Positions 1 through 64,000 of a DNA stretch of 64,000 nucleotides are shown piece after piece. Source of the DNA: an uncultured Verrucomicrobiales bacterium (GTDB lineage: Bacteria; Verrucomicrobiota; Verrucomicrobiia; Verrucomicrobiales; Akkermansiaceae). The stretch is taken from the NCBI GenBank assembly GCA_937928545.1, contig CALGJQ010000025.1:1-64000 (forward strand). Reading direction: 5' to 3'. The translations under genes were made by a program, and so were the position numbers. The notes under the pieces were generated by a model, which was not told the origin of the DNA, made no database searches, and saw only the letters and a list, made by a program, of their open reading frames with translations. Within the stretch, counting starts at the first letter, position 1. Each line of letters opens with the position of its first letter.

Positions 1-374
1 CCCCACCTCCCAAATCCCTCCCAAATCCCTCCCAAATCCCTCCCGCCGAAAGACAATGGGCCATGTTCTCCCATCTCTCGGCGTTCTCCACCTTCCTCAT
101 CCCGTTCGGATCCATCCTCGGACCTCTCGTCATGTATCTCATCAAAAAACACGAATACCCCTTCGGCTCTGACCAAGCCAAAGAAGCCCTCAACTTTAAC
201 ATCTCCTGCCTCATCTACGGACTCATCGCCCTCCCCCTCTGCTTCCTCTTCATCGGTTTCGTCCTCCTACCAGCCGTCTTCATCTTCTGGTTCATCTTAA
301 CCATCATCGCCACCACCAAGGCGAACGACGGCATCGTCTACCGCTACCCGCTCACCATCCGCTTGGTCCACTAG
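1..374 (+). CDS. DUF4870 (Tic20-like) membrane protein, 5' end outside window
   Basis: Small integral membrane protein of the DUF4870 type; function unknown. An ATG lies at 63, but the frame is open back to the window edge, and the residues just upstream (ERQWA before MFSHLSAF) match the conserved family opening of roughly E-R-x-W-A-M-x-x-H-L-S-A. The real start is therefore probably upstream of base 1, and the visible part has a proline-rich N-terminal stretch encoded by an 11-nt tandem repeat. The body shows the family pattern of IPFG, a GP then a membrane segment, K-x-E-x-PF and the EALNF motif, followed by two hydrophobic segments (about residues 50-85 from the ATG). It lies 33 bp upstream of the glycerate kinase gene. 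Family call by motif reading; the extent of the N-terminus is unknown. Confidence 0.75.
   Translation, partial: PPPKSLPNPSQIPPAERQWAMFSHLSAFSTFLIPFGSILGPLVMYLIKKHEYPFGSDQAKEALNFNISCLIYGLIALPLCFLFIGFVLLPAVFIFWFILTIIATTKANDGIVYRYPLTIRLVH
7..44. repeat. 11-nt tandem repeat (about 3.5 units)
   Basis: The unit CTCCCAAATCC occurs three times in perfect tandem, followed by five more bases of a fourth copy. It lies inside the open frame of the DUF4870 gene, where 11-nt units give an 11-residue proline-rich peptide period over 33 nt. Copy number could vary by slippage and would shift the frame unless it changed in threes. Confidence 0.85.
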
Positions 375-407
375 ACGCTTGGCCCCACATCTGCTACTTC
401 TCCTAGC

Positions 408-1535
408 ATGCGCGTCCTCATCGCCAACGACAAATTTAAAGGCTCTCTCTCGGCAAACGACGCCGCCACCGCCATCGCCGCCGGACTTCCCTCCTCCTGC
501 GAGATCGACATCTGCCCCATTGCTGATGGAGGCGAAGGCTTCACCGCCACCATGCTCGCCGCCCTCGGTGGTCGTTGGGTCGAATGCGACACCGTCGATG
601 CCCTCTTCCGCCCCCTCAAGTCCCGCTACGCCATCACCGACTCCGGCCTCGCCGTCATGGAAATGGCCTCCGCCTCCGGCTTCGAACTCATCCCCGAAGC
701 CGACCGCGACATTCTGAATTCCTCCACCTACGGCACCGGCCTCATGCTCCGCCACGCCGCCGGCCAAAAAGACGTCCAACGCATCCTCATCGGCCTCGGC
801 GGCAGCGCCACCAACGATGGCGGCCTTGGCATGGCCGATGCCCTCGGCGCCCTCCTCCTCGACTCCGAAGAAGAACCCCTCTCCCCCTTCCCCGCCGGAC
901 TCTCCAATCTCGCCATCATCGACGCCGATCAACTCCTCTCCCTTCCTCCAGTCGATGTCGCCTGCGATGTCGACAACCCCGTCCTCGGACCTAACGGAGC
1001 CACCGCCATCTTCGGCCCTCAAAAAGGAGCCAGTCCCGAAGACCAAAAAATCCTCGAAGACTTCCTCACCCGCTTCATCGATCTCACCGGCGCTCACGAA
1101 CTCGCCGAAACCCCCGGCGCAGGTGCCGCAGGCGGACTCGGCTTCGGCCTCATGCACTTTCTCAAGGCCGAACTCCACCCCGGCTTCGACCTCGTCTCGG
1201 AAGCCCTGCAACTCTCCGACCGCATCGCCGCCGCCGACCTCGTCATTACCGGCGAAGGCTCGCTCGATTCCCAATCCCTCTCCGGAAAAGGCCCCGTCGG
1301 CATCGCCCGTCTCGCTCAAAATCTTGGCAAACCCGTCATCGGACTCGCCGGCCACATCTCCGAAGAAGTCCGCGCCTCAAATCTCTTCGAACACTGCGGA
1401 GCCCTCACTGACTTCGACCTCCCGCTCGAAACCCTCATGTCTGACGCCGCAGATCTCCTCACAAAAAAGGTCCGCCAACTCAGCGACCTGCTCCCTCTCA
1501 AGGAGCGCGGGCGTCCCGCCCGTTTCGAAACCTAG
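408..1535 (+). CDS. Glycerate kinase (GlxK/GarK family, PF02595)
   Basis: ATP-dependent glycerate 2-kinase of the GK-I family, feeding glycerate into glycolysis as phosphoglycerate; cytoplasmic. The 375 aa match the usual length. Family landmarks seen are the N-terminal IANDKFKGSLSA, CPIADGGEG at about 36-44, the glycine-rich GLGGSATNDGG at about 129-139, the GAGAAGGLG stretch near 236, and ITGEGSLDSQSL followed by GKGP near 285. Start at the ATG at 408; no Shine-Dalgarno sequence is visible. The last codons (KERGRPARFET) are encoded by a GCGTCCCGCC palindrome, so the C-terminal tail looks like a repeat insertion rather than part of the enzyme fold. fabD follows after about 50 bp. Confidence 0.93.
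   Translation: MRVLIANDKFKGSLSANDAATAIAAGLPSSCEIDICPIADGGEGFTATMLAALGGRWVECDTVDALFRPLKSRYAITDSGLAVMEMASASGFELIPEADRDILNSSTYGTGLMLRHAAGQKDVQRILIGLGGSATNDGGLGMADALGALLLDSEEEPLSPFPAGLSNLAIIDADQLLSLPPVDVACDVDNPVLGPNGATAIFGPQKGASPEDQKILEDFLTRFIDLTGAHELAETPGAGAAGGLGFGLMHFLKAELHPGFDLVSEALQLSDRIAAADLVITGEGSLDSQSLSGKGPVGIARLAQNLGKPVIGLAGHISEEVRASNLFEHCGALTDFDLPLETLMSDAADLLTKKVRQLSDLLPLKERGRPARFET
1500..1529. repeat. GCGTCCCGCC-type extragenic palindrome inside a gene end
   Basis: CGGGCGTCCCGCCCG is a palindromic core at the very 3' end of the glycerate kinase gene. The same GCGTCCCGCC core recurs near 2574, 18464 and 22995. Here it is translated as the terminal RGRPARFE residues of the kinase. Confidence 0.6.
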
Positions 1536-1587
1536 CACCAAGCTTTTACGTGACATCTCCCAAGCTAACCCTTTTCCTAGCCTCCAC

Positions 1588-2514
1588 ATGAGCAAAGCAG
1601 TTCTCTTATTCTCCGGACAAGGCGCCCAAAAAGTCGGCATGGGGCAAGACCTCATCGAAGCCTACCCCTCAGCCAAAACCCTCTTCGAACAAGCCGACAC
1701 CGCCCTCGGCCGATCTCTCACCGACATCATGTTCAACGGCCCCGCCGAGGACCTCACCAAAACCGGCAACTGCCAACCCGCCCTCTTCCTCCATGGCCTC
1801 GCCCTTCTCCAAATCCTCCAAGAAAAAGTCCCCGCTCTCGAGCCCGTCGCCGCCGCTGGCCTCTCCCTCGGAGAAATGACCGCGCACTGCGCTGCCGGAT
1901 CCTTCGGCTTCAAAGAAGGACTCAAACTCGTCGCCCGCCGTGGCGAACTCATGGACCAAGCCTGCGAAGCCAACCCCGGCTCCATGGCCGCCATGATCGG
2001 AGGAACTGACGAGGACGTCGCCCGCCTCGCCGCCGAATGCGACGTCGATATTGCCAACCTCAATTGCCCCGGCCAGACCGTCCTCTCCGGAAAAGAAGAA
2101 GGCATCGACCAAGCCGTTGCCAAAGCCAAAGAATTCGGCCTCCGCATGGGCAAAAAACTCCAAGTCGCCGGAGCCTACCACTCCCGCCTCATGGCTGGAG
2201 CTCAGGCAGAACTCGGCGAAGCCCTCGCCGCCACCGACTTCCAAGATCCCAAAATTCCCGTCATCTCCAACTTCCTCGCCGCACCCGCCGAAGGCCCAGA
2301 CGCCATCCGCGCCTCCTTAAAAGACCAAGTCACCGGCTCCGTTCGTTGGATCGAATCCATCCGCCTCCTCCGTGAGCAAGGCCACGACACCTTCATCGAA
2401 CTCGGCCCCGGAAAAGTCCTTGCGGGATTTATGGCCCGGATCGACAAAGAAGCCCGCATCATTTCCATCGAAGACGCCGCCTCATTAGAAGCCGCAATCG
2501 CCGAACTTTCTTAA
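1588..2514 (+). CDS. fabD: Malonyl-CoA:ACP transacylase FabD
   Basis: Transfers malonate from CoA to acyl carrier protein for fatty-acid synthesis; cytoplasmic. The 308-aa product starts at the ATG at 1588 (MSKAVLLFSGQGAQ). The frame is open further upstream, but that stretch is a shadow of the glycerate kinase gene. FSGQGAQ at 8-14, the nucleophile elbow GLSLGE (Ser93), and GAYHSRLM near 200 carrying the catalytic His are all present. The length matches the family (about 310 aa). A palindrome and then tRNA-Asp follow. No other fab genes are adjacent, so fabD stands alone here. Confidence 0.97.
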   Translation: MSKAVLLFSGQGAQKVGMGQDLIEAYPSAKTLFEQADTALGRSLTDIMFNGPAEDLTKTGNCQPALFLHGLALLQILQEKVPALEPVAAAGLSLGEMTAHCAAGSFGFKEGLKLVARRGELMDQACEANPGSMAAMIGGTDEDVARLAAECDVDIANLNCPGQTVLSGKEEGIDQAVAKAKEFGLRMGKKLQVAGAYHSRLMAGAQAELGEALAATDFQDPKIPVISNFLAAPAEGPDAIRASLKDQVTGSVRWIESIRLLREQGHDTFIELGPGKVLAGFMARIDKEARIISIEDAASLEAAIAELS

Positions 2515-2558
2515 GCGGAAAAAAATGTAGAAAACGACAAATTAGTTCTTGTCCATCT

Positions 2559-2584
2559 CGGCGGGTCGCCATAGCGTCCCGCCG
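2559..2584. repeat. Palindromic hairpin between fabD and tRNA-Asp
   Basis: The arms CGGCGGG and CCCGCCG enclose CGC-CATA-GCG, giving about 10 bp of stem with a T/T mismatch. It carries the GCGTCCCGCC core of the genome's extragenic palindromes. There is no T-run after it, so I read it as a repeat and not as a terminator. Confidence 0.55.
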
Positions 2585-2600
2585 TCTTAACCGACGATGC

Positions 2601-2677
<77 letters not shown>

Positions 2678-2704
2678 CTTCTTTCCAAAGAAGAAGCAAA
2701 TTAT

Positions 2705-2731
2705 AACTCCCATTCACCTGGGAGTTTTTTT
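2705..2731 (+). terminator. Intrinsic terminator of tRNA-Asp
   Basis: The stem AACTCCCA/TGGGAGTT (2705-2712 with 2719-2726) has a 6-nt loop and continues into a run of seven T. It sits just after tRNA-Asp. Confidence 0.85.
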
Positions 2732-2740
2732 GTGCCCCTA

Positions 2741-2839
2741 AATATGGAGAGCGGGCTTCCAGCCCGTGAAATGCCCTCGGGTGCTTACCCTCAACCCCAG
2801 CCCCCAACCAAAGCGGGCAAAATGCCCACTCTCCATATT
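2741..2839. mobile_element. 99-bp MITE-like element with 16-bp terminal inverted repeats
   Basis: AATATGGAGAGCGGGC at 2741-2756 is matched by GCCCACTCTCCATATT at 2824-2839, an inverted repeat with 15 of 16 bases paired. The interior is non-coding and contains a smaller GGGCTTCCAGCCC palindrome. I see no clear target-site duplication in the flanks. It fills most of the gap between tRNA-Asp and the carboxypeptidase gene. Confidence 0.5.
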
Positions 2840-2893
2840 CCCACCACCAAAATTCCCCATTGCCTCCCCTAAAAACTGCGCCATCCTCCTCCC

Positions 2894-4354
2894 ATGCGAT
2901 TCGCCATCATTCCCTTACTATTCACCCTCCTCCACGCTCAAGAAACCGAGAAAAAGAAAGACAAAGCCGAAGAGAAAAACAAAGTCTCCAAACAAGCCTC
3001 CGTCACCATCGATGGCAAAAAAATCGACTACCGCGTCACCGCCTCCACCCTCACGCTCAAAACCGAAAAGGACAAAGACCGCGCCTCCATCTTCCACGTC
3101 GCCTACGAACGCATCGGCCTCGAAGACCGCCACAAACGCCCCGTCATGTTCGCCTTCAACGGCGGCCCCGGCTCCTCCGCCGTTTGGCTCCACCTCGGTG
3201 CCCTCGGCCCGAAACTCGTCCCCACCACTCCCGATGGCACCGCCACCCTTACTCCTCCCACCATCGTTCAAGAAAACCCTCACTCCATTCTCGACGTCGT
3301 AGACCTCGTCTTCATCGACCCCGTCTCCACCGGATTCTCCCGCGTTAAGGGCGATGGCAAAGCCTCCGAATTCCACGGCGTTGATGGCGACATCCGCTCC
3401 GTCGGCGACTTCATCCGCCGCTGGACCACCGAAAACGACCGTTGGGCTTCTCCTAAATACCTCCTCGGCGAATCCTACGGCGGCGTTCGCGCCACCGGCC
3501 TCGCCGACCACCTCCAAGACGAACACGGCATGACCCTCAATGGCGTCGTCCTCCTCTCCTCCCTCGTTGACTTCCGCACCCTCCGAACCAACAAGGCCGA
3601 CGACCTCGCCTACTCCGTCTACCTCCCCGCCATGACTGGCACCTCACACTTCCACAAAAAAATCTCAGGCGACCGCGACACCCTCGTCAAAGAATCCCAC
3701 GCATACGCCTTCGGCCCCTACGCCCAGGCCCTCCTCAAAGGTGCTGACATCTCAGAAGAAGAAAAAAACACCGTCGCCGCCCAGCTCGCAAAATTCACCG
3801 GCCTCCCCGCTTCACTCTTCATCGAGACCAATCTCCGCCTCTCCTCCTCTCGTTATCGAAAAGAACTCCTGCGCGATGAGCGCAAAGTCCTCGGCCGCTT
3901 CGATGCCCGCATTGCCTGGCCCGCCACCGATGTCTCCGATGACTACCCCAGCTATGACCCCTCCTACTCGGTCGCACTCGGAGCCTTTTCCACCGCCATG
4001 AACGACTACCTCAGCCGTGACCTCGGCTGGACTGGTCACCAACCCTACCGCATCCTCACCCGTGCAGTTCACCCATGGAACTGGGGCGCGAATAACAGCG
4101 TCCTCAACATGACCAAGCACCTCGAAAACGCCATGGTCGATAACCCCCAACTTAAGGTCCTCGTCATGTGTGGCTACACCGACCTCGCCACCCCTCCCGC
4201 CAACATGCAATACAGCATCTCACACCTCTTCAACATTCCTGATGAACGCCGCAAAGCCATCGAATTCACCTGGTATGAAGCGGGTCACATGTTCTATCTA
4301 AACCAACCAGACCTCGAAAAAATGAGGATGGATCTCGTCAACTTCCTCAAATAA
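2894..4354 (+). CDS. Secreted serine carboxypeptidase-like protein (peptidase family S10)
   Basis: Exported alpha/beta-hydrolase of family S10, likely releasing C-terminal residues from peptides in the periplasm or outside the cell. An N-terminal signal peptide (about residues 1-16, ending LLHA) is followed by a Lys/Glu-rich linker (about 19-34). Family motifs are FNGGPGSSAVW near 88-98, the nucleophile motif GESYGG with Ser194, the late Asp in CGYTDLATPP, and AGHMFYLNQP with the catalytic His near the C-terminus. The 486-aa length fits bacterial S10 proteins. It is a single-gene unit, closed by a hairpin shared with the convergent tRNA-Gln. The substrate is unknown. Confidence 0.92.
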   Translation: MRFAIIPLLFTLLHAQETEKKKDKAEEKNKVSKQASVTIDGKKIDYRVTASTLTLKTEKDKDRASIFHVAYERIGLEDRHKRPVMFAFNGGPGSSAVWLHLGALGPKLVPTTPDGTATLTPPTIVQENPHSILDVVDLVFIDPVSTGFSRVKGDGKASEFHGVDGDIRSVGDFIRRWTTENDRWASPKYLLGESYGGVRATGLADHLQDEHGMTLNGVVLLSSLVDFRTLRTNKADDLAYSVYLPAMTGTSHFHKKISGDRDTLVKESHAYAFGPYAQALLKGADISEEEKNTVAAQLAKFTGLPASLFIETNLRLSSSRYRKELLRDERKVLGRFDARIAWPATDVSDDYPSYDPSYSVALGAFSTAMNDYLSRDLGWTGHQPYRILTRAVHPWNWGANNSVLNMTKHLENAMVDNPQLKVLVMCGYTDLATPPANMQYSISHLFNIPDERRKAIEFTWYEAGHMFYLNQPDLEKMRMDLVNFLK

Positions 4355-4363
4355 GAAGGAGAG

Positions 4364-4415
4364 AAAAAAAGCCACTCTTTCAAAAAAACAACCTCACTGA
4401 GAGGGAAAGAGTGGC
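4364..4415 (-). terminator. Terminator hairpin between S10 gene and tRNA-Gln
   Basis: An 11-bp perfect inverted repeat, GCCACTCTTTC at 4371-4381 and GAAAGAGTGGC at 4405-4415, is followed on the minus strand by seven T (A-run 4364-4370). The right arm overlaps the CCA end of tRNA-Gln. It most likely ends tRNA-Gln transcription and may also act on the convergent carboxypeptidase mRNA. Confidence 0.65.
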
Positions 4416-4486
4416 AGTCCCACAAGGACTTGAACCTTGAATGACTGAATCAAAATCAGCTGTGTTACCGATTACACCATGGGACT
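4412..4486 (-). tRNA. tRNA-Gln (TTG)
   Basis: Read on the minus strand, the acceptor arms are AGTCCCA and TGGGACT, with discriminator G and an encoded CCA. The anticodon loop is TTTTGAT (anticodon TTG) between GCTGA and TCAGT, and the T-arm has GGTTCAAGTCC. The 75-nt length and features fit bacterial tRNA-Gln. Confidence 0.93.
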
Positions 4487-4664
4487 GGCTCTTCGCCTGC
4501 GCCTTCGCGCGGACGGCGGAGAGATAAATTCACCCGCGCGTTCTTGCAAGGATGAAATAAGCGGATTCCTCATTTTTCTCACCTAATTTCGATGCAACAG
4601 GTTCATCTCGCTGGGAAACTCAAACCTTGTCACGACAGCTCAAAAAACCCACTCTACCTTGGAA

Positions 4665-5372
4665 ATGAAAAAGCAAATCCTAGTTGCACTCACCCTCATT
4701 GCATCAGCAATGGTGACCTTCGGTGCACGTATCCCCGGTAAAAGCTTCCCGATCTCGGAGCTTGAAAAGGCGAAAACCACCGCTCAAGAGCGTGGCAAAC
4801 CACTCATCTTCATCGACACCTGACTATCTGGGTCCTGAGGAAGCACCTTCGTTGTCAGTTCGGCAACTTTTGATGAGTTTAAATCTGTGGGAATCTTTGT
4901 CGTCATCGATAATGATTTAAAAGATTACAAAGGCGAAATGCCTCGCGAGCTTCGCAAGGCTGCCAAGGGCAACACCATGCCCATCGTCGTGGTCACAAAT
5001 TCCGATGGCTCCAAGCCAATCACCGGCTACACCGCCAACGGCAACAATGCCAAATCGGTGAAGCAAATCGCCCGCGACGTAAGAAAGAAGATCCGTGAGA
5101 ATCCTGGGATCATCGCCGCTGGAGCAACTTCAGCATCTGATGAGAAAAAAGCAGAGGAGACCGAAAAAGAGGCCGATTCTAATTCCGCTTACAATGTCAT
5201 CGCTGAGTCCCAGAAATGGACCAACTCTGCCGGAAAAGACATCACCGCCGCGGTCCTCGCGGTTGACGTAAGCAATGTCACCTTCCTCATGCCAAACGGA
5301 AAACAGGTTGAGTATCCCCTCTCCAAGCTCTCCGCTGAAAGTCAGGCCGCCTTGAGCCAGCTTGTTAAGTAA
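4665..5372 (+). CDS. Exported thioredoxin-like protein with two in-frame UGA codons, SHD1-like C-terminus
   Basis: One frame runs from the ATG at 4665 to the TAA at 5372 (236 codons), broken only by UGA at 4821 (codon 53) and UGA at 4836 (codon 58). Before the first UGA are a signal peptide (about residues 1-21) and a thioredoxin-like first strand (KPLIFIDT). After the second UGA the fold continues with a strand reading GIFVVID and a proline preceding the next strand (MPIVVV). The C-terminal about 55 residues (KWTNSAGKDITAAVL, then YPLSKLSAES) resemble the SHD1-like domain common in PVC bacteria. The UGAs sit where a thioredoxin fold carries its redox cysteines, spaced U-x4-U. Alternatives are double selenocysteine, a recent pseudogene, or paired frameshifts: the +1 frame between them reads DYLGPEE. 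A start at 4887 would give only a truncated protein. Confidence 0.55.
4851..4867 (+). promoter_or_regulatory. SECIS-like hairpin downstream of the two UGA codons
   Basis: GTTGTC (4851-4856) pairs with GGCAAC (4862-4867), counting one G-U pair, around the loop AGTTC. The loop starts 19 nt after the second UGA and 34 nt after the first, and its second base is G. As I recall the published bacterial SECIS model, this falls in its range (short upper stem, small apical loop with an early G, 16-37 nt from UGA). It is a weak generic motif, so this is inference only. Confidence 0.3.
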
Positions 5373-5396
5373 AGCTTCCTGATTTCTTCAAATTTC

Positions 5397-5428
5397 AAAA
5401 AGCCGCTTGTTCACCAAGCGGCTTTTTT
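5397..5428 (+). terminator. Intrinsic terminator of the thioredoxin-like gene
   Basis: AGCCGCTTG (5401-5409) and CAAGCGGCT (5415-5423) form a perfect 9-bp stem with loop TTCAC, followed by six T and preceded by five A. It is strong and correctly placed 28 nt after the stop, which suggests the interrupted gene is still a maintained transcription unit. Confidence 0.9.
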
Positions 5429-5446
5429 GTGGGACAAAGCCCACCC

Positions 5447-5475
5447 TTGACCTCCCCTCAAAAAAGCCAGACCTT
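5447..5475 (+). promoter_or_regulatory. Possible prfA promoter
   Basis: TTGACC at 5447-5452 lies 17 nt before GACCTT (5470-5475), about 11 nt upstream of the prfA ATG. The same CCCTTGACC string precedes the outer-membrane gene at 61222. The -10 match is poor; low confidence. Confidence 0.25.
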
Positions 5476-5486
5476 CTCCGCCGCCC

Positions 5487-6563
5487 ATGGACTACGGAAC
5501 TCTCATCGAAAAACGCCAAACACGACTCGCCGAGATCGAAAAGCTCATGGAGGACCCCGAGTTCTTCAGTGACCAGAGAACCTCCACGCAATACATGCGC
5601 GAACACCGTGGGCTCAAAAAACTCCTCAGTCTCTGGGAAGAATACCAGCAACTCATCACCGACATCGCCGGAAACGAGGAACTCGCCAAAGGCGACGACC
5701 CCGAATTCGCCGCGATGGCCGAAGAAGAACTTCCGCCCATGCGCGAGCGCTTTGAGACCCTCGGCCAAGAAGTCCAATACGCCCTCCTCCCCCGCGACGA
5801 AACTGAGGACCGCGATGCCCTCCTCGAAATCCGTGCCGGAGCTGGTGGTGACGAAGCCTCCCTCTTCGCTGGCGAACTCCTGAACGCTTACCAACGCTAC
5901 AGCGACAAACGCGGTTGGAAATGCGAGCACCTCGGCAGCTCCCCCTCCGATGTTGGAGGTTATAAAGAGGTCGTCCTCAAAGTCACCGGAGAAGAAGTCT
6001 TCCGCTTTCTCAAATACGAATCCGGCGTTCACCGCGTCCAGCGCGTTCCCGCCACCGAAACCCAAGGCCGCATTCACACCTCCACCTGCACCGTCGCCGT
6101 CATGCCAGAGGCTGAGGAAGTGGACTTCCAGCTCCGCCCTGAGGACCTCCACATCCAAGCCACCCGCTCCGGTGGTTCCGGCGGACAGCACGTCAACACC
6201 ACCGACTCCGCCGTGCAAATCACCTACCTTCCCACTGGCCTTCAAGTGAAATGCCAAGACGGACGCTCACAAACCCAAAACAAAGCCCTCGGCCTCGAAA
6301 TTCTCCGCGCCAAGCTCTTCGAAATCGCACAACGCGAAGCTCAAGAAAGCTACTCAGCTCAGCGCAAATCCCTCATCGGCTCCGGAGACCGCTCCGAGAA
6401 AATCCGCACCTACAACTTCCCCCAATCTCGCGTCACCGATCACCGCATCAACTACACCTCCCACAACATGGAAGGCATCATGAATGGCGAGATCTTCGAA
6501 TTCACCGACAACCTCCAAAAGGCCGAAATGGAACAGCGCCTCGCCGAAGAGGAATTGGGCTAA
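5487..6563 (+). CDS. prfA: Peptide chain release factor 1
   Basis: Recognises UAA and UAG in the ribosomal A site and triggers peptide release; cytoplasmic. The 358 aa match the family. The GGQ peptidyl-hydrolysis loop is intact in SGGSGGQHVNTTDSAV, and the upstream HRVQRVPATETQGRIHTS block is the conserved RF1 core. A PAT tripeptide is present, typical of RF1 rather than RF2 (SPF). It is the first gene of a cluster with prmC, which methylates the GGQ glutamine, but a toxin-antitoxin pair lies between them. RF1 does not read UGA, which is relevant to the UGA codons of the gene before it. Confidence 0.97.
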   Translation: MDYGTLIEKRQTRLAEIEKLMEDPEFFSDQRTSTQYMREHRGLKKLLSLWEEYQQLITDIAGNEELAKGDDPEFAAMAEEELPPMRERFETLGQEVQYALLPRDETEDRDALLEIRAGAGGDEASLFAGELLNAYQRYSDKRGWKCEHLGSSPSDVGGYKEVVLKVTGEEVFRFLKYESGVHRVQRVPATETQGRIHTSTCTVAVMPEAEEVDFQLRPEDLHIQATRSGGSGGQHVNTTDSAVQITYLPTGLQVKCQDGRSQTQNKALGLEILRAKLFEIAQREAQESYSAQRKSLIGSGDRSEKIRTYNFPQSRVTDHRINYTSHNMEGIMNGEIFEFTDNLQKAEMEQRLAEEELG

Positions 6564-6607
6564 TCAATGAGATTGCGAGCGAGCGAAAATTCATCTATCC
6601 TTAAGGC

Positions 6608-6802
6608 ATGAGCGTAAAAGACATACAGGATCAATTGGCCACCCTCTCACTCGAGGATCGCCGCCAGTTGACTGCATTCCTCGTCTCACTGAGACACCAA
6701 GAGCTCGCCGGATACAAAGAAAGCCTCGCTGCAAAAATTGACGACACCAATGAGACCAACTGGATCTCATTAGAAGAGTTTGATCGCCGCGTTTCAGCCT
6801 AA
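6608..6802 (+). CDS. Putative antitoxin of a RelE/ParE-type pair
   Basis: A 64-aa, charged, mostly helical protein (MSVKDIQDQLATLSLEDRRQ opening, WISLEEFDRRV ending) of the size and layout of small addiction-module antitoxins. It lies 44 bp after prfA. Its TAA stop shares one base with the ATG of the next gene, which encodes a ParE/RelE-like toxin, and that arrangement is the main evidence. The C-terminal half, with its W-I-S-L-E-E-F pattern, would be the toxin-binding part. No DNA-binding fold is obvious by eye. Confidence 0.65.
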   Translation: MSVKDIQDQLATLSLEDRRQLTAFLVSLRHQELAGYKESLAAKIDDTNETNWISLEEFDRRVSA

Positions 6803-7059
6803 TGAAAGAGTATCGATTGCTCCTCTCACTCGACGTCGTCGAGTTTATCGAGCGTCTCCCTCGGAAGACTCGTCTTGGCATCAGAGCTGGGATCATGGAA
6901 ATTTCACAAGACCCTATCGGCATGTCTGACGCCTCCGACTACGACTCGATCGGCAGGCTCGTCCAAATCATGGTCATCGGAGATTACGCTCTCACCTACT
7001 GGATCGACGATGCCGACCAACACATCAAAATTCTCGATATCCACTCAGCTGACCGCTAG
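6802..7059 (+). CDS. RelE/ParE-family toxin
   Basis: The 85-aa protein has the RelE/ParE layout: an N-terminal strand (YRLLLSLDVVEFIERLP), a helix rich in Lys/Arg (RKTRLGIRAGI), a dP turn, then strands G-R-L-V-Q-I-M-V-I-G-D-Y-A-L-T-Y-W and I-K-I-L-D-I-H-S-A-D-R. Members block translation or gyrase; which applies here cannot be told. It is translationally coupled to the antitoxin by a 1-nt overlap. The pair sits between prfA and prmC, which are adjacent in many bacteria. Confidence 0.7.
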   Translation: MKEYRLLLSLDVVEFIERLPRKTRLGIRAGIMEISQDPIGMSDASDYDSIGRLVQIMVIGDYALTYWIDDADQHIKILDIHSADR

Positions 7060-7078
7060 CGCTCCCAGCACTTTTTAA

Positions 7079-7918
7079 ATGACGACAATCAAAGAGGTCC
7101 TCGAAAAAGGAGCCACCTTCCTCGGCCAAAAAGGCATCGAAAGCGCACGCCTGAACATGGAGCTCCTCGTCGCCGATGAACTCGGCCTTGCGCGCATGGA
7201 CCTCTACCTTCGCTTCGATCAACCCCTTGAAGAAGCCCAACTCGCCGTCCTTCGCGACAAGCTCAAGAAACGCAGCCAGCACGTCCCCCTGCAACACCTC
7301 ACCGGCGTCGCCCACTTCGGGAACTACCAATTCAAAACCGACGCCCGCGCCCTCATCCCCCGCCCCGAAACCGAGGAATTGGTCTCAATCGTCGAGGCCC
7401 AATCTTTCACCAAGCCCGCCCGCATTCTCGACCTCGCTTGCGGCTCCGGCGTCCTCGGCCTCACCCTCGCCAAAGACCTTGGCCCCGATTGCCAAGAGCT
7501 CACCCTCAGCGACCTTTCACCCGACGCCCTCACGCTCGCTCAAGAAAACGCCGACTCCCTCGAAGTCGAAGCTTCCCTCCTCCAAAGCGACCTCTTCACC
7601 TCCATCGAAGGCACCTTCGACCTCATCGTCGCCAACCTTCCTTACATCGCCGAAAGCGAACGCCCCAATCTAGAACCCGAAGTCCTTCACGACCCCGAGA
7701 TGGCCCTCTTCAGCGGCCCTGATGGACTCGATCTCCTCCGCCTCTTCTGCGCCCAATGCTCGGATTACCTCAATCCCGAGGGCCTCGTCGCTCTCGAAGT
7801 CGGCTACGACCAGGGCGAGATCGTGGCAGATCTCCTTCGCTCTGCCGGCCTTACTCAAGTCAGCGTCGCTCCCGACCTCAACGAAATCCCCAGATTTCCA
7901 CTTGCACGCAAGAGCTAA
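7079..7918 (+). CDS. prmC: Release factor glutamine methyltransferase PrmC
   Basis: SAM-dependent N5-methylation of the glutamine in the GGQ motif of release factors RF1 and RF2. The 279-aa protein has the usual N-terminal helical domain, with ELLVADELGLARMDLYL and the PLQHLTGVAHFGNYQF segment. RPETEELV follows, then the SAM-binding motif ILDLACGSGVLGL, and the catalytic NLPY motif in LIVANLPYIAESE. It lies just after the toxin gene and 32 bp before murA, all on the same strand, so it may be cotranscribed with prfA and the TA pair. Confidence 0.95.
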   Translation: MTTIKEVLEKGATFLGQKGIESARLNMELLVADELGLARMDLYLRFDQPLEEAQLAVLRDKLKKRSQHVPLQHLTGVAHFGNYQFKTDARALIPRPETEELVSIVEAQSFTKPARILDLACGSGVLGLTLAKDLGPDCQELTLSDLSPDALTLAQENADSLEVEASLLQSDLFTSIEGTFDLIVANLPYIAESERPNLEPEVLHDPEMALFSGPDGLDLLRLFCAQCSDYLNPEGLVALEVGYDQGEIVADLLRSAGLTQVSVAPDLNEIPRFPLARKS

Positions 7919-7950
7919 AAAGCCCACTCCCTTTCCTCACACTTCCCTTC

Positions 7951-9228
7951 ATGGACAAACTCCTCGTACACGGCGGCACATCCCTTTCCGGATCCATCAA
8001 TATCTCTGGCTCCAAAAACGCCTCCCTTCCCATTCTCGCTGCTTCTCTCCTAACCGAGAAGCAAGTCATCATCGAGCGCGTCCCCGACGTATCCGATACC
8101 AACTACATGCTCCAGATCCTCAGCGCCCTCGGCTGTGAAGTAGAGCGCTACTCCGGCACCGTAAAAATCACCGCCGCCAACATTCACCCCGAGGCCCCTT
8201 ACGAAATCGTCCGCAAAATGCGCGCCTCCATCTGCGTCATGGGCCCTCTCGTCGCCCGCCTCGGCCGCGCCAACGTCTCGATCCCCGGTGGCTGCGTCAT
8301 CGGCGACCGCCCCATCGACCTTCACCTCAAAGGCCTCCAAGGACTCGGCGCTGACGTCGATACCGAAGGCGGTAACATGTGCATCACCGCTAAAAACGGA
8401 CTCAAAGGAAAAGAAATCGACCTTCGCGGAAAACACGGTCCCACCGTCCTCGGCACCGACAACCTCATGATGGCCGCCGTTCTTTCCGAAGGCACCACCA
8501 TCATCGAATCCGCCGCTTGCGAGCCCGAAGTCGTCGATCTCGCCGACTTCCTCAACTCCATGGGCGCCAAGATCGAAGGAGCCGGCACCCGCCGCATCAC
8601 CATTCAAGGCGTCACCTCCCTCGGCGGCACCCACCACACCGTCATCCCTGACCGCATCGAGGCCGGCACCTTCATGGTCGCCGGAGCGATGGCCAGCGAA
8701 AGCGGCATCACCCTCAACCGCGTCCGCCAAGACCAACTCACCGGAGCGACCGACAAGCTCATCGAAGCCGGCCACCTCGTTAAATTCAACGACGATGGCA
8801 CCAGCGTCACCATCAACCCCGGCGACGCCCCACTAGGCTGCTCCATCACCACCGCCCCGCACCCCGGTTTCCCGACCGACATGCAGGCTCAATTCACCGC
8901 CATGTTTGCCACCACCCCCGGCATTTCGGTAATTGAAGACACCATTTTCCCGCAGCGCTTCATGCACTGCGCCGAGCTCACCCGCATGGGAGCTGATATC
9001 AAGGTCGATGACGGTCGTGCCATCGTCCAAGGCGTCGAGCAACTCAGCGCCGCCCCCGTCATGGCCTCCGATCTCCGCGCCTCCGCCGCCCTCGTCCTAG
9101 CCGGACTCAAGGCCAAAGGCACCACCGAGATCAACCGCCTCTACCACATCGACCGCGGCTACGAGATGATCGACGAAAAGCTCCTCCAACTCGGAGCCAG
9201 AGTCCAACGCATGCGCGGCAGCGTGTAA
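7951..9228 (+). CDS. murA: UDP-N-acetylglucosamine 1-carboxyvinyltransferase MurA
   Basis: First committed step of peptidoglycan synthesis, adding enolpyruvate from PEP to UDP-GlcNAc; cytoplasmic. The ATG at 7951 gives 425 aa ([24 protein letters not shown]), matching the family; the longer upstream frame is a shadow of prm[14 protein letters not shown] near the N-terminus and [16 protein letters not shown], carrying the loop cysteine of the active site (fosfomycin target), are intact, as is the late conserved [13 protein letters not shown]. The presence of MurA agrees with a walled PVC bacterium. It is followed by a perfect 9-bp palindrome. Confidence 0.97.
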
Positions 9229-9230
9229 GG

Positions 9231-9254
9231 AGGGACGGTCTCCAGACCGTCCTT
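9231..9254. repeat. Palindrome after murA
   Basis: GGACGGTCT (9233-9241) and AGACCGTCC (9244-9252) form a perfect 9-bp inverted repeat with a 2-nt spacer, 4 nt after the murA stop. With no T-run it resembles the genome's other extragenic palindromes, though it may act as a 3' stabilising hairpin between convergent genes. Confidence 0.6.
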
Positions 9255-9267
9255 CACATCCACCCCC

Positions 9268-9654
9268 CTACCGCAGCTCCAAGCGCCCCTTGGTCTCGCT
9301 CACCACATCAATCGCGTCACCACCTCTGACCGTCTCGATTGCAAAAAGATACCAGCCCCAGTCCGCGTCGTAATAAAAAGTGCGCGTTTGCACCGTCCGC
9401 CGACGCCCACCATTCTCAATCACTGGAGCGATAAACGTCACACAAATCCCTCCTTTGACCGTGGTCGAGCTATCAACTTTCCGGTCCACCACCTGCATCG
9501 GCCCAATCGTTATTTCCTGCTCTCGGATCTGATTCGCCTCCGCAATGAGCTTACTCGCCAACTCGCGTTCTAAAATTTCGCCGCCCTTCGCTTGGCTATT
9601 TAGCAAAAAGAGATATCCTGCAAGGGCCAGAAATGCGCGAGCGAAAGAGGTCAT
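9268..9654 (-). CDS. Small exported protein of unknown function
   Basis: I do not recognise this 128-aa protein. It begins with a hydrophobic signal-like segment (FARAFLALAGYLFLL, about residues 4-18) and is otherwise soluble. The middle and end look like alternating beta strands (GGICVTFIAPVIENGGRRRTVQTRTFYYDAD, WGWYLFAIET), suggesting a compact periplasmic beta domain. It runs convergent to murA and divergent from gltB, sharing with gltB a 156-bp intergenic region that contains a hairpin. Start at the ATG at 9654, preceded by AGGAT. Confidence 0.6.
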   Translation of the reverse strand: MTSFARAFLALAGYLFLLNSQAKGGEILERELASKLIAEANQIREQEITIGPMQVVDRKVDSSTTVKGGICVTFIAPVIENGGRRRTVQTRTFYYDADWGWYLFAIETVRGGDAIDVVSETKGRLELR

Positions 9655-9667
9655 AATCCTTCTAGGA

Positions 9668-9700
9668 CGGGAGAATTCTCGAAATATTCGAATTTTCCCG
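9668..9700. promoter_or_regulatory. Hairpin/operator-like palindrome in the gltB divergent region
   Basis: From 9668 to 9700 the arms CGGGA-G-AATT-(CT)-CGAA and TTCG-AATT-T-TCCCG pair around ATA with one G-T pair and a 2-nt bulge. It lies between the divergent starts at 9654 and 9811. It could be an operator for gltB or the small exported protein; no known regulator box is recognised. Confidence 0.4.
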
Positions 9701-9810
9701 CCTCAAAGCTCAATGCAAGTTCCACTTGGCAAATCCCCCTACCCAGCCTTAACCTCCCGCCCCCTCCCAAGGGCACACTTCCTGCTCCCTCTCAAAACGA
9801 TTTTCCGACC

Positions 9811-12800
9811 ATGAAATTTTACGATCCACGCCACACTCCCGACTCCTCTGGAACCCTCCACGAATGGAGCAATGAAACCGCAAACTGTGGCATGGGCGCG
9901 ATCGCAAATCTCAATGGCGAGAAATCATACGACATCATCGACAAAGCTCTCACTTCCGTCTGCAACATGACCCACCGTGGCGCGGTCGATGCCGATATGA
10001 AGACCGGCGACGGCTCCGGAGTCCTTTGCCAAATCCCGCGCCCCATCTTCGCCAAAGCCGCCGCCACTTTCGGCTACAAGGGCGAAGCCGATGACCTCGG
10101 CGTGGGCGTCTTCTTCCTTCCCGAAGGAATTTCCGCCAATGTGAAGTCCTTCACCGAGTCCGTTCTCACCCGCCGCAAGATCCCCTTCATCGGATGGCGC
10201 GAGGTCCCCCTCAATCCTGACGAGCTCGGCGAACTCGCTCGCCTCACGCAACCCGAAATCTCTCACCTTCTCGTCAGTCGTCCCGCCGACGTTGATGCCG
10301 ACCACTTCGAGCGCCTCCTCTTCCTCGTCCGCCGCGAAGTCGAGCGCGAGTTCACCAAAGAAGCCGCTTTCTACATCCCCACTCTTTCTAGCCGCCTCAT
10401 CAGCTACAAAGGCCTAGCGATGCCCGCAACCTTGCGCGCCTTCTACAGCGACCTACAGGACTCCGACTTCCAAACTGGCATCTCCCTTTACCACCAGCGT
10501 TTCTCCACCAATACCTTCCCCGCTTGGCCTCTCGGACAACCCTTCCGCATGATGTGCCACAACGGGGAAATTAACACGGTCCGTGGAAACCGGAACTGGA
10601 TGGCCTCGCGTGAGGAATTCTTTGAATCCGAAGTCTGGGGAGACGATGTCGAATTCCTCAAGAACCTCATGCTCGATGGTGAGTCCGATTCCTCCTCCCT
10701 CGACCACGCGCTCGAACTCCTCGTCCTCTCCGGACGCCGCATCGAGCACGCCATGTGCATGCTCGTCCCGCCCGCCTTCCGCCACGATCAAGAAATCTCG
10801 GAAGAAGTCCGCGCCTTTTATAACTACATCCGCTCCTTCTCTGAGCCTTGGGACGGCCCCGCCGGTCTCTGCTTCACCGATGGCCGCAAGCTCTGCGCCG
10901 GTCTCGACCGCAACGGCCTCCGCCCCTCCCGCTACACCCTCACCGAAGACGGACTTCTCTACATTGGTTCTGAGTCAGGCGCCGTTGTCCTGCCCGATTC
11001 TAAAATCATCCGCCGTGGCCGCCTCGGACCCGGTCAAATGCTCTCCGCCAACACCGAAACTGGCGAGGTCCTCCTCGATAAGGAGATCAAAGAACAACTC
11101 GCCGCTCAAAAGCCCTACGCCAAGTGGATTGACGAAAACCGCGTTGAGCTCAAGTCCTTCACCTCCAACGATGCCATCGTCCCCACCGAGGACTTCGACC
11201 CCGTCGCCCTTTCTCGCCAACAAGTCACTCACGGCGTCACCGCCGAGGATCTCGACATGGTCTTCCCGCCCATGATCAAAGGCGCACAGGAGGCCGTCTT
11301 CTCGATGGGAGACGACATCCCGCTCGCCCCTCTCTCGCGTTACCCACGGCTTCTTTTCACTTACTTCAAGCAGCTCTTTGCCCAAGTCACCAACCCGCCC
11401 ATCGACCCGATCCGTGAGTGGGCCGTCATGACTCTCGGGGCCGGACTCGGACCGGAGCAAAACCTCCTCACCGAGACTCCCGAGCACGCGCGCATTCTCC
11501 AACTCGGCTCAGCCATCCTCTTCGAGCAGGAATTGGAGACCATCATCAACCGTAAAGAACACGGTTTCTCCACCCGCGTGATCGATACCACCTGGCCCGC
11601 TTCCGAAGGCGAAGCTGGACTCAAGAAAGCGCTCGATCGCGTCTGCGCCGAATCAGAAGAAGCCGTCAACGATAAGGTCGAAATCCTCGTCCTCTCCGAC
11701 CGCGCCACCTCGGCCGACCGCGTCCCCATTCCCTCTCTTCTCGCAACCGGATCCGTTCACCATCACCTGAACCGCTGCCGCAAGCGCCTCCGCACTTCGC
11801 TCGTCATCGACACCGGCGAAGCCCGCGACACGCACCAAATCGCCTGTCTCTTCGGCTTCGGTGCCACCGCCGTTTGCCCATACCTTGGCTACTCCACCGT
11901 CCGCCAAGTCGTGGCCACCGATACCAAGAAGAAGCTCGGCGACGACATCACTCCCGAAGTGGCGATGACGAACTACCGCAAGGCTCTCGAAAAAGGCCTT
12001 CTCAAGATCATGTCCAAGATGGGCATCTCCGTTCTCAACTCCTATCAAGGCGCGCAAATTTTCGAAGCCCTCGGAGTCGGCAAAGACGTCGTTAACTACG
12101 CCTTCACCGGCGTGCATTCCCGCATCGGCGGAGTAGGCTTCAGCGAGATCGCGGAAGAGTCCCTCGTCCGTCACCGCGCCGCCTTCCAGAGCGAAACGGA
12201 AGACGAGAAGCCTCTCAATCTCGGCGACCCCGGCTACAACCGCTATCGGAAGTCAGGAGAAGCCCACGCTCTCACCACCGACGTCATCAAAAACTTCCAC
12301 ACCTTCGTCCGCGACGGCAAAAAGGAAGACTACGATGACTACGTGAAGGTCACCCTCGCGAATGATCCCATCACGATCAAGGACATCCTTGAATTCAAAG
12401 TCCCCGCTTCCCCCGTCGCGCTCGATGAAGTCGAGTCCGCCGAGGAAATCGTGAAACGCTTCACCACCGCCGCGATGTCGATGGGTGCGCTTTCTCCCGA
12501 AGCTCACGAAACTCTCGCCATCGCAATGAACCGCATCGGCGGCAAGTCGGACTCCGGTGAGGGTGGCGAGGACCCGCGCCGCTTCCAACCTTATCCAAAC
12601 GGCGACCACGCCCGCTCCTACATCAAGCAGATCGCCAGCGGTCGATTCGGAGTTTCCGCGCACTACCTCGTCAATGCCGACGAACTCGAAATCAAAATGG
12701 CGCAAGGAGCCAAGCCCGGCGAAGGTGGCCAGCTCCCAGGCCATAAGGTGAATGCCCTCATCGCTCGTCTGCGGAACACGCAGCCCGGCGTTCAACTCAT

Positions 12801-14400
12801 TTCACCACCTCCGCACCACGATATTTACTCCATTGAGGATCTCGCTCAGCTCATTCATGACCTCAAGGAAGTGAACCCGCGTGCCAAGGTTACCGTGAAG
12901 CTCGTTTCCGAATCCGGAGTCGGCACCGTCGCCGCTGGTTGCGCCAAGGCGAGCGCTGACAACATCCTCATCTCGGGTCACGATGGTGGAACTGCCGCTT
13001 CTCCGCTCTCAAGTACGAAGCACGCCGGACTTCCATGGGAACTTGGCATCTCTGAGGCCCATCAAGTCCTCATGATGAACAAGCTCCGCAACAACGTCAC
13101 CCTCCGCACCGATGGTGGCCTCCGCACCGGACGCGATGTCATCATCGCCGCGATTCTCGGCGCCGAGCAGATGAACTTTGGAACGATCGCCATGATCGCG
13201 ATGGGTTGCGTTTACGTCCGTAAGTGCCACCTCAACAACTGCCCTGTCGGAGTGGCCACCACTGATCCCAAGTGGCGCGCTAAGTTTAAAGGAACGCCCG
13301 ATCACGTCGTGAACTTCATGATGGGCGTGGCTGAAGAAGCCCGCGAAATCATGGCGACCCTTGGAGTCCGCAGCCTCAATGAACTCGTTGGTCGCCCCGC
13401 CCAGTTCCTGGAGCAGCGCGAAGTCCCCGATCATCCCAAAGCCAACACCCTCGACCTCTCCGCCGTCCTCGCCGACAAGGCAGATGCCGAGGCCGTGCGC
13501 ACCTGCACCTCTGATCGGAATGATGGAATTCATAAGCCCGCTCTCGATCTCGAAATCCTCAAAGACCTCGCCGCTCACACCGGCGCTTCCGAGACTGGCA
13601 ATCCCACCGCAGGCCTCATGGATCGCGGTCCCTTCGTCAAAGAATACTCCGTCGTCAACACAGACCGCAACATTGGCACCCGCACCGCTGGCCGCGTCGC
13701 TGAGGTCTTCGAAAACCACGGCCTCCCCGCCAAGATGATCGACCTCACCTTCCACGGCTCCGCTGGTCAATCCTTCGGCACCTTCCTCTGCGGTGGCATC
13801 AAACTCACCCTCATCGGAGAAGGAAACGACTACGTTGGCAAAGGGATGAGCAATGGCGAAATCATCGTTCGTCCTCCCGATGACATCTGCGAAAAATTCG
13901 TCGCCTCTAAGAACTCCATCGTCGGCAACACCTGCCTCTACGGAGCGACCGGCGGAAAGCTCTTCGTCAATGGTCGCGCAGGCGAGCGCTTCTGCGTGCG
14001 AAACTCTGGTTCCACCTCCGTCTGCGAAGGCGTTGGCGATCACGGTTGCGAATACATGACCAATGGCCTCACCGTCATCCTCGGCCTCACCGGAAAGAAC
14101 TTCGGTGCCGGAATGTCAGGCGGAACCGCCTACATCTACGACATCGATGGAAAGTTCCAAAGCCGCCTCAATCCCGAGATGGTCGTAGCCCGCCCCGTCA
14201 AACGCGAGCAAGACATCGCCGAGATGAAAGACCTCATCGAGCAACACGCTGAGAAAACTGACTCGCCAAGAGCCAAAGAACTCCTCGCCGACTGGGAGGG
14301 CAGCCTACCAAAACTCATCCGCGTCATTGCGAAAGAGAAATACGACCTAGAGCAAGCCGAACAACAACACGAAGACGCCGATGGCGTGATGGCCAACTAA
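9811..14400 (+). CDS. gltB: Glutamate synthase (NADPH/ferredoxin) large subunit
   Basis: Makes glutamate from glutamine and 2-oxoglutarate. The 1529-aa protein has the standard order. A short propeptide ends before Cys26 (ETANCGMGAIANL), the Ntn-amidotransferase nucleophile. A central domain follows, then the FMN/synthase domain with SGEGGEDPRRF and GGQLPGHKVN. Next comes the [3Fe-4S] cysteine cluster CVYVRKCHLNNCPVGVAT, and finally the GXGXG-rich C-terminal beta-helix (GSAGQSFGTFL, GNTCLYGATGGKLFVNGRAGERF). No gltD small subunit lies on either side, so its partner is elsewhere or the enzyme is ferredoxin-dependent. The coding strand shows strong C-ending codon preference. Confidence 0.97.
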   Translation: MKFYDPRHTPDSSGTLHEWSNETANCGMGAIANLNGEKSYDIIDKALTSVCNMTHRGAVDADMKTGDGSGVLCQIPRPIFAKAAATFGYKGEADDLGVGVFFLPEGISANVKSFTESVLTRRKIPFIGWREVPLNPDELGELARLTQPEISHLLVSRPADVDADHFERLLFLVRREVEREFTKEAAFYIPTLSSRLISYKGLAMPATLRAFYSDLQDSDFQTGISLYHQRFSTNTFPAWPLGQPFRMMCHNGEINTVRGNRNWMASREEFFESEVWGDDVEFLKNLMLDGESDSSSLDHALELLVLSGRRIEHAMCMLVPPAFRHDQEISEEVRAFYNYIRSFSEPWDGPAGLCFTDGRKLCAGLDRNGLRPSRYTLTEDGLLYIGSESGAVVLPDSKIIRRGRLGPGQMLSANTETGEVLLDKEIKEQLAAQKPYAKWIDENRVELKSFTSNDAIVPTEDFDPVALSRQQVTHGVTAEDLDMVFPPMIKGAQEAVFSMGDDIPLAPLSRYPRLLFTYFKQLFAQVTNPPIDPIREWAVMTLGAGLGPEQNLLTETPEHARILQLGSAILFEQELETIINRKEHGFSTRVIDTTWPASEGEAGLKKALDRVCAESEEAVNDKVEILVLSDRATSADRVPIPSLLATGSVHHHLNRCRKRLRTSLVIDTGEARDTHQIACLFGFGATAVCPYLGYSTVRQVVATDTKKKLGDDITPEVAMTNYRKALEKGLLKIMSKMGISVLNSYQGAQIFEALGVGKDVVNYAFTGVHSRIGGVGFSEIAEESLVRHRAAFQSETEDEKPLNLGDPGYNRYRKSGEAHALTTDVIKNFHTFVRDGKKEDYDDYVKVTLANDPITIKDILEFKVPASPVALDEVESAEEIVKRFTTAAMSMGALSPEAHETLAIAMNRIGGKSDSGEGGEDPRRFQPYPNGDHARSYIKQIASGRFGVSAHYLVNADELEIKMAQGAKPGEGGQLPGHKVNALIARLRNTQPGVQLISPPPHHDIYSIEDLAQLIHDLKEVNPRAKVTVKLVSESGVGTVAAGCAKASADNILISGHDGGTAASPLSSTKHAGLPWELGISEAHQVLMMNKLRNNVTLRTDGGLRTGRDVIIAAILGAEQMNFGTIAMIAMGCVYVRKCHLNNCPVGVATTDPKWRAKFKGTPDHVVNFMMGVAEEAREIMATLGVRSLNELVGRPAQFLEQREVPDHPKANTLDLSAVLADKADAEAVRTCTSDRNDGIHKPALDLEILKDLAAHTGASETGNPTAGLMDRGPFVKEYSVVNTDRNIGTRTAGRVAEVFENHGLPAKMIDLTFHGSAGQSFGTFLCGGIKLTLIGEGNDYVGKGMSNGEIIVRPPDDICEKFVASKNSIVGNTCLYGATGGKLFVNGRAGERFCVRNSGSTSVCEGVGDHGCEYMTNGLTVILGLTGKNFGAGMSGGTAYIYDIDGKFQSRLNPEMVVARPVKREQDIAEMKDLIEQHAEKTDSPRAKELLADWEGSLPKLIRVIAKEKYDLEQAEQQHEDADGVMAN

Positions 14401-14423
14401 GGAGCTTGGGCTTTAGCCCGAGT
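14401..14423. repeat. GGAGCTTGGGCTTTAGCCCGAG repeat, copy 1
   Basis: Directly after the gltB stop, the small palindrome GGGCTTTAGCCC sits in a GGAGCTTG...CGAGT frame. A near-identical copy occurs at 61130-61152. It is an extragenic palindrome family of this genome. Confidence 0.6.
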
Positions 14424-14468
14424 ACCCTCAAGCCAGTCTCCAACCCCCAAAGGAGCGACATATCTCAG

Positions 14469-14492
14469 CTCAGGGCATCGCCCTGAGTTTTT
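14469..14492 (+). terminator. Intrinsic terminator after gltB
   Basis: CTCAGGGC (14469-14476) and GCCCTGAG (14480-14487) form a perfect 8-bp stem with loop ATC, followed by five T. It lies 69 nt after the gltB stop. Confidence 0.8.
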
Positions 14493-14587
14493 CATGCCCA
14501 CGACTCAAGGGCCAAGTAGACAGCCCCTCTCCTCAAAAAAAACTCCCCCGCAGGCCACCGACAAACCCCGAGACCCACTAAAGAGCA

Positions 14588-14983
14588 CTACGGACAAATC
14601 AAAGACACCTCAGGAAAATACATCCGGTATCTCTTTGTATCGCGAGTCAAGATCTTCAAGCCATCTGCCTCTGCATGAGCCCCAATAAAAAAGTCCGGAA
14701 GCGGAGCCGTCTTAACTCCTCCCCGTGATCGATATTCCTTGAAGGCTCTGGCTGCTGGAGCAGCTGCCGCAAAGGGCAAAGGCTTTCTCAAAAACGGACT
14801 CTTTCGCAGAAAACCCCTCACCTCATCCGCTTCCCTAAATGCCGGTATGAGCTCGGTATAAATCACGACATTGATGAAGAGCTCCGAGTCCCCTTGCTCC
14901 CGAATCATTTGAGCAGACCAATCGAACCATTTTTCGTCTCGATTGATCACATCAAGAATCACATTCGTATCAACCAAGATCAT
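14588..14983 (-). CDS. VapC-like PIN-domain toxin
   Basis: The 131-aa PIN-domain ribonuclease begins MILVDTNVILDV with the first catalytic Asp. A second acidic site is in VIYTELI, and a third in PLPDFFIGAHAEADGLKILTRDTKRYR, giving the normal metal-binding set. VapC toxins cut tRNA or rRNA, and the target here cannot be told. The gene starts 3 nt after the stop of an AbrB/MazE-type antitoxin on the same strand, the usual antitoxin-toxin order. The 200-odd bases between gltB and this gene hold only a repeat and a terminator. Confidence 0.88.
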   Translation of the reverse strand: MILVDTNVILDVINRDEKWFDWSAQMIREQGDSELFINVVIYTELIPAFREADEVRGFLRKSPFLRKPLPFAAAAPAARAFKEYRSRGGVKTAPLPDFFIGAHAEADGLKILTRDTKRYRMYFPEVSLICP

Positions 14984-14986
14984 CTT

Positions 14987-15217
14987 TTAGTTTTCACCTC
15001 TCGTGATCTCCAAAATTTTGTCGGTCGAAAGGCCAGAAGTCCCACAGCCAGCCACTTCTTCAAGCCACGAATCAATCTGGCTTTGTTCCTCTTTTTTTTT
15101 GCTGATGACGACTTCATCCCCTCGAATCACGAAATCAATCTCAGTCCCACAAGTAATTCCGCTACGCTCGCGAATTCCCTGCGGAATGGTCACCTGACCT
15201 TTTGATGTCACTTTCAC
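14987..15217 (-). CDS. AbrB/MazE-type (SpoVT-AbrB fold) antitoxin
   Basis: Swapped-hairpin AbrB DNA-binding domain: VKVTSKGQVTIPQGIRERSGI then GTEIDFVIRGDEVVISK, followed by a toxin-binding tail. I choose the GTG at 15217, giving 76 aa that open MKVTSKGQVTIP as most family members do. GGAG lies at 15231-15234, 13 nt upstream. An in-frame ATG at 15250 and a longer frame to 15316 also exist but add unusual sequence. It would neutralise the adjacent PIN toxin and autoregulate the pair. Confidence 0.82.
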   Translation of the reverse strand: MKVTSKGQVTIPQGIRERSGITCGTEIDFVIRGDEVVISKKKEEQSQIDSWLEEVAGCGTSGLSTDKILEITRGEN

Positions 15218-15379
15218 TAAAATGTTCTTACTCCAAAAAGTAAGAATCATCAATGATGAAATCCTCTGCACTAGTAACTGTTCCCAAGAAACGGCGGCAA
15301 TCCTACAAATTAGCACGAGATTCGCACTAGCTAAGCGGACAATTCAGACGCCGACGGCGAGGTCGTAAGCTAAGAGGTT

Positions 15380-15982
15380 CTACAACTCCTTAATCTCAAT
15401 CTTCCGGTAGCTCACCTCAAAGGGAGGGCCGCTGTGTGCTTGCAATGCAATGTATCCCGTCAGCGGAATATCGTCGTCCTTCTCGGTATAGTCACAAGTG
15501 AGCACTCCATTGAGCCAAATCCGGACCCGTTTCCCTTCACAGCGGATCTTATAATCATTCCAACCCTCCTTACTCGCCTTTCCCGCTTCTTCGGAGACCC
15601 AATTCCCAATCACCTTGCGACGGCGTGACTCGTCATAGAGCTTCCCCCACCAACTCGGCCCAACATCCGCCTGATAACCGATCATTTCATGGTGATCCTT
15701 GATCCGTTCACTGCGGATTTGAATCCCCGCATTGGGCTTCTTCCCGACCACTTTCACCTGCAGCGTCAGCTCAAAATCCCCGTAGCGCTTTGCCGAGGAA
15801 ATAAAGGTATTGTGAGGAACCTTTTCCTTGAGAGAACCTCCGATAATCACCCCCTCTTCAACCCGCCAAAACTTCTCTTCTCCCTTCTGAACGCTCCAGC
15901 CCTTCAGGGTTTTGCCGTCAAAAAGCACCTCCCCGAAAGTCGGGATCACAGCGAGCAAAAAGATGAAAAAGCTCTTCACCAC
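15380..15982 (-). CDS. Exported DUF1080 (3-keto-disaccharide hydrolase-like, PF06439) protein
   Basis: A 200-aa single-domain protein with a signal peptide (MVKSFFIFLLAVIPTFGE), then the family opening LFDGKTLKGWSV and the jelly-roll motifs FWRVEEGVIIGG, YGDFELTLQVKV, NAGIQIRSERI and GYIALQAHSGPPFEVSYRKIEI. This concanavalin-like fold is abundant in PVC bacteria and acts on, or binds, sugars in the periplasm. It is divergent from the PVC heme-protein gene across about 100 bp, and the two protein types often occur together in PVC carbohydrate loci. The exact substrate is unknown. Confidence 0.9.
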   Translation of the reverse strand: MVKSFFIFLLAVIPTFGEVLFDGKTLKGWSVQKGEEKFWRVEEGVIIGGSLKEKVPHNTFISSAKRYGDFELTLQVKVVGKKPNAGIQIRSERIKDHHEMIGYQADVGPSWWGKLYDESRRRKVIGNWVSEEAGKASKEGWNDYKIRCEGKRVRIWLNGVLTCDYTEKDDDIPLTGYIALQAHSGPPFEVSYRKIEIKEL

Positions 15983-16082
15983 AACACTTTCGCCAAATTA
16001 GCTCCTGAGGTCGATCTCTAAGAGACCTCTTTTTCGCAAATTTTCGTTAGTAATCAAAGGTTTCGCGAGTATTCATGAAGAC

Positions 16083-18422
16083 ATGAAGCGATTTGCACTC
16101 AACTCTTTCATCGGATTGGTCTCTGTCTCCACCGCCTTCGCCCAGCAAGGCGACCGAAAAGACCACAACGCCATGGGCAAGATTGTCCCTGAGGAATTAA
16201 TCCCACCTGCCCCCGTTCTGAGTGTCGATGAAGCCCTCAAGACTTTCACCATCGAAAAAGGCTTCGTCATCGAAGCCGTCGCAGCCGAGCCTCTCATCGA
16301 AAAACCCGTCGCCCTCACCTTCGACGCCTCCGGCCGCATGTGGGTCTGCGAAATGCGTGGCTACATGCCCAACATCGACGGCACTGAAGAAGACAAGCCC
16401 ACCGGCCGCATTGCCATTCTTGAAGACACCAATGGCGACGGAAAGGCAGACAAACGCACCACTTTCCTTGATCAACTCGTTCTCCCCCGCTCTATCGCGG
16501 TGGTCCCCGGCGGCATCCTCTATGGTGACCAAGATAAGCTCTACTTCGTCGCAAGTGATGGCGACAAGCCGACCGCCGAGCCTGTCGTCGTCGATTCCCA
16601 ATACGCCCCCGGCGGGAACGTGGAGCACAAGACGAATGGCATGATGACCAACATCGACAACTGGATGTATAATGCCAAGTCGAACGCCCGCTTTAAATTC
16701 ATCGCTGGTGAAAACAAGGTCGTCAAAGAAAGCACTCACACCCGCGGACAGTGGGGACTCAGCCACGACAACTTTGGCCGCATCTTCCACAACTCAAACA
16801 GCACCCTTCTCATCGGGGATCGCGTTCTTCCAAATCTTCTTCTCGGGAACAAAACCGTCAAAATGAAGACCAGCATCTCGGGAAGAGCTGGCAACAACCG
16901 CGTTCATCCCGGCCGCGTTACCCCAGGCCTCAACCGCGCCTACATCTCTTCTCTGAATGGATACAAAGACAACACCATCGACCCCAAGACCTTCAAACTC
17001 ATCAATGCCACCGGCGCTTGCGGCCCCGTGATCTACCGGGGAAACAATTTTCCCACCTCATACGACGGTCGCGCCTTCGTCTGTGAGTCCGCCGCACAAT
17101 TGGTCAAGATGATCGACGTCGAAGCCAAGGACGGAAAGCTCACCGGATCTCACCCCATCGAGAATCGTGAGTTCCTCAGCTCGACCGACGAGCGCTTCCG
17201 CCCCGTCAATCTCTACAACGCGCCTGATGGCTCGCTCTACCTTCTCGACATGTATCACGGCATCATCCAGCACCGCACTTACATGACGAGCTACCTCCGC
17301 GAGCAAACGCTCAGCCGTGGACTCGAAGGCCCCGGCTTTGGCCACGGTCGCATCTACCGCATCCGCGCGGCCGACAAGCCCATCGCGAAAGTCCAGGATC
17401 TCGCCAAAGCAGAGACCGCAACCCTCATCGAAAACCTCCGCAGCCCCATCGGGCAGGTTCGTGACCTCTCGCAAGCCGAGCTCATCGCCCGCAAGGTCGA
17501 TCCCGCACCTTTGACTGCCGACCTCATGAGCGGCAGTAATGACAAGCTCGCGGCCACCCACCTCATCTGGACCCTCGAAGGCCTTGGCGCTCTCACTGCT
17601 GATCACCTTAGCAAGGTTTTGGCTTCCACAAAGGACGACGAACTCATCTCCTCCGCGCTCTACGCCGCTCTTTCTCTCCCAGATTCGGAACTGCAAAAGC
17701 TGACCTCCACCGTCACTCAAATTTCGGCCAAGCCCATGACGCTCCCCTACCAAGCGCGCGTTCTTGCCTCCACTCACAGCAGCGAAGCGCAAGAGGCTCT
17801 CGTCTCCCTCTTGAAGAAAAATCCTAAAGTCGATTTCCTCAAAGAAGCTGCCATCTCCGGTCTTTCCGAAAATGCCGCCCTCTTCGCCAAGGTCAATGAC
17901 GGCCGCTATAGCGAAAAGAACTTCGACAAGTGGATCGCGGAATCAAAAAAAGGTCCCCAAAAGCAAATCGATCCCGCCACCTTACTCAAAGGCGAGCACC
18001 TCATCTCCTTCAATCGTGGTAAAGAACTCTACAGCACCAGAGCAGCCTGCATCGGTTGCCACGGAGCCGATGGCGCGGGCCTCGAAAACCTTGGCCCGCA
18101 ACTCGACAACTCGGACTGGGTCACCGGAAGCCAAACCCGCCTTGTCAAAATCCTCCTTCATGGCCTCACCGGCCCCATTAAAATCAACGGCAAGGAATTC
18201 AAGCCCCTCGCCTTCATGCCCGGACTCGGACAGAACCCCAGCATCAAGGACCAAGACATCGCAGACATCAGCACCTTCATCCGCGCCAACTGGAACAACC
18301 GCGCCCCTCAAGTCACCGAAGCCACCGTCGCCAAGATTCGCAAAGAAACCAAAGACCGCTCGTCCGGCCAGATGTACACGCAGGCCGACTTCCCTGTGAG
18401 CTTGGAGAAGAAGAAAAAGTAG
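16083..18422 (+). CDS. PVC-type heme-binding CxxCH protein (propeller plus cytochrome c)
   Basis: A large exported protein of 779 aa. A signal peptide ends after TAFAQ. A beta-propeller domain follows (about residues 50-420; PVALTFDASGRMWVCEMRGY, DTNGDGKAD, LLDMYHGIIQHRTYM), then a helical-repeat segment (about 430-600). The C-terminal mono-heme cytochrome c has AACIGCHGADG, with the first Cys at residue 656, and a likely axial Met in LAFMPGLG. Such membrane-bound-dehydrogenase-like proteins are typical of Planctomycetes and Verrucomicrobia and are thought to oxidise sugars or related compounds and pass electrons to the heme. It starts at the ATG at 16083, divergent from the DUF1080 gene. Confidence 0.93.
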   Translation: MKRFALNSFIGLVSVSTAFAQQGDRKDHNAMGKIVPEELIPPAPVLSVDEALKTFTIEKGFVIEAVAAEPLIEKPVALTFDASGRMWVCEMRGYMPNIDGTEEDKPTGRIAILEDTNGDGKADKRTTFLDQLVLPRSIAVVPGGILYGDQDKLYFVASDGDKPTAEPVVVDSQYAPGGNVEHKTNGMMTNIDNWMYNAKSNARFKFIAGENKVVKESTHTRGQWGLSHDNFGRIFHNSNSTLLIGDRVLPNLLLGNKTVKMKTSISGRAGNNRVHPGRVTPGLNRAYISSLNGYKDNTIDPKTFKLINATGACGPVIYRGNNFPTSYDGRAFVCESAAQLVKMIDVEAKDGKLTGSHPIENREFLSSTDERFRPVNLYNAPDGSLYLLDMYHGIIQHRTYMTSYLREQTLSRGLEGPGFGHGRIYRIRAADKPIAKVQDLAKAETATLIENLRSPIGQVRDLSQAELIARKVDPAPLTADLMSGSNDKLAATHLIWTLEGLGALTADHLSKVLASTKDDELISSALYAALSLPDSELQKLTSTVTQISAKPMTLPYQARVLASTHSSEAQEALVSLLKKNPKVDFLKEAAISGLSENAALFAKVNDGRYSEKNFDKWIAESKKGPQKQIDPATLLKGEHLISFNRGKELYSTRAACIGCHGADGAGLENLGPQLDNSDWVTGSQTRLVKILLHGLTGPIKINGKEFKPLAFMPGLGQNPSIKDQDIADISTFIRANWNNRAPQVTEATVAKIRKETKDRSSGQMYTQADFPVSLEKKKK

Positions 18423-18453
18423 ATCGCGAGCCTGTCTCGTTGATCACAATAAA

Positions 18454-18520
18454 CACGGAGTGGCGGCGTCCCGCCGCCTTCGCTTCGCATGATTCGGTGG
18501 CGAGACTCCACCGCTCCGTG
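18454..18520. repeat. Extragenic palindromic element, copy A (67 bp)
   Basis: It opens with CACGGAG and closes with CTCCGTG. Inside are two GC-rich hairpins, one being GGCGGCGTCCCGCCGCC and one with GGTGGCGAGACTCCACC, joined by CTTCGCTTCGCATGAT. A near-identical copy in the same orientation lies at 22986-23064. The two copies bracket the 18.6-22.9 kb group of unknown secreted proteins. Confidence 0.8.
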
Positions 18521-18643
18521 GGCCTAATCGGCCAGACAAGCAACGTAGTTCTCCTTGATTTAAAAACAAAGTCGCTAAAGGTTCCTCGATAGAGTTCTTG
18601 GAGATAACCTCCTCGAAGCCTACTAATACCTCTCTGCCGAGAA

Positions 18644-19144
18644 ATGAAGAGCCTGATCCAATGCCTCATGATTGCAGCCGCTCTGGTATCGTGCGATGAA
18701 GCGCTGGTAGGCTCCGAGAAGGTGCTTTACGCCCGCAGCCAATCCTTCGAAAGTAATTCAATTGAGACGCGGCTTCGCGAACTTCTCAACTCACGCACAG
18801 ACGGAGCGATGAGCTACCTCAAGATGGCTCTTGTCGGCGAAGCCTTTGGTAACCACCCCGACCAGTTTCAGCTGATCGCCGGCGACCTCAACACGCGAGA
18901 AGAACAGGAATCCTTCCGATGGTTACGAGACTACGGCGCTGGAGTGTTTGAGTATTACCCCAACCTAAAGCCGAAAGGATTCGACAAGGTTTACAGCGCA
19001 GCAATGTGGCTCCAACCAACCAAGGCAGAACAACTCAACGCTGACCAACCCGCTACCGATCAGGAATTGAATTCGGAGAGTGATTCTAAACTCCAACCAG
19101 AATCGAAGGAGCACCCCCAGTCGCGGGCCTCGGACACCCCCTAA
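18644..19144 (+). CDS. Putative lipoprotein of unknown function with shared C-terminal tail
   Basis: The 166-aa protein has a short signal peptide and a lipobox-like LVSC (Cys at about 17). The body is acidic and helical (IETRLRELLNSRTDGAMSYLKMALVGEAFG) and I do not recognise it. The C-terminal about 35 residues (from ADQPATDQE) align without gaps, at DNA and protein level, with the tails of the proteins ending at 21046 and 21645. Here the shared TAG stop is changed to TCG, so the protein runs on for seven more residues (SRASDTP). The next gene starts 3 nt after the stop, suggesting one operon. Codon usage lacks the strong C-ending bias of the flanking core genes. Confidence 0.65.
   Translation: MKSLIQCLMIAAALVSCDEALVGSEKVLYARSQSFESNSIETRLRELLNSRTDGAMSYLKMALVGEAFGNHPDQFQLIAGDLNTREEQESFRWLRDYGAGVFEYYPNLKPKGFDKVYSAAMWLQPTKAEQLNADQPATDQELNSESDSKLQPESKEHPQSRASDTP
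19040..19130 (+). repeat. Shared 3' coding tail, copy 1
   Basis: An 81-nt ungapped stretch begins GCTGACCAACCC and ends CCCAG, followed by TCG where the other copies have TAG. It corresponds to copies at 20963-21053 and 21562-21652. Similarity continues for a few bases beyond the stop position. Confidence 0.75.
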
Positions 19145-19147
19145 AAA

Positions 19148-19930
19148 ATGAACCCAAACTGGCTCGGTGTCATCTCCGCAATTCTGGCTTTCACCGCTTT
19201 CTTCGTGGTTTACCGCGTTGCTAAGAACGCCCCAATCAAGAAGCGGCTTCTTTTTGCTCTCTTGGCATCGGTGGCCGCAATTCCTGGAGCAAGTTTTGCG
19301 GCGTATTACGCTCACATTTTTCCGGAACCGAGTTGGTATTACCAATTCCGCAGTATTGCAGGGACGGAACTTCTCATTGTCTTGATCGGCCTTGCCGGAG
19401 GATTGGTTGCCACCCTTTTACCACGGATCATTCTCGTTCTCCCGCTGCTTGGCGTGGCGGCATTCTCGATTGCACCGATGATTAAGCCCTTCATTGGGCC
19501 AATTCCGGCGGGCACCTTTCAGGACGAATGGGATGGTGAAGTTTGCCTTCAGAGCACCCCATCGACCTGCGGAGCTGCTTCTACCGCGACCATACTGAAA
19601 GGACTGGGAATCGAGGTGAGCGAGGCCGAGCTCGCAAAAGAAGCTCACTCATACGCGGACGGCACGGAGGCTTGGTATTTGGCAAGAGCCGCGCGATCCC
19701 GCGGATGTGAGGTCAACTTCGCTTTCACGAAGGGATTCACCCCTGAGGATGGCCTTCCGGCCGTCGTCGGCGTCAGGCTCGGTTCGATTGGTCACTTTAT
19801 CGCAATCCTCGGACAAGAAGGTGAGCGTTTCATTGTCGGCGATCCGATGCTTGGTCGAGAATTGCTCTCGCGTGAACAGTTGGAAAGACGCTACGAGTTC
19901 ACCGGGTTCCACATGCAAATCAGAAATTGA
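19148..19930 (+). CDS. Membrane-anchored C39-like cysteine peptidase
   Basis: The 260-aa protein has about four N-terminal membrane segments (about residues 5-24, 33-52, 72-92, 96-116). A papain-like C39-family domain follows with a full catalytic set: Gln135 six residues before Cys141 (QSTPSTCGAAST), His216 (GHFIAIL) and Asp232 (GDPMLG). C39 peptidases cut double-glycine leaders, normally as part of an ABC exporter; here there is no ABC domain, so this is a stand-alone membrane protease. By topology the catalytic domain could face either side. It starts 3 nt after a lipoprotein gene carrying the shared tail, which makes the exported neighbours candidate substrates (inference). Confidence 0.8.
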   Translation: MNPNWLGVISAILAFTAFFVVYRVAKNAPIKKRLLFALLASVAAIPGASFAAYYAHIFPEPSWYYQFRSIAGTELLIVLIGLAGGLVATLLPRIILVLPLLGVAAFSIAPMIKPFIGPIPAGTFQDEWDGEVCLQSTPSTCGAASTATILKGLGIEVSEAELAKEAHSYADGTEAWYLARAARSRGCEVNFAFTKGFTPEDGLPAVVGVRLGSIGHFIAILGQEGERFIVGDPMLGRELLSREQLERRYEFTGFHMQIRN

Positions 19931-20254
19931 GACTACGCTCCTCAACTTCTGTGTCTTCGGCGTATTCTGTGGTAAAATCTCGCTTAAGCCCGCGCACTTG
20001 TCGTCCGCACCAAAAGCACAGCTTTCGGCTACGGTTCTCGCGGTGTATCCCCCACCCCTTAGCTACTTTCGCGCCTTTTCGGTTCCCCCTCCTCAACCAA
20101 CTCCGACCTCTCGAATGAAAGGAAGCGTCGCAAAACTTGCCCATCACTTAAGTTTGTTTTGGATTTTCAAGATTCGTTGGGATAAGCTGCATTGATCGAA
20201 GCTGGTAAATCTCTCGCGGTGAGGGTCGTAAGTTCCTGAACCTTCCCAACGAAA
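19931..20254. repeat. Gene-free 324-bp stretch of degenerate dispersed repeats
   Basis: No convincing gene. On the minus strand it contains ACCACAGAATACGCCGAAG followed by ACACAGAAG, a degenerate form of the dispersed ACCACAGAGGACACAGAG-type repeat seen in many bacterial genomes. A second block around 20060-20095, whose minus strand reads NRKGAKVAK in translation, is another commonly seen repeat type. Translations of such repeats are often mis-annotated as proteins. I see no promoter with confidence. Confidence 0.5.
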
Positions 20255-21046
20255 ATGAAGACACTCTTAATCCTCACACTATTGATGGCAACCAGTGTTG
20301 CTAAAAAGCCGACACAGAAGGAGTTAGCGGATGCCCTCAAATTAAACCCAACGAATTCATGGGCTCTCTACAATCTCGGGTTATTGAACTACCTTAAGGA
20401 TGATTACAAAGAAGCAATCAAGCATTGGAAGACCCTTAAGAAACTTGAACCGCTGGATTGGGATATCAGAATGAAGCTAATTCAAGCTTACTGGGGTGCC
20501 GGCCAGACGAAGGCCGCGAATTTGGAAATCACCGAACTGAGAGCTGCGCGAGATACAGGCAAGCACAAGGATTTAACCGAGAAAGGCTTCTTCATTTGCG
20601 ATCAATTCCAGACAGGAAAGGTTCGAGTATTTGCCCTCGAATACTATGAGTTAAAGGGTGAGCGCCCACTTGCGTGGAAGTTTATTCTTAAGTCCGGAGA
20701 TGACACCTTGGATCAGCATTTTTCGATAGGCTGTTACCCGTCCGCAACCGAATTTGCGAGAGCCGAAGGAGCGATTGGCCCAAAAGACCGGCGATACCAT
20801 TTGGACGGCTACAGGAAAGGAGGGGCACACAAGACCTACGGTTTCTACACGAATAGACCAGACTACGGAAAAATCAGAGACGAAGTTCGGCGGATTATCA
20901 GTGGCGATCAGAAGTCAATTTCGTCGATGACCCCACAGAAGGAAGAAGGCGAAAAAGACGACGCTGACCAAGCCACTACCGCACCGGAGTCAAAGCCGAA
21001 GGCCGATGCGACACCTAAACCAAAATTGGAGGAGCGCTCCCAGTAG
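20255..21046 (+). CDS. Exported TPR protein with shared C-terminal tail
   Basis: The 263-aa protein has a signal peptide (MKTLLILTLLMATSVA) and about two tetratricopeptide repeats at residues 22-95 (LNPTNSWALYNLGLLNYLKDDYKEAIKHW, then LEPLDWDIRMKLIQAYWGAGQTKAA). The middle domain (about 110-215; FQTGKVRVFALEYYELKGERPLAWKF) is unknown. A Lys/Glu-rich linker leads to the C-terminal tail ADQATTAPESK...EERSQ, which it shares with two neighbours. It sits alone after a repeat-filled gap and 50 bp before the next tail-bearing gene. Function unknown; TPRs suggest protein contacts. Confidence 0.7.
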   Translation: MKTLLILTLLMATSVAKKPTQKELADALKLNPTNSWALYNLGLLNYLKDDYKEAIKHWKTLKKLEPLDWDIRMKLIQAYWGAGQTKAANLEITELRAARDTGKHKDLTEKGFFICDQFQTGKVRVFALEYYELKGERPLAWKFILKSGDDTLDQHFSIGCYPSATEFARAEGAIGPKDRRYHLDGYRKGGAHKTYGFYTNRPDYGKIRDEVRRIISGDQKSISSMTPQKEEGEKDDADQATTAPESKPKADATPKPKLEERSQ

Positions 21047-21053
21047 AGGGCAG
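20963..21053 (+). repeat. Shared 3' coding tail, copy 2
   Basis: 81 nt from GCTGACCAAGCC to CCCAG, followed by the TAG stop at 21044-21046 and AGGGCAG. It aligns without gaps to copies 1 and 3; copy 2 and copy 3 share CCTAAACCA near the same position. Confidence 0.75.
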
Positions 21054-21096
21054 ACCTTGGACGTTCGACAAAAAACGACCAACCCATACAATCATC

Positions 21097-21645
21097 ATGA
21101 AAGCTTTTTCGATTATCCCCTTTGTGTTCGCCATTGTTTCACAGCTAGCATTTGGAGGCGACTTAGGCAGCGAATGGCGAGATCTGATGACGAAGGCGGC
21201 CAAGGAGAGTCGAGTCTCGATCCCTAGCAGTCATACTGGGAGCTTTGGTGGAGTGTTCACAACGACATACGAACTGACTCTCGATCAAGCAAAGAAAGGT
21301 GATGCTGCGCTGATTCTCTACAACGCATGCGCAAAGTCCTTTCACACTTGGGCAAAGAAGGAGGGAGCGTCACACAGTTCAACGAACGATTCTCGAGGAG
21401 AGGTATCACTACGTATTAAAGCAACGAACGGTGACTACTTTTCAGCCCTCTATCAGCCAGCATCTGAGAGTGGCGGCCAAGGCTCGCTCACCATTGTCGT
21501 GGTCGATGCCGATGAGTTCGCCAAAGAACCTCCCCCAAAAGCCAAGGAAAAACAAAGCGGAGCTGCCCAAGCCGCGACCGCTTCAAAGACGAAGTCAGGA
21601 GGCCAACAGAAACCTAAACCAGAACTGAAAAAGCTCCCCCAGTAG
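21097..21645 (+). CDS. Small exported protein of unknown function with shared C-terminal tail
   Basis: The 182-aa protein has a signal peptide (MKAFSIIPFVFAIVSQLAFGG). The body, about 22-140, is unrecognised and looks like a mixed alpha/beta domain (FTTTYELTLDQAKKGDAALILYNACAKSFHTWAKK, then SLTIVVVDADEFAKE). It ends with the Lys/Gln-rich tail AAQAATASKTK...KKLPQ, shared without gaps with the proteins ending at 19144 (before its extension) and 21046. It lies 50 bp after the TPR gene and 32 bp before the next exported protein. The body does not resemble those of its tail-sharing neighbours. Confidence 0.65.
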   Translation: MKAFSIIPFVFAIVSQLAFGGDLGSEWRDLMTKAAKESRVSIPSSHTGSFGGVFTTTYELTLDQAKKGDAALILYNACAKSFHTWAKKEGASHSSTNDSRGEVSLRIKATNGDYFSALYQPASESGGQGSLTIVVVDADEFAKEPPPKAKEKQSGAAQAATASKTKSGGQQKPKPELKKLPQ

Positions 21646-21652
21646 GAGGTAG
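21562..21652 (+). repeat. Shared 3' coding tail, copy 3
   Basis: 81 nt from GCTGCCCAAGCC to CCCAG, then the TAG stop at 21643-21645 and GAGGTAG. Aligned in register with copies 1 and 2. Confidence 0.75.
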
Positions 21653-21677
21653 CAAATTTCAAACCCCACTCCTGAAA

Positions 21678-22487
21678 ATGAAACTCGTTTTATCCATCTT
21701 GCCATTGTTGATGACTCTCACCGCCTTTTGCGACGACCGCGTTCGGCATGTCAAATTATTGTCCCCCGTGGAGGAGGCTTCGGACTACGAATGGCGCCCA
21801 GTCAAACTGACTGAAGCCGAGTCGAAACTGCTTAAGCAGCGATCAAGTCCACCACGCTCGGCCTTAGACTTTTACCTCCTCCTATCACGCTCCTATTTCG
21901 AAAATGTTGATGACTCCTTGGAGCGGAGAATCGCCTTTATCGACAGAGAAACTCTGACTCCCACTTACCTCCATGCCGAATTCACCATTCCAGTAGTCGA
22001 TGCCGGGGCATTCTCGATCTCGATCCGCATCTTTGAAAAAGGCGAAGAACCCTTGATCGCGATCTGTCACCGCAGTGGTCGGGAGTCACTTTACGAGATT
22101 GAAAACGAGAGGAAGGCGAAGCCAGGCGAGTTGATCCGAATCACGGTCGGACGACCCGAATTCTGGCGCTATCGTAAGGAGAAGTGGATTCCCGAAAAGG
22201 CCACGATTCTACCGAGCATCACCAAGGAATTCGTGCTCGATCGATACCGGAAAAAATACAAGGGACACCTGAACTACCCGACGCAAAAAAAGTATATCTG
22301 GCTCAATTATGATCTTCCTCCAAGCGGTGAACTCATCCAGGTGACTGGGAAAGAAAACTTCATGAGTCCGGACAAGAAATATGTCTGGGCTGAGTTCACC
22401 TTTGACGGAGATCGTTTCGCTCCAACTCCCAACAGCGAAGAAAGCGCAGGCAAACCCGCTCCCGCCGTGGATTCGAAATCTGAATGA
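21678..22487 (+). CDS. Exported protein of unknown function
   Basis: The 269-aa protein has a signal peptide (MKLVLSILPLLMTLTAFC). I do not recognise the domain; it shows charged stretches and a likely beta-rich middle (HAEFTIPVVDAGAFSISIRIFEKGEEPLIAICHRSG), with tyrosine/lysine-rich segments later (DRYRKKYKGHLNYPTQKKYIW). The last residues (SEESAGKPAPAVDSKSE) recall but do not clearly match the shared tail of the three upstream proteins. It is the last of the group of exported proteins and probably cotranscribed with the gene ending at 21645. Confidence 0.6.
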   Translation: MKLVLSILPLLMTLTAFCDDRVRHVKLLSPVEEASDYEWRPVKLTEAESKLLKQRSSPPRSALDFYLLLSRSYFENVDDSLERRIAFIDRETLTPTYLHAEFTIPVVDAGAFSISIRIFEKGEEPLIAICHRSGRESLYEIENERKAKPGELIRITVGRPEFWRYRKEKWIPEKATILPSITKEFVLDRYRKKYKGHLNYPTQKKYIWLNYDLPPSGELIQVTGKENFMSPDKKYVWAEFTFDGDRFAPTPNSEESAGKPAPAVDSKSE

Positions 22488-22616
22488 AAGAGATTCCCAA
22501 TCATCCTGTCTACGATGGCTTGAGCCGCCCTCACGGACCTGAAACCCTAAAAGGTTTCGGTACCCTTGGAAATTCCTCCCCTAGCGCTCGAATCTCAAAT
22601 TGTGGTAGGTTGCGGC

Positions 22617-22838
22617 ATGACTAAATCATTTACAGCCTTGTTTACCCGCGAGGGTTCAGGCTTTGTTGGGCTGTGTCCTGAGGTCGATGTGGCCTCTCAA
22701 GGAGATTCTGTCGAGGAGGCGAAGAAAAATCTCGTAGAGGCAGTTGAACTCTTTTTCGAATGCGCCTCTCCGAATGAGATTTCTCAAAGGATGTCAAGCG
22801 AGTCATTCATTTCATCACTGGAGGTGGAAGTTGCCTAG
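22617..22838 (+). CDS. hicB: HicB-family antitoxin
   Basis: A 73-aa HicB-like protein with the family pattern: FTALFTREGSGFVGLCPEVDVASQGDSVEEAKKNLVEAVELFFE. Start at the ATG at 22617 gives the usual N-terminus; an upstream in-frame ATG at 22566 would add 17 residues that do not fit the family. HicB normally neutralises the mRNA-cutting toxin HicA and represses the operon. The sequence immediately after it looks like a decayed hicA, so this is now probably an orphan antitoxin. Confidence 0.82.
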   Translation: MTKSFTALFTREGSGFVGLCPEVDVASQGDSVEEAKKNLVEAVELFFECASPNEISQRMSSESFISSLEVEVA

Positions 22839-22960
22839 TCTTCCGGTCCTATCTGGAAAAGCGGTTTAGCAGTTGAGGATTTTACAGCAGAGTTGCGACC
22901 ATAGGGCTTAGTGGCCTGCCCTTTGGCATGATTTACCGTGATTTCTATGAATCTCTCTGC
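22831..22960 (+). pseudogene. Decayed hicA toxin remnant
   Basis: A TTG at 22831, overlapping the hicB end and preceded at 6 nt by GGAGG (22820-22824), opens the HicA-like reading LPSLPVLSGKAV before a TAG at 22867. Further on, DHRA in the same frame and then, in another frame, LSGLPFGMIYRDF recall the HicA ending (DH...GT-L-R-x-I-I-R-D). The middle, about 25-30 codons with the catalytic His, is missing. Read together this is a toxin gene broken by stops, a frameshift and a deletion. Moderate confidence, since it rests on short matches. Confidence 0.45.
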
Positions 22961-22985
22961 AACCTTTCGTCTACGCTCTGAAAAG

Positions 22986-23064
22986 ACGGAGTAGCGGCGT
23001 CCCGCTGCCTTTGCTTCGCATGATCGCTCTTGAAAACTCGGTGGCGAGACGCCACCGCTCCGTG
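22986..23064. repeat. Extragenic palindromic element, copy B
   Basis: Same orientation and order as copy A at 18454: ACGGAG, GCGGCGTCCCGCTGCC, GCTTCGCATGAT, then a short insertion (CGCTCTTGAAAACT), then GGTGGCGAGACGCCACCGC and CTCCGTG. It ends 2 nt before the stop of the convergent amidohydrolase gene. Confidence 0.8.
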
Positions 23065-23065
23065 C

Positions 23066-24136
23066 TTAATCCACCCGAAGAAAAGTCCGGCTGAGTTCGA
23101 AGACGTCTGCCGGGCACCCCAGTGCGGCCTTGAGTTTCACGTCGCGATCCCAGGAATTTTTGGTCCGAACGATCTCCCATATTTGCTTCAGGGTGAGGCG
23201 CAGAGGAAATTGAAGTGCAGTAACAAGCGGCGTGTTGGTGAGCGGGTAATCGGTGCCATACATGACGCGGCCTTTGAGTCGTTCATCATTGAGGACTTGC
23301 GGGAAATACTTGGCGCGGTTGAATTGAGTCAGAGTCGAGAGGTCGGCGAAGAGATTGGGATACGAAGGCATCAGCTTTAGAAGGCGCTCGATATTCTCCT
23401 CCCCATCCCGCTCGCCGGAGCTGGCGACATGGGCCGCGATGATACGGACGCCACAATCGAGAGCGAATTTGAGCAACTTGGGATCGCCAAGGGCGTTATC
23501 GGTTTTTGAAAAGGAATCCTCATCTCCTACGTGTGTGAGGAGCGGGAGATCGAGCTCTACAAGCTTGAGGTAGTAGTCGCGGTAGCGTTCATCGGAGGGA
23601 TCGATGCCTTGGATATTGGGCAGCCATTTCACGAAGACCGCGCCATTGGCCTTGGACCACTCTAATTCCGCGAGCGCATCCTCTCGGTTCGGGTGGACGC
23701 TGGCACCGAAGTGGAGGGCTTTGTGCTTCTTCACCTCTTCTCCGACAAAGCGATTAGGGACGAAGACCTCGAGCGCTTCTTCATCGAGCTTTCCCTGAGC
23801 ATCGTAGGGCGCATCCATCGCGAGGATGACGGCATCATCGACATGCTCTGACCCTCGAATGGAGTCGGCGATGATCTGCATGACGCGGCCGTCGCCTTTT
23901 TCCTTCAGCTCGGCTTCAGTGGTTCCGAAGATCTTGAGGTAGAGTTTGAACTTCCAGCTTTCGCGTAAGGTCCGAGAAACCCGCGCACCACTTTCCCCCG
24001 CTCCGAAGCCTGCGGTGTGGCAGTGCATGTCTAGGATCCCCCGTGGGATCTCGTTTGTGACCGGAGCCATCGGCCCCTTGAAGAAGACGAGGCGAAGAAT
24101 CAACAAGACGATGGTTAGTCCAAGGAGCCAAAGCAT
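23066..24136 (-). CDS. Membrane-anchored amidohydrolase (amidohydrolase_2-type, PF04909)
   Basis: The 356-aa protein has an N-terminal membrane anchor (WLLGLTIVLLILRLVFF, about 3-19) and a metal-dependent TIM-barrel hydrolase domain. Metal-site motifs visible are the opening ILDMHCHTAGFG (H-x-H), a mid Lys in AVFVKWLPNIQG, LLTHVGDEDSF, IIAAHVASSGE, and the late VMYGTDYPLT Asp. Such enzymes hydrolyse or decarboxylate small ring or ester substrates; the substrate is unknown. It is convergent with the accessory island and separated from it only by a palindromic repeat. Confidence 0.82.
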   Translation of the reverse strand: MLWLLGLTIVLLILRLVFFKGPMAPVTNEIPRGILDMHCHTAGFGAGESGARVSRTLRESWKFKLYLKIFGTTEAELKEKGDGRVMQIIADSIRGSEHVDDAVILAMDAPYDAQGKLDEEALEVFVPNRFVGEEVKKHKALHFGASVHPNREDALAELEWSKANGAVFVKWLPNIQGIDPSDERYRDYYLKLVELDLPLLTHVGDEDSFSKTDNALGDPKLLKFALDCGVRIIAAHVASSGERDGEENIERLLKLMPSYPNLFADLSTLTQFNRAKYFPQVLNDERLKGRVMYGTDYPLTNTPLVTALQFPLRLTLKQIWEIVRTKNSWDRDVKLKAALGCPADVFELSRTFLRVD

Positions 24137-24194
24137 GCCCTACTCTCTATGAATCTGAGAAGATTCCAAGAAGGTAAGGAACTCTCCAAGCGAA

Positions 24195-24220
24195 GGCGGC
24201 GAGACTCCACTACTCCATGG
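24195..24220. repeat. Partial copy of the palindromic element (right half)
   Basis: GGCGGCGAGACTCCAC followed by TACTCCATGG matches the right half of the elements at 18454 and 22986 with a few differences. The left half is missing. It lies between the amidohydrolase start and the terminator of the DM13 gene. Confidence 0.5.
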
Positions 24221-24223
24221 CAC

Positions 24224-24260
24224 AAAAAAGCCGGACGCTCTCGAAAGAGCAATCCGGCTT
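24224..24260 (-). terminator. Intrinsic terminator of the DM13 gene
   Basis: On the minus strand AAGCCGGATTGCTCT and AGAGCGTCCGGCTT form a long stem with a TTCG tetraloop and one mismatch, followed by six T. It lies 23 nt past the stop at 24283. Confidence 0.85.
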
Positions 24261-24282
24261 CCCAGTAACAACACTGATGAAT

Positions 24283-24723
24283 TTAGAGTTGTCCAGCGGA
24301 CCAGAGCTTTGAGAATTTCTCGCAGTGAATCAGGACCGATTGATACCTCGAAAGGTTGGTTCCTTTAGGAAGTGCGATCTTGTGGCTACCACGATGACTT
24401 GGAAGGAGAGAGAGCTTCAAGGAACCTTGGGTGGCATTACTTCCTTTGGCCTTCGATGCCGAAAGAGGAGAAAGGAAGAGGGTGAGGTTCGGGCCAGACT
24501 TCGTTTTGAGGTTATTGATGACGAGAAATTTCTGTTCCCCTTCTGATTCAATCTTCCAACTTCCTGCGGCTGAGTAGGATTTCTTCTGCCAGCTGCCCGA
24601 GTTGAGTTCTTCAGCCTGAGCGATTCCGAGTCCCGCAATCGCGAAGAAAGTGAGAACGAAGAAGGCGGTGAATTGACGAGTTGTTTTTGATAATGCTTTC
24701 ATAATTACGAACATGAGAAGCAC
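24283..24723 (-). CDS. Exported DM13-domain protein
   Basis: The 146-aa protein has a signal peptide (about residues 8-36, ending IAQAEE) and one DM13 domain: SGSWQKKSYSAAGSW, FLVINNLKTKSGPNLTLFLSPL, then YQSVLIHCEKFSKLWSAGQL with the conserved cysteine. DM13 has been proposed as an extracytoplasmic electron-transfer domain. I keep the GTG at 24723, because AGGAGG sits 7 nt before it; the ATG at 24702 is the other option. It is a single gene with its own terminator, convergent to nothing, downstream of the groEL terminator. Confidence 0.75.
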   Translation of the reverse strand: MLLMFVIMKALSKTTRQFTAFFVLTFFAIAGLGIAQAEELNSGSWQKKSYSAAGSWKIESEGEQKFLVINNLKTKSGPNLTLFLSPLSASKAKGSNATQGSLKLSLLPSHRGSHKIALPKGTNLSRYQSVLIHCEKFSKLWSAGQL

Positions 24724-24778
24724 GGGAAGACCTCCTTATTCCAAAAGTTGCAAATTTATTTATTCCCGAAAATTTCTC

Positions 24779-24811
24779 CAAAAAAAGCCGGGCAAGTTTC
24801 CCTGCCCAGCT
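24779..24811 (-). terminator. Intrinsic terminator of the dnaK-groEL cluster
   Basis: Minus-strand stem AGCTGGGCA / TGCCCGGCT (one G-U pair) with an 8-nt loop, followed by at least seven T. It lies 50 nt after the groEL stop. Confidence 0.8.
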
Positions 24812-24860
24812 TGTTTAGATTTTTAAATTCTAGGATTTAGAATTTCCGCGAAGCGGCGAC

Positions 24861-26519
<1,659 letters not shown>

Positions 26520-26538
26520 TTATTGAGTTAAAAGAGGA

Positions 26539-26832
26539 TTAGTCAGTGATGACACCGAGGATGTCAGACTGAGAGAGGATGAGTTGCTCTTCGCCACCGA
26601 CGCTCACGTCTGTGCCGCCGTATTTGGAGATGAGGACCTTGTCGCCGACTTTGACATCGAAGACGATGTCTTTGCCGTTTTCGTCAGAGCCGCCAGTGCC
26701 GAGTGCGGTGACTTCAGCTTCCTGTGGCTTTTCCTGAGCGGAGTCAGGGAGGACGATGCCTCCGGCGGAGACTGCTTCTGCTTCGAGCCGCTTCACGAGA
26801 ACGCGGTTTCCGAGTGGTTTGATACTAGACAT
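26539..26832 (-). CDS. groES: 10 kDa co-chaperonin GroES
   Basis: Heptameric lid of GroEL. The 97-aa protein reads IKPLGNRVLVKRLEAEAVSAGGIVLPDSAQEKPQEAEVTALG, with the mobile loop region and VGDKVLISKYGGTDVSVGGEEQLILSQSDILGVI. Directly upstream of groEL and downstream of an 81-aa orf, with a hairpin (26868-26883) in the 67-bp gap. Confidence 0.97.
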   Translation of the reverse strand: MSSIKPLGNRVLVKRLEAEAVSAGGIVLPDSAQEKPQEAEVTALGTGGSDENGKDIVFDVKVGDKVLISKYGGTDVSVGGEEQLILSQSDILGVITD

Positions 26833-26867
26833 GTTGTTTTAGTTTGTTTGTTTTTTGGTTTTGTTTT

Positions 26868-26883
26868 CCCACCGAGAGGCGGG
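26868..26883 (-). promoter_or_regulatory. Hairpin upstream of groES
   Basis: Minus-strand CCCGCC-TCTC-GGTGGG forms a 6-bp stem (one G-T) with a tetraloop, 35 nt before the groES start. It has no T-run, so it is more likely an mRNA processing or stability element, or part of a promoter region, than a terminator. Confidence 0.35.
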
Positions 26884-26899
26884 AGAAAGGGGTTTCTAA

Positions 26900-27145
26900 T
26901 TAGGAGTCTTCCTCCTGATATTTTTCGTCGATTTTTTTGGTAATCTCGTCGAGTTCGAAACGAGCCTGAGCAGGCGTCTTTCCGTTCACAACGCGAAGGC
27001 ATTGATCGAAGAGGGTTAAAGTCCCCCGCTCCGATCGGTCCACCTCTTGCTTGTCCGCCAACTGGTGATGTTGGATTCGCTCAAGGAGGGCTAATGCTAC
27101 GGCTTCTTTCGAGTCGGGCTTTCCGATGATTTTCGTTTCTGACAT
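26900..27145 (-). CDS. 81-aa protein of unknown function in the chaperone cluster
   Basis: I do not recognise it. The ATG at 27145 lies 19 nt after the dnaK stop, giving a soluble, charged, helical protein that opens MSETKIIGKPDSKEAVALAL and ends KKIDEKYQEEDS. The C-terminal half (VVNGKTPAQARFELDEITKKI) looks like a helix pair. There is no Shine-Dalgarno sequence; a run of eight C lies just upstream on the coding strand. The longer frame up to 27346 overlaps dnaK and is rejected. Its place between dnaK and groES suggests a heat-shock or chaperone-linked role (inference from context only). Confidence 0.65.
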   Translation of the reverse strand: MSETKIIGKPDSKEAVALALLERIQHHQLADKQEVDRSERGTLTLFDQCLRVVNGKTPAQARFELDEITKKIDEKYQEEDS

Positions 27146-27164
27146 TTTATTGGGGGGGGATGGA

Positions 27165-29108
27165 TTATTTGTCTGAAGTTTCCGCATCAGCATCGACAAC
27201 CTCAGCGTCGACAACTTTGCCTTTGGCCTGACGTGGCTCGCCATCGTCACCATCTGCGGGCTCAACGTCCGGTGCTCCACCCATGTCGGGCATTTGAGCG
27301 CCGGCAGCTTGCGCAGCCTGGGCGAGTTCGCCGAGAGATTTCTCAAGATCTTCGGTGGTGGACTTGATGAGATCGAGATCGTCAGCCTTCAAAGCGCCTT
27401 TGACGGCATCCAGCTTGCCTGTGAGCATTTCCTTAAGATCGGCAGGAGCTTCCTCAGGGAGTTCACCGATTTGCTTCTCCACCTGATAGACCATGGACTC
27501 GGCCTTGTTCTTGGTGTCGACGGCTTCAGCGCGCTTCTTATCTTCATCTGCGTGAGCTTCAGCTTCGCGCTTCGCTTTCTCGATCTCTTCTTCAGAAAGA
27601 CCACTTGAACCTTCGATGGAGATCTTCTGCTCTTTGCCGGAGTTCTTGTCCTTCGCAGAAACATGGAGAATTCCGTTCGCGTCGATGTCGAAGGTCACCT
27701 CGATCTGAGGCATCCCACGAGGAGCGGCGTCGATCCCAGAGAGCTGGAAGTTGCCGAGCAATTTGTTGTCAGCGAAGAGCGGGCGCTCGCCCTGACAGAT
27801 ACGAATATCAACAGCAGGCTGATTGTCAGCAGCGGTCGAGAAGACCTGAGATTTCTTAACCGGCACGGTGGTGTTGCGCTCGATCATGGCAGTGGCGCGG
27901 CTGCCTTCAGTCTCGATGGAGAGAGTGAGAGGAGTCACGTCGAGAAGGAGAACATCCTTCACGTCACCTTGGAGAACTCCACCTTGGATGGCAGCACCGA
28001 TTGCGACCACTTCGTCAGGGTTCACCCCTTGGTGAGGAGTCTTGCTGGCGAGTTCTTTGGCAGTCTCAACGACACGAGGCATGCGGGTCATACCACCGAC
28101 GAGAACCAGTTCATCAAGTTCACCAGCACTCACGCCGGCTTCCTTAAGACAGTCGGTGACGGGCTTCTTGGTGCGCTCGAAAAGGTGATCGGTGAGCTGC
28201 TCCAACTTGTTGCGGGAAAGCTCAACCTGGATGTGCTTTGGCCCGGTGGCGTCAGCCGTGATGAAGGGAAGGTTAAGGTCGTAGTTCTGAGAAGAGGAAA
28301 GCGCGATCTTGGCTTTCTCGGCTTCTTCCTTGATCCGCTGGAGGGCATCGGGCTGGCCAGAGAGGTCAATCCCTTCGCTGTTTTTGAATTCGGCTACGAT
28401 GTGATCGATGAGCGCGTTGTCCCAATCGTCACCACCAAGCTGGGTGTCACCATCGGTCGCGAGAACTTCGAAGACGCCATCGGAGATCTCCAAAACAGAG
28501 ATATCAAAGGTTCCACCACCGAGGTCATAAATCGCGACCTGTTGGTCGGTCTTGGAATCGAGACCGTATGCAAGTGAAGCGGCGGTCGGCTCGTTGATGA
28601 TACGGCGGACTTTGAGCCCCGCGATTTCACCCGCCGCTTTGGTCGCGTTACGCTGTGAGTCGTTGAAGTAAGCAGGAACCGTGATGACGGCTTCCGTGAT
28701 CGTTTCACCCAATTTAGCCTCGGCATCAGCCTTGAGCTTACCGAGAACGATAGCGGCGATTTCTTGCGGAGAGAAAACCTTCTTTTCGCCTTCAACTTCG
28801 ACCTCGATGTGAGCGTCGCCGTTATCGGCTTTTACGATGGTGTAAGGGACGCGCCTGTCGGCGTCAGTGAGTTCATCGAACTTACGACCGATGAGCCGCT
28901 TTGCCGAGAAGACGGTGTTTTTAGCATTCGTAACAGCCTGACGTTTCGCAGCCTGACCGACGAGACGCTCGCCATTTTTTGCAAAGGCGACCACCGAAGG
29001 AGTGGTGCGTGCGCCTTCTGAGTTTTCGAGGACGGTTGCTTCTCCCCCCTCCATGACAGACATGCAGGAGTTCGTGGTTCCGAGATCAATTCCGAGGATT
29101 TTAGCCAT
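27165..29108 (-). CDS. dnaK: Chaperone protein DnaK (Hsp70)
   Basis: The 647-aa Hsp70 has the actin-like ATPase signatures [38 protein letters not shown] and [17 protein letters not shown]. The linker region [16 protein letters not shown] is followed by the substrate-binding beta domain ([21 protein letters not shown]) and an acidic C-terminal lid. The short tail is Asp/Glu/Ala-rich. It is the first gene of a same-strand group with an 81-aa orf, groES and groEL; neither grpE nor dnaJ is adjacent. The upstream 200 bp hold several palindromes, and no CIRCE element. Confidence 0.98.
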
Positions 29109-29138
29109 GATTCTATTTCTTTTTGTTCAGTAGAGTTT

Positions 29139-29163
29139 AAAAAGTCTGGGAGTTCGCCCAGAC
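29139..29163 (-). terminator. Terminator/attenuator hairpin in the dnaK leader
   Basis: Minus-strand GTCTGGG-CGAACT-CCCAGAC is a perfect 7-bp stem followed directly by TTTTT, only 30 nt before the dnaK ATG. It could end the sulfatase mRNA, but there is too little room for a promoter after it, so dnaK transcripts starting upstream must read through it. An attenuator or thermosensitive leader is possible. Confidence 0.5.
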
Positions 29164-29179
29164 CGGTTTTGCAAACTCT

Positions 29180-29298
29180 CTGGCAGGTGCTGTGCCAGCA
29201 TGGGAATCCTTGCAGCTGCAAGGGTCTTGCCGCGTCAGATTGGAGCGTGCGCGCCAAATTGACGCGCATTGCCAATTTTTGAGCGTCAGAGTGACGCG
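29180..29298 (-). promoter_or_regulatory. Palindrome-rich upstream region of dnaK
   Basis: Contains CTGGCA/TGCCAG (29180-29185 with 29193-29198), the perfect 16-nt palindrome CCTTGCAGCTGCAAGG (29208-29223), and four copies of CGTCA in alternating orientation (CGCGTCA 29231, TGACGCG 29260, GCGTCA 29283, TGACGCG 29292). The last two form GCGTCA-GAG-TGACGC. These are likely operator or leader structures controlling the chaperone genes; the regulator is unknown. Confidence 0.4.
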
Positions 29299-29308
29299 GT
29301 CAATGGCT

Positions 29309-30703
29309 CTATTTCAAAGCGGGATACTCGCCAAAGACGAGTTCGTCGCCATGGACTTTGGCCTCGGATTTGAGCACCTCAAAAAGCTTCTGAGCGACTT
29401 CTTTACTCTCTCCCTTTTCGAGCAGGTCGTGTTTCTCAAAGGGATCTTTCTCAAGGTTATAAAGCCGAGCGATGCTCCCGCCGGGATAGAGAATGAGCTT
29501 ATAACCGTCCTTGGTCATGGCACGCTGAGCGTCCTCGAGGTAGGCATTGTAAATATGAGGACGGCCAGCTGACTCACCTTTCAAAACCGGAATGAAGCTT
29601 TGGTATTGGATGTGTTCAGGAACCTCGGCACCTACGGCTTCGAGCGAAGTGGGAACGGTATCTTGGATATAGATCGGGCTGGAGATCTTTTCACCCGCTT
29701 CGACACCAGGGCCGACGACGACGTAAGGAACACGGATGCTGTGATCATACATGTTCTGCTTTCCGAGAAGTCCGTGACGCCCACATCCAAGACCATGATC
29801 AGCGGTGAAGACAATGTAGGTATTTTCACGCTGACCATTTTTCTCGAGAGCTTCGAGCACGCGACCAATCTGAGCATCCATGTGGGTGATGAGAGCAAAG
29901 TATTCCCGACGAGCGACCTTAACCGCGTATTCAGTGCGAGGCATCGGCGCGAGTTTTTCATCACGGAGAGAATGCGGAGACTTCATCACCTCGCGATGCG
30001 GGTAGGCGTCGAGGTAGTTCTCGGGAGTCCTAATTTTTTCGACCGGATACTTATCGAGAAACTCTTGAGGCGACTGCCTTGGATCATGAGGAGCATTGAA
30101 GGCTAAATAGAAGAAAAAGGGCTTCGTATCCTCCTTAGCCATATTGAGGAATTTGACTGCGGTATCAGCTTCAACTTCAGACCAATGCTTCCCACCCTTC
30201 CAGAAACCATTGTTTGATTGATCAGTGGGATCCCAAGGATCAGGCTCTCCTTTGACAGGACGATTATAACCTTTCTCAACGTCATTTGGCATGCCGGGAC
30301 GAACATCTCCCACATGATCGAAGAGATCTTGGGCCTTCGCTTTGACATGCCACTTCCCTGTCATGTAAGTCGTGTATCCAGCATCACTCATGAGCTGTGG
30401 CCAGAGGCGGCGTTCCTCCATCTTCTTCTCTTCTTGTTGGGCAAACCAAAGATTACGCCCCGTCATCATCATATTCCGGCTCGCAACACAAATCGCTCCA
30501 TTCCACCCACCTGAATTATAGGCGTGAGTAAATTGAGTGCCGGAAGCAAAGAGCTTATCAAGATGAGGTGTTTTGACCTCAGTTATGCCGAGGGATCCAA
30601 TCGCCTCATAAGCCATATCGTCCGCAAAAATGAAGAGGATGTTCGGTTTTTCTGCAGCGGAAACAAAAGAAACAAGACCTAGGAGAGGAGCAATAATGCG
30701 CAT
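29309..30703 (-). CDS. Exported sulfatase (arylsulfatase family, formylglycine type)
   Basis: A 464-aa sulfatase taken from the ATG at 30703, which gives a clean signal peptide (MRIIAPLLGLVSFVSAAEKP); the frame extends 13 codons further without a better start. Metal site LFIFADDMAYEAIG; sulfatase signature ICVASRNMMMTGR, where the Cys would be converted to formylglycine by an anaerobic or FGE-type maturase; later ADHGLGCGRHGLLGKQNMYDHSIRVP. It likely removes sulfate from polysaccharides in the periplasm, as usual in marine PVC bacteria. Divergent from the lipid A acyltransferase gene, with an operator-like palindrome between them. Confidence 0.93.
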   Translation of the reverse strand: MRIIAPLLGLVSFVSAAEKPNILFIFADDMAYEAIGSLGITEVKTPHLDKLFASGTQFTHAYNSGGWNGAICVASRNMMMTGRNLWFAQQEEKKMEERRLWPQLMSDAGYTTYMTGKWHVKAKAQDLFDHVGDVRPGMPNDVEKGYNRPVKGEPDPWDPTDQSNNGFWKGGKHWSEVEADTAVKFLNMAKEDTKPFFFYLAFNAPHDPRQSPQEFLDKYPVEKIRTPENYLDAYPHREVMKSPHSLRDEKLAPMPRTEYAVKVARREYFALITHMDAQIGRVLEALEKNGQRENTYIVFTADHGLGCGRHGLLGKQNMYDHSIRVPYVVVGPGVEAGEKISSPIYIQDTVPTSLEAVGAEVPEHIQYQSFIPVLKGESAGRPHIYNAYLEDAQRAMTKDGYKLILYPGGSIARLYNLEKDPFEKHDLLEKGESKEVAQKLFEVLKSEAKVHGDELVFGEYPALK

Positions 30704-30723
30704 GGAAGTTCTTTTACGCAGAA

Positions 30724-30746
30724 TTAAGTGAAATTTTGACACTTAA
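30724..30746. promoter_or_regulatory. Operator-like inverted repeat between sulfatase and acyltransferase
   Basis: TTAAGTG (30724-30730) and CACTTAA (30740-30746) are a perfect 7-bp inverted repeat with a 9-nt AT-rich spacer. It overlaps the -35 box (TTAACA) of the rightward promoter, so a bound repressor would block it. The regulator is not identified. Confidence 0.5.
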
Positions 30747-30771
30747 CATTCACTTTTTTCACTGCTAGATA
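30743..30771 (+). promoter_or_regulatory. Likely sigma-70-type promoter for the acyltransferase gene
   Basis: TTAACA at 30743-30748 and TAGATA at 30766-30771 are separated by 17 nt. Transcription would start near 30778, giving a short leader before the ATG at 30796. Confidence 0.5.
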
Positions 30772-30795
30772 AATCCCTGCGGTCGCCGCACTTCC

Positions 30796-31959
30796 ATGAG
30801 TCGAACTTCGTCCCCCACGATCAGCCATCGGCTTGAATACTGCCTTTACCGAATTTTAGAATGGGCCTTGGGCCTGATGTCGCTCGAAACAATCTTTAAG
30901 TTAGGCGAGTTCATCGGGAGAATCGCTCATCGCTTCATGAAGGAGCGAAGACAGCAAGTGATTCGAAATATCACCTATGCTTTCGGGGACGAAAAGACCG
31001 CAGAAGAAATCCAGGATCTGAGCGCCGAAGTTTTTGAACGCAGTGGAGCCAATCTTCTCTGCTCATTACGGATCCCATTTCTCAACGATGACGAAATTGC
31101 AAAGCACCTTAGCTTCGAGGGACTGGATGACATTCTCTCTGAAAGTAAAAAAGGGGGCCTTGTTCTCGTTTCGCCCCATATGGGAAATTGGGAGTTACTT
31201 GCACAAGCGGTCTTTCTCACCGGTGGAACAATCGAAGTCGGGACCCACTACCGCCCTCTTAATAACGCGCTCATCAACGCGGTTGTGGAACGACGCCGCA
31301 AAAGAAGAGGACTTCAACTTTTCCCCAAGCAAACCTCGACCCATCGCCTCATCAGCTTCGTCAGAGATGGAGGAGCGATGGGCATTCTCGCCGATCAACG
31401 GGTCGGAAGCAGAGGTGCGGCGGGGACATTTTTTGGACGGCCCACCACCCTCTCTCCCCTTCCCCATCTCATCGCAAAACGGGCCAAGAGAAAGCTCATC
31501 AGATTGATCTGCGAAACGACAGGAACATGCCAATGGAAAGTCAGCTTCACCCCAATTCCCGAAGTTTCCGCCCAAGCCTGCGCCGACAGCCTCGAAGAAG
31601 CTTGGCGTCGCTCACCAGCTGATGTCTTTTGGTTTGAGGACCGCTGGAGAATCCAAGGAAAAGAGCCACTCGAGTTTCTCGGAAAATACCCCGAAAAAAA
31701 TGGTGTCACCCGCCCCCTTCGACTTGTGAACTTAATCGAAGGACTCCCGCCTCTGCCCTATCCCAATAATTTAATCACCCAAGAAAATGCCCAAATCGAC
31801 TTCTCACTCGATGACGAATCACTTGCACAAGCTCTTGAAAAATTAACCCTAATTCGATCGGTTTCACCCGACGTATTTGTCTGTCATCCTCGCGATAAAG
31901 CGAGGCTCAAGAAGCTCTCGCGTAAAACACAAATCCTGTCACCCTCGATTGATAGATAA
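30796..31959 (+). CDS. Lipid A biosynthesis acyltransferase (LpxL/HtrB family)
   Basis: Adds secondary acyl chains to lipid A at the inner membrane. The 387 aa include an N-terminal hydrophobic segment (LEWALGLMSLETIFKLGEFIG) and the catalytic H-x4-E motif in LVSPHMGNWELLAQ. Next come conserved GTHYRPLNN and ILADQRVGSRGAAGTFFGRPTTLSPLPHLIA, and a C-terminal segment (about 290-387) not needed for the core fold. It opens a same-strand run of envelope-polysaccharide genes. Which acyl position it serves cannot be told. Confidence 0.9.
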   Translation: MSRTSSPTISHRLEYCLYRILEWALGLMSLETIFKLGEFIGRIAHRFMKERRQQVIRNITYAFGDEKTAEEIQDLSAEVFERSGANLLCSLRIPFLNDDEIAKHLSFEGLDDILSESKKGGLVLVSPHMGNWELLAQAVFLTGGTIEVGTHYRPLNNALINAVVERRRKRRGLQLFPKQTSTHRLISFVRDGGAMGILADQRVGSRGAAGTFFGRPTTLSPLPHLIAKRAKRKLIRLICETTGTCQWKVSFTPIPEVSAQACADSLEEAWRRSPADVFWFEDRWRIQGKEPLEFLGKYPEKNGVTRPLRLVNLIEGLPPLPYPNNLITQENAQIDFSLDDESLAQALEKLTLIRSVSPDVFVCHPRDKARLKKLSRKTQILSPSIDR

Positions 31960-31983
31960 CCTCTTTTTTCTCACCTCATTTTT

Positions 31984-33342
31984 ATGAAAATTTGCTGTAT
32001 CGGAGCAGGCTACGTTGGCGGCCCTACTATGTCGATCATCGCTCACAAATGTCCCGACATTCAAGTGACCGTAGTCGACATCAATCCCGAGCGCATCGCC
32101 GCTTGGAACAGTGACACCCTTCCCATCTACGAAAAAGGACTTGATCAAGTGGTCTCAGGAGCTCGGAACAAAAACCTCTTTTTCACCACCGAAGTCGAAA
32201 AAGGAATCGCCGAAGCGGACATCATTTTCATGTCTGTCAACACTCCCACAAAAACCTACGGAACGGGAGCCGGGAAAGCAGCCGACCTTAAATACATCGA
32301 ACTCTGCGCCCGAAAAATCGCCGAAATCTCAACAACAGATAAGATCGTCGTAGAAAAATCAACCTTACCCGTTCGCACTGCCGAAACCATCCGCACCATC
32401 CTCGATAATTGCCCGTCCGCTGTGAATTTCGAAGTTCTTTCGAACCCTGAATTCCTCGCCGAAGGCACTGCGATCGAAGATCTCCTTAATCCCGACCGAG
32501 TCCTCATTGGAGGAGCTGAAACGCCTGAAGGCCAAAACGCCATCCAGACCCTCGCTGAGATCTACCTTCGTTGGGTCCCGCGCGAAAAAATCCTCACCAC
32601 TAACGTATGGTCATCAGAACTTTCCAAGCTCACCGCCAACGCCTTTCTTGCTCAGCGGATCTCCTCCATCAATGCCATTTCAGCAATCTGTGAAGCCACC
32701 GAGGCTAACGTTGACGAAGTCGCTGCTGCCATCGGGACCGATTCCCGTATTGGCCCCAAATTCCTAAAATCTTCCGTCGGCTTTGGCGGATCTTGCTTCC
32801 AGAAAGACGTCCTGAACCTCGTCTACCTCTGCGAACACTATGGTCTCACTGAAGTTGCTGAATACTGGGAGCAGGTCATCAAAATGAATGACTACCAACG
32901 ACGACGCTTTGTCCAGCGAATCGTCACCACTCTATTCAACACCGTGGCTGGCAAAAAAATCGCCATCCTTGGCTTCGCTTTCAAAAAGGACACCAATGAC
33001 ACTCGTGAATCTTCCGCGATCTATATCTGCCGTGACCTCCTCGAAGAACAAGCGGAGATTCACATTTACGACCCCAAAGTTTCCAAAGCTAAAATCTGCA
33101 GCGATCTCGGAGTCAAAGAAGACCACCCTTTAGTCCACATCTCCCCCTCCGCGGAAGAAGCCTGCCAAGATGCACACGCCTTCGCCGTCCTCACCGAGTG
33201 GGACGAATTCAAGGAACTCGACTTCCAAAGTATCTACGAAAAAATGCTCAAGCCCGCCTTCGTCTTCGATGGTCGTAATCTCCTCAATTTGGAACAACTT
33301 AAGGAAATTGGCTTCATCGCTCAAGGTGTCGGCAGTGTTTAG
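31984..33342 (+). CDS. ugd: UDP-glucose 6-dehydrogenase (eukaryote-type)
   Basis: Two-step NAD-dependent oxidation of UDP-glucose to UDP-glucuronate. The 452-aa protein reads [17 protein letters not shown], then [16 protein letters not shown], and the catalytic cysteine block [19 protein letters not shown]. These closely resemble the animal-type enzyme rather than the shorter typical bacterial Ugd. The C-terminal UDP-binding domain ([21 protein letters not shown]) is intact. UDP-glucuronate would feed the epimerase gene at 34730, so the pair can supply glucuronate and galacturonate for LPS core or capsule. Confidence 0.95.
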
Positions 33343-33385
33343 AATACTTCCCAGCCTTCATCCCGGGCAGCCAAAATAGAAACCT

Positions 33386-33997
33386 ATGATCATCCAACTC
33401 AAAGAGAGCGATTTCATTGGAGAAGGAACTGCCAGAGTCACCTATCGACACCCTGATGATCATTCAAAGTGCATCAAGCTTGTCGTAAAATCTAAACTTG
33501 AGCAAAAAAAGCGTAGAAGAGGCATTTTCTCAACCTTCAGGTCAACCTCTTGCTTCGCCCCTACCAAAGCCGAACATCGGATCTTCAAAAAACTCATATT
33601 CAAAACGGGTTTTGAAGCTTTTCAGCATATTCCCATGTTCTATGGCTCCGTAAACACAGACCAAGGATCTGGTGATGTCTTTGATTTTATCGGAGAAATC
33701 AATTTGGAAGAGCATCTAAAGACCAAAAAATTTGACCCCTGTTTAGAATCGAAACTCCTAGAACTCCGCGACTTCTTATTGAGACTAGGGATTCATTTTT
33801 CTGACTGGCGTGCTTCGAACTTAGTCTTGAAATGGAACGAGGAAGGAACGGACTACCGAATTTACGCAATCGATGGCTTTGAACATACTGAACTCCTCCC
33901 CATCACCAGGATCCCCTATTTTTCGAGGAGAAAAATAAGACGACGATTCGACAAATTCATCAAAAGGCTCCGCAAACTCTCGTCGAATGAAAGCTAA
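33386..33997 (+). CDS. YrbL-like kinase-fold protein
   Basis: A 203-aa protein resembling the YrbL family, a reduced protein-kinase-like fold often near LPS genes. Visible are a glycine loop (FIGEGTARVTYRHPDD), a nucleotide Lys region (CIKLVVKSKLEQKKRRR), and a catalytic-loop-like LGIHFSDWRASNLVLKW with Asp and Asn, followed by IYAIDGFEHTE as the D-x-x region. The C-terminus is very basic. It overlaps the next kinase gene by 11 bases. Likely phosphorylates a core sugar or is a regulator; activity unproven. Confidence 0.72.
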   Translation: MIIQLKESDFIGEGTARVTYRHPDDHSKCIKLVVKSKLEQKKRRRGIFSTFRSTSCFAPTKAEHRIFKKLIFKTGFEAFQHIPMFYGSVNTDQGSGDVFDFIGEINLEEHLKTKKFDPCLESKLLELRDFLLRLGIHFSDWRASNLVLKWNEEGTDYRIYAIDGFEHTELLPITRIPYFSRRKIRRRFDKFIKRLRKLSSNES

Positions 33998-34661
33998 TCG
34001 CATCTCCGACTCAATGGAGACAATCTGTAAAGCAACGATCTCAGGCGTCCAAGGACTCGCCGTCGATTCCTTACCTGATGAACTAGTACGCGAAATTAAA
34101 TGGGATATGCCGGGCACAATCTTGAAACCCGGCTCACGCTCTACCGTCACTCAAGTTGATCTTCGAGGAAAGTCACTGGTCATCAAACAATATAAGTCCC
34201 TCTCCCTCCGCCGCCGTCTCCGCTATGCCCTCACCCGCTCTCGTGCCCGCCAAAGCTGGGAAACAGGCCACGCAATGGCCGATCTCGGCATCCCCATCGT
34301 TCGCCCCTTGGCCTTTTGCGAAGAAACCCGCTTTGGCATCCCTCGCAGAGCACTGCTGATTTCTCCATTCCAAAAAGGAACTTCGCTCGATCAATACGAT
34401 CATCCCGAAGAAGTCTCCTCAAATTTACGTGCCGTTTTTAAAAAAATGGCTGAAAACAAAATCACCCACGGTGACCTAAAAGCCAGTAACATCATTATTG
34501 ATGAGGATGGCCAAGCTCACTTCATCGACAACGATGCGGCCCACCTTCACCGCTCACCTAAACGCTACCAAAAAGCCCGCAAAAAAGACGAGAAACAGTT
34601 TTTTCTCAACTGGCAATCCGATCCGAGACGTCAAGAAGCCTTTCGAGACATCTTTCGCTAG
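33987..34661 (+). CDS. Lipopolysaccharide kinase-like protein (Kdo/WaaP family)
   Basis: 224 aa with the kinase-fold markers of bacterial LPS-core kinases: LVIKQYKSLSLRRRLRYALTRSRARQSW, then the catalytic loop NKITHGDLKASNIIIDEDGQAHFIDNDAA with HGDLKxxN and the following ID-N-D. It probably phosphorylates inner-core heptose or Kdo at the inner face of the membrane. Starts inside the end of the previous gene (11-nt overlap), so the two are translationally linked. An internal ATG at 34014 is another possible start. Confidence 0.85.
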   Translation: MKANRISDSMETICKATISGVQGLAVDSLPDELVREIKWDMPGTILKPGSRSTVTQVDLRGKSLVIKQYKSLSLRRRLRYALTRSRARQSWETGHAMADLGIPIVRPLAFCEETRFGIPRRALLISPFQKGTSLDQYDHPEEVSSNLRAVFKKMAENKITHGDLKASNIIIDEDGQAHFIDNDAAHLHRSPKRYQKARKKDEKQFFLNWQSDPRRQEAFRDIFR

Positions 34662-34729
34662 CCCCCTTCTACTGCGCTTCCTCGCATCTGCCCTCGACGA
34701 GTCCCCGTCTTCTCATCTAAAGTTCGGGC

Positions 34730-35683
34730 ATGCACATTTTGGTCACCGGAGGAGCTGGATTCATCGGGTCACATTTGGTCGAAGCTCTCCTCATCAATGG
34801 CCATAAAATCACGGTTTTTGATGATTTCAATCACTACTATGACCCCGAGATCAAACGGCAAAACATCGCAAGTTTTCAGGATAAAGTCACCATCATCGAA
34901 GGAGACATTCGTGACGCCATTCTCGTAGAGCGCACCTTCGCTAAAGGGAACTTTGACACCGTCATCCACCTTGCTGCTCGCGCCGGAGTACGACCTTCGA
35001 TCCAATCGCCTAAGCTCTACTTCACCACCAATATCGATGGAACCTTCAATTTATTGGATGCCTGTCGCCACCACGACGTCAAAGACTTCATCTTCGCCTC
35101 CTCCTCGTCAGTTTACGGCGTCAACGAAAAGGTCCCCTTTGCCGAAACTGACGCCCTCGCCCGGACCATCTCACCCTATGCTGCGACGAAACTCGCTGGA
35201 GAACAAATCTGCTCAAACTATGCCCACCTCTTTGGCATCCGCTGCATGTGCCTCCGCTTCTTCACCGTCTATGGACCCCGCCAACGCCCTGATTTAGCCA
35301 TTTCAAAATTCACCGAGCGCATTCTCGCTGGAGAAACCATTCAACAATATGGAGATGGCACCACCGCACGTGACTACACCTACGTCGAGGACATCGTAAG
35401 CGGTATCATCTCCGCGATGAACTACCGCGACTCCAGCTTCGAGATTTTCAACCTCGGCGGCTCCGCCACCACCACCCTCTCCGAACTCATTGAACTCATC
35501 GAAGAAGCTTGTGGAAAAAAAGCCCTCATCGAAGTCATCGGAGAACAACCTGGCGACGTCCCGCGCACCTTTGCCGATGTCACCAAGGCCCATTCCCTCC
35601 TCGATTACTCGCCGCACACTCCCATCGCGGACGGCGTGAAAAAATACGTCACCTGGTTTCGTGAAACCCAGCTGAGCTCTTGA
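34730..35683 (+). CDS. NAD-dependent epimerase, probably UDP-glucuronate 4-epimerase
   Basis: Extended SDR enzyme of 317 aa: Rossmann motif [31 protein letters not shown], catalytic Ser/Tyr/Lys in FASSSSVYG and SPYAATKLAGE, then LRFFTVYGPRQRPDLAISKF typical of the UDP-glucuronate 4-epimerase group. It would convert UDP-glucuronate from the nearby Ugd to UDP-galacturonate. The stop shares a base with the next gene's ATG. Confidence 0.88.
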   Translation: MHILVTGGAGFIGSHLVEALLINGHKITVFDDFNHYYDPEIKRQNIASFQDKVTIIEGDIRDAILVERTFAKGNFDTVIHLAARAGVRPSIQSPKLYFTTNIDGTFNLLDACRHHDVKDFIFASSSSVYGVNEKVPFAETDALARTISPYAATKLAGEQICSNYAHLFGIRCMCLRFFTVYGPRQRPDLAISKFTERILAGETIQQYGDGTTARDYTYVEDIVSGIISAMNYRDSSFEIFNLGGSATTTLSELIELIEEACGKKALIEVIGEQPGDVPRTFADVTKAHSLLDYSPHTPIADGVKKYVTWFRETQLSS

Positions 35684-36789
35684 TGAAATTCGCCATCATT
35701 CGCAGTGAATGTTCCTTCACCAAAGGAGGAGCCGAACGCTATGCCGCCAACCTTTGTCGGCAACTCTGCGAAATGGGACACCAAGTCTGGGTCCTCGCTG
35801 AAATTTTCGATCCCAAGATTCACCCTGCCCTCATCCACGTCCCCATTAAAGTCAATCGAGCCACCTCAGCCACCCGCAATCACTCCTTCAATGAGAACGC
35901 GCAGCAGGCCGCAAGAAAACTAGAAGTCGATCACATCATCGCCCTCTCCCGCAGCTATCCATCCGATGCCTTCCGCGTCTCAGACCCGCTCCATTGTTAC
36001 TGGATGGGCCTCCGCTACCCCGGTAAAATCCGTAACTTCATCGAGCACCTCAACCCCCGCCATCGTGCCATCCTTAAGCTAGAAAGGGCCATCATCGATC
36101 CGCAAAACACGCGAATTATCATCACCAACTCAGAACTCTCAAAGACTCTCATTGGAGAATATTACAATTACCCTCCAGACCGCATCCACGTCATCTACAA
36201 CGGAGTCGACCACACCCAGTTCATACCCGATCCCCACTACAAAGAAGGTAAGGAATTAAAATTCCTCTTCGTCGGTCAGGACTTCAAACGCAAAGGCCTC
36301 GCTCCCGTCATCCGAGCCTTCGCAATCGCCCGCAAAGCCGGATACTCCTGCCGCCTCCGGGTCGTCGGAAGCGACGAACCAGCCCCCTATCGGGACCTCG
36401 CCAAACAACTTGGAGTTTCCGAGTATATCGACTTCGATGGACCCACCCGCGAGATCCAAAAAGCCTACCAAAGTGCAGACCTCTTCGTCTTCCCCTCTTT
36501 ATACGATCCCTTTGCAAATGTCGTGCTTGAATCACTTGCCTGCGGACTCCCCGCACTCACCACTAGCACCAATGGCTCATCCGAAATTATCACAGAAGGC
36601 GAAAACGGCTACATCGTCGCAGGAGCGACTCAGCATCTCGCCAATGACCTAGCGAAGCAGATGATCACCTTTTCCCTACTCACGCCCGAACAACGGATCC
36701 AGATGCGTCACGTATCTCGGATCACCGCTGAAAATTACTCCACCACTCGGAATGCCGAAACCTTCGTTTCGAAATTGACCCAATCATGA
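35683..36789 (+). CDS. Glycosyltransferase family 4 (WaaG-like)
   Basis: 368-aa GT-B retaining glycosyltransferase starting at the ATG at 35683, which overlaps the TGA of the previous gene by one base (an earlier TTG is unlikely). N-terminal IRSECSFTKGGAERYAANLCRQL and the C-terminal domain with FVGQDFKRKGLAPVIRAFAIA, then LFVFPSLYDPFANVVLESLACGLPALTT (the E-x7-E motif). It resembles WaaG, which adds the first hexose of the LPS outer core. Acts on the cytoplasmic membrane face. Confidence 0.88.
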   Translation: MKFAIIRSECSFTKGGAERYAANLCRQLCEMGHQVWVLAEIFDPKIHPALIHVPIKVNRATSATRNHSFNENAQQAARKLEVDHIIALSRSYPSDAFRVSDPLHCYWMGLRYPGKIRNFIEHLNPRHRAILKLERAIIDPQNTRIIITNSELSKTLIGEYYNYPPDRIHVIYNGVDHTQFIPDPHYKEGKELKFLFVGQDFKRKGLAPVIRAFAIARKAGYSCRLRVVGSDEPAPYRDLAKQLGVSEYIDFDGPTREIQKAYQSADLFVFPSLYDPFANVVLESLACGLPALTTSTNGSSEIITEGENGYIVAGATQHLANDLAKQMITFSLLTPEQRIQMRHVSRITAENYSTTRNAETFVSKLTQS

Positions 36790-36909
36790 ATGAAAAATGC
36801 CTTAGGGACTTAAAATCCCTTCATCATGGGCCACATTAATCCCCGTTCATAAGAGGCTAAGCTCCCACACAAATCGCAAGCAGCAACAACAATACAACTA
36901 ACCCGACGA

Positions 36910-37551
36910 ATGCCTCGCTTCACGCAACACCCGGATCTCACCGAAGAACTCGCCAACGAGTTCCGCCAGAACCATCTAGAGCTGTTTGAAAAGGCCCAAC
37001 TCATCGCCACTAACAACGACCAAATTGTCAAAGCCTTCACCTTCAACGACGAGGACTTCGTCATTAAACGATACCCAGAAAAGGGCCTTCGCGCGAACCT
37101 TCGCAGCCTCCTCGGAATCTCTCGCGCCATGAATTCGTTCAAAAAGTCCGCCCTCCTCTTCTCACTAGGAATAAAAACCCCCGCCCACCTTTTCGTCGCC
37201 CGCCACCTAGGCCTACTGCATGGCTTCAGCTATCTCATTATGGAAAAGAGCAAAGGCACCTCTCTATGGGCCATGATCTTCGATCAACCAGAATCCCCCA
37301 TCTCAGAAACAGTGATCAAAAACCTGGCCTTAGTAACACGGGACATCCATTCCGCCGGACTCAGTCACGGAGACTTACACGCGGGAAACATCTTCATCAT
37401 GAACAACGAATCCATCGAAATCATCGATCTGGACAACCTCCGCCCTAGCTACAAAAAACAAGAAAAGGATCAATCACGACTACTCCAATCATTCGACTCT
37501 CGGCCCGATCTTCACGAAGCTTTAACCCGCGCCCTAAAAAACACACCATGA
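36910..37551 (+). CDS. Kinase-fold LPS kinase-like protein
   Basis: 213 aa, third kinase-like protein of the cluster. Lys-bearing strand EDFVIKRYPEKGLRANLRSLLG, hinge-like FSYLIMEKSKGTSLW, and catalytic loop AGLSHGDLHAGNIFIMNNESIEIIDLDNLRPSY with HGDLHAGN and the later D-L-D. The pattern fits Kdo/heptose kinases or RIO/ABC1-like small kinases. It overlaps the next glycosyltransferase by 4 nt (ATGA), so both are probably one operon. The 120 bp before it contain a weak AGGGA/TCCCT hairpin near 36802-36818. Confidence 0.82.
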   Translation: MPRFTQHPDLTEELANEFRQNHLELFEKAQLIATNNDQIVKAFTFNDEDFVIKRYPEKGLRANLRSLLGISRAMNSFKKSALLFSLGIKTPAHLFVARHLGLLHGFSYLIMEKSKGTSLWAMIFDQPESPISETVIKNLALVTRDIHSAGLSHGDLHAGNIFIMNNESIEIIDLDNLRPSYKKQEKDQSRLLQSFDSRPDLHEALTRALKNTP

Positions 37552-38540
37552 AAATTCTAGCGTTAAGTGTTGGTGAACCAACCGTTGCTAGCACCCAATT
37601 CCGCCTTGGCCAATTTGTTGAATCACTCAGCAAACAGGGTATCACACTTACCATCACCCCCGCTAGCCAACCTGAAAAATGGCCTGACCTCAGCTCCTTT
37701 GATATCGTCATTATTCAAAAAAAACTCCTTCGACTCTCCCTCGTTAAAAAAGTCCGCCGAGAAGCCAAGCGACTCATTTTCGATACTGACGATGCAATCT
37801 GGGAACCCCACGGTAGAAAACACTTCATCCTCACCCGCCTCCGAACTCAAGCTCGACTTAAAGCCGTACTGAGCTCTGCCGATCTCTGCACGGTACCCAA
37901 TGAACACCTCCGTAAACACCTTATCTCACGAACCAAAAACGTCTCACTCATCCCCATGGCTCTTGACAGTCAGGATTGGAAACCTCCGATCACACGTCCG
38001 CCTGGACCTCTCCGTATCGGTTGGACTGGAGCGCCTCCGAATCTTACTTACCTTACCGCTCTGGAACGCACTCTTGCTAAAATCCAGAAAGACCACCCCG
38101 AGACCGAGCTCATAATCTACTGCGGTCAAGAGCCCACCTGGAATCTCCCAATTAAATCAGTCCACCACCGCTATATTCCCGGCACGGAACACGATGTCGT
38201 CCAGCATTTCGACATCGGACTCCTCCCTCTTCCTTCCGATAACTTCGCCGCCGGCAAATCCCCCATTAAAGGGATTCAATACGCAGCCTGCGGCATCCCC
38301 TGCATCGCATCACCCATCGGAGCAACTTGCGAAATCGTAAAAAACGGCATCACCGGACTCACTGCCACGAGTCCCGAGGACTGGGAAGCAGCACTCAGAA
38401 CGCTCATCTCCAATTCTGAACTCCGCTTTACGATGGGGGAAAAAGCCCGCTCTCATTTCTTAGAAAAAAACAGCAAAGAAAAAGTAGAAAAAAAACTGAT
38501 CACCTGTTGGCAAAAAATCATCACGGAAATCCCCTCCTAA
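37548..38540 (+). CDS. Glycosyltransferase (GT-B, family 4-like)
   Basis: 330 aa; N-terminal MKILALSVGEPTVASTQFRLGQF, FIFDTDD-like block (RLIFDTDDAIWEPHGR), and C-terminal donor-binding region LRIGWTGAPPNLTYL followed by FDIGLLPLPSDNFAAGKSPIKGIQYAACGIPCIAS. That last region is typical of nucleotide-sugar GT4 enzymes acting on polysaccharides. Start coupled to the upstream kinase gene by a 4-nt overlap. It ends 7 bp before the convergent GT2 gene. Sugar specificity unknown. Confidence 0.82.
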   Translation: MKILALSVGEPTVASTQFRLGQFVESLSKQGITLTITPASQPEKWPDLSSFDIVIIQKKLLRLSLVKKVRREAKRLIFDTDDAIWEPHGRKHFILTRLRTQARLKAVLSSADLCTVPNEHLRKHLISRTKNVSLIPMALDSQDWKPPITRPPGPLRIGWTGAPPNLTYLTALERTLAKIQKDHPETELIIYCGQEPTWNLPIKSVHHRYIPGTEHDVVQHFDIGLLPLPSDNFAAGKSPIKGIQYAACGIPCIASPIGATCEIVKNGITGLTATSPEDWEAALRTLISNSELRFTMGEKARSHFLEKNSKEKVEKKLITCWQKIITEIPS

Positions 38541-38547
38541 AAGATTT

Positions 38548-39573
38548 TCACGAAAGAATATTTTTAATCTTCAGGAAAATCTCAAACGGCAACAACTTAA
38601 GCAACTTAGTCCCAAAACCCCCACTAAGTTTGGTGAAACGAGTCATCCGATCTTTAAAAGCATACGTCCACCACTGTTCTCTGGTCAGAGCCTTTTCATA
38701 GGATAATTTAAGGGCCATCTTAAGTGTCTCAAACTGCGGTTGTGTCACCAGATCTTTTCTTAATGCCAACTCAAGATCATCAAGCCCCAATCGGTAGAGC
38801 CCCACTTGATACCCAGCCTTCCTCATCGCCCTTTCTTCGTGGGCACGAAGTTCGTCAACAGTCCTAAATCGCCCCTTCTCCCTCGTCCACACATTCCCTC
38901 CGTGGACGCGATACTTCACTAACTTAGAGCTGATTGAAAGAACCTCTCCCATAATCAGCGCACGGAGTGACAAGGCTGCATCTTCATTCATTACATCATC
39001 AGCCAACGGCCCAAATACCTCCAAAATCTCGCGCGACCAAGCTGCCGAGCACCCCAGAAGACTGAAGCCCGTATTCTGAAGATAGGCATCTAAAGAGGCC
39101 ATTTTTACTCCCTCTCCCTTATCGATCCCACCAGCCCCGCAAAAGCTTTCTCGTTGTCCGCTTTCTACGCCATTGGCATCGATCATCGTAACCGCTGAAC
39201 CGATCCCGGCAGGGCGTCCGCCCTCCGTCCAAGCCTTCACCAAAACCTCGACTCGATCCTGCGAAGAAACATCATCCCCGGCCGCTAAGACAATTAACTC
39301 GCCCTTCGCTGTTTCCATCATACGAGAAACATGCTTTCCAATTCCCTGATTCTCGGGATTGCGATTCGTCCTGACTGAATGTGGCCCAGAGTAATTCTCC
39401 ACCAGTCCCTCAATCACCTCAAAGGTCCTATCAACTGAGCAATCGTCGGAAATGATGATCTCAAGTGGCTGGTAAGTCTGCCCTAAGATGCTCTCAACCG
39501 CTTCCCTGATATACTCCTCCTGATTGAAAGCGAAAAGGATGACCGTCACGAGTGGCTTGGCATCTTGTCTCAT
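38548..39573 (-). CDS. Glycosyltransferase family 2
   Basis: 341-aa GT-A enzyme: PLVTVILFAFNQEEYIREAVESILGQTYQPLEIIISDDCSVDRT at the N-terminus (nucleotide-sugar Asp in SDDCS), GIGKHVSRMMETAKGELIVLAAGDDVSS with the metal DxD-like D-D, and a later ADDVMNEDAALSLRAL. Last gene of the minus-strand dTDP-sugar operon, so it may transfer the 3-acetamido-3,6-dideoxyhexose made by the other four genes (inference). Confidence 0.85.
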   Translation of the reverse strand: MRQDAKPLVTVILFAFNQEEYIREAVESILGQTYQPLEIIISDDCSVDRTFEVIEGLVENYSGPHSVRTNRNPENQGIGKHVSRMMETAKGELIVLAAGDDVSSQDRVEVLVKAWTEGGRPAGIGSAVTMIDANGVESGQRESFCGAGGIDKGEGVKMASLDAYLQNTGFSLLGCSAAWSREILEVFGPLADDVMNEDAALSLRALIMGEVLSISSKLVKYRVHGGNVWTREKGRFRTVDELRAHEERAMRKAGYQVGLYRLGLDDLELALRKDLVTQPQFETLKMALKLSYEKALTREQWWTYAFKDRMTRFTKLSGGFGTKLLKLLPFEIFLKIKNILS

Positions 39574-39668
39574 TGATTTGTCACGAAAGGCTGCTTACCC
39601 ATTCATCCTAAGTCAAGAACGCCTGCGGAAATCCTCAAAGACGAATCCAAGAGGCGATAAAATCAGGC

Positions 39669-40775
39669 TTAAACTCTCCTATTAATGGTATCCACAACTC
39701 TCTCGATTTCACAAATCTTGTGCACAGGACTCATCGGCAAACTTAAAATCTCGCGATGAATCTTCTCCGTAATCGGCGTCTCGAAGGATGCGAGCTCGGG
39801 ATACGCTTCCTGCTGGTTCGGCGGAATCGGGTAGTGAATCGAAGTGTGGATACCCTTCTCCATCAGATACTCCATCCACTTGGCTCTATCCGGAACACGA
39901 ATCACGAATAAATGCCAAGACGAGTTAAACCCCTCACTACTCATCGGCAAGGTCACCTCCGGATGAGTCACGCCAGACAAATAGAGATCTGCGAGCTTCT
40001 TCCGCTTCGCATTGTCCGATCTTAAGAAAGGAAGCTTCACTCTCAAAATAGCAGCCTGTAATTCATCGATACGATGATTCCCCCCCTTCAACTCGTTCCG
40101 ATACTTCTCCTGCGAACCATAATTCCGCAGCGTCTTGATGACATCAGCTAGTTCATCAGAATTTGTCGTAACAGCTCCCCCCTCACCAATTGCTCCTAGA
40201 TTTTTCCCAGGATAGAAACTATGGGCCGCGGCATCAGAAAGGTTACCAGCCGCTTTTCCAAAGTAGCTGGCACCGAGGGCCTGTGCACAATCCTCCATGA
40301 CGAGTAAATCATTCTCTTGCGCGATGAGATTGATGGAATCCATATCGGCAGACCTCCCATACAAATGCACCGCCATAATCACGCGAGTGCGAGCGGTGAT
40401 CGAGCGCTGGATCAGTGAGGGATCAATATTGTAAGAGTGTAAATCCGGCTCTACTAAAACAGGCTTAAGGCGGGCTTCGGAAATTGCCAAAATCGAAGCG
40501 ATATAAGTATTGGCCGGAACCAGAACTTCATCTCCTTCTTTCACCAGCCCAAGCTCGATCCATCCTCTCAGGATCAAAATCAAAGCATCGAGTCCACTGC
40601 TCACCCCGACTGCCCGTTTCGTCGAACAAAACTGGCTGAGTTCATTCTCAAAAGCAGTCACCTCAGGCCCCAGAACGTAAGCCCCAGACTTCAGCACCCT
40701 CTCCACCGCAGCCTGAATTTCAGGAAAGTAAGGCTCATTGACTTTTGCGAAATTTAGAAACTCGATCTTATCCAT
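39669..40775 (-). CDS. DegT/DnrJ/EryC1-family sugar aminotransferase (FdtB/QdtB-like)
   Basis: 368-aa PLP-dependent sugar aminotransferase: [43 protein letters not shown], and the PLP lysine in [21 protein letters not shown]; then [19 protein letters not shown]. It would aminate C3 of a dTDP-3-keto-6-deoxyhexose. Overlaps the end of the upstream fusion gene by 8 nt. Whether the product is the galacto (Fuc3N) or gluco (Qui3N) form is not decided from sequence alone. Confidence 0.88.
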
Positions 40776-41663
40776 CTTCTCTTTGGCTTAGCCAATTTTT
40801 AAAGTCATCGTAGTCGTCTAAGTAGTCACCTTTGTCGTAAACGTGAGAAGCGAGAACACAAAGAACGGCATTCTTTGAGTAGTTAAATTGCTCACCCCAG
40901 ATGCCTGGAGGAAGATGCAATCCCTGACTCGAACGATCTAGCTCCACGGTCTTCCGTGACTCGCCATTGTCGATAGTGACCGAAACACTTCCTCCACTAC
41001 AGATCAAATACTGGTGACACTCCTTATGGGCATGGCAGCCTCGCATTTCAGACTCAGGCACATCGTGAACGAAGAAGACGCGCTTAATCTCAAAGGGGAC
41101 CTGCTTCCCAACCTCGACAACCGACAAGCCACCCCGTGAATCCATGAAATCTGGAATTTCATAGAATGCGACCTTGCCTACTCCCACGAAGCAGCAGTCT
41201 GGCTCCACCGCTGGAATCTGTCGAATGATCGAGGCCGGATTTCCCGCTACGACGACCCCAGCTGGGACATTTTTTGTCACGACCGCGCCCGCTCCAACCA
41301 TCGCCCCTTCGCCGATCGTAACCCCGGGGAGGATCGTCGCATTCGCACCAATCGAGGCCCCTTTCTGCACGACGATCTTATCAAATCTCTCAGGATAGGC
41401 CTTCGAACGAGGATACCGATCATTCGTGAAGGTGACATTAGGCCCGATAAAAACGTCATCCTCGATCGTGATTCCGTCCCAAAGCTGCACCCCCGCTTTG
41501 ATCGTGACTCGATCCCCCACCACCACATCGTTCTCGATGAAACAATGAGAGCAGATATTACAATCGGCTCCGATAGAGGCATTTTCTAAAACGACACAAT
41601 ACTGCCAAATATTGGTCCCAGAGCCAATGTTTACACTCTTCACCTGAGCACTTGGATCGATCT

Positions 41664-41667
<4 letters not shown>
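40768..41667 (-). CDS. Bifunctional acetyltransferase / dTDP-ketosugar isomerase (FdtD-like fusion)
   Basis: 299 aa with two enzymes. Residues about 1-150 form a left-handed beta-helix acyltransferase ([24 protein letters not shown], hexapeptide repeats, [24 protein letters not shown]). Residues about 160-299 form a WxcM/FdtA-type cupin 3,4-ketoisomerase ([42 protein letters not shown]). The arrangement is like the Shewanella FdtD enzyme, which does the third and fifth steps of dTDP-Fuc3NAc synthesis. Starts by a 4-nt overlap with rmlA. Confidence 0.88.
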
Positions 41668-42518
<851 letters not shown>

Positions 42519-42529
42519 ATTTCGATTTG

Positions 42530-43588
42530 TTACTTTGCGGTTCCTAGCCTCTGAAGCTGATCATTTCCTTTCAGAATATCCTGCCACCAAGCCTCGTGAT
42601 CGAGATACCACTCGATGGTTTTTCGCAAACCACTCTCATTAGTCTCGCTCGGCTTCCAGCCCAGTTCGTTCTTAATTTTAGAAGCGTCGATTGCGTAGCG
42701 CATGTCATGCCCGGGGCGATCGGTCACAAACTCGATTTGCTCCTCATACTTTACCTCGTCCTGACGAGGACGAAGGCCATCCAAAACCCGGCAGATCGAA
42801 CGCACCAGATCGATATTCCGCTGCTCATTGTCACCTCCGATCACGTAGGTTTCACCAACTCGACCTTTTTCGAAAACGGTAGAAATCGCAACGGCATGAT
42901 CACGCACATAGAGCCAATCTCGGATATTTTCACCCTTCCCGTAAACAGGAATAGCCTCTCCCGCCAAAGCTTTCAGAAAAACCACCGGAATCAACTTCTC
43001 AGGGAATTGGTGAGGCCCGTAGTTATTCGAGCAATTGGTCACTAGAACCGGCAAGCCGTAGGTGTCCCCCCAGGCACGCACGAGGTGATCAGATGCTGCC
43101 TTACTCGCACTATACGGCGAATGTGGATCATAGGCGGTCTCCTCGGAAAACTTTCCATCGTCCGGCCCCAGCGAACCGTAGACCTCATCGGTCGAGACGT
43201 GAAGAAAGCGGAACCTCTCACGCCTTTCATCGTCTAACTCTCGGAAGTATTCTAGGGCCACCTGAAGAAGAGTGTAGGTTCCCACGATATTCGTTTGAAT
43301 GAAATCACCCGGGCCATCGATCGAGCGATCCACATGAGACTCTGCCGCAAGGTGTAAAACGCCATCTGGCTGAAAGCCCTCAAAGGCCGCCTTCAAAAAG
43401 GCAGCATCGCAAATCGACCCCCTCAAGAACTGATAACCCGCATGTCCCGTCACCGAGTCAAGCGATGCAAGATTGCCCGCATAGGTCAAGGCATCCAGAT
43501 TGAGCACTTCATGCCCCTGCTCCCCTATCAAAAATTTGACGAGATTGCTCCCAATAAAGCCAGCCCCACCGGTCACAATAAATTTCAT
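42530..43588 (-). CDS. rmlB: dTDP-glucose 4,6-dehydratase RmlB
   Basis: 352-aa extended [51 protein letters not shown], and catalytic [32 protein letters not shown] is the family block. Produces dTDP-4-keto-6-deoxyglucose for the isomerase/aminotransferase steps downstream. No rmlC or rmlD is present, so the pathway leads away from rhamnose. First gene of the operon; its promoter must lie in 43589-43764. Confidence 0.97.
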
Positions 43589-43764
43589 ATTCTAGCGAGG
43601 GACCTTGTCGCGCACTGCCACACTTTCCCTGTCCTATCCCTACAATCCACCTTAGTTTTCGCCAAGATCAAATACGGCTGAATTTCTCGGTTCAAGTCCG
43701 TCTCGAGTTCATGATAGCTTGCCCTAGCAAAGACATCGGCCCTCCTGCCCGCAAACCAATCACC

Positions 43765-44730
43765 ATGCCCCTCCACCTCAACATCGTCGCTCGCACCAAC
43801 GGAGTTGGCCTCGACCGTGATGTCGATCTCGTCCGTGAAGTCGCAGAGGCCGCCGGCCACCAAGTCACCGTCAGTCACTGCCGGGGAACCTCTCCGCTCT
43901 TCGCCATCCTTCCTCAAAAAACCCGCTTCGACGCTAATATCTTCATGGAGCGCGTCTTCACCCGCTGGATCGGAGCTGCGCAGACCAACATCCTCATTCC
44001 TAATCAGGAACGCTTCCCAGAACGCCATCTCGGGCGCTTGCAAAAAATCGACCACATCTTTTGCAAAACCGAGCACGGCCTCGAGACCTTTCAAAAGCAC
44101 CACTCCTCCTGCCACCTCACCCGCTTCACTTCGAAAGATCTCCTCGATGAGACCGTGACTCGCAAGCGACATTCTTTTTTTCACCTCGCCGGCCGCAGCA
44201 CCTTAAAAGGAACCAAAACCGTCCTCTCGGTATGGAAAAAGCACCCTGAATGGCCCAAGCTCACCCTTCTCCAGCATGCGGACAATGCTCCCTCCGAGGT
44301 CCCCAACAATGTCCGCCTCATCACAGACTATCTCTCAGACGAGGAAATCGTGCGTCTCGCCAATGAGCATCAATTCCACCTCTGCCCTTCCGAGTCAGAA
44401 GGCTGGGGCCACTACCTCGTCGAAGCGATGAGCTGCCGCGCTATCGTCATCACCACTGACGCCCCTCCCATGAATGAATTGGTCACCACTTCACATGGCC
44501 TCCTCAGCAAATGGAAGGACTCCGAAAAACGACACCTCGGCACCAACTTCTTTGTCGACCTCCATTTCTTGGAAGAACAAATCGAGCAAGCCCTCGGCCT
44601 AGATGAGAGCCAAATCGAGCAGCTAGGAAAGCGCGCCCGCGATTGGATGCTCACCAACGACTCCACCTTCCGCGAAACGCTCAACGAGCACCTCACAAGG
44701 CTCATCAAGCCTCGGCCCGCTCGGAAATAA
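43765..44730 (+). CDS. Glycosyltransferase (GT-B-like)
   Basis: 321 aa from the ATG at 43765 (MPLHLNIVARTNGVGLDRDVDLV); an earlier ATG at 43711 adds residues without family look. C-terminal domain shows HLAGRSTLKGTKTVLSVWKKHP and FHLCPSESEGWGHYLVEAMSCRAIVITTDAPPMNEL with the E-x7-E motif of GT4-like enzymes. Divergent from rmlB. Its last 26 bases overlap the end of the convergent ABC transporter gene. Confidence 0.8.
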   Translation: MPLHLNIVARTNGVGLDRDVDLVREVAEAAGHQVTVSHCRGTSPLFAILPQKTRFDANIFMERVFTRWIGAAQTNILIPNQERFPERHLGRLQKIDHIFCKTEHGLETFQKHHSSCHLTRFTSKDLLDETVTRKRHSFFHLAGRSTLKGTKTVLSVWKKHPEWPKLTLLQHADNAPSEVPNNVRLITDYLSDEEIVRLANEHQFHLCPSESEGWGHYLVEAMSCRAIVITTDAPPMNELVTTSHGLLSKWKDSEKRHLGTNFFVDLHFLEEQIEQALGLDESQIEQLGKRARDWMLTNDSTFRETLNEHLTRLIKPRPARK

Positions 44731-46444
44731 TCTCGCCCTGATCCAATTCGATCACGCGACTCGCGATCTTCGTTGTGGAAAGTCGATGCGCGATCAAAAG
44801 AGTGGTCCGGCCTTTTACAAGATCAGCCAACTCCTCCTGAATGATTGCTTCACTCTCGTTGTCGAGCGCACTTGTCGCCTCATCGAGAAGAAGAATGGGG
44901 GCATCCTTTAAAAAGGCCCGCGCAATGGCAATCCGCTGACGCTGCCCCCCCGAAAGACTCGTCCCCCTCTCGGAAACATCAGTCTCGTAGCCCTTCTCTT
45001 GCTCGAGAATAAAATCATGCGCATTGGCTCGTCTTGCAGCATCCTCAACCTCGGCATGAGACGCCCCAGGCTTTCCGATTAGAATATTTTCTTCAATTGT
45101 CCCCCTAAAAAGAACCGCCGTTTGCGAGACAATCGCCACCTTCTCGCGCAATTCACTTTTCTTCCAATCACGAACATCAATCCCACTCACCAAAACCGTC
45201 CCTGCCGTCGCGTCATAAAATCTCGGGATCAAATTAAAGAGACTCGATTTCCCTCCCCCACTCGGACCGATCAATGCCACACATTCCCCTGGCTGAATCG
45301 TCAAATTGATTCCTTTCAAAACCTCATCATCACCGTAACTAAAGCCGACCTCGTCCAACTGAATGAGGCTCCTGAACTCGGCCGGTCTCTTTGGAGAATC
45401 TGTTTCAGTTAGGTCATCCACCGCAAAAGTAATTTCTTCCAAGCGATCCAAGGAAACCTCCGCCTGCTTCAAATGACTTTGGATCGCCCCCAATTTTTTA
45501 ACCGGCTCATAGCAAAGATAGAGAGCCATCGCGATCGCCATAAAACTCGAAAGCTTCATCCCCTGCTGCGCCCCCAGATAAATCGCGACCGTTAGCCCTA
45601 CTACCGAGACAAATTCCACAACCGGAGAAATCAGCTGGCGATACTTCACCACCTTCATCGAGTAGCGAATAATCACCTTCACCCGCTCTCGAAACTTCTG
45701 CACCACCGATTCCTGCATGTTGTAGGCTCGGATTTCCATTGGGGCTTGAATCGATTCCGAGACTTGCCCACTCAAATCCCCCGCACTGGCCTGCAACACT
45801 TTCGCCTTCGAACCCAATTTCTTAGCAATTGCCCGCAGTGGAAAGACACAAATTGGAATCGAAAACACCGCAAACAAGACCAAAGAAGTCCCCTGATTCG
45901 ACATCGCTTCGGAAAGCAAAAACGCCAAAGCAAACATGAGAGTCGCCGGTTGTTTTATCAAATCGACGGCCACTTTGCCGACAGTTCCTCTGACCACCTC
46001 AGCGTCCCCAACAAGACGAGCGAGAAGGTCCCCCGCCTGATGCTTGTGGAAAAATGACACCGGCAATGATTGCAGCTTCGTGAACACCTCATCGCGAATC
46101 TTCTCCAAAAAACGAAAGCCACAAAAACTAATGAGGTAGGTATTGGTGAAACCAGCTACTGCACGAATCAGGAACATCAGTGGTAGCCACGCGCAAGCCA
46201 CAAGCAAGAGCCACTCTCCCGAAAAGCTCTCAAACCAATTCTGTAAGGACTCCACAAAAAAACTGGACTTAGTCTCCTCATCGCCAGCCTGATCATCTTC
46301 AAAAATAAGAGGAAAAACGACCTTCGCAGCGAGTGGCAAACCCGCACCGGTAGCCGCCGCATAAAACAAGCCAGCGATGACACTCCCAATGAAGTGCCAT
46401 TTCACGGGCTTAAAATATTTCAGATAAGGCAAAAATCGCTTCAT
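44705..46444 (-). CDS. ABC transporter ATP-binding/permease protein (MsbA-like)
   Basis: 579-aa half-transporter with six membrane segments in residues about 15-300 followed by an ATPase domain: Walker A GPSGGGKSSLF, signature TSLSGGQRQRIAIARAF, Walker B ILLLDEATSALD, and switch His in LIAHRLST. Within an LPS cluster this is probably the lipid A-core flippase MsbA, moving LPS precursors across the inner membrane. Start ATG at 46444; divergent from kdsD. Confidence 0.9.
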   Translation of the reverse strand: MKRFLPYLKYFKPVKWHFIGSVIAGLFYAAATGAGLPLAAKVVFPLIFEDDQAGDEETKSSFFVESLQNWFESFSGEWLLLVACAWLPLMFLIRAVAGFTNTYLISFCGFRFLEKIRDEVFTKLQSLPVSFFHKHQAGDLLARLVGDAEVVRGTVGKVAVDLIKQPATLMFALAFLLSEAMSNQGTSLVLFAVFSIPICVFPLRAIAKKLGSKAKVLQASAGDLSGQVSESIQAPMEIRAYNMQESVVQKFRERVKVIIRYSMKVVKYRQLISPVVEFVSVVGLTVAIYLGAQQGMKLSSFMAIAMALYLCYEPVKKLGAIQSHLKQAEVSLDRLEEITFAVDDLTETDSPKRPAEFRSLIQLDEVGFSYGDDEVLKGINLTIQPGECVALIGPSGGGKSSLFNLIPRFYDATAGTVLVSGIDVRDWKKSELREKVAIVSQTAVLFRGTIEENILIGKPGASHAEVEDAARRANAHDFILEQEKGYETDVSERGTSLSGGQRQRIAIARAFLKDAPILLLDEATSALDNESEAIIQEELADLVKGRTTLLIAHRLSTTKIASRVIELDQGEIISERAEA

Positions 46445-46530
46445 CAGTGCTGAGAAGACTAAACGAGCAGCGAGAGATCACCAGACTTACTTGGATTGAC
46501 CCTCAGCGCCCCTTCGGGCAGAGTTCCTCT

Positions 46531-47502
46531 GTGGATTTGATTGAAAAAGCCCGCTCCGTGCTCACTATCGAGGCCTCGCAACTCCAGCGACTCGCCGAAC
46601 GAATAGACGGCAACTTCACCCAAGCGGTCGAAGCCTTAGAAAGGACCCTTTTGGATTCTCGAAAAATCGTTATCATCGGCGTCGGCAAATCCGAAAATAT
46701 CGGCAAAAAATTCGTTGCCACTCTTAACAGCACAGGTGCCACCGCCGTGAATCTTAGCTGCCTCAATGCTCTCCACGGTGACCTCGGAGTTCTTTCCACC
46801 GGCGATCTCGTTGTTGCCCTCAGTTATTCGGGCGAGACCCCCGAAATGATCAATCTACTTCCTCATATTAAAAAGCGGGCCACCCAAATCATTGCTATCA
46901 CCGGAGCCACCGCTTCGACTCTCGCGAAACATAGCGACCTCGTTCTCGACACCCACGTCGAGGAAGAAGCCTGCCCCCTCCAACTCGCGCCCACTTCCAG
47001 TTCTACCAACATGCTCGGCCTCTGCGACGCTCTCGCGATGGTTCTCTTAGAAAAACGCGGATTCCGAGCCGAGGACTTCGCCGAGCTCCACCCTGGTGGA
47101 AGCTTAGGAAAATATCTCCTCACCCGTGTCGGAGACATCATGAGAACTGGCTCCGCCTTAGCGAAGGTGTCAGAAACAGCCAGTGTTCAGACCGCGGTCT
47201 TAAGCATGCTGGAAGCCCGCGCAGGTGCCGTCGTCATCGTTAAAGAGGACCAATCACTCGCTGGAATCTTCACCCATGGCGACTTTGTCCGTGGCTACCA
47301 AACCGATCGCGAAATTGGAGACGCTCTGATCGTTGACCACATGACTCAAAACCCAATCACGGTCCAAGAAAACGACCTCGCTGTTGAAGTGATTAAAATC
47401 CTCCGCGACCATCGCATTGACGATTTGATTGCCTTGAATGAGGAAGGTCAAACCGTGGGCTTGATCGATGTCCAAGACCTTTCACGCCGAGGACTAGCCT
47501 AA
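46531..47502 (+). CDS. kdsD: Arabinose-5-phosphate isomerase KdsD (KpsF/GutQ family)
   Basis: Converts ribulose-5-phosphate to arabinose-5-phosphate for Kdo synthesis. The GTG at 46531 gives 323 aa (VDLIEKARSVLTIEASQLQ), matching the family, and leaves an 86-bp divergent gap for promoters; the GTG at 46447 would leave only 2 bp. SIS domain with IIGVGKSENIGKKFVATLNSTG, LHGDLGVLSTGDLVVALSYSGET and LAPTSSSTNMLGLCDALA, then two CBS domains (GDIMRTG onward). Fits the LPS role of the region. Confidence 0.92.
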   Translation: MDLIEKARSVLTIEASQLQRLAERIDGNFTQAVEALERTLLDSRKIVIIGVGKSENIGKKFVATLNSTGATAVNLSCLNALHGDLGVLSTGDLVVALSYSGETPEMINLLPHIKKRATQIIAITGATASTLAKHSDLVLDTHVEEEACPLQLAPTSSSTNMLGLCDALAMVLLEKRGFRAEDFAELHPGGSLGKYLLTRVGDIMRTGSALAKVSETASVQTAVLSMLEARAGAVVIVKEDQSLAGIFTHGDFVRGYQTDREIGDALIVDHMTQNPITVQENDLAVEVIKILRDHRIDDLIALNEEGQTVGLIDVQDLSRRGLA

Positions 47503-48107
47503 AACTGAAGACCCCGTCGCTCTCTCGAAGACAAAGTCATCGGGAGCGTCTCATGAAGAAGCGCGGCGAAAAGAATCAAGAGGGCTCCATTCATCTCTAA
47601 AAGCTCTTCGATCATGTTCGAATGCATACGTTCGAAAACCGCTCCCACGATAAGAAGCAAGCCTCCAGCCAAGGCCATCAGGATGACCTTCGATTTTAAC
47701 AAATTCTTAAACCGGAGACCGGATCGGCCTTCTTCTGAAAAAAACATGGAAACAAGCAGAAGCAAAAACAGGAGGGAAAACAGAATATCGCGACCCGTTC
47801 CCGTCGACAAGGTGATCAACAAATAAGGAATGTTGAAATCCTCACAATCCAGCTCTCGGATGAAAAACAAAAGGCTCGTGAGAGCAAAAAACAAAGTCAA
47901 CTTCCGTTCCAGCCCCTGCCGGTGAAAGCTTCGGAAAAAAGTGAGGACACTTGCAAATAGGTAACAAAAGGCTGAGGTGCATTCTACAAACTCGCCCTCG
48001 TCGTAGATGACATGATTACCGCAGGAAAAAACTTCGTGCAAAATGAGGATGTTAAGCGTGACTAACACCGCCGCCATCATCGAATATATCCCAGCCCCTG
48101 CGGTCAC
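47499..48107 (-). CDS. Integral membrane protein of unknown function
   Basis: 202 aa with about five or six hydrophobic segments: MMAAVLVTLNILILHEV, CYLFASVLTFFR, LTLFFALTSLLFFI, DILFSLLFLLLLVSMFF, VILMALAGGLLLIVGAV, and GALLILFAALLHE. A charged patch SEEGRSGLRFKNLLKSK lies on one side. I do not recognise the family. The start may be the GTG at 48107 or the ATG at 48080. Convergent with kdsD, overlapping its stop by 4 nt. Confidence 0.65.
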   Translation of the reverse strand: MTAGAGIYSMMAAVLVTLNILILHEVFSCGNHVIYDEGEFVECTSAFCYLFASVLTFFRSFHRQGLERKLTLFFALTSLLFFIRELDCEDFNIPYLLITLSTGTGRDILFSLLFLLLLVSMFFSEEGRSGLRFKNLLKSKVILMALAGGLLLIVGAVFERMHSNMIEELLEMNGALLILFAALLHETLPMTLSSRERRGLQF

Positions 48108-48175
48108 AGGGGAACTTTAACCTTCATCGGCAGCCCCCACAAGCCCGAAGCCCCAAATGTCTTTCGTGAGCCTTA

Positions 48176-49498
48176 TTACTTTGCCGAAAGATCGACACGC
48201 ACGAGTTCCTTATCGTTCCGCATAAAAATCGCCTTATCAGAAAAGGCTGGCCCACTCCACACCACCGGACGACCGAAAGCCTCATTCGTAGGTTCGAGAA
48301 CATGCTGACGCCCAAGCTCTTTGTAACCGTCTTTCGAAAGCTGAGCGAGAATCAGATCCCCCGCCTCGTTCACCAACCAGAAATTCCCGCTCGGTTCATG
48401 TCGCGTCAGATAAACCGTTCCGTGTCTTCCGCCCTTTCGGTGTTCCTCTGCGAGCGTTGGCTCTTTCGTCTCCCAGTAGCGCTCCCCATCTTCGACCGAA
48501 GCTGCGATGAGATTACTCGAATCAATATCGGACCCATAAATCACCCCATCCACCACCAAGGGAGTGCTATTGCAACAATACATCGCGGTCTTTGGTTTTC
48601 CTCGCCACAAAAACTTGGCCGCTGGCTTACTTTCGTCCAATTCGATCATCGCACCGACTCGTCCGATCCCACTCGCAAAAAGCTTATTGCCCGAAAGCTG
48701 GGGCGTCATCACCGCCATCCCATAGTTTGGCTTCAGCGGTAAACTCCAGTAGGTCTCCCCTGTTTTAGGATTCAACGAGTTCATCGACTCGGCGTGCCAA
48801 ATCAAGAGTTGCTCCACCCCTCCGATCTTCACAAGAGAAGGAGGACAGTATCCCTGCGAACGAGCGTCCAGAGCCTTCCACTTCACCGCTCCTGTTTTAG
48901 CATCAAAGGCAACAGCCACACTTCCTTTCCCACCCACCACACAATAAACCGTATCTCCTACGACCAAGGGATGAGCTGAAAAGCCCCAAATCGGCAAACC
49001 CGCTCCAAAGTCTTTCTGAAAATCTTTTTCCCACTTCTTCTCCCCCGTCTTCGCATCAAGAACCACAAGATGTCCCATTCCGCCCAAGAAGTAGACCTGT
49101 CCATCCACCACCGTCGGAGTGGCACGAGGGCCCCCAGGGTAGGAAAGGTTGTAAGGTCGGTCCGTTTCGAATTTCCAAATCTCCTCCCCCGTCTTGGCAT
49201 CGAGACAGAGGAGTCGTTCCTTCCCTTCCCACGGCACCGCTTTTCCAGGGTTGTTGACTAATTCCCCCTTGGTCCGCTCATAATCTGACAGATAAACACG
49301 ATCCCCCACCACCGCTGGTCCCGAATACCCCCAACCCACCGGAACTCTCCAAACGACTGGTGCTCCTTCCTTTGGGAGATCATTTCGGATGCCATCTTCT
49401 CTCCAAACTCCGTCCGCTTTCTCACCCATCCAACGTGGCCAATCATCTGCAGAAGCAGTCAAAACACCGGCAGCAAGAAGAGAGAAAAGAACTTTCAT
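48176..49498 (-). CDS. Exported PQQ-binding-like beta-propeller (BamB-like) protein
   Basis: 440 aa from the ATG at 49498, which gives a signal peptide (MKVLFSLLAAGVLTASADDWP). The body is an eight-bladed propeller of PQQ-like repeats: LLCLDAKTGEEIWKFETD, LVVLDAKTGEKKWEKDF, AVAFDAKTGAVKWKALD, SLNPKTGETYWSLPL, VEDGERYWETKE. These A-x-D-x-K-T-G-x-x-x-W repeats are common in PVC bacteria. Could be a scaffold or a true PQQ-less enzyme; function unknown. No partner genes in the same operon. Confidence 0.88.
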   Translation of the reverse strand: MKVLFSLLAAGVLTASADDWPRWMGEKADGVWREDGIRNDLPKEGAPVVWRVPVGWGYSGPAVVGDRVYLSDYERTKGELVNNPGKAVPWEGKERLLCLDAKTGEEIWKFETDRPYNLSYPGGPRATPTVVDGQVYFLGGMGHLVVLDAKTGEKKWEKDFQKDFGAGLPIWGFSAHPLVVGDTVYCVVGGKGSVAVAFDAKTGAVKWKALDARSQGYCPPSLVKIGGVEQLLIWHAESMNSLNPKTGETYWSLPLKPNYGMAVMTPQLSGNKLFASGIGRVGAMIELDESKPAAKFLWRGKPKTAMYCCNSTPLVVDGVIYGSDIDSSNLIAASVEDGERYWETKEPTLAEEHRKGGRHGTVYLTRHEPSGNFWLVNEAGDLILAQLSKDGYKELGRQHVLEPTNEAFGRPVVWSGPAFSDKAIFMRNDKELVRVDLSAK

Positions 49499-49539
49499 CT
49501 CTCGAAAGTGCCGCCGCACCAAAAAATGTCAAACCACGA

Positions 49540-50187
49540 CTAATTCAGCTTCTTTTGAAACTCCACTTCCCCATCCGTTAGATCTTCCAAGCGAGTTTTA
49601 ATAATCCGTTCTGCTTCTTCCAAAATATCGCTATTCTGGATCGCATCGATTCTCGCCTGTTGATGAAGCATATTCGTGGCATGCTCACGGTCCTTTTCAT
49701 TCAGACGATTCAAAGTTCCGCTACTCGAAAAGAAGGTGTCGTAGTTCAAAAGGGTCACCCCTAGAAGCCGAGGCTCAGGCCATTCCCCTACCGCTTGATT
49801 ACCCTTCAGCTCGAAGCCATCAAATTCACTCAGGTCGTAACCTGCCTTCACTTCGAAATCCCCCTTCAGAATAAAGATCTTCTTGGAACGCAGCCAAGTG
49901 CTTTCAAATTTCACCACCGTCTGGGTCCGGCGCTTCACCACGACCAACTCGCGAGTTTCTGAGCTATCAAGCGTAAGCGTATAACCATCGACTTTCACCT
50001 CACTGTTCGTCACCGAGCCCAAAGCCTCTTCTAACTTCTTCAAGGGACTCCCGATCTTCGAGACCGGTTTCGCGATAAAAAAGTGGAAAGCCGCCATCCC
50101 TGCGATCCCCAAAAGAACCAAAACTGTGAAGTATTTGAAGTAGCGGTCAATCGCGCCCCTGCTTCCTCGATCGTGTTTATCTCTCAT
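49540..50187 (-). CDS. DUF4230 membrane-anchored protein
   Basis: 215 aa with one membrane segment (YFKYFTVLVLLGIAGMAAFHFFIA, about 16-39) and a periplasmic domain fitting DUF4230: ELVVVKRRTQTVVKFESTWLRSKKIFILKGDFEVKAGYDLSEF, then LGVTLLNYDTFFSSSGTLNRLNEKDREHATNMLHQQARIDA. Function of the family is not known to me. Lies 41 bp upstream of the propeller gene on the same strand. Confidence 0.72.
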   Translation of the reverse strand: MRDKHDRGSRGAIDRYFKYFTVLVLLGIAGMAAFHFFIAKPVSKIGSPLKKLEEALGSVTNSEVKVDGYTLTLDSSETRELVVVKRRTQTVVKFESTWLRSKKIFILKGDFEVKAGYDLSEFDGFELKGNQAVGEWPEPRLLGVTLLNYDTFFSSSGTLNRLNEKDREHATNMLHQQARIDAIQNSDILEEAERIIKTRLEDLTDGEVEFQKKLN

Positions 50188-50245
50188 AAATAGTGTTCGT
50201 TGCCTAAGCGAGGCAATCCTTTGCTCTTGCCTTAAACCTTGCGGA

Positions 50246-50776
50246 GTGTTGACTAGCTCGCAAGTAAAACAAACCGTGACTGCATTCGAAATCTATCAGA
50301 AAATCGACCCTTCCCTCATCAGCGACATGTTTCTCTGGATCCGGGAAAATGATCGCCCTCTCTATAAATCAGTGATCGCTACTCTCACTGCCAACCGTCG
50401 CTTGCGACCCGTTTTTGTGGAAAAAAAGCCGGTCCCAGAGCAGATCGCCTGGCTTCATAAGGCCCTCAAACTAAAAACCAGCGACACGGTTGGAGAGCAC
50501 CTCTTTCAAGTCTACTTCATGAAAGGCCACCAAGATCTCCTCATCGCTTTCTGCGATGGTATGGGCATCAAACACGATGGTGAAGGTTCCGTAGACGGCG
50601 CCCTTCCTGAAACTCTCGACGACGAAAAACTCAAGACCACCATCGATACCCTCGTCGGATCTCACGACCCAAAAATTGTCACGCTCTATCTTCAGGTTTT
50701 CAACCTGCAAACCGCCACCGGTTGGAACAATCTTAGCGGACTGCTAGAATCTGACGATCGTCTCAAGCTCGCCTAA
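50246..50776 (+). CDS. Conserved-looking protein of unknown function
   Basis: 176 aa, soluble, mostly helical (ISDMFLWIRENDRPLYKSVIATLTANRRLRPVFVEKKPVPEQIAWLHKAL), with TSDTVGEHLFQVYFMKGHQDLLIAFCDGMGI and an ending that looks domain-like. I do not recognise it. Start is uncertain: GTG at 50246, TTG at 50249 or GTG at 50276 (VTAFEIYQKIDP) are all possible. GGAG at 50243 is too close to the first. Its last 4 bases overlap the end of the convergent aminotransferase gene. Confidence 0.6.
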   Translation: MLTSSQVKQTVTAFEIYQKIDPSLISDMFLWIRENDRPLYKSVIATLTANRRLRPVFVEKKPVPEQIAWLHKALKLKTSDTVGEHLFQVYFMKGHQDLLIAFCDGMGIKHDGEGSVDGALPETLDDEKLKTTIDTLVGSHDPKIVTLYLQVFNLQTATGWNNLSGLLESDDRLKLA

Positions 50777-52014
50777 GAGTTCAACTGGCTTTTGACAGTC
50801 TCGATCCCAAAGCTCACTTCCTCCTCCGAAATCACAAAAGGAGGAGTGAACGAGAGCACCTTTCCTTCTGGCCCATCAGCCAGAAAAAGGAGTCCTTTTG
50901 ACAAGAGATCCACCAGCAAGGGCCCGGCGTTCTTTCGCAGTTCCACTCCCCACATCATTCCCCGTCCTCTTACCTCAACGATCTCTTTGTGATCTAACTT
51001 CTTAAGAGATTTCTCCAGAACCCGACTCGCTCGCTCAACCATCGAAATCGTCTCTGGCCTCGCCAAAATTTCGAGCGATTTCAGGGCCATCGCACAGCCC
51101 ACGGGATGCCCTAAGAAAGTACTCGTATGCAAAGCTTCCCCCTCACTCTCAGGCCACTGATCCATCACCTCGGCCTTTCCTACGCAGGCCGAAATAGGAA
51201 AACCTCCACTCATAGCCTTCCCCACGCAAACCAGATCAGGAACCACCTCATCCCACTCGCACGCAAACCACTTCCCTGTCCGATGAAAGCCCGTATAAAT
51301 TTCATCAAAAATCAAAAGAGCTCCGTGATCATCGCACCACTGCCGCAGAGCCTCTAGAAAGCCAGCCGGAGGCAACACCTTCCCGCCCCGCCCCTGAATC
51401 GGCTCCACCAAGACCGCCCCGATTGAATCATCGTCCGGCAGATCAAAAGACCCAAAAGGAACCCGCGTCGTCACCTCGGCCAGTTGATCTCCAAAAGGCC
51501 CTCTAAATTTTTCCAAATCAGTTCCCAGCAAACTCCCATAACCCAAGCCATGGTATCCTCTCGAAAACGCCATCACCCCTGCCTTTCCGCTCGCCAGTCG
51601 CGCCGTCTTCAATGCCGTCTCGACTGCCTCAAAGCCCGAATTCGATAAAACAACCTTCCCCCGCCCCTTCCCCCAACGCTCAAAGGTCAGTTCCGAAAGC
51701 TTGGCACAAAGCTCTCCCTTCAAAGCCGTCGGATGCACATCTCCCATCCCGTGCAAAAGTTTACCAGCTTGCTCGTTCATCGCCTCCACAATTTCCGGAT
51801 TCCGATGCCCCAATCCCGCAACCCCAAAGGCACTCGTGAAATCCAAAAAGCGATTCCCATCCGCATCCCAAACGTTCGTTCCTTCAGCCCTCTCCCAAAA
51901 CACCGGCCAAGACTCGTCCTGATAAGTCACATTGTGACTCTCATACTCACGCAAGCGAGTTCCCAACTCTCGTGAACGAGGCCCAGGAATCGTAGTCTTT
52001 AGGTCAGGAATCAT
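50773..52014 (-). CDS. Class III pyridoxal-phosphate aminotransferase
   Basis: 413 aa of the omega-aminotransferase type (4-aminobutyrate/ornithine-like): FTSAFGVAGLGHRNPEI, SNSGFEAVETALKTARLASGKAGV, LIFDEIYTGFHRTGKWFACEWDEVVPDLVCVGKAMSGGFPISACVGK with the PLP lysine in GKAMSGG, and STFLGHPVGCAMALKSLE. The substrate cannot be told from the sequence. Ends 3 bp before the ATG... side of the rhomboid gene's stop, so the two are closely spaced on the same strand. Confidence 0.88.
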   Translation of the reverse strand: MIPDLKTTIPGPRSRELGTRLREYESHNVTYQDESWPVFWERAEGTNVWDADGNRFLDFTSAFGVAGLGHRNPEIVEAMNEQAGKLLHGMGDVHPTALKGELCAKLSELTFERWGKGRGKVVLSNSGFEAVETALKTARLASGKAGVMAFSRGYHGLGYGSLLGTDLEKFRGPFGDQLAEVTTRVPFGSFDLPDDDSIGAVLVEPIQGRGGKVLPPAGFLEALRQWCDDHGALLIFDEIYTGFHRTGKWFACEWDEVVPDLVCVGKAMSGGFPISACVGKAEVMDQWPESEGEALHTSTFLGHPVGCAMALKSLEILARPETISMVERASRVLEKSLKKLDHKEIVEVRGRGMMWGVELRKNAGPLLVDLLSKGLLFLADGPEGKVLSFTPPFVISEEEVSFGIETVKSQLNS

Positions 52015-52017
52015 AAG

Positions 52018-53187
52018 CTAGCTCCTCATCATCAAAATTGCTCCCAAGCCAGAAAGCAGAACCAAACAAAGTGCCACTCCTCCCACCACCGCATCCCTCT
52101 TCAAGATCACTGGACGATGTGGAGAAGACGACTTCGGAAACACCAAAAAAGCATAAACCGCCCCAGTCACCAAACCTCCAAAATGGGCTGCATTATCAAT
52201 AAACTGAAACCCCACAAATCCGATCACCACAAGTGATCCTAAAATCCCGAGCAATCGTCGCCTCGCCGGCCGCGGAACTAAAGGACGATGCAGGGTTTCA
52301 AAGACCAACAGAAATCCCAACAAGCCGCAAACCACTCCTGAAACGCCCACCGAAATCTGATCCGGCATCCAAGAAATGGTTGCCCATCCCGCCCCAATCA
52401 TGCTGAGAAAAAAGACCGTCGCGAGATGAGTCCACCTTGCCAATATTTCAACCCGCCGAGCCAAATACCACAGCGCGCTCGCGTTAAGAAGAAAGTGGAT
52501 CAGATTTCCATGCATGAAGGCCGCTGTAAAAACCCGCCATGATTCTCCCCCGGTATACCTCGCCTTATCCAAACCAGCCTCGCTAATCCCAAAACCTGGG
52601 GTCAAAAATTGCGTTATCGCAACCAAGCCTAACAAACCAAGTAAGACCATCGTAATGAATGTCCGCTGAGATCCCATCCAGAGATCAAAGCGCGACTCAG
52701 GAATCTCCTCGGCCAAATTTTCTCGATCAAAATCGCGAAGCGACTTCTTACCTTTATAGCTCTCCCACCACGGCCTCGCCGTAAAATAGAGGAAGCCAAA
52801 CGCGATCATCACGAGAAAATGAAAGCTCTCGAATCCAAATGGCCTCCCGCCTCTCCATGCCGAATAAAGCGCGTAAAGAAGAAGAATTCCAGTAATCGGC
52901 AAGGTCTTCTTCGCCTCCTCATCATCATCTTGAGCAAAAATGGCGCGACGCTTTTTTAAGACCCCAAACATCTCCGGAACTTCTTCCGGAGCCACAAGCC
53001 GCTCATGCTCAGGAGTCCAAATCCAAGCGAGACGCCCTTTCCCACTTTCCAAGTACGACTTCAACTCATCAAAAGACTCGAAGGGCAATTCCTTTCCCTT
53101 GTCGTCAACAGACCCGTAAGGAGAACTTTGGGGTTTCAGCGAAAATGCTTCCTCCCTCGCCCAAGCTGGCAGACCTGGGTCACTCAT
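52018..53187 (-). CDS. Rhomboid-family intramembrane serine protease with extra N-terminal domain
   Basis: 389 aa. Residues about 15-80 form a soluble domain (YGSVDDKGKELPFESFDELKSYLESGKGRLAWIWTPEHERLV) that recalls a GYF-like or SH3-like module. Two membrane segments follow (about 95-130), then the rhomboid core: FTAAFMHGNLIHFLLNASALW with His and Asn, SVGVSGVVCGLLGF with the catalytic GxSG, and DNAAHFGGLVTGAVYA with the second catalytic His. It cuts transmembrane substrates. Upstream of the aminotransferase by 3 bp and downstream of secG. Confidence 0.88.
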   Translation of the reverse strand: MSDPGLPAWAREEAFSLKPQSSPYGSVDDKGKELPFESFDELKSYLESGKGRLAWIWTPEHERLVAPEEVPEMFGVLKKRRAIFAQDDDEEAKKTLPITGILLLYALYSAWRGGRPFGFESFHFLVMIAFGFLYFTARPWWESYKGKKSLRDFDRENLAEEIPESRFDLWMGSQRTFITMVLLGLLGLVAITQFLTPGFGISEAGLDKARYTGGESWRVFTAAFMHGNLIHFLLNASALWYLARRVEILARWTHLATVFFLSMIGAGWATISWMPDQISVGVSGVVCGLLGFLLVFETLHRPLVPRPARRRLLGILGSLVVIGFVGFQFIDNAAHFGGLVTGAVYAFLVFPKSSSPHRPVILKRDAVVGGVALCLVLLSGLGAILMMRS

Positions 53188-53208
53188 CGCCTAATCGAGG
53201 CTAGAGGC

Positions 53209-53640
53209 TTATTGATTCAGTGGAGCCTCTCCCTCCACTGGAGCAGCTTCGCCACCTTCGGGAGCTTCCTTTTCGACGGCCTCTTCAGGAGCTACCGCGG
53301 TGTCAGTAAGATCCGCAATGTCCGGATTCGCAGGAGCTTCCGTAGGAGCCTTTGCGGTCGATCCTCCATCAGAGGCGAAGTTCTTACCCTCGATTGAATT
53401 GCGCTTTCCCATCAAAATCGCCAAAACGAGCGAAAACACGAAAAAGAGAGTGCCGAGATAAACGGTTCCTTTTTGAAGAACATCAGTCGTCCGAGCTCCC
53501 CAAGCAGCATCCGTCATTCCTGAACCAAAAGCGGCACCAAGACCTTCTTGTTTAGGACGTTGCATGAGGATCACAAGAATCAGCAAGACGCTCACAACGA
53601 TGTGAGCGATGACCACGAGAGTGATTGAAATATCGAGCAT
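53209..53640 (-). CDS. secG: Preprotein translocase subunit SecG with long acidic tail
   Basis: 143 aa. First about 75 residues are SecG: ISITLVVIAHIVVSVLLILVILMQRPKQEGLGAAFGSG then a second membrane segment (VYLGTLFFVFSLVLAILMG). The remaining about 65 residues are an acidic Ala/Pro/Glu tail (TDTAVAPEEAVEKEAPEGGEA) not needed for the SecYEG role. Probably in an operon with the rhomboid protease gene 21 bp downstream. Confidence 0.92.
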   Translation of the reverse strand: MLDISITLVVIAHIVVSVLLILVILMQRPKQEGLGAAFGSGMTDAAWGARTTDVLQKGTVYLGTLFFVFSLVLAILMGKRNSIEGKNFASDGGSTAKAPTEAPANPDIADLTDTAVAPEEAVEKEAPEGGEAAPVEGEAPLNQ

Positions 53641-53754
53641 GGGAAGGGCGGGACTCTAGTGCTTCGGAGCAACTTGTAAAGAGGGAGTTTTTGACAATTG
53701 CGAAACTTAACTATAAACATCTCTTAACTTCCTTCCGATCCTGTAAGCCTCGCA

Positions 53755-54369
53755 ATGTCCTCCTCTTCAGAGACCCGCCAACTTCCCGCAAAGCTTTTCC
53801 AAAAAGGTGTTCATGACTGCCCTTTGTGCGCTGCGAAAATATCTAGCGCTGCCGCCTCTTGCCCACGTTGTGAATGCCACCTTGAAGAAATTGACCAATC
53901 CCTTGGAACCGAAGGACCGAAGCTTGAAAAAATTATGGATTTTGCCGGAATCCTAAATGGAGAAGATGAGGCCATTCGAAAAAGCATTTCGACCATCGAG
54001 GAAAAATTCCCTCAGCTTAAACTCATGTTTTGCAGCCTAAAGTGCCCAGAAGAAGTTAAACTCACGACCTTGGGATGGTGGACTCTCAATCGTGGGACCC
54101 ACTCTTCAATACCAGGTTGGTCCGGACTCCTTCTCATCGACCCTAGCTCTTGCCAAGCCACTTTCCAAGCGGGCTATGAACTCGAGATTTTCGTGAATCG
54201 CCAAAAACTAGAAGCCCTACTTTCCGAATGCGGTGAGTGGTTTACCGTCGGCGATTGGTCGGGGGGTATTGAGAACTTCTTCCAAGAATTACACCCGATT
54301 CTCAAAAGCTCTCATCACGACGCCATCACCACTCATAAACTTGCCCTCAAATCCCTCGGAAAAGCATGA
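53755..54369 (+). CDS. Zinc-ribbon protein with TPM-like domain
   Basis: 204 aa. N-terminal zinc ribbon with CPLCAAKISSAAASCPRC (two CxxC pairs, about residues 22-39). The rest (about 60-190; ISTIEEKFPQLKLMFCSLKC, WTLNRGTHSSIPGWSGLLLIDP, GYELEIFVNRQKLEALLSECGEWF) resembles the TPM (YgcG/Psb32-type) domain without a signal peptide. The role is not known. Its stop overlaps the start of the next gene by ATGA, and that gene encodes another TPM-like protein. Confidence 0.62.
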   Translation: MSSSSETRQLPAKLFQKGVHDCPLCAAKISSAAASCPRCECHLEEIDQSLGTEGPKLEKIMDFAGILNGEDEAIRKSISTIEEKFPQLKLMFCSLKCPEEVKLTTLGWWTLNRGTHSSIPGWSGLLLIDPSSCQATFQAGYELEIFVNRQKLEALLSECGEWFTVGDWSGGIENFFQELHPILKSSHHDAITTHKLALKSLGKA

Positions 54370-55109
54370 GAATTTCATCCTTTTACCTAGCACTTGTTCT
54401 CGGAGTTCAATCCATCTTGCTTCTCCAAGCGAGAGAACGCCCACTCTCGTTTGTCTCAGACCCATCGAGTTCGCTTCCCCGAGAAACGCGCAACTCCTTA
54501 GAATCATTCCTGACAACACGGAGCAATCGTCTTCAAACAGAAGTTTTTGTCCTCCTAGAACCGCTGCCCGCTCCTTCGCTCGAAGAAGCAAAGCCCATCT
54601 TTGAAGAGTTCGGTAATTCTTGGTCGGAAGACAACTGGGCCATCATCTCATTCAGGCCAGGACAAATTGGAGCCCCTTTAATCATCACAGGCGGCCCATT
54701 CCTCCGAGAAATCGTTCTTGAAACATGGCAGAACGAACTCACCACCCTCCAAGAGCTCTCTCTTCAATCTTGGCAAACCTCCCCCGACATCGACTTCCTC
54801 GCACGCCAAGTGGCAGATTCTCTTGCCTTCGTCTCGCGATTCAAAAGCGCCACCGTCCAGTCTTTGGTCCAAGATCGGAATGAAGAAATCCTAAAAAAGC
54901 ATCATAGCGACAAGACTCAAAAGGCTTACCTCATTGCCATCTCCACGGCCTTATTACTCGCCCTCGCTGCCCTTGCCTTCCTTCTACGAAAAGCCTACCT
55001 CGCAAGGAAAAAACTGCACTTTCCCGAGACAAAGTGGAACTCTCGACTTGGAGCACCCCACTCGGGCGGCTCCGCCCTAATCCACCGCTTCCCCCCACCC
55101 CAAGCATGA
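54366..55109 (+). CDS. Membrane-anchored TPM-domain-like protein
   Basis: 247 aa with a signal peptide (SSFYLALVLGVQSILLLQA), a TPM-like domain (about 25-165; LPRETRNSLESFLTTRSNRLQTEVFVLLEPL, NWAIISFRPGQIGAPLIITGG), and a late membrane segment (AYLIAISTALLLALAALAFLL, about 190-210). The last about 20 residues (GAPHSGGSALIHRFPPPQA) are encoded by a GGCGGCTCCGCC palindrome, apparently a repeat insertion replacing the true end. Coupled by 4-nt overlaps both to the gene before and the lipoprotein gene after it. Confidence 0.62.
   Translation: MRISSFYLALVLGVQSILLLQARERPLSFVSDPSSSLPRETRNSLESFLTTRSNRLQTEVFVLLEPLPAPSLEEAKPIFEEFGNSWSEDNWAIISFRPGQIGAPLIITGGPFLREIVLETWQNELTTLQELSLQSWQTSPDIDFLARQVADSLAFVSRFKSATVQSLVQDRNEEILKKHHSDKTQKAYLIAISTALLLALAALAFLLRKAYLARKKLHFPETKWNSRLGAPHSGGSALIHRFPPPQA
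55050..55098. repeat. Palindromic repeat inside the TPM gene end
   Basis: GGGCGGCTCCGCCCTAATCC with flanking TTGGAGCACC resembles the genome's GC-rich extragenic palindromes and supplies the last codons of the TPM-like gene. Confidence 0.4.
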
Positions 55110-55813
55110 AAACATCCCTCATTCTTCTTCTCCTATTCCTAGCGTCCTGCTCGGAGAAAACCGACAACGAGACCGAAAATCAAGCAGCTCAAGAACAAGC
55201 ATGGGACTCCAGTTTCTTCGCCCCGAAACTTGGAGAAAAATTGCTCTACCGAGAAACCATTGAATCGGTCTCCATGCAGCAAACCAAGCCTGTTTCGCCG
55301 GAGAACATCAATAAGGTCGAAATCGACCGTGTCCAAGTCTACAACGGGCCTGAGATGCTCGAAGGAAAAAAATTCCACCGATACTCAATCTACAATGACG
55401 GGAAATTTCAAGAAGGCTTTCTTTTTCACTGGACCGGCGAACTCCTCCTTGTTGCCGGATCTTTTGCCGAAGATCAGAAACCCGTCTTTGCTCAACCCCC
55501 GATTCCCATCGCCCACATCGAAATGACCACAGGGTCCTATTGGCACTGGCCTGAATATGAAGTCTTTGGAAATGGATCCCGCGTCATCGGGTTCGAACCA
55601 GTCAAAGTCCCAGCCGGAACCATCGATGCCTATAAGGTAAGCATCAAAAAGACCTCCATCGGGAAAGTCACCCTACGCGAATACTGGTTCGCTCCAAAGA
55701 TTGGCATCATTAAAGAGAAGAACCACATCTATTATGGAGGCATACTCCGAGCCATTAACACTATCGAATTCGTCGGCCGAGCCGACTCCGACGATGAGGC
55801 TAAGTCGTCTTAA
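55106..55813 (+). CDS. Putative lipoprotein of unknown function
   Basis: 235 aa from the ATG at 55106, giving a lipoprotein signal (MKTSLILLLLFLASC, lipobox LASC). The body (FFAPKLGEKLLYRETIESVSMQQTKPVSPEN, FHRYSIYNDGKFQEGFLFHWTG, RVIGFEPVKVPAGTIDAYKVSIKKTSIG) looks like a beta-rich domain as in DUF3108-like lipoproteins. I cannot assign a family with certainty. Third gene of the overlapping trio with the two TPM-like proteins. The end overlaps the convergent panD gene by 14 nt. Confidence 0.62.
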   Translation: MKTSLILLLLFLASCSEKTDNETENQAAQEQAWDSSFFAPKLGEKLLYRETIESVSMQQTKPVSPENINKVEIDRVQVYNGPEMLEGKKFHRYSIYNDGKFQEGFLFHWTGELLLVAGSFAEDQKPVFAQPPIPIAHIEMTTGSYWHWPEYEVFGNGSRVIGFEPVKVPAGTIDAYKVSIKKTSIGKVTLREYWFAPKIGIIKEKNHIYYGGILRAINTIEFVGRADSDDEAKSS

Positions 55814-56144
55814 TGATCTCGTTCTCGGTATTCAAAACATGACGAAGAGGAATGATCCGCTCATCGGAAATACCAAAGGCCATGATCGTCACACACTCTC
55901 CCTTCTTAATCAAATGGGCCGCCCCGCCATTCATAATAATATGCCCCGTTCCCGGATCACCAGCTTGCACATAAGTCTCCAGACGTCCGCCTGCTGTCAT
56001 TGAAGTCACCAGAACCCGCTCCCCTTCCCACAATCCCGCTGCCTCCATCAAATCTAAAGGAATTTCAATACTCCCCTCGTAGTCGATATCCGCTTGCTTA
56101 ATAATCGCCCGATGAAGTTTCGACTTTAGTTGAATTCGCTGCAT
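55800..56144 (-). CDS. panD: Aspartate 1-decarboxylase PanD
   Basis: Makes beta-alanine for pantothenate and CoA. 114 aa with MQRIQLKSKLHRAIIKQADIDYEGSIEIPLDLMEAAG, the self-processing GS site in YEGSI (Ser25 would become the pyruvoyl group), and the family block VQAGDPGTGHIIMNGGAAHLIKKGECVTIMAFG. It overlaps the convergent lipoprotein gene by 14 nt. Divergent from the CAP-domain gene. Confidence 0.93.
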   Translation of the reverse strand: MQRIQLKSKLHRAIIKQADIDYEGSIEIPLDLMEAAGLWEGERVLVTSMTAGGRLETYVQAGDPGTGHIIMNGGAAHLIKKGECVTIMAFGISDERIIPLRHVLNTENEIIKTT

Positions 56145-56237
56145 GCAGGAACGAAAGGTGGAATTCTCGCCTCGGTCAAGCGACGAAAAACCAAGAGATT
56201 GAAAAAGATCCCCTTCCCCCTATCCTCTCCTCAAGAA

Positions 56238-57290
56238 ATGAAAATCCTCCTAATCCTAATTCTCGGTCTCACGCCACCTCATGCGCTCTCTAAAGAAAAA
56301 GAACCCGTCATTCCTGCAAATGCGGTCAAGACAGCTCTGCAATGGATGCTCAATGCTGACCCTGAAAAGCGCGCCGCAGCCTACCGCACATTCCAGTTAT
56401 TCGGTGACGAAGGCGGCGAAATCTACCGACGTACCCTCGAAAAAGCACGCGAACTTCACGGCCAAAAACTGAGCGAAATCCTCGAGAACGAACGCTCAAA
56501 TCCCTTCGCCGAACTCCCCGAACTCGCCAAAGAACTCGCAAGCGAACGCAGCCGAATCTACGCCCTCATCAAAACCGATTATAAAAAGGCACCCGACAAA
56601 ATCCGAATGCTCAATGCCGAAGTAGAATCGCTGGCAAAGCTCAATGAGAAGATTCGTAAAATTTCAGCCAAGGACGCTAAGAACCTCGAAAGCTCCGTCA
56701 AAATCATCGCGACCGCCCTTTCCGAAGTCATGCACGAGATCAGCGTCATCGATGAAGACGGCTCGAAAAAAGAAGACTTCGACTTCGAAACCTCCCTAAA
56801 AGCAGTCTACGAAGGCGAAGTCTACCTCAACATCCAGAACTCAGTTGCCGCAGCAAAGAGAGAACTCGCAGCCTTAGCTTCCGCAAAAACAGAAAATGAC
56901 GCCGCCACTTGGTCGAATGCTTCGCAGCGAGAGTTCACTCATCACCTCAACGAGTTCCGCTCTCTCTTCGCCCTCACTCCACTCCGCTTAGAAGAAAAAC
57001 TCTCTGACGCTTCCGTCGGTCACTCCAAAGACATGGCTTCCCTCGGATTCTTCGCCCACGAATCTCCCGTCGAAAACAAAAAGACCCCCGGTGACCGCGC
57101 TCGCCTCGCCGGCTTTAAGCACCGCTGGTCTGGCGAAAATATTTTCATGGGCTCCTCCTCACCCATCGCCGCCTACAATGCTTGGTTTGGTTCCGACGGA
57201 CACCGCTTCATCATGTTCGCGAAAGGCCCCAACCTCATCGGCATCGGACCCGTCGGCAAACATTGGACCATGATGACTGGCTCCAAATAG
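56238..57290 (+). CDS. Exported CAP/SCP-domain protein with helical N-terminus
   Basis: 350 aa from the ATG at 56238, giving signal peptide MKILLILILGLTPPHALS. Residues about 25-215 are highly charged and coiled-coil-like (DPEKRAAAYRTFQLFGDEGGEIYRRTLEKARELHG, MLNAEVESLAKLNEKIRKISAKD). Residues about 225-350 form a CAP domain (REFTHHLNEFRSLFALTPLRLEEKLSDASVGHSKDMASLGFFAHESP, WSGENIFMGSSSPIAAYNAWFGSDGHRFIMF). CAP proteins are exported and of varied function. rnc follows after 29 bp. Confidence 0.85.
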   Translation: MKILLILILGLTPPHALSKEKEPVIPANAVKTALQWMLNADPEKRAAAYRTFQLFGDEGGEIYRRTLEKARELHGQKLSEILENERSNPFAELPELAKELASERSRIYALIKTDYKKAPDKIRMLNAEVESLAKLNEKIRKISAKDAKNLESSVKIIATALSEVMHEISVIDEDGSKKEDFDFETSLKAVYEGEVYLNIQNSVAAAKRELAALASAKTENDAATWSNASQREFTHHLNEFRSLFALTPLRLEEKLSDASVGHSKDMASLGFFAHESPVENKKTPGDRARLAGFKHRWSGENIFMGSSSPIAAYNAWFGSDGHRFIMFAKGPNLIGIGPVGKHWTMMTGSK

Positions 57291-57319
57291 AATTACCAAA
57301 TCCAACCTCCCTACCACAC

Positions 57320-58000
57320 GTGAGCATCGAGCAACGGCTAAATTATCACTTCAAAAGCAAAACGCTTTTAAAGGAAGCCCTCTCGCACCCCAGTCTCTCG
57401 TCAGAAATTCGCCCCGCCCCGCCCGATAACCAAAGGCTCGAATACCTCGGCGACGCCGTCCTGGAACTCACCATCAGCACCCACCTTTACCATCGCTTCC
57501 CCGACCTCAAGGAAGGCCTCCTCACTAAGCTACGAGCCTCCGTTGTTTCAAAACCCGCCCTCGCATCCGCCGCTCGCGAAATCAAACTCGGCGACGCCCT
57601 CTTCCTTAGCAACGGCGAAGAAGGAAGCGGAGGACGCGAACGCGACTCAAACCTCGCCGACGCCTTCGAATCCATCGTCGGCGCCATCTACCTCGACTCT
57701 GGACTCGAAGCCGCCGGAACCGTCATCCTCCACCTCTTATCATCTCAAATCGACGCCCTTGACCCCAGTAATGCTCAAGGGAATTCAAAAGGAGAACTCC
57801 AAGAGATCCTCCAAAAAATCACCCCCGAATCGCCGCACTACAAAGTCCTCAGCGAAGAAGGCCCACCCCACAATCGCACCTACACCTGCGTCGTCACTTG
57901 GAAAAACCAAGAACTCGGCCAAGGCACTGGAGTCAGCAAAAAAGCGGCAGAATCTGAAGCCGCACAAGCCGCTCTAGAAGCAAGACTCTGGGAAAGCTAG
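57320..58000 (+). CDS. rnc: Ribonuclease III
   Basis: Cuts double-stranded RNA, including rRNA precursors. GTG start at 57320 (VSIEQRLNYHFKSKTLLKEALSHPS), 226 aa as usual; the longer frame overlaps the CAP gene. Catalytic NQRLEYLGDAVLEL with Glu and Asp, and DAFESIVGAIYLDSG with the second acidic pair, followed by a C-terminal dsRNA-binding domain (NSKGELQEILQKITPESPHYKVLSEEGPPHNRTYTCVV). Confidence 0.95.
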   Translation: MSIEQRLNYHFKSKTLLKEALSHPSLSSEIRPAPPDNQRLEYLGDAVLELTISTHLYHRFPDLKEGLLTKLRASVVSKPALASAAREIKLGDALFLSNGEEGSGGRERDSNLADAFESIVGAIYLDSGLEAAGTVILHLLSSQIDALDPSNAQGNSKGELQEILQKITPESPHYKVLSEEGPPHNRTYTCVVTWKNQELGQGTGVSKKAAESEAAQAALEARLWES

Positions 58001-58006
58001 CGCGAC

Positions 58007-58771
58007 CTAAAGCAAGCGAATTTCGTTCGCCTGCAAGATTCTCTCCATCCCCGCCGAACTCCTCAGCAGAAGCTCTCCCCGAGGCGAAACCCCCTCCACT
58101 CTGCCGGTTTTCAAATCCCCCCCAACATCTAAGCGAACGTCCTTTCCCGTCAAAACACAGCGGGTCGACCAACTCTCCAAAAGGTCCTCAAAGCCCCCAC
58201 CAATTTGATCCAAGCGCAGATCAAGCCGCTGCAAACACGACACCAAAACCTCCTCGCGCGAAACCCTCTCACCACACTCCAGCATCAACGAAGTCGCCGG
58301 ATGCGCGAGGCTCTCCGGAAAATCCCTCACGTTAATATTCAGCCCCACTCCCACCACCACAAAATCCGCTCCCGCTTCCACCAAGATCCCACAAATTTTC
58401 TTTCCTCCGACCCAAACATCATTCGGCCACTTCACTCCGGCCGACACCCCGAACCCATCCAAAGCCTCCGCCACCGCCAAGCCTGCCGCCAGCGCACAAC
58501 GTGACCAAAGCGCCATCGCTTCTTGCGGCCTCAAGATCATCGTAAACGCCAAACCCTCCCCCGGCGGACAAGCCCAAGCCTGGCCCCGACGACCACGCCC
58601 TGCCGTCTGCCTTTCGGTTAAAATCACGCGACGGTTCGCAACTCCTTTCAAAGCCAACTTCCGTGCCTCGTCATTTGTCGAAGCACACTCCTCCAGAAAA
58701 ATCACCCGCTCCGCCCACTCCGGCGAGAGCTCTTTCAGGATGCCCCCATCCCACTCGTCTTCAGGACTCAT
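58007..58771 (-). CDS. birA: Biotin-[acetyl-CoA-carboxylase] ligase BirA
   Basis: 254 aa from the ATG at 58771 (a TTG two codons earlier is less likely). Biotin/ATP site RQTAGRGRRGQAWACPPGEGL, then KWPNDVWVGGKKICGILVEAG and VGVGLNINV, followed by a small C-terminal SH3-like domain. No N-terminal DNA-binding domain, so it is a class I enzyme that does not repress biotin genes. Starts 11 nt before the nadC stop on the same strand, so the two are coupled. Confidence 0.93.
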   Translation of the reverse strand: MSPEDEWDGGILKELSPEWAERVIFLEECASTNDEARKLALKGVANRRVILTERQTAGRGRRGQAWACPPGEGLAFTMILRPQEAMALWSRCALAAGLAVAEALDGFGVSAGVKWPNDVWVGGKKICGILVEAGADFVVVGVGLNINVRDFPESLAHPATSLMLECGERVSREEVLVSCLQRLDLRLDQIGGGFEDLLESWSTRCVLTGKDVRLDVGGDLKTGRVEGVSPRGELLLRSSAGMERILQANEIRLL

Positions 58772-59609
58772 CCACAAACTCTAAGGAGATGTCCAAAGCC
58801 ACTGCCGAATGGGTAATCGCTCCCACCGAAATAAAGTGAACGCCCGTTTTTGAAATATCCGCCACTGTCGTCAAATTCACCCCACCGCTTGCTTCTAACA
58901 AAGGCCCCTCATCCCCTCTCATCGCCACTGCTTTGCGCAAGGTGTCATTGTCCATGTTATCGAGCAAAATGTAATCCACTCCCTCCAACTTTAAAAAAGC
59001 CTCCACCTGATCCAACCGATCCGCCTCCAGCTCCACTTCCACCTTCGGCTGCTCAGCACGCAATTGATTGATCGCCTCTTGCAGCGCCTCAATTCCGCCC
59101 TCCGCCACCAGATGATTGTCCTTCACCATCGCACGATCATAAAGCCCCATGCGATGATTCGTTCCCCCGCCAGCCTTCACCGCCCCTTTTTCCAAAGACC
59201 TCCATCCCGGCGTCGTCTTCCTCGTGTCTAAAATCTGCGCTCCCGTCCCCTCAGTCAGTTTCACAAACTGCTGCGTCTTGGTCGCGATTCCCGAAAGCCG
59301 CTGCATGAAGTTCAAAGCCACCCGCTCCGCCGTCAGCAGCGAGCGCGCCTTTCCCTTCACCTCCATGACATAAGTCCGATCTTTCACATGCGTCCCGCTC
59401 TCATGAAGAACCTTCACCGAGGTCTTTTCATCCACTCGCTTAAAAACCTCTTCCGCAATCTCCACTCCGGCCACCACCCCATCCGCCTTCACCACGATCT
59501 TTCCAAAAGACTCGCGATCCTCCGGCACAAAGTAATTCGAAGTCACATCGCCAGGGCCTATATCTTCGGCCAATGCCAAATCAATCAAAGTAGAAGTCGT
59601 CTCGTCCAC
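58761..59609 (-). CDS. nadC: Nicotinate-nucleotide diphosphorylase (quinolinate phosphoribosyltransferase) NadC
   Basis: De novo NAD synthesis: quinolinate plus PRPP to nicotinate mononucleotide. 282 aa, GTG start at 59609. EDIGPGDVTSNYFVPED, LNFMQRLSGIATKTQQF, ILDTRKTTPGWRSLEKGAVKAGGGTNHRMGLYDRAMVKDNHL and VEVELEADRLDQVEAFLKLEGVDYILLDNM are all classic. Upstream of birA in an overlapping pair. Confidence 0.97.
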   Translation of the reverse strand: MDETTSTLIDLALAEDIGPGDVTSNYFVPEDRESFGKIVVKADGVVAGVEIAEEVFKRVDEKTSVKVLHESGTHVKDRTYVMEVKGKARSLLTAERVALNFMQRLSGIATKTQQFVKLTEGTGAQILDTRKTTPGWRSLEKGAVKAGGGTNHRMGLYDRAMVKDNHLVAEGGIEALQEAINQLRAEQPKVEVELEADRLDQVEAFLKLEGVDYILLDNMDNDTLRKAVAMRGDEGPLLEASGGVNLTTVADISKTGVHFISVGAITHSAVALDISLEFVDES

Positions 59610-59732
59610 GGGAAAAAGATAAAGCCCCAGCGCTCACGAGGCGAGGAGCTTTTCTAAACTCGAAGAACATCCCAAGATCCACTTTCCCGACTGGCATCCT
59701 CTCATAATCAGGGCAGAATACTCCCCTCGTCC

Positions 59733-61145
59733 ATGTCCTTCATCATCCTTTCAAAGCGCAGCTCTCTCCTCGTCGTGCTCCTTTCGCTCGCCTTCATAGG
59801 CTGCAGCCCCATCGATGAAGTTCAGCCCATTTCCACTTCAAAAATCGACGCCCCCTACGCCTTCAAATCCGCCACTTCCGGACAAAACGCCAAAATCTCC
59901 ACCGGCTGGCTCCGTGAATTTCGCGACACTCGCATGAGCAAGCTCGTCAACGAAGCCCTCAAGCATAACCAAAGCCTCAAAGCCGCCGCATACCGCCTTC
60001 GCTCCGCAAAAGAAGGCACCATCATCGGCCGCGCTGCTCGCCTCCCCAGCATCACCGCCTCTACCAGCTACCGCGAAACCGATGGCAAAAACACCGTCTC
60101 CAGCGAAAACTACTCCATCTCCTTCAATGCCTCATGGGAGGCCGACCTCTGGGGCCGCCTTCGCAATCTCGACCTTTCCACCCAAGCCAACTTCGCCGCC
60201 TCTGTCGCCGACTTCCGCTCCGCCCGACTCTCCATCGCCGCCAACACCGCCCAATCATGGTGTAACCTCATCACCGCCGAGCAACAACTCGCCCTCGCTC
60301 AAAAAACCGTCGCCTCCTACAAGCAAGCCCTTCCCGTTGTCGAGCGTCGCTACAAGGCGAACACCCTCCGAGCCGTCGATGTCCAATTCGCCCGCAACAA
60401 CGTCGCCTCCGCCGAGCGCTCCCTCCGCGTCCGGCAACTCGACCGCGATAACGCCGCTCGCAACCTCGAAATTTTCCTCGGCCGATACCCCTCTGCTTCC
60501 GTCACCTCTTCTCTCGATCTCCCCTACCTCTCTGACGAAATCCCCGTCGGACTTCCCTCCCAACTCATCGAACGACGCCCCGATCTCGTCGCAGCCCGCG
60601 CCCAGCTTTTCGCCTCCGCCCAAGACGCTAAGGCCGCCCGCAAAAACCTCCTCCCCTCCCTCCGCCTCACCGGCGGTGCCTCGAATGGAGCCGACACCTT
60701 CCGCCGCGTCCTGGATCCAAATTACCTCGTCTACTCCATCGCGGCATCCCTTGCCCAGACCATCTATCAAGGCGGAGCTCTCAACGCTCGCTCCCGTGCC
60801 GCCTATCACCAAAACCGCGCCGAGATCGAAGACTACGCCCGCGTCGCCCTCCTCGCCTTCCGTGAAGTCGAGGCCGCCCTCGCCGCCGACCGCTCTCTCA
60901 GCGAGCAACAAGTCTTCCTCGAAAAAGAAGTAAAACAAACCAAGCTCGCCGAAAAACGGGCCCTCTCTGACATCACCCTCGGCATCGATGGCGCCTCCTT
61001 CCTCGAATACCTTGAAGCCCAACGACGCTCCGAAAACGCCGGCATTTCACTCATCCGTCTCAAAAACTCCCGCCTCCAAAACCGCATCGACCTCCACCTC
61101 GCCCTCGGCGGTGATTATTCCACAATTACGGAGCTTGGACTTTAG
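59733..61145 (+). CDS. TolC/OprM-type outer membrane efflux lipoprotein
   Basis: 470 aa with a lipoprotein signal (LLVVLLSLAFIGCSPI; Cys at about 24) and the two-repeat TolC layout of long helices: WLREFRDTRMSKLVNEALKHNQSLKAAAYRLRSAKEGTIIGRAARLPS, LTGGASNGADTFRRVLDPNYLVYSIAASLAQTIYQGGALN. It would form the outer membrane duct of an RND or ABC efflux system, in agreement with the adaptor at 62531. Its last residues ELGL and the TAG stop are supplied by a palindromic repeat. Confidence 0.9.
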   Translation: MSFIILSKRSSLLVVLLSLAFIGCSPIDEVQPISTSKIDAPYAFKSATSGQNAKISTGWLREFRDTRMSKLVNEALKHNQSLKAAAYRLRSAKEGTIIGRAARLPSITASTSYRETDGKNTVSSENYSISFNASWEADLWGRLRNLDLSTQANFAASVADFRSARLSIAANTAQSWCNLITAEQQLALAQKTVASYKQALPVVERRYKANTLRAVDVQFARNNVASAERSLRVRQLDRDNAARNLEIFLGRYPSASVTSSLDLPYLSDEIPVGLPSQLIERRPDLVAARAQLFASAQDAKAARKNLLPSLRLTGGASNGADTFRRVLDPNYLVYSIAASLAQTIYQGGALNARSRAAYHQNRAEIEDYARVALLAFREVEAALAADRSLSEQQVFLEKEVKQTKLAEKRALSDITLGIDGASFLEYLEAQRRSENAGISLIRLKNSRLQNRIDLHLALGGDYSTITELGL

Positions 61146-61155
61146 TCCGAGTCCC
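61130..61155. repeat. GGAGCTTGGACTTTAGTCCGAG repeat, copy 2
   Basis: Near-identical to the repeat after gltB (14401). The palindrome GGACTTTAGTCC includes the TAG stop (61143-61145) of the TolC-like gene. Confidence 0.65.
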
Positions 61156-61183
61156 AGAACGACAAGCCTCCTCAACTTCACCC

Positions 61184-61222
61184 TTGACCATCCCTCTCGT
61201 TAATGCAAATTGATTGCGTTAA
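61184..61222 (+). promoter_or_regulatory. Operator-like palindrome before the His-rich outer-membrane gene
   Basis: TTAATGCAA (61200-61208), spacer ATTGA, and TTGCGTTAA (61214-61222) form a 9-bp inverted repeat with one mismatch that ends on the first base of the ATG. TTGACC at 61184-61189 could be a -35. The TGCAA-N5-TTGC core recalls Fur-family boxes, so metal control is possible (inference). Confidence 0.45.
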
Positions 61223-62436
61223 TGAAACCGACACTATTCTACTCCTTCGCTCTCGCAAGCAGCCTCACCGCTGCCGAAATTGATATCTACCCCACTCTCC
61301 ACTTCAACGGAGTCGTTGGTGACACCACCGCCGACTCCTTCGAAGAAGTCGGCGGACACGCTCATGATCCCAACGATGAGATCGCACTTCAAGGCTTGGA
61401 CATCGGCCTGAATGCCCGCGTTGACGAATGGTTCTCCGCCTTCGCCAACATCACCGTCTTCACCGACTCGGATCACAAACTCGATTGGGAGTGGGAAGAA
61501 GCCTTCGCCAAATTCAACACCCCCGGCGGCTTCGAGATTCGCGGCGGACTTTTCCTCAACCGCTTCGGCCTCCAAAACAACATCCACCTTCACAACTGGA
61601 ACTTTGCCAACGCCAACCTCTCCACCTCACAATTCCTCGGAGACGAAGGACTCGCCACCGAAGGTTTCGAGATCAACTGGCAACGCGACTTTGACCAATC
61701 CTTCATCATCCTCACCGCGAGTTACGGCAAAGCCCGTGAACACGCGCATGAAGACGAACATGGCGAGGAAGAAGAAGACCATCATGAAGATGAAGATGAC
61801 CACGATGAGGAAGAAGAGGATCACGACAAGGATGAAGACGAACACGGCCACGAAAGCGCCGAAGACGCTCTCTTTAACCATGAACTCATCACCGCTCGCG
61901 CCCTTTTCGGATATAACCAAACCGACTTCCACCAGCACCGCCTCGGTCTAAACGGAGCTTGGGGTGACAACGGCTACGGCCGCAACACCCGCCTCCATTC
62001 CGTCGACTACACCTACACCTGGAGAGAAAACGGTCTCGACGCTGGCGGTCGCGCCTTCTCCATCGGCGCCGAGTACTTTCATCGTGATGTTCAATGGGCC
62101 CACCCTGACGACAGCAACTTTCAGGGCTCCACTTCCCAAAACGGCTACATGGCATTCGTCAACTACCGCTTCACCGAAAACTGGATCGCTGACCTTCGCT
62201 ACGAGCACCTTCAAGGCGTCTCCGGCGGACCCGAAGATCATGAAGGCGAAATCGAATACGCTTTTGCCTCTGGCGAGCGCGACCGTCTGTCCCTCGCCCT
62301 CACTCGCGAGTTTCTCTATAAAGACACCCGCTCCATGGTCCGCTTGCAGTATTCCCACGACGAAACTGAAGAAGGAGGTGATGACTCCATCTGGCTCCAA
62401 TTCGGCTTCAATTTCGGCCGCGACGAAGTCAGGTAG
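61222..62436 (+). CDS. Outer-membrane beta-barrel protein with His/Asp/Glu-rich loop
   Basis: 404 aa from the ATG at 61222; a TTG at 61210 is less likely. Signal peptide (MKPTLFYSFALASSLTAAE), then alternating beta strands ending with aromatic residues up to the C-terminus (SIWLQFGFNFGRD), as in porins. A loop at about residues 172-215 is nearly all His, Asp and Glu (HAHEDEHGEEEEDHHED...) and would bind zinc or similar metal ions. Not a TonB-dependent receptor (no plug). Set between an efflux duct and an efflux adaptor and behind a Fur-like palindrome. Confidence 0.7.
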   Translation: MKPTLFYSFALASSLTAAEIDIYPTLHFNGVVGDTTADSFEEVGGHAHDPNDEIALQGLDIGLNARVDEWFSAFANITVFTDSDHKLDWEWEEAFAKFNTPGGFEIRGGLFLNRFGLQNNIHLHNWNFANANLSTSQFLGDEGLATEGFEINWQRDFDQSFIILTASYGKAREHAHEDEHGEEEEDHHEDEDDHDEEEEDHDKDEDEHGHESAEDALFNHELITARALFGYNQTDFHQHRLGLNGAWGDNGYGRNTRLHSVDYTYTWRENGLDAGGRAFSIGAEYFHRDVQWAHPDDSNFQGSTSQNGYMAFVNYRFTENWIADLRYEHLQGVSGGPEDHEGEIEYAFASGERDRLSLALTREFLYKDTRSMVRLQYSHDETEEGGDDSIWLQFGFNFGRDEVR

Positions 62437-62466
62437 CATTATTCCACGCTGCCCATTCCGCAAATC

Positions 62467-62500
62467 AAGCGAGTTCGTTGAGAGACACGACTCGCTTTTT
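62467..62500 (+). terminator. Intrinsic terminator of the His-rich outer-membrane gene
   Basis: AAGCGAGT (62467-62474) pairs with ACTCGCTT (62490-62497), with CGT/ACG continuing the stem after a bulged T, followed by a T-run of five. It lies 30 nt after the stop, so the adaptor gene downstream is likely a separate unit. Confidence 0.75.
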
Positions 62501-62530
62501 GCGTATTTGGGGCCATAATCCTCCAGCTTT

Positions 62531-63736
62531 ATGGCAAAACTTCTTCGCTACATCCTTCCCTTCATCGTCCTCGGTGTGGGCTATTTGGGATATAAAAATC
62601 TAGCGACCGAAGAAAAAAAAGAACGCCCTCGCCGACCTACTCCGCCCATGATCGAAACTGAGGCCAGCACCTTGGAACGTCTCGATTACCAGGTCACTCT
62701 TCAATCAGAAGGCCTAGTCCAACCTCATAACCAAACCGCCCTCACCCCTCGGGTCAGCGGCCGCGTCATTCACATCTCGCCGAAGTTTGAGAGCGGCTCA
62801 TTCTTTGAGAAAAATGACACCCTCATCGAAATCGATCCTACCGATTTCCTCGCCGCAAAAATCTCCGCAGAAGCCCGACTCGCCCGATCCGAAGCCGCTC
62901 TCGCTCAAGAAGAAGCCCGCGCCGAACAAGCCCTCCTCGATTGGAAAGATCTCGGCTACACCAGCCCGCCCACCGAACTTGTCCTCCGTAAGCCTCAACT
63001 CAAAGAAGCGAACGCCAATGTCAAAGCGTCACAAGCAGACCTTGCCGAAGCCATCCGAAATCTCGAACGCACCAAGGTCCTCGCCCCCTACTCTGGCCGC
63101 GTCAAAGAACGCCTCGTGGGACTTGGACAATCCGTCAACTCCGGCACCACCCTCGGCAATGTTTTTTCCACCGACTTCGCTGAAATTCGCCTCTCCCTTT
63201 CCGCGCGGGAACTCACCCACGTCAAGCTCCCCAACAACCCTGAAGACGCCCCCGTCCCCGTTACTTTGCATGATGCTCTGACCGAAGATTCCCAGCAATC
63301 CTGGCAAGGATCGATCGTCCGCACGGAAGGAACCTTGGATGAAAAATCTCGTAAACTCTTCATCATCGCCCGCGTCGATGACCCCTTCGGCCTAAAGTCA
63401 AAGGTCCAATCTCCCCTCCGCATCGGACAACCCGTCCGCGCTGTTTTGCAAGGCGGTATCATTCCTCAAGTTTTCGTCATTCCCCGAGAGAATCTCCTCC
63501 GACCAAATCAAGTCCTCCTCGTCAACCCCGAGGATTCCACCCTCAAGCGGCAGGACATCACCCCAATTTGGAGCGACCTTGAAAATCTCATCGTTGCCGA
63601 TGACCTCATCGAAGGCTGGCTTCTCGTCACCAGCAGACTTTCCACTTCGGCCAACGGAGCCAAGGTCAAAGTCATCGAGCCCGAGCCCGATGAACCCAAA
63701 GCCGCCTCCAAGGATAAAGCAAAACCGAGAGCCTGA
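62531..63736 (+). CDS. Efflux RND/HlyD-type periplasmic adaptor
   Basis: 401 aa with an N-terminal membrane anchor (LLRYILPFIVLGVGYLGY) and the membrane-fusion layout: beta-barrel/lipoyl halves (LVQPHNQTALTPRVSGRVIHISPKFESGSFFEKNDTLIEID and VLAPYSGRVKERLVGLGQSVNSGTTLGNVFSTD) around a short coiled coil (AEARLARSEAALAQEEARAEQ), then a C-terminal domain ending in a Lys/Pro tail. Partner of the TolC-like protein at 59733. No RND pump or ABC permease is inside the window, since the next gene is nuoE-like. Confidence 0.9.
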   Translation: MAKLLRYILPFIVLGVGYLGYKNLATEEKKERPRRPTPPMIETEASTLERLDYQVTLQSEGLVQPHNQTALTPRVSGRVIHISPKFESGSFFEKNDTLIEIDPTDFLAAKISAEARLARSEAALAQEEARAEQALLDWKDLGYTSPPTELVLRKPQLKEANANVKASQADLAEAIRNLERTKVLAPYSGRVKERLVGLGQSVNSGTTLGNVFSTDFAEIRLSLSARELTHVKLPNNPEDAPVPVTLHDALTEDSQQSWQGSIVRTEGTLDEKSRKLFIIARVDDPFGLKSKVQSPLRIGQPVRAVLQGGIIPQVFVIPRENLLRPNQVLLVNPEDSTLKRQDITPIWSDLENLIVADDLIEGWLLVTSRLSTSANGAKVKVIEPEPDEPKAASKDKAKPRA

Positions 63737-63796
63737 TTTCTTCCTCTCCCTTGCTTCCCCCTTGCCTCTTTCTAGGGTTCCGTCATTCTTTCTGCC

Positions 63797-64000
63797 ATGC
63801 CAGTTGCAGCCTCCGACCAAAAGCTCATCGACCAGTGGAAAAATGAGCCCGCTCCCTTACTGCCCCTGCTCCATGCCTTCCACGATCGCGATGGCTACCT
63901 CTCGGACGATGCCCTCCGCGCCGTTGCCGATGGCCTAAAAACTCCCCTTGCCGATCTCTACGGCACCGTCACTTTTTACCACCACTTTTCTCGCACCCCC
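63797..64000 (+). CDS. NuoE-like NADH dehydrogenase 24 kDa subunit, cut by window end
   Basis: 68 codons are visible, starting at the ATG at 63797 (MPVAASDQKLIDQWKNEP). The stretch LLPLLHAFHDRDGYLSDDALRAVADGLKTPLADLYGTVTFYHHFSRTP is the family opening of NuoE and of the related formate dehydrogenase gamma subunit, in which four cysteines for a [2Fe-2S] cluster follow; these lie outside the window. Which of the two it is, or whether it is a NuoE-NuoF fusion, cannot be decided here. Confidence 0.8.
   Translation, partial: MPVAASDQKLIDQWKNEPAPLLPLLHAFHDRDGYLSDDALRAVADGLKTPLADLYGTVTFYHHFSRTP

Follow-up and report, generated by a model that had tools for sequence, protein, structure and literature searches.

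Organization of the locus

The DNA that we analysed, referred to here as the window, is a stretch of 64,000 nucleotides and lies in contig C25 of the genome of an uncultured Verrucomicrobiales bacterium (3.98 Mb, 75 contigs, 91.75% complete). On its plus strand, positions 4665–5372 hold the coding frame of a thioredoxin-like protein that appears to carry two selenocysteines (Sec), with 235 codons plus TAA; the start ATG is read at 4665 and the stop at 5370–5372. According to our own reading, the neighbours are a serine-carboxypeptidase-like gene upstream (2894–4354) and prfA downstream (5487–6563), and a tRNA gene lies on the minus strand at 4415–4486. The translation runs MKKQIL...KPLIFIDT-UGA-LSGS-UGA-GSTFVVSSATFDEF..., where codons 1–21 (4665–4727, plus strand) make up a putative signal peptide, proposed from the sequence only. 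We confirmed that the two UGA codons noticed at 4821 and 4836 by a first-pass annotation of this DNA are in frame; they are codon 53 (4821–4823, plus strand) and codon 58 (4836–4838, plus strand), which we read as Sec53 and Sec58. The number of sense codons after the second UGA is 177 and not 178 as had been counted, and the stretch 3' of it was open in 1 of 2000 base-shuffled versions. As for the terminator that had been placed 3' of the gene, a 10-bp terminator-like hairpin followed by an A/T run with a T run can be read by eye at 5400–5428 (plus strand), but it was absent from a consensus scan of 4300–5600.

Other genes combining a UGA with a hairpin were sought in the window. The search gave two candidates (minus strand, 61049 and 61629), which were discarded because longer frames run antisense to them on the plus strand. 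A viral origin was also discarded, as no relative was found among viral contigs with the downstream part as query. Separately, by our own reading, a frame with a long His/Asp/Glu-rich stretch (61210–62436) sits between a TolC-like frame (59733–61145) and an HlyD-like frame (62531–63736), and together they may form a cluster for metal efflux or uptake.

Conservation of the two UGA codons

Both TGA codons are kept in orthologues from two other species, in genomes G018 (62% identity) and G011 (53% identity), and the codon alignment of the three sequences is gap-free there, with TGA in 3/3 at codon 53. The genome G018 shares the neighbourhood of the window gene, with flanking proteins 81–95% identical in the main matches; the orthologous protein itself is less conserved than these (60% identity after the second UGA). 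The G011 copy shares no neighbours with the window within the stretch examined. The four codons between the UGAs read LSGS, LSIG and LGVS, such that three of the four change residue, and synonymous sites are saturated in the pairs with G011. Between the window gene and G018, dN/dS was 0.281/1.425 overall, 0.23/1.85 before UGA53 and 0.287/1.288 after UGA58.

A decayed gene, a sequencing error or two compensating indels could produce such stops, and the draft state of the assembly and a +1 frame that is protein-like in the window (DYLGPEE, as had been pointed out) leave room for this explanation. Nevertheless, the same two TGAs are maintained in two diverged orthologues, in a gap-free stretch with purifying selection on either side, which argues against all three possibilities, and the +1 frame is protein-like in the window alone: one orthologue has DSPLVED there, and in the other the frame is interrupted by a stop. 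We give this explanation practically no credit. Comparison of the three species shows that the frame and its UGA codons are conserved, in agreement with the earlier view that the gene is not decayed; it is very probably intact, not broken by the stops, and encodes a secreted redox protein, where export is inferred.

Homologues and the residues at codons 53 and 58

With the window protein as query, a match was obtained in 94 of 116 relatives, many of them through the C-terminal domain only. With a 21-row profile, a match at 1e-8 was obtained in 162 of 260 family genomes; with a 57-row profile, the matches were 131 of 386 genomes of the order sample at 1e-15 and 22 of 387 genomes of the phylum sample at 1e-20. 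The gene counts rest on truncated match lists and are lower bounds. Regions were taken for the better matches plus part of the weaker ones. The genome that contains the window has two further family members with one UGA each, on contigs C11 (L002, UGPC) and C3 (L111, UVAC). In another genome, a tandem pair of family members was observed (L029:1480-2955, G046:C51), also with one UGA each, of the types UGPC and UPTC. A single-Sec UGPC member is present in the named cultured strain Rubritalea marina DSM 17716 (L154, NZ_KB899253.1), which makes the family testable at the bench.

The first-pass annotation had supposed that both UGAs sit at positions of redox cysteines and had proposed an alignment of homologues as a check. 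In the 143 distinct active-site contexts that we aligned, codon 58 corresponds to Sec in 103, Cys in 28, other residues in 10 and a gap in 2, so that relatives have UGA or Cys at what is the canonical Sec/Cys position of the family. The commonest Sec sites are UGPC (35), UVDC (11), UGPS (10), UPTC (9) and UVAC (8), with 3 of the window type, UGST. The supposition therefore holds for codon 58, but not for codon 53, which is never Cys elsewhere (0 of the other 100 Sec rows and 0 of the 28 Cys rows), and Asp occupies that column in 31 of 35 UGPC rows. The gene satisfies the selenoprotein criterion that homologues have Cys or UGA opposite the in-frame UGA; at codon 53, the counterpart is TGA in the three orthologues and never Cys.

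Predicted fold

An AlphaFold2 model was built from the 57-row alignment (mean pLDDT 86.9, pTM 0.62). Foldseek matched its first domain to thioredoxins, DsbH and others (best E 9.4e-5) and its second domain to SLA1 homology domain 1 (2hbp, E 4e-3, TM-score by target 0.69). Codon 53 comes after the model strand 47–52 and codon 58 stands before the model helix 59–72, such that the predicted model satisfies the criterion for a thioredoxin fold, in which a strand leads into the first helix and the active site lies at the N-terminus of that helix. In thioredoxins, the first Cys of the CxxC motif sits just before the first helix, as codon 58 does here. Pro106, invariant in 57/57 rows, occupies what we take to be the expected place of the cis-Pro. 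The CxxC/UxxC motif of thiol-disulfide oxidoreductases, with Cys or Sec at either end of a four-residue site, is absent from the window protein (UGST) and present in 86 of the 103 Sec contexts. For the SHD1-like C-terminal domain that had been recognized earlier (about codons 179–233; 5199–5363, plus strand), support comes from the Foldseek match of the model and from the Pfam search at 0.1, in which SHD1 was found in 5 of 21 members and Thioredoxin_7 in 4; in the window protein itself, however, Pfam SHD1 was not found.

A bSECIS-like hairpin downstream of UGA58

A hairpin resembling the bacterial SECIS element (bSECIS) lies 3' of UGA58 at 4851–4867 on the plus strand, with a 6-bp stem and the loop AGUUC at 4857–4861 (GUUGUC-AGUUC-GGCAAC); the distance to the first loop position is 18 nt from UGA58 and 33 nt from UGA53. 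Positions 4850–4866 are identical in the DNA of the three orthologues despite the saturation of synonymous sites, as expected of an RNA element. Family members have the same 6-bp stem and 5-nt loop at equal distance, or 3 nt further on with an extra codon. In a covariation set of 53 distinct hairpins from 77 sites, 88.1% of the cells were paired against a mean of 75.3% in 500 shuffles, cells with two-sided changes numbered 56 against 13.9, and the covariation score was 0.458 against 0.222, values that none of the 500 shuffles reached. Two-sided changes affected 5 of the 6 pairs, which was equalled by 15 of the 500 shuffles. Versions of the hairpin slid along the sequence all paired less (16.7–54.0%), although the slide of +1 also had 5 pairs with two-sided changes. 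The rule for stem and loop held at 100 of the 102 distinct Sec sites and at 7 of the 29 Cys sites, and a perfect hairpin at that distance follows only 7 of the 2455 TGA triplets in the window. The folding energy of the hairpin region as a single sequence was no better than that of shuffles, so that the case for the hairpin is built on comparative evidence only.

The scan for terminators also picks up the hairpin at 4851–4867, which has TTTT behind it. We considered a terminator instead of a SECIS element and rejected it on account of the fixed distance from the UGA, the covariation and the rarity of the hairpin in Cys relatives. The bSECIS model in the accessible parts of PMC13188914 has a stem of 4–16 bp, a loop of 3–9 nt with a G in the first two loop positions, a distance of 16–37 nt between UGA and loop and an energy of at most −7.5 kcal/mol. 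As far as that text goes, the window hairpin meets the model, with −9.1 kcal/mol over 45 nt from UGA58. Because both UGA58 (18 nt) and UGA53 (33 nt) fall within the 16–37 nt range, one hairpin can serve both, as we infer it does; the two UGAs are only 12 nt apart, too little space for another.

It could still be that only UGA58 encodes Sec and that UGA53 is a site of near-cognate read-through or a regulatory stop, considering that no other row has Cys at codon 53 and that the distance of UGA53 from the loop is close to the far end of the range, at least as published in the portion of PMC13188914 at hand. That distance is nonetheless within the range so given, and the corresponding one in the distant double-Sec relative L141 is 27 nt. 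Moreover, TGA53 is kept in three species among which the next four codons differ and synonymous sites have nearly saturated, and we regard a single Sec in this protein as very unlikely.

Selenocysteine machinery

The first-pass annotation had called for a search of the genome for selA, selB, selC and selD, and all four were found, which satisfies the machinery criterion for bacterial selenoproteins. The tRNA-Sec scored 59.2 bits, above the Rfam cut-off, with the anticodon tca assigned by ARAGORN; SelB (319 bits), SelA (480 bits) and SelD (381 bits) scored above their curated cut-offs. The selD gene has one in-frame UGA of its own in the context SCGG-U-ASK, which agrees with UxxK, the motif given for Sec-SelD in the available sections of PMC13188914. 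A partial second selA match lies about 2 kb from the full selA (G000:C5:11411-11764; L049, L050) and is perhaps a truncated duplicate.

At the family level, SelA was detected in 70 of 260 genomes at 1e-40. It was present in 50 of the 55 genomes in which a Sec member was found versus 0 of the 25 in which only Cys members were found (p 4e-16, without correction for kinship; the 25 include G035, which is counted through a longer redoxin-like protein, L038). The genomes with a UGA member and no selA match are G001, G022, G277, G287 and G292, four of which are 70–86% complete. The genome G277 is listed as 96% complete and has a UGPC member (L062), yet no selA match at 1e-40, which may be either an assembly gap or a loss of the machinery.

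The earlier double-selenocysteine reading is thus supported by the machinery, by the exchange of Sec and Cys at codon 58 and by two orthologues with both UGAs. Although Sec insertion at both sites is inferred and there is no direct evidence of translation, we have little doubt that the window protein contains two Sec residues, and we hold with high confidence that they sit on a redox protein with a thioredoxin fold.

Loss of the partner cysteine and the second Sec

In a tree of 57 proteins, the window protein and its two orthologues form a clade (100/100) within a 16-row Sec clade (99/99) that otherwise contains UGPC or URPC members plus L141, which suggests, from sequence comparison, that the trio may descend from a Sec-x-x-Cys ancestor. 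After removal of the active-site columns, the trio still grouped together (100/100 and 100/99), and the larger clade was without strong support (94/92, 29 rows). Of the 27 genomes of the genus, 3 have the double-Sec window type, and the matches listed show it in no further genome.

The Cys at +3 is kept in 86 of the 103 Sec contexts, and none of these 86 has another Sec within 12 residues upstream. It is missing in 17, namely the trio, L141 and 13 members of the types UGPS (10) and UGPA (3). In the window type, UGST, the +3 Cys is replaced by Thr and there is an extra Sec five residues upstream of Sec58 (−5). The 13 UGPS/UGPA members have neither the +3 Cys nor a second Sec upstream, so that a lone Sec can manage without that Cys. 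All the rows that have a second Sec lack the +3 Cys (4/17 without this Cys vs 0/86 with it; Fisher p 5e-4, the rows being related). The 13 lone-Sec members form one clade, separate from L141, so there may have been just three losses, two of them with a second Sec.

The lone-Sec clade comes from order-level genomes (L188, L189, L190, L192, L193, L194, L196, L197, L198, L199, L200, L202 and L203). We abandoned a strict rule by which loss of the +3 Cys equals gain of a second Sec, which was true in the first set and is broken by these 13 members. In the protein L141 (L141:86-771, G088:C31), the site reads KUGNUGPA, a U-x-x-U arrangement with the extra Sec at −3 and a hairpin behind it; the arrangement comes from a single draft-genome sequence, whose branch is long. 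The different spacing and separate placement hint that the second Sec was gained twice independently, but this could not be upheld, as a single clade of the four double-Sec proteins was not rejected (p-AU 0.48) and L141 has that long branch.

Proposed role of Sec53

On the basis of these comparisons, we propose that SelB and tRNA-Sec would decode both UGAs as Sec, directed by one bSECIS hairpin. Sec58, where the first thioredoxin helix begins, would provide the catalytic selenol and attack the substrate. The ancestral partner Cys at +3 having been replaced by Thr, its resolving role may have been taken over by Sec53, where the preceding strand ends; from the loop just ahead, Sec53 would close a Sec53-Sec58 diselenide, to be reopened by some reductant. 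The diselenide and an envelope role, reductase- or peroxidase-like, are inferences. In the absence of data on the distance between the two Sec residues, the chances that Sec53 resolves through a diselenide seem to us evenly balanced. We are similarly undecided on the broader proposal, that the resolving role moved from a Cys to a second Sec on the other side of the catalytic Sec (−5 here, −3 in the distant relative), giving an all-selenium site encoded by two UGAs with a single bSECIS.

Both UGAs may instead be Sec without a catalytic diselenide, Sec58 acting alone and Sec53 serving in metal or selenium binding or in the tuning of Sec58. Thirteen relatives do with a lone Sec and no +3 Cys, and glutathione peroxidases work with a lone Sec at a UxxT site. 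The UGST of the window protein is a site of the UxxT kind, as listed for GPX-like proteins in the accessible parts of PMC13188914. The restriction of the upstream second Sec to rows that lack the +3 Cys looks, on the contrary, like compensation, even if the four rows perhaps represent one or two events, and we consider a protein without the diselenide a real possibility, though a somewhat doubtful one.

The gene points to a large family of selenoproteins in Verrucomicrobiales and their relatives. The search of NCBIfam 20.0 gave no model for it, and its genes would be truncated or overlooked by standard stop-codon annotation. The double-Sec branch lends itself to testing the reach of one bSECIS and why an enzyme would have two selenols in place of a selenol and a thiol. 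As the Sec-x-x-Cys, Sec-Sec, lone-Sec and Cys-Cys forms all occur on one fold, the advantage of each is directly measurable.

Comparison with known selenoproteins

None of the 25 members scanned reached a cut-off in NCBIfam 20.0; the only selenoprotein model listed was NF041199, for one member, with an E of 0.091. No description of this family was found in the open-licence literature, including the accessible parts of PMC13188914, PMC9312934, PMC2398784, PMC12013277 and PMC1794560, and likewise nothing in those of PMC5029168, PMC9402790, PMC4807772 and PMC3281104. The word Verrucomicrobi is absent from the available text of the first five of these and of PMC5029168 and PMC9402790; PMC4807772 and PMC3281104, to the extent available, name the phylum in other contexts.

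Two Sec residues with four residues between them also occur in TsoB (NF045694), a rhodanese/DsbD fusion-like selenoprotein listed as UxxxxU with 2 Sec in the accessible portion of PMC13188914. The U-x4-U spacing is therefore not new in itself, but on that listing it belongs to a different family, with another fold going by its listed name (rhodanese-like). The double-Sec UxxU proteins, Prx-like 2 of the GOS survey (PMC2398784) and the metal-binding NF041115 (PMC13188914), resemble ours, so far as these sources are accessible, in having two nearby Sec on small redox proteins, and L141 has their U-x-x-U spacing; their second Sec, however, is at +3, whereas here it lies upstream and +3 is Thr or Ala. 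Neither the TsoB model nor the UxxU double-Sec models had a match among the 25 members scanned against NCBIfam.

The active site of glutathione peroxidases is U-G-x-T. GPX-like proteins (PF00255) are listed as UxxT in the same partly available PMC13188914, and they share with the window protein a UxxT-type active site on a thioredoxin fold; by analogy, a peroxidase-like reaction is possible. The window protein differs in its second Sec at −5 and its SHD1-like tail, and PF00255 had no match among the 21 members scanned against Pfam.

A further likeness is to the UxxC thioredoxin-like selenoproteins, represented by the Trx-like groups of the GOS survey in the accessible parts of PMC2398784 and by thioredoxin PF00085, given as UxxC in those of PMC13188914. 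PF00085 had no match in the 21 members scanned, and single-Sec relatives may be hidden in the broad Trx-like groups of metagenome surveys. Judged by what these sources make available, both have Sec at the N-terminal position of CxxC on a thioredoxin fold, and the relatives of the window protein are themselves UxxC; the window protein, unlike them, lacks the +3 Cys and combines a second Sec at −5 with an SHD1-like tail.
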